Of a DNA stretch of 52,832 bases, positions 1-52,832 are shown in pieces (the first letter of the stretch is position 1; every line of letters starts with the position of its first letter). Origin of the DNA: Chitinophagaceae bacterium (GTDB taxonomy: Bacteria > Bacteroidota > Bacteroidia > Chitinophagales > Chitinophagaceae); the NCBI GenBank assembly GCA_947454715.1, contig CANGMZ010000007.1, positions 1 through 52,832 of the forward strand, in the 5' to 3' direction. The notes beneath the pieces were generated by a model that did not search any database, was not told where the DNA came from, and saw nothing but the letters and a program-made list of their open reading frames with translations. Made by a program: the position numbers and the translations under genes.

Positions 1-725
1 GCCCTGATTAACAAACCACCATCTACGTCACAGGAGTTCACCATACGCAGTGTCGCACCAGATGCTATTACCCTTTTGGTATTATCTTCTCCTGTTTTAG
101 ATGACACTTCTGTAGGCTGATCCATAAATGGCTTAATCAGCTTTGTCAACGTATCTTTATCCAAGATACAATCCACATCTGTACATAGATAATAATCGTA
201 CCTAGCCAAATTGATACCTGCATTAGAACCATCTGCCTTACTCTTGCCATTAATCTTATCAATAACAATGAGTTTATCATAGGCAGAGTTAGTCGATTTA
301 AATATGCGCTGTATAGGCATACAATTCAGCTTTTCACGGAACGCATATTCTACATGTACCAACTGAAATTCATCAATCAGTTTTTCAAGTGTATCATCTG
401 TACTACCATCATTAATAATGATTACCTCAAATTTGGGATAGTTAAAGGTAAGCAACGATCGTACGTTCTGAATAATCGTAACACCTTCATTAAATGCTGG
501 TGCAATTACAGAGATACCCGGAGCCAAAGGAGACTCAAGAATGATACCATAATCAACTGATGCATTCTTTTTAAGATATCTACGAATAGATATCAATGAC
601 ATTATTGCCAGAATAGCATATACTGCCAACAAAGTAGTACCATATATAAATACCACAGTTTGGTAGAAGATACCGAGATTTTCTAAAAAACTGCTATTAA
701 TGATCCAATTTCTTATAGCTTGCAT
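1..725 (-). CDS. Family 2 glycosyltransferase, membrane-anchored (C-terminus outside window)
   Basis: The first 241 codons are present; the gene runs off the left edge. An N-terminal hydrophobic segment (about residues 22-47) precedes a GT-A fold: PAFNE at 76-80, NDGSTDD at 105-111, KADGSNAG at 163-170 and the metal/nucleotide-sugar DxD in CTDVDC (D183, D185). This order matches processive family 2 synthases of the poly-N-acetylglucosamine or hyaluronan type, which polymerise sugars at the inner membrane and secrete them. The acceptor-site motifs and later membrane segments would lie outside the window, so the polymer cannot be named. It is the last visible gene of a minus-strand cluster with a HEAT-repeat protein and two receiver proteins, with an 82-nt gap upstream. 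Inference: its activity may be controlled by those partners. The family call is firm; the role in exopolysaccharide synthesis is likely but unproven. Confidence 0.85.
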
Positions 726-807
726 AAGTACTATATTTCATTTTCGTTTTATAGAATGCATTTTAATATTGCCGTCTATAAAAGTTCAATATCTTTAATT
801 AATTCGA

Positions 808-1956
808 CTACTTGATCAGCGGGTTCTGACAATGCTTGATGATCAATTTAGCTTCATCCTCTGCTGTTTCCAGTATTTCTTGCACCATAGCTCTTGATAT
901 AGGCGTGTTATGCTTAATCAATGACCTTGCAGCATTCATCCTGATGTCAAAATTATAGGAGTACAGAAATTCATTTTTAAGGAATTCCAAATGCTTACCT
1001 GAAGCTATACGCCCAAATGCTTTTAATATTTCTAACTGACAATTTAAAGGTTGGGTATTATATATGTCCAGCATCTTTGGCTCTGCTACTTCAGCGGAGA
1101 GCTTACCCAAACAATTAATAGCATCTGCTCTGAAATAATGGTCTTTATTCATCAACAACCCCATAACTGCAGGTATGGCAGTTTGCTGGTCATAATGTGC
1201 TATTAATTTCAAACAGAAAGAAACAATGCTCTTATTCTCAGAATAGCTTACCCATCTTGAGAAGTTAGGAATTGGAATGTCTTTAGTAGTTGTAATGATT
1301 TTAAATAATTCCAACTGATCCCAAGGCAATAGAGGTTCAGTTGCAATATCAAAAAACTTAAATGGCTCGTTTTTACTCAACTGAACGTATGCATTTCTGG
1401 CTGCAGCTCTTAACTCAGGTTTCTGGCTGTTCGTGAGCGGCAAAATGGTCACATCGGAAATAGAAATGTCCATTCTTGTTAGCTCAGTAAGCGCCTTTAT
1501 TTGTACTTCCCAACGAATATTTTTTAGTTTATCATCTGCTTCCTTGGTCAACCCCATATCCAGGTACAACTTTCTGAGCAACTCTCCTACCTCACCACGA
1601 AAATTACGACGATACTGAATAAGAATATCGATAATTGCCTGACGCACCCATTTGTGCTTAAATGCCACATCGTTAAGGGCTGCCTGGTCAAACTGGATTT
1701 CATCTACAGGTAGCTTTTCAAGGTTCTCATTAAGTAACACCTGCTCTGTTATCATCTCCTCAATCTTAGGACTGATAAACGCCAGTCTCTTTTCATATAC
1801 ATAAGCTTGCCAACGCTTATACATAATTACACAGTAAGCAGAAATAGTGGCAATAATTGCCACATATATAAACACGATTGCTATCTCAATGAACAGCGGC
1901 AGATAGCTGAACTGTTCATAAGCGGAATATATCAGGTTGGTCAGGTCACTAAACAT
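808..1956 (-). CDS. Membrane-anchored HEAT-repeat protein
   Basis: A 382-residue protein with one N-terminal transmembrane helix (about residues 21-46), a helical linker, then alpha-helical repeats over roughly residues 150-375 with HEAT-like helix pairs (for example the DHYFRADAINCLGKLS and DIRMNAARSLIKH stretches). HEAT arrays are protein-binding scaffolds; no catalytic motif is visible. Its start overlaps the end of the upstream receiver gene by 8 nt, which suggests translational coupling. The N-terminus (TNLIYSAYEQFS plus the helix) closely resembles that of the upstream membrane-anchored receiver (TTFLYSLYEQLS), so both may dock on the same membrane partner. Inference: it links receiver phosphorylation to the glycosyltransferase encoded downstream. 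Specific function unknown. Confidence 0.75.
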   Translation of the reverse strand: MFSDLTNLIYSAYEQFSYLPLFIEIAIVFIYVAIIATISAYCVIMYKRWQAYVYEKRLAFISPKIEEMITEQVLLNENLEKLPVDEIQFDQAALNDVAFKHKWVRQAIIDILIQYRRNFRGEVGELLRKLYLDMGLTKEADDKLKNIRWEVQIKALTELTRMDISISDVTILPLTNSQKPELRAAARNAYVQLSKNEPFKFFDIATEPLLPWDQLELFKIITTTKDIPIPNFSRWVSYSENKSIVSFCLKLIAHYDQQTAIPAVMGLLMNKDHYFRADAINCLGKLSAEVAEPKMLDIYNTQPLNCQLEILKAFGRIASGKHLEFLKNEFLYSYNFDIRMNAARSLIKHNTPISRAMVQEILETAEDEAKLIIKHCQNPLIK

Positions 1957-2665
1957 GTATACGAGCTGTTTTTTTTATTACCAACTTAGGATTACTTATC
2001 TTTTTATCTAATAGTGATTTGATCCGAGACAATAATTCTTCTGCCTTTATCGGCTTTTTCAAATAATCATCTGCACCTAACCTAAACGCCTCAGTAACAG
2101 TATCGTCATTACCTACAGAGGAACATACTATTATACTTACATTTCTTTTTGAATTATCATTTCTGATTTTACTTACTACTTCAAGACCATTTGCATAAGG
2201 CATCATTAAATCAGTTACTACAACATCGAAATGCCCGCTTTCCAGCTGCTCAAAAGCCTCTTTACCGTCTTTAGCGGTAACTAAGTTATAGCCCGACTTT
2301 TTCAACATATTCCTCAAAGCCCAAAGCATGATATTGTCATCTTCTACGATCAATATATTGGCCAAACAATTATCAGGTATTTCAACAGCAGTCTGCTCTT
2401 CCGCTTTGGTATTTGAAAAAACACTTGCAACACGCTCATCAACCGGCAACTCAGTAATAATAGAAACTTCCGGCCTTTTTTTTACTTGATCGGAGTGTAT
2501 TGCCAATTTACCCAAACCTTGATTTTTTTTCATTCTTAGTAATAAGAATACCGGTATGAATACAATTGCAATAACTATTAGCATAATTGCAATCTGCACA
2601 CCGTTTGAGGCATTACTTAATTGTTCATAGAGCGAGTATAAGAAGGTTGTTTGTTCGTCAGCCAT
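1949..2665 (-). CDS. Membrane-anchored response-regulator receiver protein, no output domain
   Basis: A 238-residue protein: short N-terminal amphipathic stretch, one transmembrane helix (about 24-44), a linker of about 55 residues, and a CheY-like receiver domain from about residue 103. The acidic pocket (EDD, 108-110), the phospho-acceptor D152 in VVTDLMMP and the switch Lys before Pro in DDYLKKP are intact. The domain is followed by only a short basic tail; no DNA-binding or enzymatic output domain is present. It is about two-thirds identical by eye to the receiver encoded just upstream, indicating tandem duplication. A receiver tethered to the membrane without output points to protein-protein signalling at the envelope rather than transcription. 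No histidine kinase is visible in the window. Confidence 0.85.
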   Translation of the reverse strand: MADEQTTFLYSLYEQLSNASNGVQIAIMLIVIAIVFIPVFLLLRMKKNQGLGKLAIHSDQVKKRPEVSIITELPVDERVASVFSNTKAEEQTAVEIPDNCLANILIVEDDNIMLWALRNMLKKSGYNLVTAKDGKEAFEQLESGHFDVVVTDLMMPYANGLEVVSKIRNDNSKRNVSIIVCSSVGNDDTVTEAFRLGADDYLKKPIKAEELLSRIKSLLDKKISNPKLVIKKTARIHV

Positions 2666-2674
2666 TGAGGACCA

Positions 2675-3076
2675 TTATTTTTTTTTGGTTACCAACTTGT
2701 TGTTGTTTGTACGACTGTCTAAAAGCTTCTTGATTCTTATTAATAGCTCCCCGGCCATTATCGGCTTCTTCAAATAATCATCTGCCCCTAATCTAAATGC
2801 TTCTGTTATCGTTTCCTCATTACCAACAGATGATACAACTATGATACTCACATGCCTTTTAGTAGAATCGCTACGCAAACGACTGACAACCTCCAAACCG
2901 TTTGCATAAGGCATCATCAAATCTGTAATTACAATATCATATTCGCTATTGTCTAATTGCTCAAATGCCTCTTTACCATCCTTAGCAGTAATAACGATAT
3001 AACCAGATTTTGTAAGGATATTTCTGATAGCCTTTAACATTATATCATCATCTTCAATTATAAGTATAGTAGCCAT
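2675..3076 (-). CDS. Single-domain response regulator (CheY-like receiver)
   Basis: A 133-residue protein consisting of one receiver domain: acidic residues at 8-10, phospho-acceptor D52 (VITDLMMP), S82 in the Thr/Ser switch position, Y101 and K104 (DDYLKKP). Only a lysine-rich tail follows. It is the first gene of a four-gene minus-strand cluster and ends 9 nt before its membrane-anchored paralogue starts. The stretches TAKDGKEAFEQL and TEAFRLGADDYLKKP are identical in the two paralogues. Stand-alone receivers usually act by binding a target or as phosphate sinks in a phosphorelay; here a soluble and a tethered copy may compete for one kinase or partner, which is inference. Confidence 0.88.
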   Translation of the reverse strand: MATILIIEDDDIMLKAIRNILTKSGYIVITAKDGKEAFEQLDNSEYDIVITDLMMPYANGLEVVSRLRSDSTKRHVSIIVVSSVGNEETITEAFRLGADDYLKKPIMAGELLIRIKKLLDSRTNNNKLVTKKK

Positions 3077-3705
3077 GCGTTAATTTGTTCTTGTGATTAT
3101 AATGAGAACCGAAACAAACTATGTAATCGGCACTCTATTATATAATAAATTAATATTTAAATATTCATGCAAAGTGCTGTAAACAAACATCTGCACAACA
3201 CTACATAAAAATACTATTTAATATCTTCAAACAAAAATATAGTAAAATTACTGCACAGCAAAACTAATTAGCTCAGTATGATTGCCTTTAACAACTCAAT
3301 AAGACAGCCTTCACATTGAATACATATAATTTATCCATATTTTTATTGTCGAATTAAAACACATAACAATACATTATTATAATAAATTTTATTCATAAAT
3401 TACAGAAAAGAATAAAAAATACAGAAAATAAAAAACAATATGTTGTTTAGCAAAAAGCAGTCGCTTTTAAAATTATAATTCCAATATGCATAACCTATTC
3501 AATTTTATCATTTACTAAGGAAGAATAAATATATTATATATAAAAAAATGTAAAAAACGATTATTTTATGAATAAAAAAAAATTAATTTTATGACCACTT
3601 TACTGGTTACAGAAAATAAATTCGCTATTTGACCAAACCTTTTATGCGTTTTACCTGTTTCTATAAGTAGCAATCTTAAACGAACCTTTATTTACAATAT
3701 TGAAT
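3077..3705. other. Long AT-rich divergent intergenic region
   Basis: About 630 bases separate the divergently transcribed receiver operon and the secreted repeat protein. The stretch is very AT-rich, with A- and T-runs, and I see no coding frame, RNA fold or exact TAnnTTTG element. It presumably carries the promoters of both neighbours and perhaps binding sites for a regulator, but none can be pinpointed by eye. Confidence 0.4.
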
Positions 3706-6700
3706 ATGAAAAGACCGTTACCTTATTTTATGCGAAATTTCCTGCTCTGTTGTGTTCTGCTTCTATTGAGCGTTGGCGCAAAAGCAAGTCACGTAGTAGG
3801 AGCCGATCTATATTATACATGGATAACGGGCAACCAATACAAAGTAACAGTAGTTATCTATGGCGATTGCGGTCCTTCTAGTGCCAGTGCCTTCAGTACG
3901 TTACCTACAGGCTCACCAAGAGTTTGTGTATATGATGGTGCAACAAACCTGACAACACTGAATCTTACGATTCAGGCACCAAGTGCAGGTGTAGAGATTA
4001 CTCCTGTGTGCCCGGCTGATTCATTGAATACGCAGTGCCACACTACTTCCTCTTTAATTCCAGGTATTAAGAAATTCGTTTACTCCACATTATACACTGT
4101 TCCTTATACTTCTGCAAACTGGAGATTTATTTATACAGGTTACATGGGTGCATCTTCTGCAGGTAGAGCTGCGGCCATCACCAACCTCAATGGTCCGGGT
4201 GGTACAACATTGTCTCTTGAAGCGAAGTTGAACAACACAGGTGCTATCAATTCAAATCCTATCTTGACAATTTTACCAGTACCTTTCTTTTGTCTGAACG
4301 GTTTTGATAGCTATAACCCGGGTGCTGTTGATGCAGATGGAGATAGTCTTACTTTTGCATTGGTTGCCCCTACAAACTTCACGGCAGGTACGGGTTGCAG
4401 TGGAACTTCTCCTTTATGCACTTATCTAACAACTTATCCATACTCAGCGACAAATCCACTTCACACATTCCCCGGCACTTTTGGCTTCGACCCTGCAACA
4501 GGGCAGATATCCTTCCAACCGGATATCCTACAAAGATCTGCAGTGGTTTATACCATTAACGAATATAGAAACAATGTTTTTGTTGGTTCTATGCAGCGTG
4601 AAATGTCGTTTACTGTGCTTACCTGCACCAGCCCTCCACCAACAGGTGGCTTGACCGGGGTTACAAATGGTACTATTGATGATAGTACACACTTCCATAT
4701 TTGTGCAGAAACAGGTCCTTTTAATATTACATTGTCTTCCACTGAAGCAGACACTTCACTAAGCATAACAGTTACTAATACAGGCGTACCACCGGGATGT
4801 ACATTTACGGTGACAGGGAATGGCACACCTCACCCTATGACCAACATATCTTGGACATCAACAGGTGTAACTCCAGGTATATATACGTTCTATGTAACAT
4901 TTACAGATAATGCATGTCCTATTAAGGGTTCACAAACTCGTGCCTTTACAATATCCATATTCCCAATACCTACATTGGCTTATACTGTAATACAAGATAT
5001 TAGCTGTGCAGGTGATGCAATAGTTTCTATCACTCCCGGCGGTCTTGGTAGTCCTTGGGCTGTAGATGTGCTCAACGGCGCAGGTGGATTGATACATACA
5101 CGTACCGGCATAACAGGTACATACTTAGATACATTGGCTGCCGGAAATGATACCTTAGTAATATACAGTGCAGTTTCTTCATTCTGTAACTCAAGATTAT
5201 CTTTAGTAATAACGCCAGCGCCTTTTGTAACACCAGCAGCTACATTTACTAATCCTACTTATTGCGGAAACAGTGATGGTACAATAACTATTACAGGTCT
5301 TAATCCATTAGAGCTTGACTCTATGACATATACACTTAACGGTGTTCCAATGCCGGCGCAAGCAATCTTCTCATCGTCTACCGGCACTTATGTGCTCACC
5401 GGACTATGTGCAGGCACTTACAGCAATATTGTCATCAGATTCGGGACTTGCGTTGCCCCACCAATCGGCGCAATGGTATTGACCAACCCTCCGTTCACGA
5501 TGAGCTACATTGAATTCACAAACCCAACAGCTTGCGGATTTAATAACGGCTCTATCAGAGTACATGGTCTACATCCTTATCAATTAGATACGCTGAGATA
5601 TAATTATAATGGCGTACCACAAACACCGGTTGCTGTTTATGTAAATGCAGATAGCATGATTACATTAACAAATCTGCTTGACGGTACTTATTCTAATTTC
5701 ATTGCCAACAGTACAGGAGCTTGCCCAACAAGCCCAACAGGTTGCACATCTAACATGCTTGGTCCTGTTACATTGGTTGCTCCGGGTATTACTCCTGCAT
5801 TTACTTACGATATACATTTAGGCTGCGCTGGTGACACCGTGAATTTCACCAACTTCTCTTCCCCACTGACTCCGGTACCTTTGTTCTATCGTTGGTACTT
5901 TGGTGATGGAGGTACAGACACATCAAGAAACCCGACACATATTTATCATCCTACTGCCGGAACTACATATACTGTAAAACTGATCATCACTAATACAAAA
6001 TGTTCAGATAGCACATTCCAGTCATTTACTGTTCCTGGTCCTGTTCATGCATTGTTCACATCTGTACCGGATACTTTCCTTTGTCAGGCAAGCACAGTTA
6101 CACTAACTAACGGATCTACAGGAGCAAATCCGGTTTACTCCTGGAATTTTGGTGATGGCACAACAAGTGCTGCGATAAATCCAACACATGTTTATCCTAA
6201 CACGGGCATCTATACCATTACTCTTGAAGCTATAGACACCGTAGGTTGCGTAGACTCTTTCAAAAAGGTAATACAAGTAGATTCTACATCAATAATTAGT
6301 GTGAAGGCCAGCGACAGTGTTATCTGTAATGGTGGCTTGGTAACTTTCGAAGGTACTTATACGACAATCGGGTTACTGGGTACTATATGGCAATTCGGTG
6401 ATGGTAGTACATACCTGAATGCTAACCCAATTCAGCACGCATTTGATGCTACAGGCAATATTGCTGTAACACTTACTGTTACATACAGAGCATGTGCTAC
6501 AGTTACTATTACTCGTAACCTACGCATTTACGCTAACCCTACTATCTACCTCGGACCGGATGCAACCATTTGCCCGGGTGGCGAGCCTGTTTATATTTCT
6601 GATGCTTTGAATGCGGCTAATCCATTGGCTACATGGTTGTGGAACACCGGCGAGACTACATCAAATATTACAGTAACTAATCCGGGGTATTATTCTGCAA

Positions 6701-7038
6701 CAGTAACTATCAACGGTTGTGTTGCTACTGATACAGTATGGGTAGCAAACGATTGCTATGTTAGCTTCCCTAACATCTTTACACCTAATGGTGACGGAGT
6801 GAACGATTACTTCTTCCCACGTAACCTGTTGACTCGTGGTCTTATAGACTTCCACATGCAGATTTACAACCGTTGGGGTCAGTTGGTTTATGAAACAACC
6901 AGCATCGACGGACAAGGATGGGATGGAAAGTTCAACAATATAGCCCAGCCTGAAGGTGTATTCATCTACAAAATAGATGCTATGTTCAAAGATGGTCAAA
7001 AGTTGAATAAACAAGGAAATGTAACGCTGACCAGATAG
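3706..7038 (+). CDS. Large secreted adhesin-like protein: SprB-like repeats, PKD domains, T9SS type B C-terminal domain
   Basis: 1110 residues when started at the ATG; an in-frame TTG two codons earlier is less likely. A signal peptide (hydrophobic core LLCCVLLLLSVG, cleavage near AKA/SH) is followed by a Bacteroidota-type N-terminal region, then two tandem copies of about 90 residues (from about 512 and 603; each has FTNPT.CG, a GL.P..LD segment, NGVP and GTYSN) resembling SprB-type repeats. Three PKD-like domains follow with FGDG motifs near residues 728, 815 and 898. The end (from about 1018, FPNIFTPNGDGVNDYF to the basic C-terminus) is the gliding-motility-associated/CHU_C domain, the T9SS type B sorting signal. 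The product should therefore be exported through the outer membrane and attached or released at the surface. Ligand unknown. A strong terminator follows. Confidence 0.88.
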   Translation: MKRPLPYFMRNFLLCCVLLLLSVGAKASHVVGADLYYTWITGNQYKVTVVIYGDCGPSSASAFSTLPTGSPRVCVYDGATNLTTLNLTIQAPSAGVEITPVCPADSLNTQCHTTSSLIPGIKKFVYSTLYTVPYTSANWRFIYTGYMGASSAGRAAAITNLNGPGGTTLSLEAKLNNTGAINSNPILTILPVPFFCLNGFDSYNPGAVDADGDSLTFALVAPTNFTAGTGCSGTSPLCTYLTTYPYSATNPLHTFPGTFGFDPATGQISFQPDILQRSAVVYTINEYRNNVFVGSMQREMSFTVLTCTSPPPTGGLTGVTNGTIDDSTHFHICAETGPFNITLSSTEADTSLSITVTNTGVPPGCTFTVTGNGTPHPMTNISWTSTGVTPGIYTFYVTFTDNACPIKGSQTRAFTISIFPIPTLAYTVIQDISCAGDAIVSITPGGLGSPWAVDVLNGAGGLIHTRTGITGTYLDTLAAGNDTLVIYSAVSSFCNSRLSLVITPAPFVTPAATFTNPTYCGNSDGTITITGLNPLELDSMTYTLNGVPMPAQAIFSSSTGTYVLTGLCAGTYSNIVIRFGTCVAPPIGAMVLTNPPFTMSYIEFTNPTACGFNNGSIRVHGLHPYQLDTLRYNYNGVPQTPVAVYVNADSMITLTNLLDGTYSNFIANSTGACPTSPTGCTSNMLGPVTLVAPGITPAFTYDIHLGCAGDTVNFTNFSSPLTPVPLFYRWYFGDGGTDTSRNPTHIYHPTAGTTYTVKLIITNTKCSDSTFQSFTVPGPVHALFTSVPDTFLCQASTVTLTNGSTGANPVYSWNFGDGTTSAAINPTHVYPNTGIYTITLEAIDTVGCVDSFKKVIQVDSTSIISVKASDSVICNGGLVTFEGTYTTIGLLGTIWQFGDGSTYLNANPIQHAFDATGNIAVTLTVTYRACATVTITRNLRIYANPTIYLGPDATICPGGEPVYISDALNAANPLATWLWNTGETTSNITVTNPGYYSATVTINGCVATDTVWVANDCYVSFPNIFTPNGDGVNDYFFPRNLLTRGLIDFHMQIYNRWGQLVYETTSIDGQGWDGKFNNIAQPEGVFIYKIDAMFKDGQKLNKQGNVTLTR

Positions 7039-7058
7039 TACAGGTCATGCAATAAAAG

Positions 7059-7091
7059 AAAAAGCAGGAGTCATAAACTCCTGCTTTTTTT
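7059..7091. terminator. Bidirectional rho-independent terminator
   Basis: A 12-bp stem built on AAAGCAGGAGT and ACTCCTGCTTT with a five-base loop, T-rich on both sides, lies between the convergent secreted repeat protein and uvrB. It can serve both strands. Confidence 0.8.
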
Positions 7092-7134
7092 ATGCCGTAA
7101 ATATACCAATGCGGATTCACTAAAATAATTTATA

Positions 7135-9165
7135 CTACTTCATCCCTTCTTTATCTTTCTGCAACTTGAACAACAGATCACGAAGACGGGCAGCTTCCAT
7201 AAAATCAAGTTCTTTTGCAGCCTTCTCCATTTCCTTTTTTACCTTGCCAATTTCTTTATCTAACTGAGCTGCAGTTTTGTACTCCACCTGCTCCTCAGCA
7301 GCCATACTTATCATTTCATCGGCAATCGCATACTTATTATTCTCATCATAACCCTTTATCTCCAATACCGATGTCTGCCCCATTATCTGCTCTATAGACT
7401 TACGAATGGTTTGCGGAGTTATTCCCTTTTCAATATTATTCTTAATCTGCTTTTCTCTACGTCTGCCGGTTTCATCAATAGTGCGTTGCATGCTGTCGGT
7501 TATCTTATCAGCATAAAAAATAACTAACCCATTCACATTACGCGCCGCCCTACCCGCCATCTGAGTGAGTGAACGTTCATCTCTCAAAAAGCCTTCTTTA
7601 TCCGCATCCAGTATCGCCATCAATGACACCTCCGGAAGGTCAAGACCTTCTCTCAAAAGGTTAACACCCACCAATACATTAATCACACCCAACCTAAGAT
7701 CTCGTAATATCTCCACTCGCTCAAGTGTATCGACTTCAGAGTGTATGTATTTCGACTTTATGTTGATTCGCTTCAAATACTTATCTAACTCTTCAGCCAT
7801 ACGTTTGGTGAGCGTAGTCACCAATACCCTATCACCACTTGCAACTCTTTTCTCAATCTCATCAAGTAAATCATCTACCTGATTGATACTTGGCCTTATC
7901 TCAATAGGTGGATCTAACAAGCCTGTTGGTCGCACAATCTGCTCTGTAACCACTCCGCCGCACTGCTCCATTTCATATTTTCCGGGAGTTGCACTCACAA
8001 ACAATACCTGATTGAGCATTGACTCAAATTCGTAAAAGTTGAGCGGACGGTTATCGAGTGCCGATGGTAATCTAAACCCGAAATCGACCAATGTTATTTT
8101 GCGGGAACGGTCACCACCGTACATGCCACTTATCTGCGGAATAGTAACGTGGCTCTCATCTATGACCAATAAAAAATCATCGGGGAAATAATCAATCAAA
8201 CAGAACGGACGGGTACCCGGATTACGACGATCAAGAAAACGAGAATAGTTTTCAATACCGCTGCAATAGCCCAGCTCCTGCATCATCTCCAAATCATAAG
8301 TCACACGCTCTTTTATACGCTGCGCCTCTATATGCTTACCATTAGCTTTAAAGTATGACACCTGCGCATTCATTTCATCTTGTATCTCGAATACAATCTG
8401 CGCCATCTGATCCTTAGGTGCTATGTACAGATTAGCCGGAAAAATTGCAGCATTATCCATTACCAGAATGCGCTTACCGGTATCTGTTTCAAAACTTTCA
8501 ATTTCCTCAACCTCATCACCAAAGAAGGTAATTCGATAGCCATAGTCTACATAAGGCAGGTTGATATCTACCGTATCTCCATTCACTCTGAATGTACCTC
8601 TGGCAAACTCGCCCTGACTCCTGTTATACAATGAATTCACCAAGCTATGCAAGAAATGATTTCTACCGATACTATCCCCTTTCTGAAAACGGATGATACT
8701 ATTGGCATATTCCGCAGGGTTACCAATACCATATATACACGATACCGATGCCACAACTATAATATCACGCCTACCGCTCAGCAAACTGGAAGTAGCCCTG
8801 AGTCTGAGTTTTTCTAACTCCTCATTAATAGACAGATCTTTCTCTATATAAGTACCCGAAGCAGGCATATATGCTTCCGGCTGATAATAATCGTAGTAGG
8901 AAACAAAGTACTCTACAGCATTATCAGGGAAAAACTGTTTGAACTCACCATAAAGCTGCGCCACAAGGGTTTTGTTATGTGTGAGTACCAGTGTTGGCCG
9001 CTGTACCTGCTGCACTACATTGGCAACCGTAAATGTTTTTCCCGACCCGGTAACCCCGAGTAAGGTCTGAAATTGCTCTCCCTCATTCAGTCCGTTGACT
9101 AATTGTTTAATGGCTTCAGGTTGGTCACCTGCAGGCTGATAAGGAGATTGGAGTCGGAATTTCAT
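7135..9165 (-). CDS. uvrB: Excinuclease ABC subunit B
   Basis: 676 residues, the usual UvrB length. UvrB is the damage-verifying helicase-like subunit of nucleotide excision repair; it is loaded by UvrA and recruits UvrC. Visible: Walker A GVTGSGKT (37-44), the aromatic beta-hairpin region YYDYYQPEAYMP (about 90-101) that inserts between DNA strands, the DESH box, helicase motif VI region (QMAGRAARN) and a C-terminal UVR domain for UvrC binding. The longest frame begins at a TTG three codons upstream, but the ATG chosen here gives the standard MKFRL...PAGDQPEAI start; a near-match promoter box (GAAATTTG) directly precedes it. Monocistronic, convergent with the upstream adhesin. Confidence 0.97.
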   Translation of the reverse strand: MKFRLQSPYQPAGDQPEAIKQLVNGLNEGEQFQTLLGVTGSGKTFTVANVVQQVQRPTLVLTHNKTLVAQLYGEFKQFFPDNAVEYFVSYYDYYQPEAYMPASGTYIEKDLSINEELEKLRLRATSSLLSGRRDIIVVASVSCIYGIGNPAEYANSIIRFQKGDSIGRNHFLHSLVNSLYNRSQGEFARGTFRVNGDTVDINLPYVDYGYRITFFGDEVEEIESFETDTGKRILVMDNAAIFPANLYIAPKDQMAQIVFEIQDEMNAQVSYFKANGKHIEAQRIKERVTYDLEMMQELGYCSGIENYSRFLDRRNPGTRPFCLIDYFPDDFLLVIDESHVTIPQISGMYGGDRSRKITLVDFGFRLPSALDNRPLNFYEFESMLNQVLFVSATPGKYEMEQCGGVVTEQIVRPTGLLDPPIEIRPSINQVDDLLDEIEKRVASGDRVLVTTLTKRMAEELDKYLKRINIKSKYIHSEVDTLERVEILRDLRLGVINVLVGVNLLREGLDLPEVSLMAILDADKEGFLRDERSLTQMAGRAARNVNGLVIFYADKITDSMQRTIDETGRRREKQIKNNIEKGITPQTIRKSIEQIMGQTSVLEIKGYDENNKYAIADEMISMAAEEQVEYKTAAQLDKEIGKVKKEMEKAAKELDFMEAARLRDLLFKLQKDKEGMK

Positions 9166-9244
9166 ACCATACAAATTTCGTCATTTTTTAACTGTGAAAA
9201 TGAAATAGCGAGGGTAAAAGCATAAGAATATTTTGTGAAAAACT

Positions 9245-9273
9245 AAAAAAGCCATACTGTTTTAAAGTATGGC
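9245..9273 (-). terminator. Terminator of the eno-divIC unit
   Basis: Read on the minus strand: GCCATACT, loop, AGTATGGC, then TTTTTTAG, about 30 nt after the DivIC-like stop codon. Confidence 0.75.
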
Positions 9274-9301
9274 CTCTTTCATTAATGATTTTTTCTCAAT
9301 C

Positions 9302-9610
9302 TTATTTCCCTTCAGTATCTATAACATACACATCCTCATTTTCATGCTTCATGCGGTAGTTCTCGCGGGCATATTGTTCTAGCTTGCGCTTATCTGTTAG
9401 CAAGGCATCACGTTCATGTGCCATATCAGCTATCTGGGTGTTGAGGTAAGAAATATTACCTTTCACCACAGCCAACTCCTTTTGGCGTTGCCTCATGGTC
9501 AACCAGTCGTTTTGGTCGAAATACATGCTCCAGATAACAAATGCCAATGCAGTAAGAAAATATTTATTGGTAGCTACCTTAATCAGCTTTTTGAGTAATA
9601 TCTGTTTCAT
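9302..9610 (-). CDS. Septum formation initiator family protein (DivIC/FtsB-like)
   Basis: 102 residues with a short basic N-terminus, one transmembrane helix (about 17-31), a coiled coil (about 38-75) and a conserved YARENYRMKHENEDVYVI end. This is the architecture of FtsB/DivIC, which joins FtsQ and FtsL homologues in the divisome and helps activate septal peptidoglycan synthesis. It lies 65 nt after enolase on the same strand, a pairing common in many bacteria. A perfect hairpin sits in the gap between the two genes. The family assignment is firm; whether it works as FtsB or DivIC here is nomenclature. Confidence 0.88.
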   Translation of the reverse strand: MKQILLKKLIKVATNKYFLTALAFVIWSMYFDQNDWLTMRQRQKELAVVKGNISYLNTQIADMAHERDALLTDKRKLEQYARENYRMKHENEDVYVIDTEGK

Positions 9611-9625
9611 TGATACTTTATTTTT

Positions 9626-9658
9626 AATATCTGTAGTGCTCTTCGCACTACAGATATT
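9626..9658. promoter_or_regulatory. Perfect 14-bp hairpin between eno and the divIC-like gene
   Basis: AATATCTGTAGTGC and its exact complement flank a five-base loop. Neither strand has a good T-run after the stem, so it is not a textbook terminator; it may be an RNA stabiliser, processing site or weak attenuator that sets the eno to divIC ratio. Confidence 0.5.
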
Positions 9659-9675
9659 AGGATGCTTTCATTTTA

Positions 9676-11040
<1,365 letters not shown>

Positions 11041-11120
11041 TCAATAATTTAAAGGTAGCCCTTTCAACTCATTTATGTAATGACGGCTGTCGATTTTTCA
11101 TGCTTATGCAGCTTTTTACC

Positions 11121-11723
11121 TTATTTCACCTTTCGTAGCCATCCCAGCACGCGTGCTCGTTTTATATGCCATAGCCCGTCATAAACTACCTGCATAGTAT
11201 CTCTGGATGCCCCAAAAGGACCGGGATTTTGCTGAATAATGACCACCCTGTTACTATCAACCATAGCTACAATAGCCACATGCCCATAAGGGTTTGATGT
11301 GTGCCCATCAAATATCAACAGATCTTCTGTCTGTGGAGGCAATTTGCTGCCATTTGTAAACTGCATCAATCCCCGCTGCGCATTAAATGTACTATCCTGC
11401 AGCGAGGTATTAAAAAAATCCTTCGCATTCCCGAAAGCATCAGGCATTTTATGCCCAAACCGCTGATAATAATACCGCTTCACAAATTCCACACATTGGT
11501 ATTTCATACCTATATTATAACCATCAGGTGCTGTGTTTCGCACTCCTGTATGCCCAACCATACCGTTGTAATAAACAGGTATACCATTAAGGCTATCCAG
11601 AGGTTCACCTATTTTATATTTAGGATTCGGATTATAGTCACTTTTATTGATATAAAAGAGCACTCCTGTTGCCACAAACAACGAGATGACAACCAATAAT
11701 ATTATCTTACTGCTCCGCTTCAT
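11121..11723 (-). CDS. Membrane-anchored CHAP-domain amidase/peptidase
   Basis: 200 residues: an N-terminal membrane anchor or uncleaved signal (about 5-25), then a CHAP (NlpC/P60-superfamily) domain with catalytic Cys in YQCVEF (C77) and His in YGHVAI (H148). CHAP enzymes cleave peptidoglycan peptides or gamma-glutamyl amides; the layout also resembles the amidase part of glutathionylspermidine amidases. The active site would face the periplasm. It is divergent from the PagL homologue, and its exact substrate cannot be told from sequence. Confidence 0.8.
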   Translation of the reverse strand: MKRSSKIILLVVISLFVATGVLFYINKSDYNPNPKYKIGEPLDSLNGIPVYYNGMVGHTGVRNTAPDGYNIGMKYQCVEFVKRYYYQRFGHKMPDAFGNAKDFFNTSLQDSTFNAQRGLMQFTNGSKLPPQTEDLLIFDGHTSNPYGHVAIVAMVDSNRVVIIQQNPGPFGASRDTMQVVYDGLWHIKRARVLGWLRKVK

Positions 11724-11776
11724 GTATGTGGTAAATCTACCGATAAATTAAAAAATATCCTGCTTCATTTATTCCT

Positions 11777-11808
11777 TTTGGATAAAATGAATGAGGTGTT
11801 TACATTTG
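11777..11808 (+). promoter_or_regulatory. Bacteroidota promoter of the PagL homologue
   Basis: TTTG (11777-11780), 20-nt spacer, TACATTTG (11801-11808): a full match to the -33/-7 consensus. The ATG begins 7 nt after the box, so the mRNA should be leaderless or nearly so. Confidence 0.7.
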
Positions 11809-11814
11809 TTATAT

Positions 11815-12948
11815 ATGTATCCTCTTTATAACCGTATCTGTGCATTGCTTATTGTGCTATGTGCATCATTTTGTGTGAAAGCGCAAACCACTGATCCACT
11901 TGTAGGATATGGATTTGAGGTCAATACATTTGCCGGTCATGTTATCAAACACTCCCCGAAATTCCACTTACCACTGCCATCATTGTCTACAGGTGTAGAT
12001 ATGAATCTGGTATATAAATGTTCGGGAAGGAAGGTATGGGAAGAATGCAGACACTTTCCTACTATTGGCTTAGGCTTCACTTATACTAACTATGGCATTG
12101 ATTCAGTTTATGGTCGTTGCTTCAGCATTTACCCTAATATCACCTTCCCGCTTATTTCTACTAAAAAATTTGAGTGGACCATACGCATTGGTGATGGCAT
12201 GGGCTATGTAACCAAAAAATATAGCCGTAAAGTAATCTCTGACACACTGAATAATGCCATTGGCAGCTATATCAACGACTACGCCAGCTTTAACACAGAC
12301 ATACGCTACAGTGCCAATAAGCATTGGGACATACAAGCCGGGCTTAACTTCACCCATATATCTGATGCATCCTACCACCAACCCAACCTAGGTATCAATC
12401 TATATGGCGCACATGTGGGTATACGTTACTTCCCTTCATCTTCTAAACCTGATCATATTTGCCGTAAACCGCAGCAACTCAGAGATCGCTGGCTGATACA
12501 AATGAGAGCCGGCATTGCCTTTAACCAGATTGAAGCACCACAGGGGCCTACATACCCTGTTTATATGACCACGCTTTATGCCAGCCGCAGGTGGAGAGGC
12601 AAAAACAAGGTGTATGCTGGTATCGACTACTCCTACCACGAAGCCATATATGCCTATCAAAGAAACAACGAAATAAACCCCGGTAATGAAGTAGCAAACG
12701 CTTATAAAGCCGCAATAATCGCAGGTAATGAGTGGCAATTTGGGAGAGTAGGCATTATTTTACAGATGGGCTACTATCTCAAACAGTCTACTTTAAAACA
12801 AGATAGATATTACGAAAAGATAGGCGGGCATTATTACCTTGTGCAAAGAGAGAAAGGCCCTGTAAAGGAATTTTTCCTTACTGGCTTTTTGAAGACGCAC
12901 AAATCTGTTGCCGAACTGGCTGAGTTCGGATTCGGATTCGGATTCTAA
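11815..12948 (+). CDS. PagL-like acyloxyacyl hydrolase (lipid A deacylase), outer membrane
   Basis: 377 residues from the ATG after the promoter; the longer frame starting 24 nt earlier would include the promoter box. Signal peptide (ALLIVLCASFCVKAQ) followed by an amphipathic beta-strand protein. The segment NFTHISDASYHQPNLGIN carries the His-x-Ser pair (H181, S183) and downstream Asn (N191) typical of PagL/acyloxyacyl hydrolase proteins, which remove acyl chains from lipid A and remodel LPS. It is longer than classical PagL (about 150-180 residues); the second half looks like additional barrel strands, and the protein ends in a phenylalanine-rich FGFGFGF tail coded by a 6-bp tandem repeat. 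The family call is good; deacylase activity is inferred. Confidence 0.8.
   Translation: MYPLYNRICALLIVLCASFCVKAQTTDPLVGYGFEVNTFAGHVIKHSPKFHLPLPSLSTGVDMNLVYKCSGRKVWEECRHFPTIGLGFTYTNYGIDSVYGRCFSIYPNITFPLISTKKFEWTIRIGDGMGYVTKKYSRKVISDTLNNAIGSYINDYASFNTDIRYSANKHWDIQAGLNFTHISDASYHQPNLGINLYGAHVGIRYFPSSSKPDHICRKPQQLRDRWLIQMRAGIAFNQIEAPQGPTYPVYMTTLYASRRWRGKNKVYAGIDYSYHEAIYAYQRNNEINPGNEVANAYKAAIIAGNEWQFGRVGIILQMGYYLKQSTLKQDRYYEKIGGHYYLVQREKGPVKEFFLTGFLKTHKSVAELAEFGFGFGF
12926..12945 (+). repeat. Short 6-bp tandem repeat at the 3' end of the PagL homologue
   Basis: About three and a half units of GGATTC encode the alternating Phe-Gly tail. Unit gain or loss keeps the frame, so only the length of the C-terminus could vary. 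Confidence 0.6.
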
Positions 12949-13009
12949 CCACCGACATTATCAATATCATAAAGTCAAAACACTTTATGCAGCAACAAGT
13001 AACCGAAAC

Positions 13010-13657
13010 ATGACTAAGATATCATTGCCAGATAGCGTTGGACCATATTGCGCTGCACACACAACACCGGAATCACCTGTATTAGCTGCCCTGAACCGGG
13101 AAACAAACCTTAAAGTACCCAGTGCGGTAATGCTTTCCGGGCATTTGCAAGGGGCTTTCTTGCAGATGATCAGCCATGCTATTAAACCACGCAGAATATT
13201 AGAGATAGGTACATTTACAGGTTACTCTGCTATTTGTCTGGCACAGGGACTTACCAATGATGGCATATTACATACTGTAGATATAGAAGAAGAACTGGAT
13301 TTCCTCACCACCAAATACTTTAAGGAAGCGGGGCTGGAAGACAAAATAATCACCCATATAGGCAAAGCAGCTAATGTAATTCCGGATATCAATGAGCTGT
13401 TTGACTTGGTGTTCATTGATGCCGACAAAGTCAATTACGGCCTTTATTATGATATGGTATTTGACAAAGTAGTGCCGGGTGGATTTATTTTGGCAGACAA
13501 TGTTTTATATGAAGGCGAAGTAACACTACCACTGGAGCAACAAAGCAAGAATGCCCGTGCAATGGACGAATTCAATAAAAAAATCAATAATGATAATCGT
13601 GTAGAGCAGATGATATTATCACTCAGAGATGGTATTACAATGATTAGAAAAAAATAA
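13010..13657 (+). CDS. SAM-dependent O-methyltransferase (caffeoyl-CoA/catechol type)
   Basis: 215 residues from the chosen ATG; a longer in-frame start overlaps the preceding gene and adds a low-complexity SDSDSDS segment that looks non-native. The class I SAM fold is clear: LEIGTFTGYSAICLA (motif I), acidic HTVDIEEE, FIDADK and GGFILADNV. This matches the family 3 (PF01596) O-methyltransferases, which methylate catechol-like hydroxyls with a divalent metal. Bacterial members act on varied small molecules or proteins, so the substrate is unknown. It follows the PagL homologue by about 60 nt and may be co-transcribed. Confidence 0.9.
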   Translation: MTKISLPDSVGPYCAAHTTPESPVLAALNRETNLKVPSAVMLSGHLQGAFLQMISHAIKPRRILEIGTFTGYSAICLAQGLTNDGILHTVDIEEELDFLTTKYFKEAGLEDKIITHIGKAANVIPDINELFDLVFIDADKVNYGLYYDMVFDKVVPGGFILADNVLYEGEVTLPLEQQSKNARAMDEFNKKINNDNRVEQMILSLRDGITMIRKK

Positions 13658-13691
13658 CCTCCCCTTATTGCTGATTAGCATTATGGAGAGG
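13658..13691 (+). terminator. Probable terminator after the O-methyltransferase gene
   Basis: CCTCCCC pairs imperfectly with GGAGAGG around an inner TGCT/AGCA stem, followed by a T/A-rich stretch. Weaker than other terminators in the window. Confidence 0.45.
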
Positions 13692-13713
13692 CTTATTATT
13701 ATAATATCATCAA

Positions 13714-14355
13714 TTAAACAGTCCATTCCAGCAAACCGAAATCGGTTACCAGTCTGCAGATATTGCCATTCGCATCATAACCTATGTAAGATGCATAAAG
13801 GCCGTCTCCATAACCTGTTGTGAACAATGCAGCATTACTTGTCTTTCCTTCCCACATCAACCATGTACGAGTATCTTTATATGCTTTCTCCATTTCTTTA
13901 GAAACAGTAGACAAGTCTACATCCTCTTTATACAGGTTGTCGTATTCCGTATAACCCGATGCATCCATAAATGAACCGGTACCGGAGTCTACTCCATAAC
14001 CAAATATTTCATCTTTCTCCAACTCTGCCGGGTCTTGGCCATCTGTAAGTGCATAACTCCATTTCACTGGCTTGGTATCTGTAAATCTGATACGAGCAAA
14101 ACCAATGCGCTCGTCATCATCGTTGATTGTTGCTATTGCAACTTCTACCGGAAACTGCCCCTTAGGGAATTCTGCGGTAAACGGTTCTTCCATGTATAAC
14201 GAAATAGGGTCACAAGCAAAGATCTTTCCTTCTTTGATATTCAGTTTGCCTATTTCTACGGCTGAAAATTTCAGATTATCGTCATCCGGATCCATCTGAG
14301 AATAACCATTAGTAAAAGCATTTTCCAAAAATGCCGGTGTCTTTATAAAGCTCAT
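13714..14355 (-). CDS. DUF4241 family protein
   Basis: 213 residues, soluble, acidic, no signal peptide. It contains the DUF4241 hallmarks: a CDPISL segment near residue 48, FPVEVAIATINDDDERIGFARIRF in the middle, YGVDSGTGSFMDA near 120, and a C-terminal TTGYGDGLYASYIGYDANG plus VTDFG. DUF4241 proteins are widespread in bacteria and often occur near immunity or toxin loci, but there is no toxin gene here and the molecular role is not known. It stands alone, with an OMP gene and its terminator upstream. Confidence 0.8.
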   Translation of the reverse strand: MSFIKTPAFLENAFTNGYSQMDPDDDNLKFSAVEIGKLNIKEGKIFACDPISLYMEEPFTAEFPKGQFPVEVAIATINDDDERIGFARIRFTDTKPVKWSYALTDGQDPAELEKDEIFGYGVDSGTGSFMDASGYTEYDNLYKEDVDLSTVSKEMEKAYKDTRTWLMWEGKTSNAALFTTGYGDGLYASYIGYDANGNICRLVTDFGLLEWTV

Positions 14356-14371
14356 GGCGTATGTTTTTAAA

Positions 14372-14426
14372 TAAAAAAGAGCTGAACAATCATCGGCATA
14401 AACTTGTGCGATAATGGTTCAGCTCT
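14372..14426 (-). terminator. Long terminator after the outer-membrane barrel gene
   Basis: On the minus strand AGAGCTGAAC opens an 18-bp stem with two mismatches, closed by GTTCAGCTCT and followed by TTTTTTATTT. It separates the barrel gene from the DUF4241 gene. Confidence 0.8.
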
Positions 14427-14465
14427 CTAAATGAAATAAATTTGTTGATATGTATACTCAGGATA

Positions 14466-15230
14466 TTACAGACCTGTTACAGTAATACCTACTGATGCAG
14501 GTGTTAATGCCGGGCCGTTATTTTCTTTGAATACACCTGTGATGTTGTAAGAACCAAAGAATGCAATATTACCCCAACCTATACGAGCAGTTGCTGCAAA
14601 ATTCCATGGGCTCAAATATCTTTTAGTATCAATCTTTTCTTTGATGTTGGTACCACCTGCAGAAATCAATTCCTTTGTATGTGCACCCAAGAATGCACCT
14701 ACCGTTACACCTGCTGCTGCTTTGAATCCTTTGTTACGGTTCAATTTGTTACTGAAATAACGCAATTCAAACGGAGCCTGTAAGTAAGTGGTATTAAACT
14801 TATAACGCTTACCAGGGTTAGGGTCATTGATAATACGAGCTGTAGCCCCTAATACCCCTGTATCTGTGTTCATCAACTTTTGTTTATCCAGATAAACAAC
14901 CGATGTATTGATACCCAAACCGGTAGCAAAACTGAAATTAGAGCTCTTGATTGGAAAATCGTAGCATAGGTATGCGTTGAATACATAACCTATACCTTTT
15001 GTTTTAACAGAATCAGGCTTGCTTGCCCAAGTGTTATAACCTAACTGTATCATTACAAAATCTCTGGAAGGTTTAGTAACCTTAGCGGAAGGATTTTTAA
15101 AAAGTGTAGCAGTGCTATCTTTAGAATATTTGATGTCTTCGCCACTTCCCGTTACGCGAACATCTTTTTGTGCGAATAAAAGAGACGACTGAATGAACAG
15201 TAAAGACAATAATGCAACACGTTTTAGCAT
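14466..15230 (-). CDS. Outer-membrane beta-barrel protein (PorT-like family)
   Basis: 254 residues with a clear signal peptide (ALLSLLFIQSSLLFAQ, cleavage after FAQ). The rest alternates hydrophobic and polar residues with glycine-rich turns (FATGLGINTSVVYL, KAAAGVTVGAFLGAH, ATARIGWGNIAFFGSYNITG), the pattern of small Bacteroidota beta-barrels such as OMP_b-brl_2/PorT. Function unknown. Monocistronic, with a TATATTTG promoter box upstream and a strong terminator downstream. Confidence 0.75.
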   Translation of the reverse strand: MLKRVALLSLLFIQSSLLFAQKDVRVTGSGEDIKYSKDSTATLFKNPSAKVTKPSRDFVMIQLGYNTWASKPDSVKTKGIGYVFNAYLCYDFPIKSSNFSFATGLGINTSVVYLDKQKLMNTDTGVLGATARIINDPNPGKRYKFNTTYLQAPFELRYFSNKLNRNKGFKAAAGVTVGAFLGAHTKELISAGGTNIKEKIDTKRYLSPWNFAATARIGWGNIAFFGSYNITGVFKENNGPALTPASVGITVTGL

Positions 15231-15247
15231 AATTCTGAATTAGTGTG

Positions 15248-15255
15248 CAAATATA
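15248..15255 (-). promoter_or_regulatory. -7 promoter element of the barrel gene
   Basis: TATATTTG on the minus strand, 17 nt before the ATG. The -33 element is poor. Confidence 0.5.
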
Positions 15256-15432
15256 ATAGCTGTATTATGGAAAATTTGTTAAAATGTAAGAAACGAACCA
15301 TTTGATAACCCTATTTGCGCATTTAACTGTAAAATGATTGCCTGAAACGGTGGCATCAGAGGTTAATACATTAATTTGCAGCAGCAAAACGCATGAACTT
15401 TCATGCTATTATTTACCTTTTGAATCGGGAAT

Positions 15433-15876
15433 GTGATTTTTAATGATGAATATTTTATGCGGGAGGCCCTCAAACAGGCGCAACTTGCTTTTCATGCCGG
15501 CGAAGTGCCTATAGGCGCTGTTGTAACATGGGGAGACAAGATAATAGCCCGTGGCTTCAATCAGGTGGAACAGCTGAACGACAGTACTGCTCATGCCGAA
15601 ATGATTGCTTTAACCGCTGCTTTCAATCAGTTGGGTAGCAAGTACCTCCCAGAGGCTACACTCTATGTAACTGTAGAACCCTGTCTTATGTGCTGTGGTG
15701 CATTATACTGGTCTAAAGTTGGCAGGATCGTTTATGGTGCCGAAGATGTTAAAAACGGATACCACAAAACCACAGGCGAGAACTGGCCTTTTCATCAGAA
15801 AGCAGAATTGAGCAAGGGTGTTCTGGCTGAAGAATGCGCTCAATTAATGAAAGCTTTTTTTGCTGCATTGAGATAA
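15433..15876 (+). CDS. tadA: tRNA-specific adenosine deaminase TadA
   Basis: 147 residues, usual TadA length. Deaminates A34 to inosine in the tRNA-Arg anticodon. The zinc site is intact: HAEMIAL (H54, with E56 as proton shuttle) and PCLMC (C84, C87). The start is probably GTG, since an overlapping ATG leads straight to a stop and the next in-frame ATG (codon 9) would remove conserved N-terminal residues; this is the less certain part. A Rieske protein gene follows after 27 nt, perhaps in the same transcript. Confidence 0.93.
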   Translation: MIFNDEYFMREALKQAQLAFHAGEVPIGAVVTWGDKIIARGFNQVEQLNDSTAHAEMIALTAAFNQLGSKYLPEATLYVTVEPCLMCCGALYWSKVGRIVYGAEDVKNGYHKTTGENWPFHQKAELSKGVLAEECAQLMKAFFAALR

Positions 15877-15903
15877 TCAACAGACATAAAAGAATACAAA
15901 AAA

Positions 15904-16299
15904 TTGAGCATATATACTTTTTATAAAACCAATGCTTCCTTCTCAAACCTTGAGGAAAACAAACCTATAGAGATCTCAACGGGCGATAAATCACTGTGCT
16001 TGTTACTTCGCAATGGTCAAATCCATGCATTTGCAGCTTTGTGCCCTCATGCAGGTATTCCTTTGTGCGCGGGTTGGCTCGATGGCTTAGGGCGTATAGT
16101 TTGCCCCAAACACAAATATCGGTTTGACCCTGCAACCGGCCGTAATACCAGTGGCGAAGGATACAAACTATTTACATATCCGGTAGAAATTAGAGATAAT
16201 GAAATATTTGTAGGATTCATGGACAATGACCCGCCACAGACAAATATCGATACCCAACAAAGTAAGTTTGACATAGATGATGATGTAGACAGGTGGTAA
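15904..16299 (+). CDS. Rieske [2Fe-2S] domain protein
   Basis: 131 residues, essentially one Rieske domain. Cluster ligands are C47/H49 in LCPHAG and C67/H70 in CPKHKYRFD, with the usual spacing of non-respiratory (ferredoxin-like or nitrite reductase small subunit-like) Rieske proteins. No signal peptide or membrane segment, so cytosolic electron transfer is likely; the redox partner is not adjacent. Translation probably begins at TTG, as no ATG lies before the domain. It ends with a short acidic tail. Confidence 0.85.
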   Translation: MSIYTFYKTNASFSNLEENKPIEISTGDKSLCLLLRNGQIHAFAALCPHAGIPLCAGWLDGLGRIVCPKHKYRFDPATGRNTSGEGYKLFTYPVEIRDNEIFVGFMDNDPPQTNIDTQQSKFDIDDDVDRW

Positions 16300-16317
16300 T
16301 CAGTTAATACTTGCCAT

Positions 16318-16356
16318 AAAAAATGGCCTGAGTCGCAAAAACTCAGGCCATTTTAT
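16318..16356. terminator. Bidirectional terminator
   Basis: AAAATGGCCTGAGT and its perfect complement with a seven-base loop, A-rich before and T-rich after, between the convergent Rieske and helicase genes. Confidence 0.9.
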
Positions 16357-16376
16357 TTATCAATTGTAAATATTGA

Positions 16377-18134
16377 TTAGCTACGATCTCCTCTGTCACG
16401 ATCACGACCTCTGCCGCCACCATAACTGCCACCTGATTTCTTACCAAATGAACGGTTATCACCACCAAATCTTGCACCACCACCTTGTGGTTTAGAATAG
16501 CCACGATCTCCACCACGGTCTCCACCTGGTCTAGATTGCTCTGCTTCTTCCAAGCGTACTTTTCTGGTTTTGTATTTTTTATTTGACAGGTGCTCCTTTA
16601 TGTATTCTGCTGCTTCAGTAGGTACATTAAAGAAACTGCTCAAATCACGAACGGTGATACGATCTACCATGTTTGGTTCTACATCTGTAGATTCTGTGAT
16701 AAACTGCAACAAACGTTGTGCATTCAATCCATCTTTTTCACCAATGTTGATGAACAGACGAGTATATCTGCTTCCGCTTGCACCCGCTGCACCACTCTTA
16801 CGCTCAAAACCTGCATTCAGGTCTTCAGAATCAGAATATGCATCGATAGTATCTTTCAATTGTAACCAGATCAGCTTGCGAATCAATTCGTCCTTATCCA
16901 CATTAGCAAACTGCTCATGCATAGAATCGAAATACAATTTTGCAAACTCATCTTTTGGTTCTGCATCAGCTATCTGCTGCATGTAGAAGAACAAGCGCTT
17001 GCGCACTACTTCTGCACCATCAGGAATATCAGTCTTGTGGAATTTCTGCTTTACCAATCTTTCTATCTGGCGGATATTAGATATCTGCTTTGGAGAAACG
17101 ATAGACATACAGATACCTGACTTACCGGCACGAGCAGTACGACCGCTACGGTGCGTGTAAACTTCAGGATCATCAGGCAATTCGTAGTTGATAACGTGAG
17201 TAATATCATTTACGTCAATACCTCTTGCAGCAACGTCTGTAGCTACTATCGCCTGCAATTGCTTGCTCTTGAAGCGCTCCATAACCTTACTTCTCATTTT
17301 CTGATCCATGTCACCATGTAACGGACTTACATGGTAGCCCATTTTCATCAGTTTTTCAGAAACTTCCTGGCAATCCTGCTTTGTACGGGTAAAAATGATA
17401 CCATATATACCAGGAGCAAAGTCAAGCAAACGACGAAGTGTTTCAAAACGGTTGTGGTGATTAGCAACGAAATACTGATGATCAATATTTTCGTTTGTTA
17501 CGTTAGCCGCAGCTACCGCAAACTCCTGCCAATCTTTCATGAAGCGCTTAGCTATACTACGCACATCATTACTCATAGTAGCAGAAAATAACCATGTACG
17601 CTTTTCAGCAGGTGTATTCTTTAGAATCAACTCAATGTCTTCACGGAAACCCATGTTCAACATTTCATCAGCCTCATCTAAAACAACGTATTGAAGATTT
17701 TCAAGAGATATAGCCTTACGCTCCAAAAGATCGATTAAGCGACCCGGAGTAGCAACAATTACTTGTGGATTAGCACGTACATCACGGATTTGACCGGTGA
17801 TAGGAACGCCACCATAAACAGCGGCTATACGCAAACCACGCATCTGATCGCCGTATTTCTGCATTTCAGTCTGTATCTGCATACACAATTCACGTGTAGG
17901 GCTCAAAACAAGACACTGAACAGTTTTTACAGATGTATCTGTATGGTGCAACAATGGAAGACCATAAGCAGCAGTTTTACCTGTGCCCGTTTGTGCAAGG
18001 CCGATAATATCTTTCGGCTCGGATAAAAGATATGGTATTACTTTTTGCTGAATTGGTGTTGGTGTCTCAAATCCCAGGTCAGTTAATGCCTGCAGTATTT
18101 CTTCTCGCAAGGAGAAGGAAGAAAAAGAATTCAT
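16377..18134 (-). CDS. DEAD-box ATP-dependent RNA helicase with DbpA-like RNA-binding domain and RGG tail
   Basis: 585 residues. RecA-like domain 1 has the Q motif region, motif I AQTGTGKT (47-54), PTRELC, DEAD near residue 150 and SAT; domain 2 has the ATDVAARGID and HRSGRTARAG motifs. After a helical region comes a DbpA-type RNA-binding fold (about 455-530; FINIGEKDGL and ITVRDLSSFFNV) and a tail of about 50 residues rich in Arg, Gly and Asp. This is the DeaD/CsdA architecture: cold-adaptation and ribosome-assembly helicases that unwind structured RNA. The RGG-like tail should bind RNA non-specifically and could favour condensate formation. A TAACTTTG box gives a leader of about 25 nt. Confidence 0.93.
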   Translation of the reverse strand: MNSFSSFSLREEILQALTDLGFETPTPIQQKVIPYLLSEPKDIIGLAQTGTGKTAAYGLPLLHHTDTSVKTVQCLVLSPTRELCMQIQTEMQKYGDQMRGLRIAAVYGGVPITGQIRDVRANPQVIVATPGRLIDLLERKAISLENLQYVVLDEADEMLNMGFREDIELILKNTPAEKRTWLFSATMSNDVRSIAKRFMKDWQEFAVAAANVTNENIDHQYFVANHHNRFETLRRLLDFAPGIYGIIFTRTKQDCQEVSEKLMKMGYHVSPLHGDMDQKMRSKVMERFKSKQLQAIVATDVAARGIDVNDITHVINYELPDDPEVYTHRSGRTARAGKSGICMSIVSPKQISNIRQIERLVKQKFHKTDIPDGAEVVRKRLFFYMQQIADAEPKDEFAKLYFDSMHEQFANVDKDELIRKLIWLQLKDTIDAYSDSEDLNAGFERKSGAAGASGSRYTRLFINIGEKDGLNAQRLLQFITESTDVEPNMVDRITVRDLSSFFNVPTEAAEYIKEHLSNKKYKTRKVRLEEAEQSRPGGDRGGDRGYSKPQGGGARFGGDNRSFGKKSGGSYGGGRGRDRDRGDRS

Positions 18135-18163
18135 TAATAAAGAACTTTAAATATATGAAGTCG

Positions 18164-18171
18164 CAAAGTTA
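18164..18171 (-). promoter_or_regulatory. -7 promoter element of the DEAD-box helicase gene
   Basis: TAACTTTG on the minus strand, 29 nt before the ATG. Confidence 0.5.
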
Positions 18172-18341
18172 CAGTTAATAATCGACAAATAGCATTTATT
18201 ACACATTATAATAGTATTTTAACGTATCGCACTATATATAATCTCCTGCACCAGACATTACCTTACAAAAGATTGTGGTGACAGGCTTTCACTACAATCC
18301 TATATATAAAAATAATACTTCTTCTTTTAACACATTATCAA

Positions 18342-18349
18342 TACCTTTA
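18342..18349 (+). promoter_or_regulatory. Likely -7 element of the following outer-membrane protein gene
   Basis: TACCTTTA, one base off the TAnnTTTG consensus, 26 nt before the ATG. Confidence 0.4.
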
Positions 18350-18375
18350 CAGTCAAACCCATTAATAATTCAATA

Positions 18376-19017
18376 ATGAAGCAATTCATTTTAACTCTTA
18401 CTGTATGTTGTATGTGCCTGTCTGGTTTTGCACAACAGAGCAATACGGACAACAATACACCACAAAAAGAAGAGAAAAAAGCGCAGAAACCATCAAAACC
18501 TCCGGTATGTTATATTGGATTGAGTGGCGGTTCTAACAATCCTGCAGGAATCATTGGGTTTGACATTAATATTCCATTATCGTCTTATGTAACCCTCGAT
18601 GGAGGAACAGGCCCTAGTACCTGGGGAAATAAACTTTATGTAGGCTCAAAGTTTTACCTCAGACCTCAACAGCGTGGCTGGGCTTTTGCCGGAGGACTTA
18701 CATTCAGTTCAGGAGTAGAAAACATGAAAAAACGCCTGGAGACAATTAATGGTCGGCAAGAAGTTACACTTTCATTAAAAGCTCAAACGAATATATATAT
18801 TGGTGTGTATCATTATTGGACAATGGGCAGAAGATACAATAGATTTTTTGTGAATTTTGGCGGATCTGTTCCTTTAACATCACAGCACTATCACGAAATC
18901 TATGGCGCTCCGCTTACCGACAGGAGTCACCGATTCATTGACCGTATGGCCCCCGGAGGTCTGATGGCTGGTTTAGGGTTTTCCTTCAGCTTGTACAATA
19001 GACATGGCACTTTGTAG
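18376..19017 (+). CDS. Predicted outer-membrane beta-barrel protein, unknown family
   Basis: 213 residues with a signal peptide (LTLTVCCMCLSGFAQQ), a charged KEEKKAQKPSKP linker, then short amphipathic strands rich in Gly and aromatics (VCYIGLSGGS, NIYIGVYHYWT, RFFVNFGGSVPL, LMAGLGFSFSLYN). This suggests an eight-strand or similar small barrel in the outer membrane. I do not recognise a named family. The next gene (DUF5683) is on the same strand after about 35 nt and has its own promoter-like box, so the two may be expressed together or separately. Confidence 0.6.
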   Translation: MKQFILTLTVCCMCLSGFAQQSNTDNNTPQKEEKKAQKPSKPPVCYIGLSGGSNNPAGIIGFDINIPLSSYVTLDGGTGPSTWGNKLYVGSKFYLRPQQRGWAFAGGLTFSSGVENMKKRLETINGRQEVTLSLKAQTNIYIGVYHYWTMGRRYNRFFVNFGGSVPLTSQHYHEIYGAPLTDRSHRFIDRMAPGGLMAGLGFSFSLYNRHGTL

Positions 19018-19026
19018 GTTTAGAAG

Positions 19027-19034
19027 TAACTTTG
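19027..19034 (+). promoter_or_regulatory. -7 promoter element of the DUF5683 gene
   Basis: TAACTTTG. The longest reading frame of the next gene starts at the TTG inside this box, so that start would be within the promoter; the TTG 19 nt after the box is the better one. Confidence 0.45.
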
Positions 19035-19052
19035 CCGGCTAATATCATTCAA

Positions 19053-19664
19053 TTGAAAACTTCGTTTACAAAACTGTTCTGTTCAATTCTGCTTTCTGTG
19101 CTGTTTTTAATGCATGGTGCTCAGTCGTTTGCGCAATCATCAGTCACTACCGATAGTAATTCTACAAACCAACATTCTTCGTTAATCACCAATATAGACA
19201 CGGCAACCAATTTCAAGAAAGCTCCTTTTCAGCCTAACCCTAAAAGGGCAGGACTATACTCTGCTATATTGCCGGGATTGGGACAATTCTACAATCGTCA
19301 GTATTGGAAAATACCGGTCATCTATGCCGGGCTTGCAGTAGCGGGATACTATTTTGTTGACAACTTAAATAATTATCAAGCATACAGAAAAGCATACATT
19401 GGTCGTATCAATAATCCATATCCTACTGATAAATACGTAAATATCTATACCGTAGACCAATTACAACAATTACAAAACGACTATAATAAATTTCTCAACC
19501 TCACTGTTCTGTTTACCGGAGTCGGTTATACGCTTCAAGTATTGGAAGCCATCACCGGAGCACACCTCAAAAATTTCGATATCTCAAGAGACATCTCTAT
19601 GCAGGTGCAACCAGTAGCATACCCTAAGGCAGTGGGTATGGGCCTTGTTGTCAATTTTAAATAA
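19053..19664 (+). CDS. DUF5683 domain membrane protein
   Basis: 203 residues from the preferred TTG start, which gives a normal signal peptide (KLFCSILLSVLFLMHGAQSFAQ). The mature part holds the DUF5683 signature: PKRAGLYSAILPGLGQFYNR, then YWKIPVIYAGLAVAGYYFV and a helical tail with a second hydrophobic segment (LNLTVLFTGVGYTLQVLEA). DUF5683 proteins are very common in Bacteroidota, often near chromosome-partition or cell-division genes; here that context is absent. Location is the cell envelope. Function unknown. Confidence 0.82.
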   Translation: MKTSFTKLFCSILLSVLFLMHGAQSFAQSSVTTDSNSTNQHSSLITNIDTATNFKKAPFQPNPKRAGLYSAILPGLGQFYNRQYWKIPVIYAGLAVAGYYFVDNLNNYQAYRKAYIGRINNPYPTDKYVNIYTVDQLQQLQNDYNKFLNLTVLFTGVGYTLQVLEAITGAHLKNFDISRDISMQVQPVAYPKAVGMGLVVNFK

Positions 19665-19797
19665 TTACACTGCAACTTGCGCCTGTTTCTATCTGCGATT
19701 ACACTTTCAAATCGATAATTTCCCTATCGGTTAATGAAATTAACAAAAAAGAAAAAAAGGTTTTCCCAACGTTTACGACTAATCCATCGTCTATATA

Positions 19798-19820
19798 GGC
19801 AATACAATATTATTATTGCC
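19798..19820. promoter_or_regulatory. Inverted repeat upstream of the XRE regulator gene
   Basis: GGCAATA, nine bases, TATTGCC: a perfect 7-bp palindrome 44 nt before the regulator's ATG. Its position suits an operator for autoregulation; this is inference from position and symmetry only. Confidence 0.3.
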
Positions 19821-19864
19821 GTTATAACTCTACTCAAACTCTTATTCATTAAAAAAATCCAATC

Positions 19865-20188
19865 ATGAACATCGGTCTAGCTATCAAATCTATTCGCAAG
19901 AAACTTTCTATCACTCAATATGAACTTGCCGAAAAATGCGAAATCTCTCAAACATCACTATCTCAGATAGAAACAGGCGTTAAACGCCCAAGCCAACGAA
20001 CCATAACAAAAGTGTGTACGGTATTAGACATCCCTGAATCAATCATATACATTGTGGCCATGCAGGAAGCAGATGTACCACCAAGCAAAAGAGGTATTTA
20101 TGACCTAGTCTACCCTTCTATTAAAAGTCTGGCACTGCAAATGGTAAGCGCAGAGCATATTGGTCTCGTAGGAGAAATGCGCAGTTAA
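19865..20188 (+). CDS. XRE-family helix-turn-helix transcriptional regulator
   Basis: 107 residues. The N-terminal Cro/C1-type HTH (about 5-60) is clear: IRKKLSITQYELAEKC for helices 1-2 and SQTSLSQIETGVKRPSQRT for the recognition helix region. The C-terminal 45 residues are helical without a known sensor domain. It stands alone between terminators, with no toxin or phage gene next to it, so it is probably a free-standing repressor. An inverted repeat upstream may be its operator. Confidence 0.88.
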   Translation: MNIGLAIKSIRKKLSITQYELAEKCEISQTSLSQIETGVKRPSQRTITKVCTVLDIPESIIYIVAMQEADVPPSKRGIYDLVYPSIKSLALQMVSAEHIGLVGEMRS

Positions 20189-20206
20189 AAAATTACTCAT
20201 TGATAA

Positions 20207-20247
20207 AAAACTGCCCAATGCCTTTTAATAAGGTGTTGGGCAGTTTT
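20207..20247 (+). terminator. Strong terminator after the XRE gene
   Basis: AAAACTGCCCAATGCCTT pairs almost perfectly with AAGGTGTTGGGCAGTTTT around a five-base loop, followed by more T residues. Confidence 0.88.
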
Positions 20248-20331
20248 AGTTTATACCCACAAAGAGCAATAATATTATAAAACATCCATATTCTATGCTG
20301 AATTAAATTTATAAGAGATGAGTACAAAAAG

Positions 20332-20339
20332 TATCTTTA
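20332..20339 (+). promoter_or_regulatory. Likely -7 element of prmC
   Basis: TATCTTTA ends 4 nt before the ATG, which implies a leaderless transcript if it is the real promoter. Confidence 0.4.
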
Positions 20340-20343
20340 CCCC

Positions 20344-21201
20344 ATGCATACCTTTAGTGAGGCATTCTATTTATTAAAGAATCAGTTACTCCCGATTTAT
20401 GATGACCGAGAATCAACGGCTATAGCCCACGAATTGCTTAATCACATTACCTCACAAAGCAAATTTGACCGGTTAATCAATAAAAGTCAACTGTTTACTA
20501 CACAACAGCAACTGGCTTTTGAAAAAGCCACACTGGAGTTACTCGCCGGGAAGCCGTTACAATATGTGATAGGTAATGCTTGGTTCATGGAGCATGAGTT
20601 TATAGTTAATGAGCATGTGCTTATTCCACGCCCTGAAACCGAAGAGTTGGTACAATGGATTGTTGCTGATTACAAAGATGCATGGGAACTTACCCTACTC
20701 GACATTGGTACCGGTAGCGGCTGTATCCCGGTATCTCTAAAGCTCGCATTACCTCAGGCACAAATCACAGCTTGTGATATTAGCGAGAATACGCTCGAAG
20801 TAGCGGCAACAAATGCAACAAAACTAAACGCAAACATTACATTTATAGGAATAGATATTCTGGACCCTGAGCAACAAAATAACCTCGGCTCTTATAACGT
20901 TATTGTATCTAATCCACCTTACATTCCTGTTTCTGAAAGAGAGAATATGCACAGCAATGTCAAAGATCACGAACCGGGAATTGCCCTGTTTGTACCTTCT
21001 GACGATGCTTTGCTCTTTTACAGAACCATTGCTCAGTTAGGTAAGAGTCATCTGGAACCGGAGGGCTGCATCTATTGCGAGTTGGAATCATCGCACGGAG
21101 AACAAAGCAAAGCACTGTTTGAAGAGATGGGCTATAAGAATGTAGAAATCAGAAAAGATATGCATGGCAATTGGCGTATGCTTAAAGCCGTAAATAATTA
21201 A
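20344..21201 (+). CDS. prmC: Peptide chain release factor N5-glutamine methyltransferase
   Basis: 285 residues, normal length. Methylates the Gln of the GGQ motif in RF1 and RF2. It has the N-terminal helical domain, LLDIGTGSGCIPVSLKL (SAM motif I) and the catalytic NPPY at 190-193, which binds the glutamine side chain; the conserved RPETEELV precedes motif I. It heads a plus-strand run with two polytopic glycosyltransferase genes that begin 13 nt after its stop codon. Confidence 0.95.
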   Translation: MHTFSEAFYLLKNQLLPIYDDRESTAIAHELLNHITSQSKFDRLINKSQLFTTQQQLAFEKATLELLAGKPLQYVIGNAWFMEHEFIVNEHVLIPRPETEELVQWIVADYKDAWELTLLDIGTGSGCIPVSLKLALPQAQITACDISENTLEVAATNATKLNANITFIGIDILDPEQQNNLGSYNVIVSNPPYIPVSERENMHSNVKDHEPGIALFVPSDDALLFYRTIAQLGKSHLEPEGCIYCELESSHGEQSKALFEEMGYKNVEIRKDMHGNWRMLKAVNN

Positions 21202-21214
21202 AATAACAATAGTA

Positions 21215-22552
21215 ATGAGCTTTAGATACAATAAACAAGATCGTATATTCATCAGTGCAATAGTGCTGGTGCATATTGTGTTCTTTTTATTAGCGATACA
21301 TTACACCCGCATATACATGGGCGATTCTTATGAATATATCTATGAAGCGGTAAACATTAAAAACCTTTTCTTTTTCTACAGTGGAAACCCGGCTATGCCT
21401 ATAGCCCCGGAATACATGACCCAAAGACAACCTATATACCCACTATTTCTAATGGGTGTATATCTGTTCTCCGTCAATAACTGGATAGTGATTGTATTGC
21501 AAAATCTTATCTCGATATGCAATATTGTCTATACCCGTAAGCTGTTGCAAAACATAGGATACAGCAGGCGATATGACTGGCTCCTGCTATTATTCATAAT
21601 AGCTTACCCAACCCAATTCATCAATGCCAACACTATTGCCCCGGATATTCTGCTGCAGTCTTGTACATTACTTTACTTTGGCAGTTTTATAAAACTCTAC
21701 CAACAAAAGAATCTGAAACAAGGCGCTTATATGAGTTTATGGTTGGTTGTCGGTTTATTGGTTAAACCGGTACTCTACCCATTTGTTATCATACACTTCC
21801 TGCTGATTACTATCTTGTTTGCAAAGTGGAAAATAAAAATGCAACGCCCTTTGCTCATAGCCTTACTCCCAATATGCGCAGTACTGCTATATAATTATGA
21901 TAACCTGATGCGTACAGGAAAATTCCACTTTTCAAGCAATCAATCGTTCAATGCCATTTACTATTTTAACGCTTATTTCACCCAAACACAAGGGGCAGAT
22001 AGTGCAGCTAAGTTTCTGGCAAATGAACGCGCAGACATCAATGCATTCCCTGAATATAAAGACAGGTATGACTATGCCAACGGCAGAGGCATTCAACTTC
22101 TGAAAGATAATTTTGCTCCTTATATGCTATTCCATTTTAAAAATACTGCACGCATATTCATAGAGCCGGGAAAAGCAGAGATGGACCTTTTTACGGGTAA
22201 GCTCACCTACAATGAGCTATACACAAAAAGCAATGAAGGCTTTGCTGCGACTTTTAAAAGTAAAGGCATTAGCGGACTACAACCTTATTTTGCAAGAAAC
22301 AACTCCATGCCATTTGTCATATTCGTTTTATTGTTCAATATCATCCGGGCTATTGGCATCTGTTTCTTTTTCATTGATAAAAAAATAAATAGACACATAA
22401 GGGTCTTTGTTTTAATCCTTTCAGGCTACTTTGCATTAATAGCCGGCCCAATAGCTAATACTCGGTACTTTCTACCGGTATCACTCATCATTATCGGCTG
22501 TGCTGTTATTGGCCTATCCGGGAAATTTAAAAGACATAAAGTGTTATTATAA
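21215..22552 (+). CDS. Polytopic membrane protein, GT-C-type glycosyltransferase-like
   Basis: 445 residues with about 10 predicted transmembrane helices. The first periplasmic loop holds an acidic pair (D37 and E40 in MGDSYEYIYEA), like the catalytic Asp region of GT39/GT83 (ArnT/PMT-like) enzymes, which move a sugar from a polyprenyl-phosphate donor to lipid or protein in the periplasm. The rest is weakly conserved and no further motif is certain. The adjoining gene encodes a similar protein with no intergenic gap, so the two are translated from one mRNA and may be an ancient pair. Acceptor unknown. Confidence 0.65.
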   Translation: MSFRYNKQDRIFISAIVLVHIVFFLLAIHYTRIYMGDSYEYIYEAVNIKNLFFFYSGNPAMPIAPEYMTQRQPIYPLFLMGVYLFSVNNWIVIVLQNLISICNIVYTRKLLQNIGYSRRYDWLLLLFIIAYPTQFINANTIAPDILLQSCTLLYFGSFIKLYQQKNLKQGAYMSLWLVVGLLVKPVLYPFVIIHFLLITILFAKWKIKMQRPLLIALLPICAVLLYNYDNLMRTGKFHFSSNQSFNAIYYFNAYFTQTQGADSAAKFLANERADINAFPEYKDRYDYANGRGIQLLKDNFAPYMLFHFKNTARIFIEPGKAEMDLFTGKLTYNELYTKSNEGFAATFKSKGISGLQPYFARNNSMPFVIFVLLFNIIRAIGICFFFIDKKINRHIRVFVLILSGYFALIAGPIANTRYFLPVSLIIIGCAVIGLSGKFKRHKVLL

Positions 22553-24115
22553 GTGAGACCACTACAGAAATATCTGCCTTTGGCTACATCAGTAATACTG
22601 ATGTATGTAGTGCTGCTCCTTATCTATCCCCATTTTCAATATTTCATAGACCCCGACGGCACTGCTTACCTTACCATATCTAGAAGATATGCTGCGGGAG
22701 ATTATGAGAAGGCAATAAATGGATATTGGAGCCCCTGGAGCTGCTGGTTAACTGCTTTACTTATGAAAAAAGGCATTGCAGCCATACCCGCTTCTGTAAT
22801 TATTAATGCTTTAGGTGCAACAGGACTATTATATATTACACAATCCCTTCTTTTACGCTTCAAAACAACAGTGCAGTTACAATGGCCGCTCATGTTATCG
22901 TTGAGCGTGTTTCTGTGCTATGCTGTTTTCTGGCAATCATTCGACGATTTATGGGAATGCTTTTTTCTACTCACTACACTCAGACTAATTCTGTATCCAC
23001 AATTTTCACAAAAAACTGCCATGTGGCTGAGTACAGGAGCCATTGGTGCACTTGCTTATTTTTCCAAAGCTTATTCATTTCCGTTTTTTATACTCAATAC
23101 CATTTGTTGCGTCTATTTTGTCACTGAAAAAAACAAAAAACAATGGATTAAAATTTGCGCCATATCAATTGGAGCTATGCTATTGTTCAGCCTACCTTGG
23201 ATTTTCTTACTCCATAATAAATACGGTATCTGGACAACCTCTACTGCAGGGCCGCTCAATACATCTTGGTATCTGGTAGGGCATCCTTATTGGAAAGAAG
23301 GCATTGAGCACATTCTTCCACCTGTATACAGCGATAGCCCCTATTACTGGGAAGACCCCTATATAGTTAACGGCATTACACCGCATTTCTGGAGCTCCTG
23401 GCATTTAATGGGATTGCAATTATTAAGAGTTGGGCTCAATTCTTTAAAGCTGATTGCCAGCATGTTGCAATTATCTATTTTCTTTCCTCTTGTTGCACTC
23501 CTTAGCTTTTATTCATGGTTCAAGAAGCCAGACCGGGACCGATACAGTACAGATTTAAAAGTCATTACATTATCTTTTTTACTGTTTCCTTTGGGCTACA
23601 TACTCATTAATTTCGAGTCGAGATACTTATGGTATATGCTGCCACTGGCAATGATAATAGGCAGCTACATAATCACCGACAACCCATTTCTCGCAAAAAG
23701 AAAAGTGAACATGAATCTGTTCTATTGGTTATTTGCGCTCAGTTTTACTGTTTTTCCAATACGAACAATGCTTATCCAATACCATACAGGAAAAGATGAA
23801 GCCACGTTAGCAACAAAACTGAATGCTTCAGGTATAAAAGGCAGTTTCACAAGCAATGCCCACCCCGGTGCTCAAATGCAATCTACCATTCGGCTGGCAT
23901 ACTTATCAGGCAATAGTTATTATATTGTACCATTGCCTGACAGCCTGTCTGACAATGACATTATTACCAATGCCAGACAGTATAATGTCAAATATTACCT
24001 GAGGTACAATACAAGAAAAAGCAATAGGAATTATAACTCTAACCTGCCGGTATTAATGACAGAACCATCGGGTGTATGGACTATATATGACCTTGGCAAA
24101 ACAAGTGATTATTAA
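22553..24115 (+). CDS. Polytopic GT-C-type glycosyltransferase-like protein
   Basis: 520 residues, starting at a GTG directly after the TAA of the preceding gene, a sign of translational coupling. About 10-11 transmembrane helices; first-loop acidic motif FIDPDGTAYLTISRRY (D33, D35) as in GT39-type glycosyltransferases. A soluble C-terminal region of about 100 residues ends the protein. As with its neighbour, transfer of a sugar from a polyprenyl-linked donor on the periplasmic face is the likely reaction; substrate and product cannot be told. Confidence 0.65.
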   Translation: MRPLQKYLPLATSVILMYVVLLLIYPHFQYFIDPDGTAYLTISRRYAAGDYEKAINGYWSPWSCWLTALLMKKGIAAIPASVIINALGATGLLYITQSLLLRFKTTVQLQWPLMLSLSVFLCYAVFWQSFDDLWECFFLLTTLRLILYPQFSQKTAMWLSTGAIGALAYFSKAYSFPFFILNTICCVYFVTEKNKKQWIKICAISIGAMLLFSLPWIFLLHNKYGIWTTSTAGPLNTSWYLVGHPYWKEGIEHILPPVYSDSPYYWEDPYIVNGITPHFWSSWHLMGLQLLRVGLNSLKLIASMLQLSIFFPLVALLSFYSWFKKPDRDRYSTDLKVITLSFLLFPLGYILINFESRYLWYMLPLAMIIGSYIITDNPFLAKRKVNMNLFYWLFALSFTVFPIRTMLIQYHTGKDEATLATKLNASGIKGSFTSNAHPGAQMQSTIRLAYLSGNSYYIVPLPDSLSDNDIITNARQYNVKYYLRYNTRKSNRNYNSNLPVLMTEPSGVWTIYDLGKTSDY

Positions 24116-24191
24116 ATAGTTATGCACTGACCAAAAACATTTTTCACTTGCCGTAATACACAGACCTTTACATTCCAAAACAAAAAATATC

Positions 24192-24665
24192 ATGGCATTA
24201 TTATCAGATCAAGACAGTGCACTGCAATTAGATATGGACATTATCACTCCTGCAGGTTGGACCAATGAAGAAGAGACAAACCCACAGACGCAAATCATAG
24301 ACAGAACACGCCTAAAGTTTTCAGAAAACATCAATAATACACTTAAAGAGGCCACACAACGGACCCAAGATTTAATGCAGGCACTAAGTACAGAGGTAGA
24401 TATTTATGTTTCAACTGCATACCTGACTATCAATGAAGACGCATCATATCATATTTTTTTAATGGTGCGTTTAGAAGATTATCACTCCCCGCATATACAG
24501 GCAGCTCAGCTACTTGCAGAAAAATACACTGATAGCAATTCAGATTTTGCTATCAGGTTCACCTTTATAGTAGCCAGAGAAAATATAATCGCACATCTTA
24601 CCTCAAGTGAAATAAAACTAAAATACGTCAACAAGAATAAACACATTAATCCGGGTAGCAACTAA
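24192..24665 (+). CDS. Hypothetical soluble protein
   Basis: 157 residues, no signal peptide or membrane helix. Predicted to hold an amphipathic helix (RLKFSENINNTLKEATQRTQDLMQALS region, about 45-70) followed by beta-rich segments (DIYVSTAYLTINEDASYHIFLMV; FAIRFTFIVARENII). I do not recognise the family. It sits alone between the glycosyltransferase pair and the aldolase gene, each with separate signals. Codon usage resembles the neighbours. Confidence 0.5.
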   Translation: MALLSDQDSALQLDMDIITPAGWTNEEETNPQTQIIDRTRLKFSENINNTLKEATQRTQDLMQALSTEVDIYVSTAYLTINEDASYHIFLMVRLEDYHSPHIQAAQLLAEKYTDSNSDFAIRFTFIVARENIIAHLTSSEIKLKYVNKNKHINPGSN

Positions 24666-24717
24666 ATAACACTTGATAAGTTTTGGCATTTCACTTTTAA
24701 GTTTTAACTTTTTAAAA

Positions 24718-24725
24718 TACCTTTG
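24718..24725 (+). promoter_or_regulatory. -7 promoter element of the aldolase gene
   Basis: TACCTTTG, exact TAnnTTTG, 25 nt before the ATG, in T-rich DNA. Confidence 0.55.
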
Positions 24726-24750
24726 CGCTCAGATTTAAAAAAAACTTCTT

Positions 24751-25809
24751 ATGGCTTCTAACAAAATAAATGAACTTTTAGGCGATAAAGCCGAGTACTT
24801 CTTAGGTCACACGTGCCAGACCATTGACAAATCTTCTATTCATGTGCCTTCTCCATCTCACCTTGATGATGTATGGACAAGTTCTAACCGTAATATCCAA
24901 ACATTACGTAGCTTGAACAGCATTATGGATCATGGTCGCTTGGGTGGTACAGGTTATGTATCTATCCTTCCTGTAGATCAGGGTATAGAGCATAGTGCAG
25001 GTGCTTCTTTCGCTCCAAATCCTATTTATTTTGATCCTGAAAATATAGTTAAACTGGCTATTGAAGGTGGCTGTAACGCTGTTGCTTCTACTTATGGTGT
25101 ATTAGGCGCTGTAGCACGTAAGTATGCACATAAAATACCAATGATTGTAAAGATCAACCATAACGAATTCATCTCTTACCCTAACAAGTTTGACCAAATC
25201 ATGTTCGGCACAATTAAGGATGCATGGAACATGGGTGCAACTGCTGTAGGCGCAACTATATATTTCGGTTCTGACGAAAGTGCTCGCCAGATAGTAGAAG
25301 TAGCTAAGGCTTTTGAATATGCTCACGAATTGGGTATGACTACAATCCTTTGGTGCTACCTGCGTAACAGCGCATTTAAGAAAGATGGTATTGATTACCA
25401 TACTGCAGCAGATCTTACAGCACAGGCTAATCACCTTGGCGTTACAATTCAGGCAGATATCATCAAGCAAAAATTGCCTACAAACAATGGTGGTTACAAT
25501 GCATTGAACTTTGGTAAGACACACAAACTGGTTTACGATAAGTTGACTACAGATCACCCAATCGACTTGGCACGTTATCAAGTAGCTAATTGCTATATGG
25601 GTCGTGTAGGTTTGATCAACTCTGGTGGCGAGTCTAAGGGCGCAACTGACTTAGCTGAAGCAGTAACAACTGCCGTTATCAACAAACGTGCTGGTGGTAT
25701 GGGTCTTATCAGTGGTCGTAAGGCATTCCAGAAAGACATGAAAGTTGGTGTTGAATTGTTGAACACTATTCAGGATGTCTATTTGGATCCTACTGTAACT
25801 GTAGCTTAA
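24751..25809 (+). CDS. fbaB: Class I fructose-bisphosphate aldolase, FbaB/DhnA type
   Basis: 352 residues, the length of E. coli FbaB. Cleaves or forms fructose 1,6-bisphosphate from dihydroxyacetone phosphate and glyceraldehyde 3-phosphate through a Schiff base. The family landmarks [30 protein letters not shown] and [11 protein letters not shown] are present, as are the later [10 protein letters not shown] and SGRKAFQK phosphate-binding segments. The codon pattern is regular (many GGT, CGT, GTA codons), as expected for a highly expressed gene. Own promoter and terminator. Confidence 0.95.
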
Positions 25810-25829
25810 TTAAAATAAATAAACATATA

Positions 25830-25869
25830 AAGAAGCCCCTGTATCTCGTATCAGGGGCTTCTTACTTTT
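25830..25869 (+). terminator. Terminator of the aldolase gene
   Basis: AAGAAGCCCCTG and CAGGGGCTTCTT form a perfect 12-bp stem with a ten-base loop, followed by TACTTTTC. Confidence 0.88.
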
Positions 25870-25886
25870 CTACATCAATTTAGCAT

Positions 25887-25894
25887 TATCTTTG
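25887..25894 (+). promoter_or_regulatory. -7 promoter element of the aminotransferase gene
   Basis: TATCTTTG, exact consensus, ends 4 nt before the ATG; the mRNA should start at or next to the start codon. Confidence 0.6.
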
Positions 25895-25898
25895 TCTT

Positions 25899-27089
25899 AT
25901 GCCGGTAATCTCACATCGCGGGGCCATGATGCCCCCTTCGCCTATTCGTAAGTTGGTACCTTATGCCGACGCAGCAAAAAAAAGAGGTACAAAAGTTTAT
26001 CATCTTAATATTGGTCAACCTGATATCGTAACACCTGACAGCATTCTGGATGCCGTTCGTCATACAGATATGAAGGTGCTGGAGTACAGCCCTAGTGCTG
26101 GTTTTGATAGTTACCGCAAAAAGTTAGTTGAGTATTATAAGAGAAACAATATCGACGTAACTGCTAACCAAATTATAGTAACAACCGGAGGTTCTGAAGC
26201 AATCACATTTGCAATCATGAGTTGTTTAGATCCGGGTGACGAAATCATTATCCCGGAGCCATTCTATGCTAATTATAATGGCTTTGCTACAAGCTCAGGA
26301 GTTAAGGTTGTTCCTATCCCTTCCGGTATAGAAGACGGTTTTTCACTACCTCCTATTGAGGCTTTTGAAAAAGCAGTAACACCGCAGACTAAAGCTATAA
26401 TGATCTGCAACCCCAACAACCCTACAGGCTACTTGTATAGCATGGAGGAGTTAGATATTCTGAAAGAGATATGCCTGAAGCATGATTTGTTCTTGTTTAG
26501 CGACGAAGCATATCGTGAGTTTTGTTATGATGGTAGCAAGCATATTTCTGCATTGTCATTACCGGGTTTGGAAGAGCATGCAATACTGCTCGATACAATA
26601 TCTAAAAGATACAGCGCATGTGGCGGTCGCATAGGTGCATTTGTTACCCGCAACCAGCAGGTACTTGATGCAGCTATGAAATTTGCACAAGCTCGCCTGA
26701 GTCCGCCTACTTTCGCTCAGATATTGGGTGAAGCAGCAGTTGACCTACCGGCAGATTATTTTGATGAAGTGCATGCAGAATACACTTCACGCAGAGATAT
26801 TCTGGTAAGCCGACTTAAAAAAATGGACGGCGTTATCTGCCCGCTACCGGGTGGTGCATTTTATGCTATGGCAAAGCTTCCTGTTGAAAACAGTGAAAGA
26901 TTCTGCCAATGGCTACTTGAAGAGTTCTCTCACAATGGCGCTACAGTAATGATGGCTCCTGCTGCAGGATTCTACGCCACTCCGGGTAAAGGACGTAATG
27001 AAGTACGTATGGCTTATGTGCTCAACAAAGAGGACATTAATGCAGCAATGGACTGCCTTGAAGCAGCACTGAAGGTGTATAAAAACTAA
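25899..27089 (+). CDS. PLP-dependent class I/II aminotransferase (aspartate aminotransferase-like)
   Basis: 396 residues, full-length fold type I aminotransferase. It has SPIRKLVPYADAAKKRG and VYHLNIGQPDI at the N-terminus, the PLP-stacking region, ICNPNNPTGYLYS with the PLP-binding Asn, FSDEAYREFCYDG with Asp and Tyr, and the Schiff-base lysine K236 in DTISKRYSACGGR. Close relatives are annotated as aspartate or broad-range aminotransferases (amino acid plus 2-oxoglutarate). A downstream Met pair (codons 10-11) is possible as start but would cut into conserved sequence, so the first ATG is preferred even though it lies right after the promoter box. Confidence 0.92.
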   Translation: MPVISHRGAMMPPSPIRKLVPYADAAKKRGTKVYHLNIGQPDIVTPDSILDAVRHTDMKVLEYSPSAGFDSYRKKLVEYYKRNNIDVTANQIIVTTGGSEAITFAIMSCLDPGDEIIIPEPFYANYNGFATSSGVKVVPIPSGIEDGFSLPPIEAFEKAVTPQTKAIMICNPNNPTGYLYSMEELDILKEICLKHDLFLFSDEAYREFCYDGSKHISALSLPGLEEHAILLDTISKRYSACGGRIGAFVTRNQQVLDAAMKFAQARLSPPTFAQILGEAAVDLPADYFDEVHAEYTSRRDILVSRLKKMDGVICPLPGGAFYAMAKLPVENSERFCQWLLEEFSHNGATVMMAPAAGFYATPGKGRNEVRMAYVLNKEDINAAMDCLEAALKVYKN

Positions 27090-27110
27090 TAAATAATTCA
27101 AATTTTCAAT

Positions 27111-27142
27111 AAAAGAGAGATGACGTAAGTTGTCTCTCTTTT
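27111..27142 (+). terminator. Terminator of the aminotransferase gene
   Basis: AAAAGAGAGATGAC pairs with GTTGTCTCTCTTTT around a GTAA tetraloop. Confidence 0.85.
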
Positions 27143-27164
27143 ACATTTTACTCAGAACAGCCTA

Positions 27165-27195
27165 TTGCACAACACATTTTGCTTCATTATATTTG
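27165..27195 (+). promoter_or_regulatory. Promoter of the DoxX-like gene
   Basis: TTG (27165-27167), 20-nt spacer, TATATTTG (27188-27195). Leader of about 55 nt. Confidence 0.5.
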
Positions 27196-27253
27196 TATAT
27201 TCATCAACAAATCATACAGATAGATTTGTATGATTTTATAAAACACACTTCTT

Positions 27254-27643
27254 ATGGCTAGTAATAAAACAACTAATATCCTTTATTGGGTTTTCAACGG
27301 ACTTTTTGGCGGGCTGATGCTATTCTCTGCAATACCTGATATCATAATGAATGCAGATGCAGTAACATTTATGCACGACAAATTATTTTACCCTACCTAT
27401 TTGCTGCCATTCATAGGTGTGGCAAAAGCACTCGGGGTAATCGCTATTTTCATTCCCGGCTTTCCCCGCATCAAAGAATGGGCTTATGCGGGTCTTATGA
27501 TTGACATTATTGGCGCTACCTATTCGGTAATTTGTGTGAGCAAATCTGCTGCAGAATGGGCAGTGATGCCTGTTTTTATAATCATGGGCTTTACTGCATA
27601 TTACTTTTATCATAAAAAGAATAAACCAAAAGTTATCTATTGA
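27254..27643 (+). CDS. DoxX-like family membrane protein
   Basis: 129 residues, four transmembrane helices (about 8-28, 47-68, 75-95 and 100-120). Conserved DoxX-like features include FSAIPDI in the first helix/loop and LLPFIGVAKALGVIAIFIPGFPRIKEWAYAG in the middle. DoxX-type proteins are small inner-membrane quinone- or redox-linked proteins of mostly unknown function. Monocistronic between its own promoter and a perfect terminator. Confidence 0.82.
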   Translation: MASNKTTNILYWVFNGLFGGLMLFSAIPDIIMNADAVTFMHDKLFYPTYLLPFIGVAKALGVIAIFIPGFPRIKEWAYAGLMIDIIGATYSVICVSKSAAEWAVMPVFIIMGFTAYYFYHKKNKPKVIY

Positions 27644-27662
27644 TAACAAGTAATACACTTTT

Positions 27663-27698
27663 AAAAAGGTATAATACTGCGAGTATTATACCTTTTTT
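27663..27698. terminator. Terminator of the DoxX-like gene
   Basis: A perfect 16-bp stem (AAAAAGGTATAATACT and complement) with a three-base GCG loop ending in six T residues. Confidence 0.92.
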
Positions 27699-27796
27699 GC
27701 TGTACAGCAGCTATTCTTCAGGAAGTTTTATCATTTTATTTTCCTGCTACTTTTATACCTTCACTATTAGATTAACCCAAAAACAGAATTGCAATT

Positions 27797-28984
27797 ATGC
27801 TGATGCACGAGGTGAAAACCGAAGCGGATAGAAAACTATTTATACAGGTAGCCGTTGATATTTATGCAAATGACCCTAACTGGATACGCCCGTTAGATAA
27901 AGATATCGAAGATGTATTCGATCCTGCAAAGAACAAATTTTTCAAACGTGGTGAGTGTACCCGCTGGATTCTCCGTGATAAAAAAGGGGACGCTATTGGT
28001 CGTGTTGCCACTTTTGTGAACAGACAATATAAAATGGAACAGCCTACAGGTGGTATAGGCTTTTTTGAATGTATTAACGATCAACACGCAGCTAATTTCA
28101 TGCTCGACTTTTGCCAGCAGTGGCACAAAGAAAGAGAAATGGAAGCGATGGATGGTCCTATAAATTTCGGAGAGCGTGATAAATGGTGGGGATTGGTGAC
28201 AGATGGCTTCTATAGCCCGCTCTATGGCATGAATTATAACCCACCCTACTACCAAGCCTTATTTGAAAGCTACGGCTTTGAAACTTATTTCAACCAGATA
28301 TGCTTTGGCATGAAGGTAAAGCAAAAACTGGAAGACAAATTTTATACACGCCATGCAGCCATTGCGGCAGACCCTAATTACAGGGCAGAGATGATAAAGA
28401 AAAGCAACATCTCCAAGTACGCTAAAGACTTCACTTATGTTTACAACAAAGCATGGGCTGGTCATGGTGGTGGCAAATCGCTGGAAGAAAAGACAGTACA
28501 AAAGATGTTTGCCACCATGAAGCCAGTTATAGATGAGCGTATTTCGTGGTTTGTGTACTATAAAGATGAGCCAATAGCAATTTGGGTAAATCTGCCTGAT
28601 CTAAACCAGTATTTCAAACATTTGAATGGGAAATTCGGCATCATTGAAAAGCTTAGATTCCTTTATTTGAAAACCTTTGGAAAATGTGACCGTTTTGTTG
28701 GGCTTGTTTTCGGTATCATTCCTGAATTTCAGGGAAAGGGTGTTGATGCATATATTATCGTTGAAGGCGCAAAAGTGATACAGCCAATGGTCAAATATGA
28801 AGACTATGAAATGTTATGGATTGGCGACTTCAACCCTAAGATGATTAACATTGCAGAAAGTCTGGGTACACACCGCAGCCGCACGTTGCGCACCTACCGT
28901 TTCCTATTCGACAGAACAAAAGAGTTTAAAAGACACCCGATGGTGGGTGCTGAAGCAAAAAGCAAAAAAACAGACGCGGCTTAA
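27797..28984 (+). CDS. Large GNAT-fold acetyltransferase-like protein
   Basis: 395 residues, soluble. It matches a Bacteroidota-common group of long proteins related to GNAT N-acyltransferases: an N-terminal half with DPNWIRPLDKDIEDVFDPAKN and RWILRDKKGDAIGRVATFVN, and a C-terminal half with VFGIIPEFQGKGVDAYIIVEG, where EFQGKG resembles the acetyl-CoA pyrophosphate loop (Q/RxxGxG/A), followed by EMLWIGDFNPKMINIAESLG. Two GNAT-like halves would account for the double length. Substrate unknown. Ends in a basic tail followed by a strong terminator. Confidence 0.75.
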   Translation: MLMHEVKTEADRKLFIQVAVDIYANDPNWIRPLDKDIEDVFDPAKNKFFKRGECTRWILRDKKGDAIGRVATFVNRQYKMEQPTGGIGFFECINDQHAANFMLDFCQQWHKEREMEAMDGPINFGERDKWWGLVTDGFYSPLYGMNYNPPYYQALFESYGFETYFNQICFGMKVKQKLEDKFYTRHAAIAADPNYRAEMIKKSNISKYAKDFTYVYNKAWAGHGGGKSLEEKTVQKMFATMKPVIDERISWFVYYKDEPIAIWVNLPDLNQYFKHLNGKFGIIEKLRFLYLKTFGKCDRFVGLVFGIIPEFQGKGVDAYIIVEGAKVIQPMVKYEDYEMLWIGDFNPKMINIAESLGTHRSRTLRTYRFLFDRTKEFKRHPMVGAEAKSKKTDAA

Positions 28985-29002
28985 TGAGTCTGCTTATAAA
29001 AC

Positions 29003-29036
29003 AATAGCGGCTGCTCCACCAGAGACAGCCGCTATT
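29003..29036. terminator. Terminator of the GNAT-like gene
   Basis: AATAGCGGCTG and CAGCCGCTATT enclose a smaller CTC/GAG stem with a CACCA loop. It might also act on the convergent fbp transcript. Confidence 0.8.
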
Positions 29037-29121
29037 ATAATATTATGTAGCTAATAAAGTGTTTGCTGTGGCATTACAAAACGAAATCCAAAAGTATACA
29101 CACTTTACCACGCTGATTATC

Positions 29122-30132
29122 TTACTTACCGTGCGCCATTGACAGCACTTTCTCTACCATTTTCTTAGAACCTATATAAACAGGCACTCTTTGATGTAGT
29201 TCAGTTGGTTGAATATCGAGGATGTCGATATCTCCGTTGCTTGCAATACCACCTGCTGCTTCAACAATAAATGCCATCGGATTACACTCATACTGCAAAC
29301 GTAATTTACCCTTTGGTGAACTACTATCGGCAGGATACATGAATAAACCACCCTTAATTAATGTACGGTGCAAATCACCAACCATAGAACCTATGTAACG
29401 ATGAGAATAAGGACGACCTTCTTCCTTATTAACTTCCATGCAATAGTTCAGATAAGACTTCAAACCTTCGCTAAATTTATTGCTATTACCCTGATTTACA
29501 GAGTAAATCTTACCATTTTCAGGGCATTTGATGTTAGGATGCGATAAGCAGAACTCACCTATAGACGGTTCTAATGTAAAACCATTTACACTCAGCTTAG
29601 TTGCATATACCATCATAGTGCTGGAACCGTAGATAATATAACCTGCTGCCATCAGCATATTCCCTGGCTGTAGAAAATCTGCTTCTGTACATGGCTTACC
29701 TAACTCACTTACACGGCGGTATATAGAGAATATTGTACCTATTGATGCATTCACATCTATATTGGAAGAACCATCGAGTGGGTCAAACAGTACTACATAT
29801 TTTGAATTGGCAGAGAAAGTATCTTCATAAGATACGTGATCATCGTTTTCTTCAGATGCGATACCTGCACAATCAGTACTGTTTTTCAATACATGTATAA
29901 GTGTTTCATCTGCAATTACATCGAGTTTCATCTGCTCTTCACCCTGAATATTAGATGTACCTTGCTTACCCAATATATCAGACAGGCCTGCTTTACGCAC
30001 CTGCTTATTAATGATTTTACCTGCCAGAGCTATATCCCTGAGCAAAGAAGATAATTCACCTGTTGCTTGTGGGAATTTCCGTGTTTCCTGAATAGTAAAT
30101 TCATCCAGTGTTATTAGTTGACCTTGTAGCAT
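29122..30132 (-). CDS. fbp: Class I fructose-1,6-bisphosphatase
   Basis: 336 residues. Hydrolyses fructose 1,6-bisphosphate to fructose 6-phosphate, the committed gluconeogenic step. Metal and substrate residues are in place: IASEEN (E94, E95), FDPLDGSSNID (117-126), YIGSMVGDLHRTL and CNPMAFIVEAAGG near the C-terminus. The redox-regulatory cysteines of the chloroplast enzyme are absent. A TAATTTTG box lies 27 nt before the ATG. Convergent with the GNAT-like gene. Confidence 0.96.
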   Translation of the reverse strand: MLQGQLITLDEFTIQETRKFPQATGELSSLLRDIALAGKIINKQVRKAGLSDILGKQGTSNIQGEEQMKLDVIADETLIHVLKNSTDCAGIASEENDDHVSYEDTFSANSKYVVLFDPLDGSSNIDVNASIGTIFSIYRRVSELGKPCTEADFLQPGNMLMAAGYIIYGSSTMMVYATKLSVNGFTLEPSIGEFCLSHPNIKCPENGKIYSVNQGNSNKFSEGLKSYLNYCMEVNKEEGRPYSHRYIGSMVGDLHRTLIKGGLFMYPADSSSPKGKLRLQYECNPMAFIVEAAGGIASNGDIDILDIQPTELHQRVPVYIGSKKMVEKVLSMAHGK

Positions 30133-30159
30133 TATAGTTTATATTATTTCTTTATCCTT

Positions 30160-30167
30160 CAAAATTA
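30160..30167 (-). promoter_or_regulatory. -7 promoter element of fbp
   Basis: TAATTTTG on the minus strand, exact consensus; leader about 22 nt. Confidence 0.5.
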
Positions 30168-30257
30168 ATAAAATTGGTGAAATAAATGGCATGACTGATG
30201 AATATAGCCCGTGTATCTATTGCTTTACATATTCTCTCATGTTGGGCTGAGCTTACG

Positions 30258-30265
30258 TATTTTTG
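30258..30265 (+). promoter_or_regulatory. -7 promoter element of the lipoprotein gene
   Basis: TATTTTTG, exact consensus, 35 nt before the preferred ATG; the longer reading frame would begin upstream of it. Confidence 0.45.
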
Positions 30266-30300
30266 CAACAATCTATTGCAACAACAATCATTCTACTATC

Positions 30301-31038
30301 ATGCACATACTGCAAAATGTATTTTCAAAAGTAATTCTTGCACTCACCATTTCTTATCTTCTCAGCGGGTGTATGATATTACGTGAAAGCGCTAAATATA
30401 CTTTTACTGACGGCGTGTATAGTACAACCAGATTTTCTAGAGATAAGAAAGTTTATGTACTGCATATAGATGAAGACACGCTGGCAGTTTTCCCGGTGAA
30501 GGAACATAAAGACTCTACAGAGATAATGACTGCTAAACGAGTGAATTATACCAGCACACAACGACGTTTTAAGGACAACAAAATGAGTCATACTTTCTAT
30601 AAACCCTCCTTTGACTTTGACTTAATGACCATTCCTCTTAAATTCCGTCCAGCAACAAATGACCTACCTAATCAACTGATTACGACTTTCAATGGTGCAT
30701 TGTTTGGTGGTTATCGTATTGATGCATATAAACTGAAATACAAACGCACACCACTCAATATGTATAAACAAACGACTAAGCACTTGGGCTATAGCGTTGG
30801 GCTGTATGCCGGTGTAGGCAGCACGTTTATAAATCCATGGGTTATTACTGAACCTAACTTCAATCTTGAATATGAAGGAATGACCATTATATCAGGTATA
30901 GCAGCTAATGTGGCTGCCGACAAGATAACTTTCGGAATTGCTCTGGGCTTCGACCACTTAATGGATAAAAACGCGAAATACTGGATATACCAAGGGCAGC
31001 CTTGTATTGGCTTTACACTGGGGCTAGATTTGTATTGA
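30301..31038 (+). CDS. Predicted lipoprotein, beta-rich, unknown family
   Basis: 245 residues from the preferred ATG; an in-frame start 90 nt earlier lies upstream of the promoter box. Lipoprotein signal with lipobox LLSGC (Cys23). The first part is a YTFTDGVYSTTRFSRDKKVY-like beta segment; the last 80 residues (LGYSVGLYAGVGSTFINP, ITFGIALGFDHLMD, CIGFTLGLDLY) look like outer-membrane barrel strands ending in an aromatic. It may be a lipid-anchored barrel or a protein that packs against one. Family not recognised. Confidence 0.62.
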   Translation: MHILQNVFSKVILALTISYLLSGCMILRESAKYTFTDGVYSTTRFSRDKKVYVLHIDEDTLAVFPVKEHKDSTEIMTAKRVNYTSTQRRFKDNKMSHTFYKPSFDFDLMTIPLKFRPATNDLPNQLITTFNGALFGGYRIDAYKLKYKRTPLNMYKQTTKHLGYSVGLYAGVGSTFINPWVITEPNFNLEYEGMTIISGIAANVAADKITFGIALGFDHLMDKNAKYWIYQGQPCIGFTLGLDLY

Positions 31039-31079
31039 TAAATTAATTTTCTTCAACCGATTACAGCTTCTTCACCTGA

Positions 31080-32621
31080 TTACTTTCCGGGAGTGACGCT
31101 GGCACTAAAGCCCTTTTTGTCTTTCAACGATAAATACGCACTTCCCAAATAATCAACAATATCCCCCGCAATCATTGCTTCCTGAGATAACTCTTTGGCG
31201 GCGAGATCACCTGCTACGCCATGTAAATACACACCAAGCATAGCAGCATCCTGAGGTGCGTATCCCTGCGCGAGTAACCCGGTTATTATACCAGTAAGTA
31301 CATCACCAGAACCACCTGTTGCCATGCCGGGATTGCCGGTCATATTATACCAGCAATCTCCTTCTGCAGTAATTATTACTGTGTTATGTCCCTTGAGAAC
31401 AATGTTAATATTGTAGCGCATCGCCTGTATTCGGGCATTGTCTACCTGTATCATGCTATTCGTATTTTCTCCAAACATTCTGGCAAACTCCTTAGGGTGG
31501 GGAGTGAGAATAGCGTTCTTAGGGAGTCTCGCCAATAATTCGCTGTGCTTACCTATAATGTTAAGTGCATCGGCATCAAGCACTACAGGATCCTTATATA
31601 CATCTAAGAAACCAGCTAATGCCTGCACACAATTATCAGTGGCACCCATACCCGGACCAATCCCAATGGCTGTATATTTTTCCCAATCTGAGATTGAACA
31701 AATAGAGGTATCGCCTGTGGTGATGCACATAGCTTCCGGCACTGCCGTTTGCACTACCGAGTAGCCACATACCGGCAGCATTGCCGTTACTAACCCCGCA
31801 CCACTGCGTAATGCAGCACGCGTGCTCAATACTACTGCTCCTGTCTTGCCATAACTACCACCTACCATCAATGCACTACCATACGTGCCTTTATGACCAA
31901 ATGCAGTTCGCGGCTTGTATATAGCCAATATATCTTCCCGCTCCAAAGTTCGGTAATGTGTGTGGGTCGACTGTATAAATGTCTGATCTAAACCAATATC
32001 CAACACATGAACATTGCCTGCTGCAGGAGCTGATTCAGGATGAAAAAAACTGCGCTTATAAAACTGAAAACTAAGGGTGTCATTCACCTGTAACACAGGA
32101 GCATCTTTGTCAGTGATAATATCTGCAGGCAAACCACTTGGAATGTCAATGGCAATCTTACGATTGTTCATGCGATTCACCCGCTGAATAAAACCACCGA
32201 TCCAGCCATCAGCAGGGCGACTAAGCCCGGTTCCCAATATGGCATCAATAATCACTACATGCTGCGGAAGATCAGTTATATAAGCATCCGGCTCCACTAC
32301 TGTTACCAGTTGCTCATTAATTTGTCTGAGTTTTTGCAAATTAGCAGCACAATCTGCAGACATTTCTTTACCAAAATTCAGCAAGAACGCCTTTACTCCA
32401 TAAGACCGCTGATGCAACAGCCTGGCGATTGCCAGACCATCTCCACCATTATTACCGGTGCCACATAAAATAACGAAAAGAGCATCTCTGGAAAAATTAT
32501 TTCGCAACCAGTCCACACACTTGTTGGCTGCCCGCTCCATCAACTCACCGGATTTAATACCGGTAGCATTTATAGTCTGTGTATCACATTCATGGATTTG
32601 AGCGGCAGAGAAAATTTTCAT
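31080..32621 (-). CDS. nnr: Bifunctional NAD(P)H-hydrate repair enzyme (epimerase plus ADP-dependent dehydratase)
   Basis: 513 residues, the standard two-domain form. The N-terminal YjeF_N epimerase domain has GTGNNGGDGLAIARLL (53-68) and VIDAILGTGLSRP. The C-terminal YjeF_C dehydratase domain has HKGTYGSALMVGGSYGKTGA, TPHPKEFARMFG and the ATP/ADP-binding GNPGMATGGSGDVLTGII. Together they epimerise and dehydrate damaged NAD(P)HX back to NAD(P)H. Convergent with the upstream lipoprotein gene and followed on the same strand direction by no clear partner. Confidence 0.95.
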   Translation of the reverse strand: MKIFSAAQIHECDTQTINATGIKSGELMERAANKCVDWLRNNFSRDALFVILCGTGNNGGDGLAIARLLHQRSYGVKAFLLNFGKEMSADCAANLQKLRQINEQLVTVVEPDAYITDLPQHVVIIDAILGTGLSRPADGWIGGFIQRVNRMNNRKIAIDIPSGLPADIITDKDAPVLQVNDTLSFQFYKRSFFHPESAPAAGNVHVLDIGLDQTFIQSTHTHYRTLEREDILAIYKPRTAFGHKGTYGSALMVGGSYGKTGAVVLSTRAALRSGAGLVTAMLPVCGYSVVQTAVPEAMCITTGDTSICSISDWEKYTAIGIGPGMGATDNCVQALAGFLDVYKDPVVLDADALNIIGKHSELLARLPKNAILTPHPKEFARMFGENTNSMIQVDNARIQAMRYNINIVLKGHNTVIITAEGDCWYNMTGNPGMATGGSGDVLTGIITGLLAQGYAPQDAAMLGVYLHGVAGDLAAKELSQEAMIAGDIVDYLGSAYLSLKDKKGFSASVTPGK

Positions 32622-32693
32622 GCTACTAAAATAAGATATTTCTTGCTGAGGCTATATTAAAAATTGACATCCCCCACCTAATATACTCAGCTA

Positions 32694-33719
32694 TCAATAA
32701 TAGAGATATTCATATTCTACAACAGCTACAAGCTCCTTTTTACCATTTTTAACTGCATACTTTTTCTTAGTCAGTATATTACCCGTGGTATCATAAGTAT
32801 ATTCATCATACTCTTCAACATCCGGCACAGAAAAATGAGCCCCTTTATAACTATGGAATTCAATTCTGTTACCATGATTATCATACTTACTGATATACTT
32901 ATCTAAACAAGAGCCATCGCCATTGTAACGAACCATTTCTAACCTATGCCCATCGGCATCATATTTACTGGAATCTTTACTAATAAGCGTGCTATCTGCT
33001 TTATACTGAGCACCATACAAATAATTACCCTTCTCATCATACTTACACAGCCACAACGACTTTACTTTACCAGAGTCAAAGGACTTTCCACCGGTTTTGA
33101 ATCCGTTCTCATCAAAAGTATAATTGACCTTGTCCATAAAACGCCCTTCACCTGTGTTATCAAAAGCCATCTCTATGAGGTTATCATCATTGTCATACTT
33201 AAATCTGCTCGCCCAATCCATCTGCTTTCCCTTACTGTCATAGCTTACACTAGCTATCTCATTTCCTCTGCTGTCATTGGTGATCACATTTCTATGCGCC
33301 AAATTGCCATCAGCAGAATACGTATAAGCCGCAGTATCATTATTATTGGCATCATACATAATCATAGTCTTTTTATCCGGCTTGCCATCATCTGTATAGC
33401 TATTCGATTCTGTTATATATCCATTTGCATTATAGGAATCATCACCCCAGGAGTCGAGTGTGCGTTGCTCCTTATCTCCCTTCATTGTGATGATGTATTC
33501 TTTTATTGTCACTTTTTTAACCTTGCCTTTCAGACTGTTACGCTCCCATGTAAGGTGTTTTTCCAGGTTGTTGTTTTTCGCCAATCGATCTTTAGCACTC
33601 ATCTTGGGGTGTCCGGCTTTGGAGACTGTCTCTGTAGTACCCGATTTGCCGTTTCCGCAAGATGCTGCCAAAATTGCGACCCCGGCAATTAATAAAATAT
33701 TTTTGATACGTACATTCAT
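32694..33719 (-). CDS. Lipoprotein with YD/RHS-like repeats
   Basis: 341 residues. Signal peptide with lipobox LAASC (Cys21). After a linker, from about residue 85 it is made of 20-25-residue repeats with the pattern Y(D/S)..GN...(Y/F), for example MYDANNNDTAAYTYSADGNL, KYDEKGNYLYGAQY and KYDNHGNRIEFHSY. This resembles the YD repeats of RHS/teneurin shells, but it is far too short to form an RHS cocoon and has no toxin C-terminus. Likely a small surface or periplasmic beta-structure; similar lipoproteins are common in Bacteroidota and uncharacterised. Confidence 0.75.
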   Translation of the reverse strand: MNVRIKNILLIAGVAILAASCGNGKSGTTETVSKAGHPKMSAKDRLAKNNNLEKHLTWERNSLKGKVKKVTIKEYIITMKGDKEQRTLDSWGDDSYNANGYITESNSYTDDGKPDKKTMIMYDANNNDTAAYTYSADGNLAHRNVITNDSRGNEIASVSYDSKGKQMDWASRFKYDNDDNLIEMAFDNTGEGRFMDKVNYTFDENGFKTGGKSFDSGKVKSLWLCKYDEKGNYLYGAQYKADSTLISKDSSKYDADGHRLEMVRYNGDGSCLDKYISKYDNHGNRIEFHSYKGAHFSVPDVEEYDEYTYDTTGNILTKKKYAVKNGKKELVAVVEYEYLYY

Positions 33720-33873
33720 TTGAAAAGCAGTTTGTGATTATATAAAAGTAGATAACAATAGTACATCTTCAACGATAATTGAGGATATTTCGTACATAAT
33801 CCCCTCTTTTTTGTATGGTCAATATATTTATAGTAGCTTTATGCTTTAAACAATACGAAACTTATTTTAGTAT

Positions 33874-34464
33874 ATGAGCAAATCGTTACTACTCTTATTG
33901 GCTTTATTCTCAATATTGGTTGCCTGTAATAAGACGCCCGATCCGCAATCTGATGTGACTACTAACCTACGAACGGGAAAGTGGAAAATAGCCTCCGGTA
34001 CGGTAACCATGAGAGCACCAAATGGAGTAAAAGCAGATCAGCCATATTACCCATATCTGCGTAAAACCTGTATGCAGGATGATTACATAATCTTTGATTC
34101 AGCTAATCACGGTGCGGTATATAGCAATTCTACTCATTGCTCAGTTGCAGATGCAGATTCTATCAGTTTTGTATGGCATTTGAAAAACAATGATAAGAAC
34201 ATAGACTTGTTCAATGTATATTGGATGATTGACTCTATCAGCCAGCAGATAGCACTTAATTCATCAAGTATATATGTAGCTACATACAGCAACGCAACTT
34301 CACATGAGGCAAACATCAGAGATGGAAAGTTGAGCAATGTAACAGCAAGCTCCTTTACATTGGAATATTCACTTATCGGTCAATACCTCGATACAACAGG
34401 GAACCCTGCATCACCGGTGGCAAAGCCTGATACCTTTGAGTTTCATGTAAATTACACACATTAA
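33874..34464 (+). CDS. Predicted lipoprotein, unknown family
   Basis: 196 residues. Lipobox LVACN (Cys18) after a short hydrophobic stretch. The mature part begins with a Thr/Asn-rich linker and a GKWKIASGTVTMR strand, has two Cys (CMQDD and HCSVAD, possible disulfide), and is beta-rich. The layout, a small lipoprotein opening with GxWxI, resembles lipocalin-like Bacteroidota lipoproteins, but I cannot confirm that fold. Divergent from the YD-repeat lipoprotein; a terminator follows. Confidence 0.65.
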   Translation: MSKSLLLLLALFSILVACNKTPDPQSDVTTNLRTGKWKIASGTVTMRAPNGVKADQPYYPYLRKTCMQDDYIIFDSANHGAVYSNSTHCSVADADSISFVWHLKNNDKNIDLFNVYWMIDSISQQIALNSSSIYVATYSNATSHEANIRDGKLSNVTASSFTLEYSLIGQYLDTTGNPASPVAKPDTFEFHVNYTH

Positions 34465-34485
34465 TAATTAATTCAGTACGACAGG

Positions 34486-34515
34486 AAACCACCAGCCCTG
34501 TGCCGGTGGTTTTTT
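34486..34515 (+). terminator. Terminator before thrS
   Basis: AAACCACC pairs with GGTGGTTT across an 11-base interior, followed by TTTTC. Confidence 0.7.
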
Positions 34516-34534
34516 CATAGATAACTTTCCTTCG

Positions 34535-34542
34535 TACCTTTG
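34535..34542 (+). promoter_or_regulatory. -7 promoter element of thrS
   Basis: TACCTTTG, exact consensus, with TTTC 18 nt upstream as a weak -33; leader about 21 nt. Confidence 0.5.
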
Positions 34543-34567
34543 CACAACTTTACAAGTACAATATTTT

Positions 34568-36526
34568 ATGATACACATTACTTTACCCGATGGCGCAGTG
34601 CGTGAATATGAAGCGGGCGTTTCAGCGGGAGATATAGCAAAATCAATTAGTGAAGGTTTAGCACGCAAGGTGCTCGCTGCAGAAGTGAACGGAGAAGTAT
34701 GGGATTCGTCTCGCCCTATTCATACAGATGCCAGCCTTAAGCTACTTACTTGGGACAATCAGGAAGGTAAATCAACTTTCTGGCACTCTTCTGCCCACCT
34801 TATGGCAGAAGCACTCGAAGCACTGTACCCTGGTGTAAAACTGGGTATAGGTCCTGCTATAGAAACTGGGTTCTATTACGACATTGACCTTGGTGACCGT
34901 AGCATAGGTGAAGAAGACCTGAAAAAGATAGAAGCTAAAATGAAAGAGTTGGCAGGAGCCAAGTCTGAATATGTAAGAAAAGACGTTTCTAAAAGTGATG
35001 CGCTGGCTTACTTTACTGAAAAAGGTGACCAGTACAAACTGGAATTGATTGATGGTCTTGAAGATGGCAACATCACTTTCTATACACAGGGTGGCTTTAC
35101 CGATCTATGCCGCGGCCCGCATATACCTAACACAGGCTTTATAAAGGCAGTAAAACTTACCAATATTGCCGGTGCATACTGGAGAGGTAATGAAAAAAAC
35201 AAAATGCTTACCCGCATATATGGCGTTACATACCCTAATCAGAAAGAATTGGACGAGTATGTATTGCTGATGGAAGAAGCAAAAAAGCGCGACCACCGCA
35301 AGCTAGGTAAGGAACTGGAATTGTTCACTTTTTCAGAAAAAGTGGGTAGCGGTTTAGCTTTATGGTTGCCTAATGGAGCTATGCTTCGTGACAGACTGCA
35401 ACAGTTCCTGCAAAGAGCACAGCTTGAAACAGGTTACCTACCGGTTATCACTCCGCATATAGGTAGCAAGCAACTCTATGTAACATCCGGTCACTGGGAA
35501 AAGTATGGCAAGGATAGCTTCCGCCCTATTACTACCCCACAGGAAGGTGAAGAGTTTATGCTCAAACCAATGAATTGCCCGCACCACTGCGAAATATACA
35601 AATCATCACCTAAGTCATATAAAGACCTTCCTTACCGTTTAGCTGAGTTTGGCACTGTTTACCGTTACGAGCAAAGCGGTGAGCTACACGGACTTACACG
35701 AGTTCGTGGCTTTACTCAAGATGATGCACACTTGTTCTGCACTCCTGAGCAGGTTAAGGATGAATTCAAAAAAGTGATAGATCTGGTACTTTTCGTATTT
35801 GAATCACTTGGCTTTACGGAATACACCGCACAAATATCACTGCGCGATCAGGAAGACCGCAGTAAATACATAGGTAGCGAAGAAAACTGGGTAATCTCTG
35901 AAAACGCTATCATAGAAGCAGCAGCAGAAAAAGGCCTGAAAACAGTTACAGAATATGGCGAAGCTGCATTCTACGGTCCTAAGCTCGACTTTATGGTGAA
36001 GGATGCACTGGGCCGTAAATGGCAGTTGGGCACAATTCAGGTAGATTATAACTTACCGGAACGCTTTGAGCTGGAATATGTAGATAGCGACAACACCCGC
36101 AAACGCCCGGTAATGATACACCGTGCACCTTTCGGCTCTATGGAGCGCTTTATAGCAGTGTTGTTAGAACACTGTGCCGGTAATTTCCCATTGTGGTTAG
36201 CACCACATCAGGTGAAAGTATTACCTATCAGTGATAGATATAACGAATATGCAGAAAGCGTAGTACGCACACTTGCAGCAGAAGATATTCGTGCTACAGT
36301 TGATGACAGAAACGAAAAAATTGGTCGTAAAATCCGCGATACGGAAATTATGAAAGTACCTTACATGCTTATTGTGGGCGAAAAAGAAATGAACGAGAAC
36401 ACCGTTTCCGTTCGTAAACATGGCGACGGCGATAAGGGTGCTGTATCTGTGGCTGACTTTGCCAACGAAATGCGCGCTATTGTTAAGGAGCAAATGAAAG
36501 GAAAGAAGGCTACAACAGCTAACTAA
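34568..36526 (+). CDS. thrS: Threonyl-tRNA synthetase
   Basis: 652 residues, full length. TGS domain (1-61), editing domain with [11 protein letters not shown] and the [12 protein letters not shown] zinc/hydrolytic motif, class II catalytic core with [12 protein letters not shown] (zinc Cys near residue 336), [20 protein letters not shown] (motif 2) and [20 protein letters not shown] (motif 3), and a C-terminal anticodon-binding domain. In many bacteria thrS is followed by infC, rpmI and rplT; here an acetyltransferase gene and a terminator separate it from infC. The region just upstream shows a promoter and no obvious T-box or tRNA-like leader. Confidence 0.97.
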
Positions 36527-36541
36527 TAAAATAGTTTCGAT

Positions 36542-36578
36542 AATGACAAAGCCCGCCAATATGGTGGGCTTTGTCATT
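36542..36578. terminator. Strong terminator after thrS
   Basis: AATGACAAAGCCCGCC and GGTGGGCTTTGTCATT form a 16-bp stem with one wobble pair and a five-base loop. It separates thrS from the following genes. Confidence 0.85.
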
Positions 36579-36613
36579 ACATACAAACAGCGTACTAGAA
36601 ATTAATATTGAAA

Positions 36614-37072
36614 ATGAAAATATTGAAAACTAAAGAATTGACGAGTCTTCAATCTGAGCAAATCAATCAGTTATGGAATGATGAATATCCACTAAAATTG
36701 AAAAATCGATTTTCTATTTTACTTGATGACACAGAAAGCCATAATCACTACTTAATCGAAGATTCTGAAAAAAATGTTATTGCATGGGCCGTTGATTTTA
36801 AAAAAGAAAACCAAATTCGATTTTCAATTATTGTTTCGTCAATTCACAAAGGAAGCGGGCTTGGAGGACTATTAATTAATAAGCTGAAAGAAGAAAATAA
36901 AGAATTTTATGGTTGGGTTATCGACCACAATAATGATTTAAAAAGTAACGGAGAAAATTACAAATCGCCTATGCCTTTTTATATGAAATACGGATTTGAA
37001 ATTTTAACTGATATAAGAATTGACAGTGAAATGATAACGGCTGTATTGATTAAATGGACTTCAAACAAATGA
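36614..37072 (+). CDS. GNAT-family N-acetyltransferase, AT-rich
   Basis: 152 residues starting at the ATG (a TTG two codons earlier is less likely). The beta-alpha core shows HYLIEDSEKNVIAWAVDF, IRFSIIVSSIHKGSGLGGLLINKL (acetyl-CoA loop HKGSGLGG) and PFYMKYGFEIL. Substrate unknown. The gene is distinctly more AT-rich and Lys/Asn-rich than thrS and infC, and it interrupts a conserved gene order, so recent acquisition is plausible. No promoter box or terminator stands out around it. Confidence 0.82.
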   Translation: MKILKTKELTSLQSEQINQLWNDEYPLKLKNRFSILLDDTESHNHYLIEDSEKNVIAWAVDFKKENQIRFSIIVSSIHKGSGLGGLLINKLKEENKEFYGWVIDHNNDLKSNGENYKSPMPFYMKYGFEILTDIRIDSEMITAVLIKWTSNK

Positions 37073-37399
37073 AAATAGCAGCAGTATAAATAATAGAAAA
37101 ATCAAACAAAACGAATGAATATATAAAATAAAGATTGCTGATGACATATTTGAGATAAAAGGAAATGTAGTATTAATAGTATTTCCTATGATAATCCGCT
37201 TGATTTTGGATTTTTTACCTACTAAATAATATAATCACATAGCCACGTACACCAAAAGCTGAACATACTTTTTAGTTAAATTAGAAAGAAATATTAGACA
37301 CTTTTGGCAAAATGAGCAGCAATAAAAATTTTATAATTAGCTTTGAGTAATTACCAAACAAATATTTTATTTTTGCCAATAAAATTTTAAAACCAATTA
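37073..37399. other. AT-rich intergenic region between the acetyltransferase gene and infC
   Basis: About 330 bases, AT-rich like the gene before it. No coding frame or clear repeat is visible. The last 60 bases carry the infC promoter. The composition suggests it belongs to the same inserted segment. Confidence 0.4.
37342..37375 (+). promoter_or_regulatory. Promoter of infC
   Basis: TTTG (37342-37345), 22-nt spacer, TATTTTTG (37368-37375); ATG 24 nt further on. Confidence 0.55.
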
Positions 37400-37963
37400 A
37401 TGCAGAAAAAACCAAAAGGTAAACCATTTTTCAGACCCCGTTTACCACAAAATGAGCACCGCTTAAATAATGAAATAACTGCACCACAAGTACGTGTTAT
37501 TGGTGATGATATTGAACCGGGCATTTACCCTATCGCAGAAGCCATCAAAATGGCTCAGGCGCAAGAAGTAGATCTTGTAGAAATATCTCCCAATGCTGTT
37601 CCTCCGGTATGTAAGCTCATTGACTATAAAAAATTCCTTTACGAGAAAAAGAAAAAGGAAAAAGAGCAAAAAGCTAAGGCTAAACAATCTGAAGTAAAAG
37701 AGATTCGATTCACGCCTAACACCGATGATCATGACTTTGATTTTAAAGCTAAACATGCAGAAAAGTTCTTGCAGGATGGCAATAAAGTGAAATGCTATGT
37801 ACAGTTCAAGGGTCGTGCGATCATGTTTCAGGAGCGTGGTGAATTGCTGTTGTTGAAATTCGCGGAACGCCTTGCAGAACATGGCGGTCTTGAATCAATG
37901 CCAAAGATGGAAGGTCGCAGAATGTTGGCGATATTCTCACCAAAAAAGAAAGGTAAAGCATAA
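37400..37963 (+). CDS. infC: Translation initiation factor IF-3
   Basis: 187 residues. IF-3 binds the 30S subunit, checks the start codon and prevents 50S joining. N-domain: NEHRLNNEITAPQVRVIGDD through VDLVEISPNAVPPVCKLIDYKKF; lysine-rich linker helix; C-domain with KEIRFTPNTDDHDFDFKAKHAEKFL and GRAIMFQERGE. The visible start is ATG rather than the rare AUU used for autoregulation in enterobacteria. The usual followers rpmI and rplT are not in this window; a pair of putative small RNAs sits in their place. Confidence 0.96.
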   Translation: MQKKPKGKPFFRPRLPQNEHRLNNEITAPQVRVIGDDIEPGIYPIAEAIKMAQAQEVDLVEISPNAVPPVCKLIDYKKFLYEKKKKEKEQKAKAKQSEVKEIRFTPNTDDHDFDFKAKHAEKFLQDGNKVKCYVQFKGRAIMFQERGELLLLKFAERLAEHGGLESMPKMEGRRMLAIFSPKKKGKA

Positions 37964-38027
37964 TTTATTGATAGCCAGATAAGTGAATAGTCTTTGAAAA
38001 ATATTTAACAAAAAAATCGAAGAAAAA

Positions 38028-38060
38028 TTTGCTCAGCTAACAAAAAGTATATTATCTTTG
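38028..38060 (+). promoter_or_regulatory. Promoter of the first putative small RNA
   Basis: TTTG (38028-38031), 21-nt spacer, TATCTTTG (38053-38060): a full consensus match, with predicted start near 38065. No long coding frame follows. Confidence 0.6.
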
Positions 38061-38064
38061 TATT

Positions 38065-38158
38065 GTTAAATCAATCAGTAAAAATAGTTCTCTTATATAA
38101 AGAAGTTTTCATGGTGATAGGGTTTATAGGGGCTGGCCTGTTCTCAGGCTGGCTTTTT
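38065..38158 (+). ncRNA. Putative small RNA or attenuated leader, copy 1
   Basis: About 94 nt from the predicted start to the end of a T-run. The last 56 nt (38103-38158) are repeated at 38236-38291 with one difference. The repeat closes with a hairpin (GCCTG-TTCT-CAGGC extended by wobble pairs to about 12 bp) and five T residues, the form of an intrinsic terminator. Identity stops at the T-run, which suggests an RNA unit under selection. An alternative reading is a 22-codon frame (38111-38179, MVIGFIGAGLFSGWLFQKTL...). I know no named RNA family with this sequence. Confidence 0.5.
38103..38158 (+). repeat. 56-nt direct repeat, copy 1
   Basis: Identical to copy 2 except G at 38113 (A at 38246). 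Contains TTTTCAT, GTGATAGGGTTTATAGG and the terminator-like hairpin. Copies are offset by 133 nt. Confidence 0.95.
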
Positions 38159-38179
38159 CAAAAGACTCTTCATTTTTGA
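38111..38179 (+). CDS. Possible 22-residue hydrophobic micropeptide
   Basis: ATG-initiated frame, mostly hydrophobic with a G..GAG..SG pattern (IGFIGAGLFSGWLF), preceded by a purine-rich AAAGAAG. It crosses the terminator hairpin. In copy 2 the ATG is changed to ATA, but the next codon GTG could start a related 25-residue peptide (38247-38324). Coding is only a possibility; perfect nucleotide identity between copies is explained as well by RNA function or recent duplication. Confidence 0.2.
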   Translation: MVIGFIGAGLFSGWLFQKTLHF

Positions 38180-38206
38180 AGGAATGATTTTTATTAAAAA
38201 GCTTTG
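38175..38206 (+). promoter_or_regulatory. Promoter-like sequence before the second small RNA
   Basis: TTTG (38175-38178), 20-nt spacer, AAGCTTTG (38199-38206), seven of eight matches to TAnnTTTG. Confidence 0.4.
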
Positions 38207-38210
38207 AACA

Positions 38211-38292
38211 AATTGAGCAAACCATCTGTTTGCAAAAGTTTTCATAGTGATAGGGTTTATAGGGGCTGGCCTGTTCTCAGGCTGGCTTTTTT
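38211..38292 (+). ncRNA. Putative small RNA or attenuated leader, copy 2
   Basis: About 82 nt. It begins with a 6-bp hairpin (GCAAAC-CATCT-GTTTGC, 38217-38233) absent from copy 1, followed by the shared 56-nt element ending in hairpin and six T residues. It ends 38 nt before the ATG of the ten-repeat secreted protein, so it could be an independent RNA or a leader that controls that gene by attenuation. Confidence 0.45.
38236..38291 (+). repeat. 56-nt direct repeat, copy 2
   Basis: Second copy of the element at 38103-38158, 55 of 56 bases identical. Flanks differ on both sides. Confidence 0.95.
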
Positions 38293-38330
38293 GTTTTATT
38301 TATCTTATATTCACAGCAAAATAATCACCA

Positions 38331-39410
38331 ATGCAGCGATCTGGATCCCTACTGCTGTTCTTATTATTGCTCTCTATATCTGCCATAGCGCAGCCCTTCG
38401 CTACTTATGTCAATCTGCAAAATGAGCTCATGGTATGGGACAAAGGCATGATTCATAAAATTGACTATATGCCGCCTACGCTCATAAAAACAGGTCGCAT
38501 AGCCATCCCTTATCTCGACAATTCCAGAACATTTAAAATATACTATAACAACAGTACGCAAAAAGTAAATGCAGGCTTTACCAATGCATTTTACGCCACC
38601 GACAATCTGGTCGTATATCTTAACCAAAAGTCACTTAACGTATTTGACAAAGGCCTGACCAAAAACCTTACCCCTATATGTGATCAATACTATATTGGCG
38701 ACAGTCTGGTAATGTATCTGGACGGGCTGAAAAGCGACTATAAAGTATACTATAATGGTCAGATACAAGTACTGGAGTCGTTTGTGCCGGACAGTGTTTT
38801 ATCCGGACTCAGTGTTTCTGACAATATCATTGCATACAACAACTTTGCAAATCAGTTCAAGATATTTTTCAGAGGGTTGAAAATTCCTCAGGAAGATTAT
38901 CCGGTGAGCAGTTTTGATGCAGGTCGCAGCACGGTTGCGTATGTAGATGCAGACCGTAGATTCAAGATCTTTCATAATGGTCAAACCTTTCTTATTGACA
39001 ATTTCCCTCCCCAATCGTACCATGTAGGCGACAATCAGGTAGCCTTTGTGAGCAGCGATGGGTATTTTAAAATCTTCTACGGAGATAGCGTACGCACAAT
39101 GGGCTTCTTCAACCCTACCTACCAGGTCACAGACAACATTATTGCGTACAAAGACCCATCAGGTTATTTCAAGGCGTTTTATAAGGGAGAAATTACAGAC
39201 CTCGAAAATTATTACCCGGAAAATATAATTATCCAATACAATTCCATTGCCTATATCAACACAAACAACACCCTCAGGTTGTTTACAGAAGGGGAAGTGT
39301 ATGATGTTACCAATGCCGACCTAAGTAGCTGGCAACTCAACTACGATGTAATTAACTACCAGATAGGTCAAGGTATTTTTAAAGTATTCTACAAAGGCAC
39401 TGAATATTAA
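38331..39410 (+). CDS. Secreted protein of about ten 35-residue repeats
   Basis: 359 residues. Signal peptide (LLLFLLLLSISAIAQ), then the whole protein is tandem repeats with consensus N.(I/V)AY.D....FKIFY.G......(F/Y)P......GD. Clear units include STVAYVDADRRFKIFHNG, NQVAFVSSDGYFKIFYGD and NIIAYKDPSGYFKAFYKG; earlier ones are more diverged and the last is incomplete (FKVFYKGTEY). Each unit would give about four short beta-strands, so a propeller-like or solenoid fold is plausible. I recognise no named family. No C-terminal sorting domain, so periplasmic or outer-membrane-associated. It lies directly downstream of the putative small RNA pair. Confidence 0.7.
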   Translation: MQRSGSLLLFLLLLSISAIAQPFATYVNLQNELMVWDKGMIHKIDYMPPTLIKTGRIAIPYLDNSRTFKIYYNNSTQKVNAGFTNAFYATDNLVVYLNQKSLNVFDKGLTKNLTPICDQYYIGDSLVMYLDGLKSDYKVYYNGQIQVLESFVPDSVLSGLSVSDNIIAYNNFANQFKIFFRGLKIPQEDYPVSSFDAGRSTVAYVDADRRFKIFHNGQTFLIDNFPPQSYHVGDNQVAFVSSDGYFKIFYGDSVRTMGFFNPTYQVTDNIIAYKDPSGYFKAFYKGEITDLENYYPENIIIQYNSIAYINTNNTLRLFTEGEVYDVTNADLSSWQLNYDVINYQIGQGIFKVFYKGTEY

Positions 39411-39462
39411 TATTCAGCCATTACCATACGTTTCGATACATACAATTGATTTCTTACTGACT

Positions 39463-39470
39463 TACCTTTG
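39463..39470 (+). promoter_or_regulatory. -7 promoter element of the CPBP protease gene
   Basis: TACCTTTG, exact consensus, 9 nt before the ATG; the mRNA leader would be only about 5 nt. An in-frame TTG inside the box is not a credible start. Confidence 0.55.
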
Positions 39471-39479
39471 CGGCATAAT

Positions 39480-40436
39480 ATGAGATACTTCCGCACATAT
39501 CCTTTAGGATTACAGCTTTTACTTTTCACACTCATGACCTTTACCATGTTGTCATTGGCATGGGTGCTGATAGGGGCCCTGTTACCCAAAGTATATGGTG
39601 TGCCAATCAGCGATATTCTGGAAATAAGTGAACATACAAAACCCATGCTCATCCACCTTTCTTTGATAGCACAAGGAATAGGCAGCCTGATGTTCTTCCT
39701 TACCCCCTCGCTCACATTTGCGTACCTCACACACCCAAGCCCTAGAAAATATCTGGGATTACGTGCACCGCAAAAACCTATTCACCTGCTGATAGCAATA
39801 TTGGTTATGCTTGGGGCTATGCCATTATTCATGCTCCTGCAAAATCTGATGGGGCATATTGATTTCGGTGCTGAGGTGAGGCAAAAACAAGCTGCATCGG
39901 ACGCTGTGTTCAGAGCATACCTCACTATGCCAGCTTTTACTGATTTTCTGCGCACATTTATAGTAGTGGCTATAATACCTGCATTGGGTGAAGAACTGTT
40001 CTTCAGGGGCATTGTTATGCGCTTCACACACAAGGTAACACATAACATAGCTATCCCCATTGCGTTCTCCGCACTCATATTCGCTTTTACACATGCCAGC
40101 TATAGCGGGCTACCATCTATATTCTTAGCTGGTGTTTTATTAGCTGCCATTTACTATCTCACCGGTTCTATCTGGTGTGGCATATTGGCGCATCTGTTTT
40201 TCAATGGCAGCCAAATATTTCTTTCATATCTGGGCAACAGTAATAATAAAGCAAGCGAACTCGTCAATGAAAATACGATACAATGGGGCCTTGTAGCAGG
40301 TGGCGCAGTATTGCTCGTTGCAGCATTCTATATGTTATGGAAAACCCGCACACCGCTTACCAATAACTGGTCCGATGATTATGACCACCCCAAGCACCAC
40401 TCTGCCGACGAACAATTTGCTGTCACAAACGAATAG
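39480..40436 (+). CDS. CPBP family intramembrane glutamic endopeptidase
   Basis: 318 residues from the ATG after the promoter box. About eight transmembrane helices. Abi/CPBP (Rce1-like) motifs are complete: EELFFRG (E171, E172, R176), FAFTHA (H205) and ILAHLFFN (H238, N242). Such enzymes cleave within or near the membrane; bacterial targets are largely unknown, with roles in peptide processing or self-immunity. Followed by cdsA after 58 nt, a same-strand pair that may form an operon. Confidence 0.9.
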   Translation: MRYFRTYPLGLQLLLFTLMTFTMLSLAWVLIGALLPKVYGVPISDILEISEHTKPMLIHLSLIAQGIGSLMFFLTPSLTFAYLTHPSPRKYLGLRAPQKPIHLLIAILVMLGAMPLFMLLQNLMGHIDFGAEVRQKQAASDAVFRAYLTMPAFTDFLRTFIVVAIIPALGEELFFRGIVMRFTHKVTHNIAIPIAFSALIFAFTHASYSGLPSIFLAGVLLAAIYYLTGSIWCGILAHLFFNGSQIFLSYLGNSNNKASELVNENTIQWGLVAGGAVLLVAAFYMLWKTRTPLTNNWSDDYDHPKHHSADEQFAVTNE

Positions 40437-40494
40437 TATTGTCTCCGCAACACAAACAACCATCATTACATTAATTACAGCTTAAACAAATAAT

Positions 40495-41304
40495 ATGGCA
40501 CTCAACTTACCTGTATTTTATAAACGCACTGGCAGTGCTATTGTATTTGCGGCAGTAATGCTGGTAGGTTTGTTGTGGAATAAATGGTCATTTGTTGCAC
40601 TAGTGGGTCTAATCAATGTACTCTGCCTCAGGGAGTATTTCAGATTGATGAAGAAAATTGATACTGATGCATATTGGCCTCTGTGGCTACAGATAGCTGT
40701 ACAAATAATAGCTACAGGCATTGTTGCAGCCATGACAGACCTTGCCTTGTTATACTACATAGGCCCGGGCATCTTTGTAGCTATAGCAACGGTTATTATT
40801 GCTGCAATACTTATAAACAAAGCAGCACTAAAGGCATTAATGCAAGCCTTGGGAGGCATCTTCTATATCACTATACCTATGTTGTTTCTATTATCAATGA
40901 GAGACAGCAATTTCATACTACCCATCGCACTCATTCTCCTTATCTGGACAAACGACACGATGGCATACTTAGTGGGTTCATTCATTGGCAAGACCCCATT
41001 CTCTCCGATCTCACCTAAAAAAACATGGGAAGGCACCGGTGGAGGAGCGATACTCACAATGATAGCAGCAATGACCTATGGACATTTCTCTCATAAATTC
41101 AGACTAATTGATTGGGCGGCATTGGCACTTTGTGCAGGTATTGCAGGTACGCTGGGAGACCTGGTAGAATCTAAACTAAAACGCATTGCAGATGTAAAAG
41201 ACTCCGGCACATTAATGCCCGGTCATGGTGGTGCGTTAGATCGGTTTGATAGTTTGTTATTGGCGGCACCTTTTGCAGGGGCTTATGTCTTTTACTTCAT
41301 GTAG
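40495..41304 (+). CDS. cdsA: Phosphatidate cytidylyltransferase
   Basis: 269 residues, about seven to eight transmembrane helices. Makes CDP-diacylglycerol from phosphatidate and CTP, the branch point of phospholipid synthesis, in the inner membrane. The family signature is at the C-terminus: SPKKTWEGTGGG, GDLVESKLKRIADVKDSG and MPGHGGALDRFDSLLLAAP, with the metal-binding Asp residues. Second gene after the CPBP protease. Confidence 0.94.
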   Translation: MALNLPVFYKRTGSAIVFAAVMLVGLLWNKWSFVALVGLINVLCLREYFRLMKKIDTDAYWPLWLQIAVQIIATGIVAAMTDLALLYYIGPGIFVAIATVIIAAILINKAALKALMQALGGIFYITIPMLFLLSMRDSNFILPIALILLIWTNDTMAYLVGSFIGKTPFSPISPKKTWEGTGGGAILTMIAAMTYGHFSHKFRLIDWAALALCAGIAGTLGDLVESKLKRIADVKDSGTLMPGHGGALDRFDSLLLAAPFAGAYVFYFM

Positions 41305-41311
41305 TATATTG

Positions 41312-41932
41312 TTATTCCTTCACCCAAACCTTACTCTCTACAAACCCCTTCACAAACACTCTTTTATCTTTTAGACTGTAATTGTATTTGCCAAATTGTT
41401 TGTCTACATCAGGCAATGATTTGGCACTTACACCACATATTATCGAAAAGAACATGTACATACTTTTCAATAATAATTTATGTACAATCATCCCGCTGTT
41501 TCTAAAGTCTGTGTATAACCACAAACCGCCTTTATGCAGCCTGTTATTTATCTGGCTCAATATCTCCTCTGCTTCTTTCTCTTTGAAGTTATCAAAGAAA
41601 AATGGTGTGATTATTACATCATATTTACCTGCTATCTCTACGTCCATGATATTTTCAGGTATAAAATCCACCAGATTCCGACCAGCATAACCGACTCTGG
41701 CTTTGGCAATCATTTTAGGTGACGCATCTACATAAGTAATCAATAACCCATTTTCATGAACGCTGTCAATAGCGTGAAGTACCCACCCACTACCGCCACC
41801 TACAATTAACACTTTTGCATTAGCCGGTATTAGGTGCAAGAAGCAAACCTGAGCCAACTGCAACTGATTGCCAAAAACCATTGCACATAAACGGTCATAA
41901 AAAAATGAGGCATTATCATAACCATTACTCAT
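41312..41932 (-). CDS. Class I SAM-dependent methyltransferase
   Basis: 206 residues. SAM-binding motif VLIVGGGSGWVLHAI near residue 40, acidic end of strand 2 (ITYVDASPKMIAKA), FDN near residue 112 and a post-core LHKGGLWLYTDFRN. The C-terminal part has a hydrophobic KSMYMFFSIICGVSAKSLPDV helix that could touch the membrane. Substrate unknown. Convergent with cdsA, with only 7 nt between the stop codons. Confidence 0.85.
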   Translation of the reverse strand: MSNGYDNASFFYDRLCAMVFGNQLQLAQVCFLHLIPANAKVLIVGGGSGWVLHAIDSVHENGLLITYVDASPKMIAKARVGYAGRNLVDFIPENIMDVEIAGKYDVIITPFFFDNFKEKEAEEILSQINNRLHKGGLWLYTDFRNSGMIVHKLLLKSMYMFFSIICGVSAKSLPDVDKQFGKYNYSLKDKRVFVKGFVESKVWVKE

Positions 41933-42010
41933 GGCAGATTTCTTTTAAAAAACTATGGCACACTTAATGTGTGCCACAACCTGTTACTACTTGATAAACT
42001 TATTTATATT

Positions 42011-43177
42011 TTATATTCTTCTTCGCTCTATCTCTCTTTCTATCAGCATCAGCTCTCTACCTGTTTGGCCCGCTACGGAGGTGTTCTCTTGCGCTCTTCG
42101 CATAAGGTAAGGTATAACATCTGCTACAGGACCATAAGGCAAATACTTAGCCACATGATAACCACTGTTTGCCAGGTTGAACGTAATATTATCACTCATG
42201 CCATACAGCTGAGAAAAATAAACATGCTCTGTAGTAGCCGGAATATTATGTGTTTCCAGGTATTTAGCTGCTTGCAGGCAACTATTCTCATTGTGTGTAC
42301 CTATAAATACTGATAAGGCAGATAAGTTTTCCAAACAATACAACACTGCGGCATCGTAATCTCTGTCAGTAGCCTCTTTAGTTGGCTGTATCGGGTCTCT
42401 GTAACCCATATCTGCAGCGCGTCTACGCTCTTTTTCCATATAAGCACCACGTACCAATTTTGCGCCTAACTGATAGTTATGCGCCTTAGCGAATGCAACA
42501 GACTCCTGCAAAAATGCCAGTCTATCGTGGCGGTACATCTGAAAAGTATTGAATACTATTGCCTTACGTTGATTGTACTGAGCCATCATGGCGTCGGTAA
42601 GATCATCAACCGGCTTTTGTATCCAGCTTTCTTCAGCATCTACCAGCACCATGATATCATTTTCGGCTGCAGATTTACAGATAAAGTCGATGCGGTCATA
42701 AATGCGCTTCCACTCAGCTTGCTCCTCTGTGCTAAGTGTAGCTTCTGAATGTATCTTTTCCAGCAAGGCAAAACGTGCAAAACCCGTCACCTTTAAACTG
42801 ATAAATGGTATGTTTTTATTAGTTGCTGCGTATTTAATCGCCTTAATAAACTCAGGTACAGCACGGTCAAAATCTTCTTCTGATTCTTTACCTTCCACAC
42901 CATAGTCGAGAATAGTACCTACACCAAACTTACCAATCACACCGGCAGTGCGAGCAGCTTCATCCATTGTTTCTCCACCGCAAAACTGATCGAACAAGGT
43001 ACTCTTGATCAACCCTTTTACAGGCAGCTTCCACGATATGGCAAACTGAGTCATTTTCATGCCCAAACTGGATAATGCAGGAGAACCCATTGAGGAGAAA
43101 AGGAAACGTGCACGCTTCATTTCTTTATCACTACGGTACTTGAACGCTATTTCGGTATTTTCAAACTGTGGCAGCAT
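42011..43177 (-). CDS. Proline dehydrogenase, monofunctional
   Basis: 388 residues from the ATG; a longer frame begins at a TTG lying inside the promoter box. FAD-dependent oxidation of proline to pyrroline-5-carboxylate, feeding electrons to the quinone pool. TIM-barrel motifs are visible: ISLKVTGFARFALLEK, VLVDAEESWIQ, KLVRGAYMEKERRRA and IGTHNENS. It is the single-domain form, closer in design to eukaryotic PRODH than to fused PutA; the partner P5C dehydrogenase is not in the window. Confidence 0.92.
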   Translation of the reverse strand: MLPQFENTEIAFKYRSDKEMKRARFLFSSMGSPALSSLGMKMTQFAISWKLPVKGLIKSTLFDQFCGGETMDEAARTAGVIGKFGVGTILDYGVEGKESEEDFDRAVPEFIKAIKYAATNKNIPFISLKVTGFARFALLEKIHSEATLSTEEQAEWKRIYDRIDFICKSAAENDIMVLVDAEESWIQKPVDDLTDAMMAQYNQRKAIVFNTFQMYRHDRLAFLQESVAFAKAHNYQLGAKLVRGAYMEKERRRAADMGYRDPIQPTKEATDRDYDAAVLYCLENLSALSVFIGTHNENSCLQAAKYLETHNIPATTEHVYFSQLYGMSDNITFNLANSGYHVAKYLPYGPVADVIPYLMRRAQENTSVAGQTGRELMLIEREIERRRI

Positions 43178-43198
43178 ACTGTCTATATAAATAGGTAA

Positions 43199-43206
43199 CA
43201 AAGGTA
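43199..43206 (-). promoter_or_regulatory. -7 promoter element of the proline dehydrogenase gene
   Basis: TACCTTTG on the minus strand, exact consensus, 21 nt before the ATG. Confidence 0.55.
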
Positions 43207-43359
43207 AGCATAGATGCTAAAAGAAACCCTATTCATGCACCTCTTCTTTTCTATTGTGAATTTTACCATACAACAACTCATTGCAGCTTGCAAAAGCCAC
43301 GTACTACATGTATTTTGTAATGTAGTCATACATTAAGTGATCATCACCAAAAGAAAAGG

Positions 43360-44385
43360 CTAATGTATTCCTCTGGCATTCAATGCCTGCTGATACAAGC
43401 GGGCATTCTGCAGGTGCTCTGCGTCCGTTGCTGCAAATACAGATGCTCCACTCAGGTCGGCCTTAGCGCAGAAATAAATATAGTTTGTTTTAGGTGCATT
43501 AAGCACAGCCTCTATAGACCCGTTAGATGGGGTGCATATTGGCCCGGGAGGCAACCCTGTATTCTGGTAGGTATTATAAGGAGACTCCGTTTTTAGCATA
43601 GCACCGGTAACCCGCTTAATGGTAAAGTCCCCGATTGCGAACTTAACAGTAGGGTCTGCTTGCAGCTTCATACCTTTATCCATACGATTCAGATACACAC
43701 TGGCAATATTCAATTTGTCATCTGCCCTATTGGTCTCTTCATCTATAATAGACGCCATAATCGTTGCTTTCACAGCCGTCAAACCATGATCTTTGGCTTG
43801 CTGCCTGCGCTCAGGTGTCCAGAAACGAGCAAAATTACTTTCTATCTTCTTAAATGCCTTATCTGCATTGGTGCTCCAGTAAAACTCGTAGGTATCCGGT
43901 CTGATACCTGCCATTACCGTATTTGTATCAAAACCCAACTTACCCAAGTAATCTTCATCGTGCATCAACTGACTCAATTCTACAGAATCAACCTCCAGAT
44001 TACTACTCAGCAAGTGTATAAAATCATTCTTAGTACGCAACTTGTTTATTACCAACTTCACGGGCACCTGACGTCCGTTTCTTAGTTTTTTAACTAATTC
44101 ATAGTTGGTCATACCCCAGCGTATCTGGTACTTTCCGGGATGTATATGCTCCGGCAACCCTGCTCTTTTGGCTAGAAAATCAAAACTACTGATATCATTT
44201 ACATAGCCACCATCCTTCATTTGCGTCAGCAATTGCTCATAAGTACTTCCGGTCTTGACATAAAGAAACTGCTCCCTGCTGGTATTAGGACCCAATATCT
44301 TATACGCAGCCACAAGCAAAGCCACGACTACTACTAAAACTATCATGAGCGGCAAGCGCGACTTCTTTTTCTTCTTTGCTGACAT
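43360..44385 (-). CDS. mltG: Endolytic peptidoglycan transglycosylase MltG
   Basis: 341 residues. Lysine-rich start, one transmembrane helix (about 12-30), a LysM-like subdomain (about 40-110) and the YceG catalytic domain with the essential Glu in ASIIDEETNRADD (E216/E217), ASVYLNRMDKGMKLQADPT and the NTGLPPGPICTPS segment. MltG cuts nascent glycan strands at the inner membrane and sets strand length. Divergent from nadD. Conventional length and all motifs intact. Confidence 0.94.
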   Translation of the reverse strand: MSAKKKKKSRLPLMIVLVVVVALLVAAYKILGPNTSREQFLYVKTGSTYEQLLTQMKDGGYVNDISSFDFLAKRAGLPEHIHPGKYQIRWGMTNYELVKKLRNGRQVPVKLVINKLRTKNDFIHLLSSNLEVDSVELSQLMHDEDYLGKLGFDTNTVMAGIRPDTYEFYWSTNADKAFKKIESNFARFWTPERRQQAKDHGLTAVKATIMASIIDEETNRADDKLNIASVYLNRMDKGMKLQADPTVKFAIGDFTIKRVTGAMLKTESPYNTYQNTGLPPGPICTPSNGSIEAVLNAPKTNYIYFCAKADLSGASVFAATDAEHLQNARLYQQALNARGIH

Positions 44386-44513
44386 AAATGCTAAAATACG
44401 TTATTTATAAATACTTCTATACCCCACATTGGCACAAGCAAAGCTATTACAATTTAAAGCCAGTTTACCCAATCGGCAACACAAAAACGTTAACGAAAAA
44501 TGATTAATCTCAG

Positions 44514-44548
44514 TTTGGTTCGTTGTGTCATCTCTCTTTTTATCTTTG
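44514..44548 (+). promoter_or_regulatory. Promoter of nadD
   Basis: TTTG (44514-44517), 23-nt spacer, TATCTTTG (44541-44548). The ATG comes 4 nt after the box, so a leaderless mRNA is predicted. Confidence 0.6.
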
Positions 44549-44552
44549 CCGT

Positions 44553-45125
44553 ATGCATATCGGATTATACTTCGGCAGTTTTAACCCCATTCATACAGGT
44601 CACCTCATTGTTGCCAACCATGTTACACAGTATACAGACATAGATAAGGTCTGGTTCATTGTTTCGCCACATAATCCGCTTAAAGACTCACACTCCTTGC
44701 TCAATGAACATGACAGGCTACATCTGGTCAATCTGGCTATCGATGACAACCCTAAATTCAGAGGTAGTAATGTGGAGTTCCAGTTACCAAAACCATCATA
44801 CACTATCGATACTTTAGCATATCTGACAGAAAAATTCCCTTTGGAACGTTTTTCTGTGATAATGGGCGCTGATAGCTTCCAAAATATACATCGATGGAAA
44901 AATTTTGAGCAACTTGTGGCTCATTATTCTTTTGTAGTCTATAACAGACCGGGCTTTGAAATAGAAGACACTTATGGTGCAAACATCACAAAACTTGAAG
45001 CACCGTTATTGCAACTATCTTCAACTTATATCCGCAGACAGATCAAAGATAAAAAATCTATAAAGTATCTAGTGCCATCAGCAGTAGAACAGTACATTTT
45101 AGATAATAAGTATTATGCAAAATAG
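44553..45125 (+). CDS. nadD: Nicotinate-nucleotide adenylyltransferase
   Basis: 190 residues. Joins nicotinate mononucleotide and ATP to form deamido-NAD in NAD synthesis. The nucleotidyltransferase motif GSFNPIHTGH is at 8-17 and the C-terminal ISSTxIR-type motif appears as LSSTYIRRQI. The start MHIGLYFGSF is standard for the family, so in-frame codons further upstream, which overlap the promoter, are excluded. Confidence 0.95.
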   Translation: MHIGLYFGSFNPIHTGHLIVANHVTQYTDIDKVWFIVSPHNPLKDSHSLLNEHDRLHLVNLAIDDNPKFRGSNVEFQLPKPSYTIDTLAYLTEKFPLERFSVIMGADSFQNIHRWKNFEQLVAHYSFVVYNRPGFEIEDTYGANITKLEAPLLQLSSTYIRRQIKDKKSIKYLVPSAVEQYILDNKYYAK

Positions 45126-45146
45126 GATTATGAATTACACTTTGCG

Positions 45147-45154
45147 TACCTTTG
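45147..45154 (+). promoter_or_regulatory. -7 promoter element of the YtxH/holin operon
   Basis: TACCTTTG, exact consensus, 58 nt before the YtxH-like ATG. Confidence 0.5.
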
Positions 45155-45212
45155 GCATGATATTTTAGACCTGATATCCTGAAACATCATTAATTTTTTA
45201 AAAACATTTTTT

Positions 45213-45407
45213 ATGGCAAAAGCAGGCAATGCAATCGCAACCTTTTTGATCGGTGCAGCAGTAGGTGTAGCTGCAGGTTACATTTTAGCAACAGACAAAG
45301 AAACACGTCAGGAAGACATGGATAAGATCAAAAAATCTTTAGATAACCTGAAAGGCAAATTCGCAAAGAAAACAGCTGATCTGGAAGAAGAGATTTATCA
45401 TTCATAA
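45213..45407 (+). CDS. YtxH domain small membrane protein
   Basis: 64 residues: one glycine/alanine-rich transmembrane segment (about 7-26, IATFLIGAAVGVAAGYILA) followed by a charged helix (about 30-60) that may form a coiled coil. This is the YtxH (PF12732) layout; members are linked to general and envelope stress in several phyla. It heads a tight three-gene operon, with 16 nt to the next gene. Confidence 0.8.
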   Translation: MAKAGNAIATFLIGAAVGVAAGYILATDKETRQEDMDKIKKSLDNLKGKFAKKTADLEEEIYHS

Positions 45408-45423
45408 TCATCCCAGGTAACCT

Positions 45424-45801
45424 ATGAGTATTTTCGGTTCGTTTAAAGATAAAATAACTCAGTACATCGAAGTCTACATAAAATTGTTCAAACTCAATTT
45501 TATGGGTAGTACAGCGCGATTGCTGAGCTATTTTATGTTCGCTATGATCTGCATGTTCATAGTGTTCATCGCTATGTTACTCATGGGTATGGGCATTGTA
45601 GAAATATTTGTTGTTATAGGTCTTTCTAAGGTCGGGGCATATTTCGCTACAATGGGTATTTACGTCCTCATACTATTAATGGCTATCGGTCTTCGTAAAA
45701 AAATCACTACTTTCTTTGCCGGGGCATTCTTAAGTGTACTCACTGAAGATGTGGACGACGAGGTAGAAGATAATAAAAAAGGCAACCCTAAAGTAAACTA
45801 G
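45424..45801 (+). CDS. Phage-holin-superfamily-like membrane protein
   Basis: 125 residues with an N-terminal amphipathic region (about 1-35), two transmembrane helices (about 37-65 and 70-90) and an acidic C-terminus (TEDVDDEVEDNKKG). This is the pattern of the Phage_holin_3_6/Holin-X group, common in Bacteroidota chromosomes beside YtxH genes. No lysin or phage gene is near, so a structural or envelope-stress role is more likely than lysis. Ends 1 nt before the next gene. Confidence 0.7.
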   Translation: MSIFGSFKDKITQYIEVYIKLFKLNFMGSTARLLSYFMFAMICMFIVFIAMLLMGMGIVEIFVVIGLSKVGAYFATMGIYVLILLMAIGLRKKITTFFAGAFLSVLTEDVDDEVEDNKKGNPKVN

Positions 45802-45802
45802 C

Positions 45803-46261
45803 ATGAGACTTTACCCAAAGAAACTGGATAGCCTTAAAGATCTGGAGCAAGAAAAAAGAAAGCTGCAGAAACAACTACAAAAGTTGGATGAAGAAGAGCT
45901 ATTTTCTATGGGTAGTATCTTGGGCAGGAATAAATCAGAAGGTAGTGAGTCCGCAGCCGGTGGCTTCGACCTCTCATCGCTGCTTAGTTTCTTACCTATC
46001 TCTAATCCTGTTTTCAGTATGTTGATTCCTGTTATTCAAAACAGACTATTCAACAAATCGGGAAAGGAAAAGAAAGATAAGAACGACCCTAACTCTACAG
46101 CCAATAAAGCAAAAAAGATAGCAAAAACTGTTGCCATTGATATTGTAACCAGTTACCTGAAATGGAAAGCAATAGAGTTATCTTATAAAGGCACTAAGTA
46201 CCTCCTTAAAAAGAGGAAAGAGAAAAAAGAAAGCAAAGACAATAAAGAAGCCACTCTGTAG
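45803..46261 (+). CDS. Hypothetical protein of the YtxH/holin operon
   Basis: 152 residues. N-terminal coiled coil (about 10-33, LEQEKRKLQKQLQKLDEEEL), a hydrophobic central stretch (SSLLSFLPISNPVFSMLIPVIQ, about 58-79) that may dip into the membrane, and a very basic C-terminus rich in Lys. It starts right after the holin-like gene. I recognise no named family. Its stop codon lies in the loop of the operon terminator. Confidence 0.65.
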   Translation: MRLYPKKLDSLKDLEQEKRKLQKQLQKLDEEELFSMGSILGRNKSEGSESAAGGFDLSSLLSFLPISNPVFSMLIPVIQNRLFNKSGKEKKDKNDPNSTANKAKKIAKTVAIDIVTSYLKWKAIELSYKGTKYLLKKRKEKKESKDNKEATL

Positions 46262-46270
46262 AGTGGCTTT
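46248..46270. terminator. Terminator overlapping the end of the YtxH/holin operon
   Basis: AAGCCACTC, TGTA loop, GAGTGGCTT then T-rich sequence. The stem's left arm is the last codons of the gene and the TAG stop spans loop and right arm. It may also serve the convergent DUF4337 gene. Confidence 0.8.
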
Positions 46271-46291
46271 ATCATTTTATATTCCGGCAGT

Positions 46292-46828
46292 TTATATTAT
46301 TCCCAATATCAGAAAACCACAAGCCACTGCACTAAGTAAAAGACATACATGCCACAAGCGCTTCTTTCTTGCCAGAATCGAAATAGCAGCAATGGCTATG
46401 GCTATCTGGAATATGGTCACGGACTTCGCAAGAATAGTATGTTGGCGTAAATGACCTTCCGCGTTTTTCTCGCATTGCTCCGCCTCCTTCTTTATCTCTT
46501 CTTTTTCTTTCTCATAACGCACTTGCTTAGCCTCTTGGTCACCTGCTGCAGGCTTACCAACTGCCACCATCAACTGCGCTGTAGAAACTGCTAATTCAGA
46601 TTTTATACTCTTTGCCTGATAGTATGACCACTGGTTGCCGGCCTTTATCTGCTCTATCATTGCCTCATTGGCATGGTGCCCGCTAAGCAGCCCTGCTATA
46701 GCAGCCAATACCGCAACAACAGCAGTAGACAATGCTACATGCAGTGTCCATTTTTCTTTACGCTCATTCTCTAATACTTCCTCCTGTATCTCCTTCAGCT
46801 TTTCTGTTGGGTCTTCCATTTCTTCCAT
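46292..46828 (-). CDS. DUF4337 family membrane protein
   Basis: 178 residues. Acidic N-terminus, transmembrane helix near 30-48 (LSTAVVAVLAAIAGLLSG), a conserved NQWSYYQAKSIKSEL motif, a long charged coiled coil (about 98-128), and two C-terminal helices (about 132-152 and 158-178). This matches DUF4337. The function is unknown; the coiled coil between membrane segments suggests an oligomeric membrane protein. Convergent with the YtxH operon. Confidence 0.85.
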   Translation of the reverse strand: MEEMEDPTEKLKEIQEEVLENERKEKWTLHVALSTAVVAVLAAIAGLLSGHHANEAMIEQIKAGNQWSYYQAKSIKSELAVSTAQLMVAVGKPAAGDQEAKQVRYEKEKEEIKKEAEQCEKNAEGHLRQHTILAKSVTIFQIAIAIAAISILARKKRLWHVCLLLSAVACGFLILGII

Positions 46829-46902
46829 AAAACGAATGTAACGAACTGTATCTAAATAAGTTCTTAAGATTAAGCAATTAAGATTATCAGAAACAAAATA
46901 GG

Positions 46903-48009
46903 TTAGTCATGGTTGGGCGCATTGATAACCATCATCGGCCTCAACTTACCAGCTATTCGTTTTCCTAATCTGATAAACGGCAATTCAATAAAATAATGTA
47001 ACAAAGTAGCCGCCAGAATTGTGCTTATTGTATACACTAAAATGGCAAGTATAAATGTAAACTGCTCGCTGACCACTTCAAACTTTGTAACATCGAGCCA
47101 TAGCACAATATAGGCACTCAATAACCAGTGCATCAGATATACGCCGTAAGATATCTTCCCTAAAAAACGCAATGCCTTATGCTCCAATACTTTCTGCGCC
47201 TTCGGACTTTGTATGATGGCAACGATAAACACAAAAGATGCCAAAGCTGTATAGTGAAAGAAATCAATATTCAGGTAATTGAATAAATCGTGATAACCAG
47301 CACCAAAAGGAAATAACTTATCAATATGACGAATAGAAAACAAGATTGCAGCGCTACCAATGAGCCAATATCTGTAATGATACCATTTTGTAGTTTTAAA
47401 AGAAGGACTGCTGATGTCAGTATATAAACAACTGATTAAAACACCTAACCCGAAATGAAAATGGAACATACTGCCACCCATAAGTACATAAGCAAGTAAC
47501 AACCAATAGATAAGTCGCCTGTCACGCTGTGCAATCACTATCCAGAACGGCATAAACAAACACAAAGTCATCTCTACATATAATGTCCATCCCGGCACAA
47601 AATATTCAGCATGATTCCTAAGTAGAAATGCCTCCTGCCAAAAACGAGAACCATGTATCAGAAAAACATCACTCAACGTATGTAGATCCAACCTGTCTCT
47701 GTATGTATACAGCACATTAAAAATCAAGGTAATAAAAAATGCAGGCCACAGCCGGAAAACTCTATTTATGTAGAATTTCCTTACGTCCATCGGTTCTTGC
47801 TGCACAATACTCTTATAAGACAATACAAAACCACTTAACACAAAGAAAAACGACACAGCATCACTGCCATTGAACAATATAGAAGATAGTATACCGGTGG
47901 GTGTTTCTTTAAATTTAAAAGTAACAAAGTGATATCCCATTACCATAAGTGCCGCCAATCCTCTGGCGGAATCAAGATATCCTAAATATTTCCCTTTTGG
48001 TGCTTTCAA
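46903..48009 (-). CDS. Acyltransferase family 3 membrane protein
   Basis: 368 residues, about ten transmembrane helices. N-terminal signature YLDSARGLAALMVMGYHFV with the catalytic His, then SDAVSFFFVLSGFVLSYK and RVFRLWPAF; near the C-terminus LRFLGKISYGVYLMHW. These proteins O-acylate surface sugars, LPS or peptidoglycan using cytoplasmic acyl-CoA. The start appears to be TTG, since the next ATG lies within the signature. No glycan cluster is adjacent, so the target is unknown. Confidence 0.9.
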   Translation of the reverse strand: MKAPKGKYLGYLDSARGLAALMVMGYHFVTFKFKETPTGILSSILFNGSDAVSFFFVLSGFVLSYKSIVQQEPMDVRKFYINRVFRLWPAFFITLIFNVLYTYRDRLDLHTLSDVFLIHGSRFWQEAFLLRNHAEYFVPGWTLYVEMTLCLFMPFWIVIAQRDRRLIYWLLLAYVLMGGSMFHFHFGLGVLISCLYTDISSPSFKTTKWYHYRYWLIGSAAILFSIRHIDKLFPFGAGYHDLFNYLNIDFFHYTALASFVFIVAIIQSPKAQKVLEHKALRFLGKISYGVYLMHWLLSAYIVLWLDVTKFEVVSEQFTFILAILVYTISTILAATLLHYFIELPFIRLGKRIAGKLRPMMVINAPNHD

Positions 48010-48077
48010 TCAGCTGATATATGTGGATTTAAAGATAATTATTTCACAGCGCATCCGCAGTAATCTTAAAATGAAAG

Positions 48078-48905
48078 TTATTTCAGATGTACAAATCCCG
48101 AATGAACATTTGCGCCGAAGAAAGTTGTAGCATGATGATCAAAATCTGAAGTGTCATCTGTTGTATAAAACTGCATAGAACCATTACGCGTAATGCCTTC
48201 TTCCATACGAGTATGCCTTTGCAAATAATCAGCAAGACTATCAGCTACAATACCACCCTGCGCCACTACTTGTATATGTTCCGGCAAATACTTTCTTATT
48301 TTATCCATCAACAGTGGATAATGCGTACAAGCCAAAAGTATAGTATCGATATCAGGTGCTCCTGTAAGTAACTCATCCAGATACTTTTCAACAAAATAAT
48401 CTGCACCTGCAGACATATACTCCCCATACTCCACTAATGGCACCCACATTGGGCAAGCCAGTGGATGGACCTTAATATCAGGAAAAAATTTGCTGATCTC
48501 TATTTCATAAGAACCTGATGTTATTGTACCCTTAGTTCCCAACACCCCAACAGATCTTGTTTTGGTATAGCTGCCAATCACCTCTGCGGTGGGGCGTATA
48601 ACACCCAGCACTCTTTTTTCAACATCTAATCGTGGTAAATTTTGCTGTTGTATCGTTCGCAATGCCTTAGCAGATGCCGTATTACAAGCCAATATCACCA
48701 ATGGGCAACCCAATTCAAAAAACCACTCCACACACTGCAAGGTGTATTGATGCACTGTATCAAATGATCGGTTACCATAAGGGGCCCTACCATTGTCGCC
48801 CATATATATATAATCATACTGAGGCATTAAAGCCGCAATAGACTTAAACACTGTAAGACCACCATATCCGGAATCAAAAACCCCAATAGGACGCTTGTTA
48901 TCCAT
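48078..48905 (-). CDS. murI: Glutamate racemase
   Basis: 275 residues from the preferred ATG; an in-frame start nine codons upstream includes the promoter box. Makes D-glutamate for peptidoglycan. Both catalytic cysteines are present: C74 in ILACNTASAKAL and C193 in LLACTHYPLL, along with the N-terminal GVFDSGYGGLTV. A TATCTTTA box ends 4 nt before the ATG. Divergent from porZ. Confidence 0.95.
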   Translation of the reverse strand: MDNKRPIGVFDSGYGGLTVFKSIAALMPQYDYIYMGDNGRAPYGNRSFDTVHQYTLQCVEWFFELGCPLVILACNTASAKALRTIQQQNLPRLDVEKRVLGVIRPTAEVIGSYTKTRSVGVLGTKGTITSGSYEIEISKFFPDIKVHPLACPMWVPLVEYGEYMSAGADYFVEKYLDELLTGAPDIDTILLACTHYPLLMDKIRKYLPEHIQVVAQGGIVADSLADYLQRHTRMEEGITRNGSMQFYTTDDTSDFDHHATTFFGANVHSGFVHLK

Positions 48906-48909
48906 TTTG

Positions 48910-48917
48910 TAAAGATA
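48910..48917 (-). promoter_or_regulatory. Likely -7 element of murI
   Basis: TATCTTTA on the minus strand, one base off consensus, 4 nt before the ATG; a leaderless mRNA is implied. Confidence 0.4.
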
Positions 48918-49033
48918 AAAGGTTACCACCATACATACACACCATCATAATTTATGTCTGTTTTATGCACATAAACCACTTCATGAGATTACCATTAAGG
49001 GCAATATTAACGCCAGCTATGCGTTATTTGTAA

Positions 49034-49041
49034 TAAATTTG
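49034..49041 (+). promoter_or_regulatory. -7 promoter element of porZ
   Basis: TAAATTTG, exact consensus, 16 nt before the ATG. Confidence 0.45.
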
Positions 49042-49057
49042 ACACATTGATCTGTCT

Positions 49058-51346
49058 ATGAATTCGGGAAAACACAAATACTTATTAATAGCATTACTCT
49101 GCTGTGCCTTTATAACCAATGCACAGGAAAAACCTATTGGCTACTGGCGCTCCATACTCCCTTATAACACCTCTTTGGGAGTAGCTACTGATGGCTCTAA
49201 CTTATTTAATATATGTACGCAGGCATTTTTCGTATTAAATTCAAAAAATTACGAAACAATCAGCTACAGCAAGGTCAATGGCATGTCTGACATAGGTATG
49301 CAGGCCGTTTCTTACGATCCACTTACTAAAACCGTAATTCTGGTCTACTCCAATGGCAATATTGACCTATTTAAAGACAATACCTTCTACAATATCCCCG
49401 ACCTTAAACTCAAATCTGTAGCCGGTGACAAAACTGTATTCGGCATCTATACTGAAAATGGCAAAGCATACCTGAGTACGGCATTAGGTATCATTGTTAT
49501 AAACATGGCAGAACGTAATATCGAAGAAACCTATCAATTCGTAGCCAACAGTCAGTTATTAGCTGTAAAAGGACTTACAGCAACAGATAATTACTTCTAT
49601 GCAGTTACCACTACCGGCTTGTTCAAAGCAGCTAAAAACAGTCCGCAATTACAGAATTATCAGGCATGGCAAAAAATTGATAGTGTACACTCATTTTCAT
49701 CAATAAAATCAGTTGGCAATAACATTTTTCTAAAAACCACTAATGCTGTTTATGCTTTAGAAAGTGACACAGCTAGATTAGTTTTTTCCAGTACTACCGG
49801 CATATCTAATATTGACCCGGGACTAAACAAGTTGTTTATTGGTCGGTTTAGTGACCTCCGCATCATGGACATGAACTACAACATTGTTGACTCTGTAAAT
49901 ACTACGGACAGTATAGCACAAGTAGTGCAACTGGCAGACAGCAGTATCTGGGTTGGCAATATGAATCTTGGATTGGCAGAGCGAGCAAAGGCTGATGTGC
50001 AGTATTTCATGCACCCTGAGGGACCAAAAGACCCGAATAGCTTTGACCTTTATGCCAATAACGGAGACCTGTGGATAGCACATGGCGGCTTCAACGATAA
50101 GTTCATCTGGAACGGCAACGGTAGCGGGTTTTCTAATCTGAAGAACGATAAATGGAGACTCTTCAACAGAGATAACAACTCCCCTATCAGCTACAAAATG
50201 AATGATTTTGTGACCATTGTAAAAGACGAAAGTGATGGCACTTTATATGCAGGATCTTTCACCGATGGGCTCTTTGAGTTGCGTAGCAATGACTCATTCA
50301 CCATATACAAAGATATTAGCCCATTCGACATCAGTATTCCCAATGCATCATTAGGGTACAGACAAATAGTGGGTACTGCAATAGACAAATACAATAATCT
50401 TTGGGTGACCATGTATGGCTCGCTTAATGAATTATATGTAAGAGAAAAAACATCGCAAAATTGGTATAAATACTACCTAAACTATACGCGTGGCTATGCA
50501 TATAGCGGCGGCCCAATCACATTCGACAATGCAGGGCATATTTGGTATGTATGCGACAACAATGGCGGCGTAATCGGTTATGACACAAAAGGAACATTAG
50601 CAGACCCAAGCGATGATATCAGCTACCATGTAGTATCAGGGCCGGGATCGGGCAATCTACCCGACGTGAATGCCATTTGTTTAGCGCAAGATAAAAACGA
50701 TAATATCTGGATTGGTACAAGTAACGGAATTGGCATCATCTATAATGCTTCCAGCTGCCTGAGCCAACACTGTGATGGAGATATACCAATCGTACAATAC
50801 GACAAATATGCAGGCTACCTTTTTGCAGGCGAAAATGTTCAGTCAATAGCTGTTGACGGTGCTAACCGCAAATGGATAGGTACAAACAATGGAGTGTGGC
50901 TACTATCTCCTGATGCCGGCAACAGCAGCATCATTTCTAGATTTACTATAGACAACAGCCCACTACCATCAAATAAAATACAGAAAATAACAGTGGACAA
51001 AGTAACCGGCGATGTGTATATAGGCACTGATGCAGGTCTGATGTGCTATCGTGGCACAGCTACAGAAGGTAGCGAAAGCAACAGTAGTGTTATCACATTC
51101 CCTAACCCTGTACCTAGTGGCTATAAAGGCACAATAGCTATAAAGGGACTTACAGAAAATGCAGATGTTCGTATTACTGACATCAATGGGCAACTTATAT
51201 ATCGTACTACTGCACTGGGCGGACAAGCTATATGGAGCGGCTTAGATTATAAGGGACATAGACCACAAACAGGAGTATTCCTCATATTTGCGACCAATGC
51301 AGACGGGTCACAAACTTATGCAGGCAAAATGGTGTTTATGAACTAA
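49058..51346 (+). CDS. porZ: Type IX secretion system protein PorZ homologue
   Basis: 762 residues. Signal peptide (LLIALLCCAFITNAQ), then the PorZ N-terminal region (PIGYWRSILPYNTSLGVATDG; YSKVNGMSDIGMQAVSYDP) and two beta-propeller parts containing regulator-propeller strands such as NDNIWIGTSNGIGIIY and NRKWIGTNNGVWLL. The last 80 residues (TFPNPVPSGYKGTIAI to the end, with TDINGQLIY and TGVFLIFATNADG) are a T9SS type A C-terminal domain. PorZ works with PorU, PorV and PorQ at the cell surface to process and attach T9SS cargo; it binds A-LPS in Porphyromonas. Other T9SS genes are not in this window. Confidence 0.87.
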   Translation: MNSGKHKYLLIALLCCAFITNAQEKPIGYWRSILPYNTSLGVATDGSNLFNICTQAFFVLNSKNYETISYSKVNGMSDIGMQAVSYDPLTKTVILVYSNGNIDLFKDNTFYNIPDLKLKSVAGDKTVFGIYTENGKAYLSTALGIIVINMAERNIEETYQFVANSQLLAVKGLTATDNYFYAVTTTGLFKAAKNSPQLQNYQAWQKIDSVHSFSSIKSVGNNIFLKTTNAVYALESDTARLVFSSTTGISNIDPGLNKLFIGRFSDLRIMDMNYNIVDSVNTTDSIAQVVQLADSSIWVGNMNLGLAERAKADVQYFMHPEGPKDPNSFDLYANNGDLWIAHGGFNDKFIWNGNGSGFSNLKNDKWRLFNRDNNSPISYKMNDFVTIVKDESDGTLYAGSFTDGLFELRSNDSFTIYKDISPFDISIPNASLGYRQIVGTAIDKYNNLWVTMYGSLNELYVREKTSQNWYKYYLNYTRGYAYSGGPITFDNAGHIWYVCDNNGGVIGYDTKGTLADPSDDISYHVVSGPGSGNLPDVNAICLAQDKNDNIWIGTSNGIGIIYNASSCLSQHCDGDIPIVQYDKYAGYLFAGENVQSIAVDGANRKWIGTNNGVWLLSPDAGNSSIISRFTIDNSPLPSNKIQKITVDKVTGDVYIGTDAGLMCYRGTATEGSESNSSVITFPNPVPSGYKGTIAIKGLTENADVRITDINGQLIYRTTALGGQAIWSGLDYKGHRPQTGVFLIFATNADGSQTYAGKMVFMN

Positions 51347-51370
51347 GCATAAACACAAAATAGATTTATG

Positions 51371-51403
51371 ATAGGTCGGAACGATGTTCCGGCCTATTTT
51401 TTT
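51371..51403 (+). terminator. Terminator of porZ
   Basis: ATAGGTCGGAAC and GTTCCGGCCTAT form a 12-bp stem with wobble, a GAT loop and a tail of T residues. Confidence 0.88.
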
Positions 51404-51519
51404 GCTACACAGATTACCAACATTGTATCATCACATACATTATAGCTAGCTGATTATCATACACTATCGCTTTTCTACGCTATTTGATACACACTCATTT
51501 TCGTATCTTCACAGCATCA

Positions 51520-52251
51520 ATGCAGAACACCCAAGGTATCGTACTCCGCTCCGTAAAATATGGTGACACAAGTCTCATCACCACTATATTTACATCGCTT
51601 TACGGTGTGCAGGCATACATGGTGCAAGGAGTACGAAGTGTTAAGGCATCACGAAACAGATCTGGCCTTTTGCAGCCCGGAATGCTGCTCGACATGGTTA
51701 TTTACTACCAACCCATGAAACACATGCAACGTATGCGGGAGTATCAACCTGCAGTTATTTACCAATCCATTCTGCAAGATGTGGTCAAAAACAGTGTTTC
51801 CTTATTCTCAGTTGAGGTATTACTACGTCTATTGCCCGAAGCTGCTCCCCTCCCCGATTTGTTTGATTTTGTTTATGAATACTTCACCATACTCGACGCC
51901 ACCCCTACAAAACAGGTTGGCAATTTTCCTCTGTTCTTCATTATCAATTGCAGCCGCCAATTAGGATTTGAATTAAAGGGAAATTACGCTGAAGACACAC
52001 CGCACCTCAATCTTCAGGAAGGCGGCTATACACATAACTCCCCGGCATTGGCCCCTTTCATGTCAGATGCAGACTGCCGTATGCTGAGCCAACTCATAGC
52101 CACCAATAGCTACGAAACGCTGGAACACACCGAAATGAGTGCCGCTATGCGCATGAGACTCACCGAATGGTACATTGCCTTCCTGCAACGCCATACGCAG
52201 CACATGAGCAACATCCGTTCACTACAGGTATTACAAGCTATACTCCACTAA
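51520..52251 (+). CDS. recO: DNA repair protein RecO
   Basis: 243 residues from the chosen ATG. RecO helps load RecA onto SSB-coated gaps and anneals strands. The N-terminal OB-fold begins QNTQGIVLRSVKYGDTSLITTIFTSLYG and contains VQGVRS; the helical C-terminal domain follows. The zinc cysteines found in some RecO proteins are not obvious (a single CSRQLGF and ADCRM), as is usual in Bacteroidota. A longer in-frame start 36 nt upstream is possible but adds a non-conserved extension. A poor -7 match (TATCTTCA) precedes it. Confidence 0.92.
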   Translation: MQNTQGIVLRSVKYGDTSLITTIFTSLYGVQAYMVQGVRSVKASRNRSGLLQPGMLLDMVIYYQPMKHMQRMREYQPAVIYQSILQDVVKNSVSLFSVEVLLRLLPEAAPLPDLFDFVYEYFTILDATPTKQVGNFPLFFIINCSRQLGFELKGNYAEDTPHLNLQEGGYTHNSPALAPFMSDADCRMLSQLIATNSYETLEHTEMSAAMRMRLTEWYIAFLQRHTQHMSNIRSLQVLQAILH

Positions 52252-52373
52252 CCCCTTTCGAGTGGTATTGCCAATAGGAAAAACCGAACAACTGTTAAAT
52301 TGCTGTTCCGGATTACCAATAATTATGCAATCTTTTAAAAACTGAATACTTTAGCTGAATATTATACAATTCT

Positions 52374-52832
52374 ATGAAACACTTAAATTACTATTTGCGT
52401 AGTGCCATATTATCTATGGCCATTGCTGCCATGCTGCCAGGCATGGCCTCGGCACAAGATCTCAAAGCAAAACTGCCTCAAGATCCTGATGTGGTAACCG
52501 GGAAACTGGATAATGGATTGACTTACTACATCCGTAACAATCACAAACCGGCTAATAAAGTGGAGCTACGCCTGGCAGTAAAGGCAGGCGCAATACTTGA
52601 AACCAATGAGCAACTGGGCCTGGCTCACTTCATGGAACACATGAACTTTAATGGAACAAAAAACTTCCAGAAAAACGAATTGGTGAGCTACCTCCAATCT
52701 ATTGGTGTTCAATTTGGTGCTGACCTTAATGCCTACACAGCGTTTGACCAAACAGTATATATATTACCTATACCTACAGACAAGCCTGACAATCTGGAAA
52801 AAGGCTTCCAAATCATTGAGGACTGGTCACAC
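52374..52832 (+). CDS. M16 family zinc metallopeptidase (C-terminus outside window)
   Basis: The first 153 codons are present; the gene continues beyond the right edge. Signal peptide (AILSMAIAAMLPGMASAQ), then the inverted zinc motif HFMEHM (H85, E88, H89) in the pitrilysin context GLAHFMEHMNFNGT, preceded by LDNGLTYYIRNN. Secreted two-half M16 proteases of about 930-950 residues are common in Bacteroidota and degrade peptides in the periplasm. The second zinc-ligand Glu and the inactive half would lie outside the window. Confidence 0.93.
   Translation, partial: MKHLNYYLRSAILSMAIAAMLPGMASAQDLKAKLPQDPDVVTGKLDNGLTYYIRNNHKPANKVELRLAVKAGAILETNEQLGLAHFMEHMNFNGTKNFQKNELVSYLQSIGVQFGADLNAYTAFDQTVYILPIPTDKPDNLEKGFQIIEDWSH

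What the first reader, a model, noticed from the sequence alone, without database searches (positions are those of the whole stretch)
38065..38292. Tandem putative small RNAs carrying a 56-nt element with a terminator
Two copies of a 56-nt sequence, 55/56 identical and 133 nt apart, each end in a GC hairpin plus T-run where identity stops. Copy 1 has a full-consensus Bacteroidota promoter (TTTG-N21-TATCTTTG); copy 2 has a near-consensus one (TTTG-N20-AAGCTTTG). Predicted transcripts are about 94 and 82 nt. Flanks differ, so selection or recent duplication maintains the core. I know no named RNA family that fits.
Basis: partly seen in the sequence, partly recalled or inferred. Interest (0 to 1): 0.72.

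Follow-up and report, generated by a model that had tools for sequence, protein, structure and literature searches.

The report
Paired start-codon-targeting small regulatory RNAs
Next to a translation-factor gene lie two tiny RNA genes from an almost unchanging, many-copy family that resembles a gut-bacterial family known to switch off protein production at start codons, so this kind of control may reach well beyond gut bacteria.

Summary
The 56-nt copies at 38103-38158 and 38236-38291 differ at one base and each ends in a terminator hairpin. They belong to a multicopy family absent from Rfam at gathering scores, strongly matched in 48 of 244 Chitinophagaceae genomes. The pair downstream of infC is old: in 23 of 24 infC loci with two or more copies, copy 1 reads CATGGTG and copy 2 CATAGTG. 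Over 23 loci the 28-nt 5' part is about 99% identical to the window, infC third codon positions 47%, the spacer at shuffled level. The stem covaries; a peptide is not supported. Homologues place copy 2's promoter at the core: its RNA is about 58 nt, not 82.

The 5' part resembles the FopS/GibS sRNAs of Bacteroides, which pair with start-codon regions. It fails Rfam's FopS threshold (17.9 of 56 bits), but each model weakly finds the other family. A sister family with the same UUUUCAU occupies 92 of 244 genomes; one genome has both. UUUUCAU is antisense to AUGAAAA, the commonest start sampled here. Likely mechanism: translational repression by 5'-seed pairing, perhaps with an RRM protein. Against it: nine minor copies lack UUUUCAU, no target was found, no transcript has been seen.

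The parts
37400..37963 (+). infC (translation initiation factor IF-3), the conserved upstream neighbour
   Evidence: ORF, Pfam IF3_N and IF3_C; synteny with the RNA copies in 35 of 80 infC loci
38028..38060 (+). copy 1 promoter: TTTG 38028-38031, N21, TATCTTTG 38053-38060 (Bacteroidota sigma-A type)
   Evidence: sequence; 47 of 69 class-G upstream regions (90 nt) have a TAnnTTTG, mononucleotide-shuffled mean 4.3
38065..38159 (+). copy 1 small RNA (class G), predicted, about 95 nt, with about 38 nt leader
   Evidence: predicted from promoter geometry and terminator; folding z-score -3.15
38097..38103 (+). ATAAAGA element directly before the class-G core; role unknown (perhaps a processing site)
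   Evidence: majority consensus ATAAAGA over 69 class-G upstream regions, not in every one
38104..38131 (+). copy 1 near-invariant 5' part AGTTTTCATGGTGATAGGGTTTATAGGG (its last bases also pair in the hairpin); contains UUUUCAU, antisense to AUGAAAA
   Evidence: 98.6% mean identity to the window over 23 infC loci
38128..38157 (+). copy 1 terminator hairpin, 13 pairs, then T-run
   Evidence: fold; covariation in A1
38203..38232 (+). copy 2 promoter: TTTG 38203-38206, N18, TCTGTTTG 38225-38232
   Evidence: positional conservation in 53 class-A upstream regions
38237..38294 (+). copy 2 small RNA (class A), predicted, about 58 nt, with the conserved part at its 5' end as in FopS
   Evidence: promoter position; fold; R1 match 38237-38298 at 89.8 bits, but the copy is in R1's training alignment
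38237..38264 (+). copy 2 near-invariant 5' part AGTTTTCATAGTGATAGGGTTTATAGGG
   Evidence: 98.9% mean identity to the window over 23 infC loci
38261..38290 (+). copy 2 terminator hairpin, 13 pairs, then T-run
   Evidence: covariation

Best explanation
The two copies are genes for trans-acting small RNAs of a multicopy family that works like the FopS/GibS sRNAs of Bacteroides. Copy 2 starts at its conserved part. Copy 1 carries the same part behind a leader of about 38 nt and an ATAAAGA element. [quoted passage not shown] Exported and envelope proteins beginning AUG-AAA-A are the likeliest targets. The hairpin ends and stabilises the RNA. The genome's RRM protein probably binds the RNA and modulates it. 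Shown here: family, conservation, promoters, hairpin, no sign of peptide selection, weak two-way sequence kinship with FopS, presence of an RRM gene. Inferred: transcription, start-codon pairing, repression, RRM binding.
For: Conservation: 28-nt part 98.6% and 98.9% over 23 infC loci against 47% at infC third codon positions and 91% at positions 1+2; spacer 0.47, shuffles 0.50. Stem: 39 cells with two-sided changes against 11.1 in shuffles, 0 of 500 reaching it; 6 of 13 pairs. Promoters: TAnnTTTG in 47 of 69 class-G and 35 of 53 class-A upstream regions, shuffled means 4.3 and 4.5; in class A at a fixed place, as by eye in the FopS loci. FopS kinship: R1 hits the FopS site in 13 of 13 FopS loci tested, E 0.045-0.47 in 76 kb; RF04319's E<=1 matches over 60 genomes include family copies in G011, G015, G021 and G036; 5' part against FopS p = 0.006, against family B p = 0.003 by shuffled alignment. 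A and B almost exclude each other: 48 and 92 of 244 genomes, 1 shared, 18.1 expected. AUGAAAA is the commonest start heptamer sampled, 50 of 572 starts against 7 of 571 internal ATGs; these genes more often have a hydrophobic N-terminus, 33 of 50 against 189 of 522. Pairing energy to start regions is lower than for 60 of 60 shuffles of the RNA. FopS-10 pairs with the start region of susC mRNA and blocks its translation (PMC11697453, sections 12 and 13). One RRM_1 match in the own genome.
Against: No transcript data. Of 125 distinct copies found by their GATAGGGTTTATAGGGGCTGG part, 13 lack TTTTCATRG at one mismatch; three of these still have TTCATAG and one a degenerate form, but nine have no such stretch, and in two of them (L135, L289) a TAnnTTTG box lies right before GATAGGG: UUUUCAU is dispensable in some copies. 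With UUUUCAU kept and the rest shuffled, preference for starts over internal ATGs is not special (29 of 40 shuffles do as well). Raw energies are not lower at starts than at internal ATGs (-8.86 against -9.13; the difference stands out only against shuffles, reached by 2 of 60). Near-perfect antisense 18-mers in four genomes exceed the reversed control clearly only in G004; of 20 non-self sites 13 were looked at, 5 keep an ATG, and none of the 5 is a convincing gene start. RF04319 scores 17.9 and 16.8 of 56 bits, gives no E<=1 match in the own genome, and has E<=1 matches in 51 of 60 genomes, so weak matches are common. In one search a site in L249 away from any FopS-like element scored better (E 0.008) than any FopS site. 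FopS copies are near-identical, so 13 of 13 is not 13 independent tests. In one search one measure (further pair types, 20 against 19.5) shows no excess. A and B follow clades.
Confidence: 0.57

Rival explanations
1. The RNAs act mainly by binding protein, as sponges for an RRM protein or a translation factor, and the invariant stretch is a protein site rather than an mRNA-pairing seed.
For: Near-invariance over 28 nt exceeds what short seeds need; beyond UUUUCAU no general start preference was found; nine copies lack UUUUCAU but keep GATAGGGTTTATAGGGG and at least part of the hairpin. The part contains UAGGG twice, and all 18 aligned family-B copies contain UAGGAUA, close to the RbpB motif GUAGGAUA quoted in PMC12119571 (passage). 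RbpB at high concentration titrates FopS-10 from its targets.
Against: FopS and GibS with the same architecture have demonstrated mRNA pairing; UUUCAU is kept across the A, B, FopS and scattered sequences aligned (24 rows, chosen for that resemblance), and 112 of 125 family copies keep UUUUCAURG within one mismatch.
Confidence: 0.28
2. Copy 1 encodes a small hydrophobic peptide (MVIGFIGAGLFSGWLF...) and the repeat is a small-protein gene.
For: The window's copy 1 has an open frame of 22 aa from the ATG inside CATGG; 63 of 64 class-G copies keep ATG.
Confidence: 0.03
3. The copies are just infC terminators, or remnants of a mobile terminator-bearing repeat, with no trans function.
For: Copy 1 lies right after infC; copies end in terminators; further copies, some truncated, are scattered in many genomes.
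Against: Conserved promoters; the part before the hairpin is as conserved as the hairpin and survives when the hairpin is replaced (L139); no transposase recognised by eye among neighbours of 18 loci, though profiles and target-site duplications were not examined; no match in the plasmid and phage records or the viral contigs searched.
Confidence: 0.07
4. A cis-acting leader (such as an L20-type ribosomal leader) controlling the downstream gene.
For: Weak L20_leader match, 23.5 bits of 58.7; place next to infC.
Against: Far below threshold; my motif scan found no rpmI/rplT in the downstream sequence held for any of the 35 infC loci with copies (307-4000 bases), against 29 of the other 45; other copies lie beside unrelated genes.
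Confidence: 0.03

Closest known systems
FopS sRNAs, Rfam RF04319 (Bacteroides thetaiotaomicron; PMC11697453)
   Same: Multicopy; conserved single-stranded 5' part beginning near UUUUCAURG; terminator hairpin; TAnnTTTG promoter just before the conserved part; RRM protein in the genome; each model weakly finds the other family
   Different: 17.9 of 56 bits only; the rest of the conserved part differs (GUGAUAGGGUUUAUAGGG against GUAUUAGAUUUAAGGUU); ordered tandem pair at infC; class-G form with leader and ATAAAGA; other bacterial family; targets unknown
GibS sRNA, Rfam RF04182 (B. thetaiotaomicron; PMC7366714, passages)
   Same: 5' single-stranded seed paired with start-codon regions in that species
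   Different: 20.9 of 115 bits; the GibS model is 142 positions long and the RNA has a second seed
Sister family B described here (92 of 244 Chitinophagaceae genomes)
   Same: 5' UUUUCAUAGGAUAAGGUUUAA invariant in 18 aligned copies; promoter and terminator layout
   Different: Longer unpaired part (about 45 nt), varied hairpins, found with family A in one genome only

Membership tests
FopS (RF04319) | reaches the Rfam gathering score (56 bits) | tested here: not met
   17.9 and 16.8 bits; 0 of 60 family genomes over cut-off, 7 of 247 class genomes over it
FopS (RF04319) | multicopy paralogues in one genome | tested here: met
   2 in this genome, 1 to 11 matches in the 48 strongly matched genomes
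FopS (RF04319) | single-stranded conserved 5' part followed by a terminator hairpin | tested here: met
   by prediction and conservation:
FopS (RF04319) | R1/R1' seed sequence | tested here: inconclusive
   UUUUCAUGGU shared, then diverges; alignment p = 0.006; R1 model hits 13 of 13 FopS sites at E 0.045-0.47
FopS (RF04319) | sigma-A type promoter directly upstream of the seed | tested here: met
   class A: TTTG at -10 in 35 of 53; class G has it further upstream
FopS (RF04319) | bound by RRM protein RbpB | not testable with these tools
   an RRM_1 protein is encoded; binding needs CLIP or EMSA
FopS (RF04319) | represses SusC-like mRNAs at the translation start | not testable with these tools
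   only a general start-codon bias from UUUUCAU found
GibS (RF04182) | gathering score 115 bits | tested here: not met
   20.9 bits
L20_leader (RF00558) | gathering score 58.7 bits | tested here: not met
   23.5 and 15.0 bits
small hydrophobic peptide gene | conserved start, frame and stop | tested here: not met

The most novel reading that the evidence does not exclude
The element is one branch of a Bacteroidota-wide superfamily of anti-start-codon sRNAs, with FopS/GibS, Chitinophagaceae families A and B and scattered class members as branches. Each lineage has frozen a different long 5' seed around the shared UUUUCAU, and usually one branch per genome acts as a global brake on AUGAAAA-starting exported proteins in bacteria that hardly use Shine-Dalgarno pairing. 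The infC pair would be two differently expressed forms (immediate, and leader-bearing and processed) of the same regulator.
Probability: 0.33. Interest if true: 0.8.

Novelty: new variant of a known kind. Interest (0 to 1): 0.6.

Why it matters
Small-RNA control in Bacteroidota has been worked out mainly in Bacteroides. A near-frozen multicopy sRNA family, and a sister family that almost never shares a genome with it, in Chitinophagaceae would suggest that start-codon-targeting sRNAs are an old, widespread way of control in a phylum that initiates translation largely without Shine-Dalgarno pairing. It gives covariance models and candidate loci, several of them in named strains.

Tried and rejected
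Peptide coding: rejected. Leader of copy 1 masking the seed: the window's copy folds that way, but over 43 class-G leaders pairing is weaker than in all 100 shuffles; two control cores gave the same sign, so leaders simply seem unstructured. Near-perfect antisense targets by 18-mer with up to 3 mismatches in four genomes, non-self sites against reversed-pattern control: G000 4 against 3, G004 12 against 3, G005 2 against 4, G006 2 against 3. 13 of these 20 sites were looked at (whose reading frame was off; redone for the five with an ATG): four give ORFs of 7-16 aa and one (L178) lies inside an open frame. A class-wide promoter-plus-CTATGAAAA pattern matched 69 of 295 genomes; its reversed control had many hits too and I did not tally it; its spacing of 2-6 would also miss FopS, so it says little. 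The A model over 247 class genomes found, besides two genomes of the family, four at E 1e-4 to 1e-3 outside it, of which one (L397) looks alike; the B model one genome of the family and one outside it. Plasmids, phages, IMG/VR: no match (IMG/VR by one exact pattern). The first duplex test with 295 genes was marginal (4 of 100 shuffles). Literature: in the listings I saw no paper on such an RNA in Chitinophagaceae; the library holds open-licence papers only.

Rows dropped before counts: 46 of 63 distinct cores went into alignment A1; left out were one unrelated match (L085:135), three copies with a broken end (L119, L121, L128) and 13 near-duplicates. Duplicates were removed by flank before the counts. 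The 23 loci had to have two copies within five substitutions of a consensus, which biases identity slightly upward; L044 was not in it. The genome lists were copied by hand. One search crashed after printing. The identity figures were off by one base and replaced.

Full report
OBSERVATION. The two 56-nt copies are at 38103-38158 and 38236-38291, 55 of 56 identical, downstream of infC (37400-37963) and before a 10-bladed beta-propeller gene (38331-39410). Each ends in a 13-pair hairpin and a T-run. Rfam has no match over the gathering score in the window.

FAMILY. BLAST of the element finds two copies in its own genome, other matches there being short, and matches at E <= 0.01 in 17 of 99 genomes searched (its own included), all in the same family; none of the 39 genomes from other families of the order matched. 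A covariance model (R1, from 46 distinct copies) matches 98 of 244 family genomes at E <= 0.01: 48 strongly (E < 1e-10; 1 to 11 matches each) and 50 only weakly (E above 1e-5). Loci include named strains such as Flavipsychrobacter stenotrophus RB1R16 and Taibaiella soli.

THE infC PAIR. Of the 80 best infC relatives kept, 35 have copies downstream; three of the other 45 have under 100 bases downstream. Of 24 loci with at least two copies, 23 have CATGGTG first and CATAGTG second (L047 has a third, CATAGTG); the exception, L056, has CATAGTG twice. The 11 single copies are all CATGGTG, two of them near contig ends. A motif scan found rpmI/rplT downstream in none of the 35 and in 29 of the other 45. 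So this is an old ordered pair.

SELECTION. In 23 loci with two copies the 28-nt part is on average 98.6% and 98.9% identical to the window, the stems 97.4% and 97.7%, infC codon positions 1+2 91%, position 3 47%, and the spacer 0.47 where shuffles give 0.50. In alignment A1, 96.8% of stem cells pair (shuffles 91.7), 6 of 13 pairs change on both sides (shuffles 3.8; 15 of 500 reach it), 39 cells change on both sides (11.1; 0 of 500), and further pair types show no excess (20 against 19.5); shuffles ignore relatedness. L139 keeps the 5' part with a replaced hairpin.

PROMOTERS. Class A (copy 2 type, 53 distinct upstream regions) has TTTG at -37 (20 of 53) and TAnnTTTG at -14 (29 of 53) relative to TTTTCAT. 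With the -12 to -5 geometry of this box (PMC9723704, passage) the RNA begins at the conserved part, 38237 in the window. The FopS loci have the same layout by eye. Class G (copy 1 type, 69 regions) has a TAnnTTTG upstream at variable places, often about 50 nt (47 of 69 have one; shuffled 4.3), and a majority ATAAAGA directly before the core.

KINSHIP. The FopS model (RF04319) gives 17.9 and 16.8 bits here, threshold 56. Over 60 family genomes it never passes the threshold; 51 of 60 have some match at E <= 1, the own genome none. These weak matches include copies of this family in G011, G015, G021 and G036 and a second family, B (sequences). In the other direction R1 hits the FopS site in 13 of 13 FopS loci (E 0.045-0.47) and the B element in 9 of 9 tested loci (E 5e-4 to 0.065, one in a shifted register). 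Six further matches in that search: two at look-alike elements (L251, L144:1249) and four elsewhere, the best of them (L249, E 0.008) better than any FopS hit. Alignment of the 5' parts against shuffles: A-FopS p = 0.006, A-B p = 0.003, B-FopS p = 0.0006. A chosen set of 24 sequences keeps TTTCAT and the second base after it invariant. Family B (model R2) occurs in 92 of the same 244 genomes at E <= 1e-4; A and B share one genome, 18.1 expected; by genus 18 and 40 of 101, one shared, 7.1 expected. Clade structure explains part of this. Outside the family both models find almost nothing.

MECHANISM. FopS and GibS pair at start-codon regions; FopS-10 blocks susC translation in vitro and RbpB relieves it (PMC11697453: abstract, sections 8, 12, 13, 28 and passages; PMC7366714: passages). 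UUUUCAU is antisense to AUGAAAA. In 572 genes from about 24% of the own genome, ATGAAAA is the commonest start heptamer (50) against 7 of 571 internal ATGs, and 33 of 50 such genes have a hydrophobic N-terminus against 189 of 522 others (crude rule; starts were taken as the first ATG of ORFs of at least 120 aa). Pairing to start regions is stronger than for all 60 shuffles, but raw energy is not lower at starts than at internal ATGs, and with UUUUCAU held fixed the remainder adds no start preference (29 of 40 shuffles do as well). No individual target is claimed. One RRM_1 match, a protein of 152 aa with a low-complexity tail, was found in the own genome.

AGAINST THE SEED READING. Of 125 distinct copies found by GATAGGGTTTATAGGGGCTGG, 112 have TTTTCATRG within one mismatch just before it. 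Of the 13 others, three (L285, L287, L288) keep TTCATAG, one (L124) is degenerate, and nine lack it; L135 and L289 have a TAnnTTTG box directly before GATAGGG, so they may be RNAs without UUUUCAU. Many of these loci were fetched because BLAST or R1 found them, so the proportion is not a survey. This strengthens the protein-site rival.

ALTERNATIVES. Peptide, terminator-only, cis-leader and seed-masking readings are set out above with their tests. A protein-binding role is the main rival and may hold together with pairing.

VERDICT. Real, conserved, almost certainly a small RNA pair; likely a FopS-like start-codon regulator; not a member of RF04319 as that family is defined.

Noticed in passing
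L142 1502-1580, L310 148-226 and other B loci (alignment A3): A second multicopy RNA family (B), below the RF04319 threshold, with an almost invariant 45-nt 5' part and varied terminators, in 92 of 244 Chitinophagaceae genomes, up to 11 matches in one genome.
   Followed up: partly
L135 and L289 (minus strand; copies found): Copies that lack UUUUCAU but have a TAnnTTTG box directly before GATAGGGTTTATAGGGG and the hairpin: possibly a short seedless form of the RNA.
   Followed up: partly
L144 1249 and 1504: Two different variants of the UUUUCAUAGG element about 255 nt apart in one genome.
   Followed up: no
L159 about 1501, L274 (element printed): A shorter form, TTTTTCATAGGTTAGCAACGGCTGGC plus hairpin, in two genomes: possibly a third family with hardly any unpaired part.
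   Followed up: no
window 36608-37072 and 37963-38331: infC lacks rpmI/rplT downstream in this clade (motif scan) and a GNAT-like ORF (named by eye) lies between thrS and infC.
   Followed up: partly
L397 about 1501: TTTTTTCATGGCAGTAGGGTTTAAAAG plus hairpin in a genome of another family: possible distant relative.
   Followed up: no
window 38097-38103: ATAAAGA conserved before class-G cores, after an otherwise little conserved leader; possible RNA processing site.
   Followed up: partly
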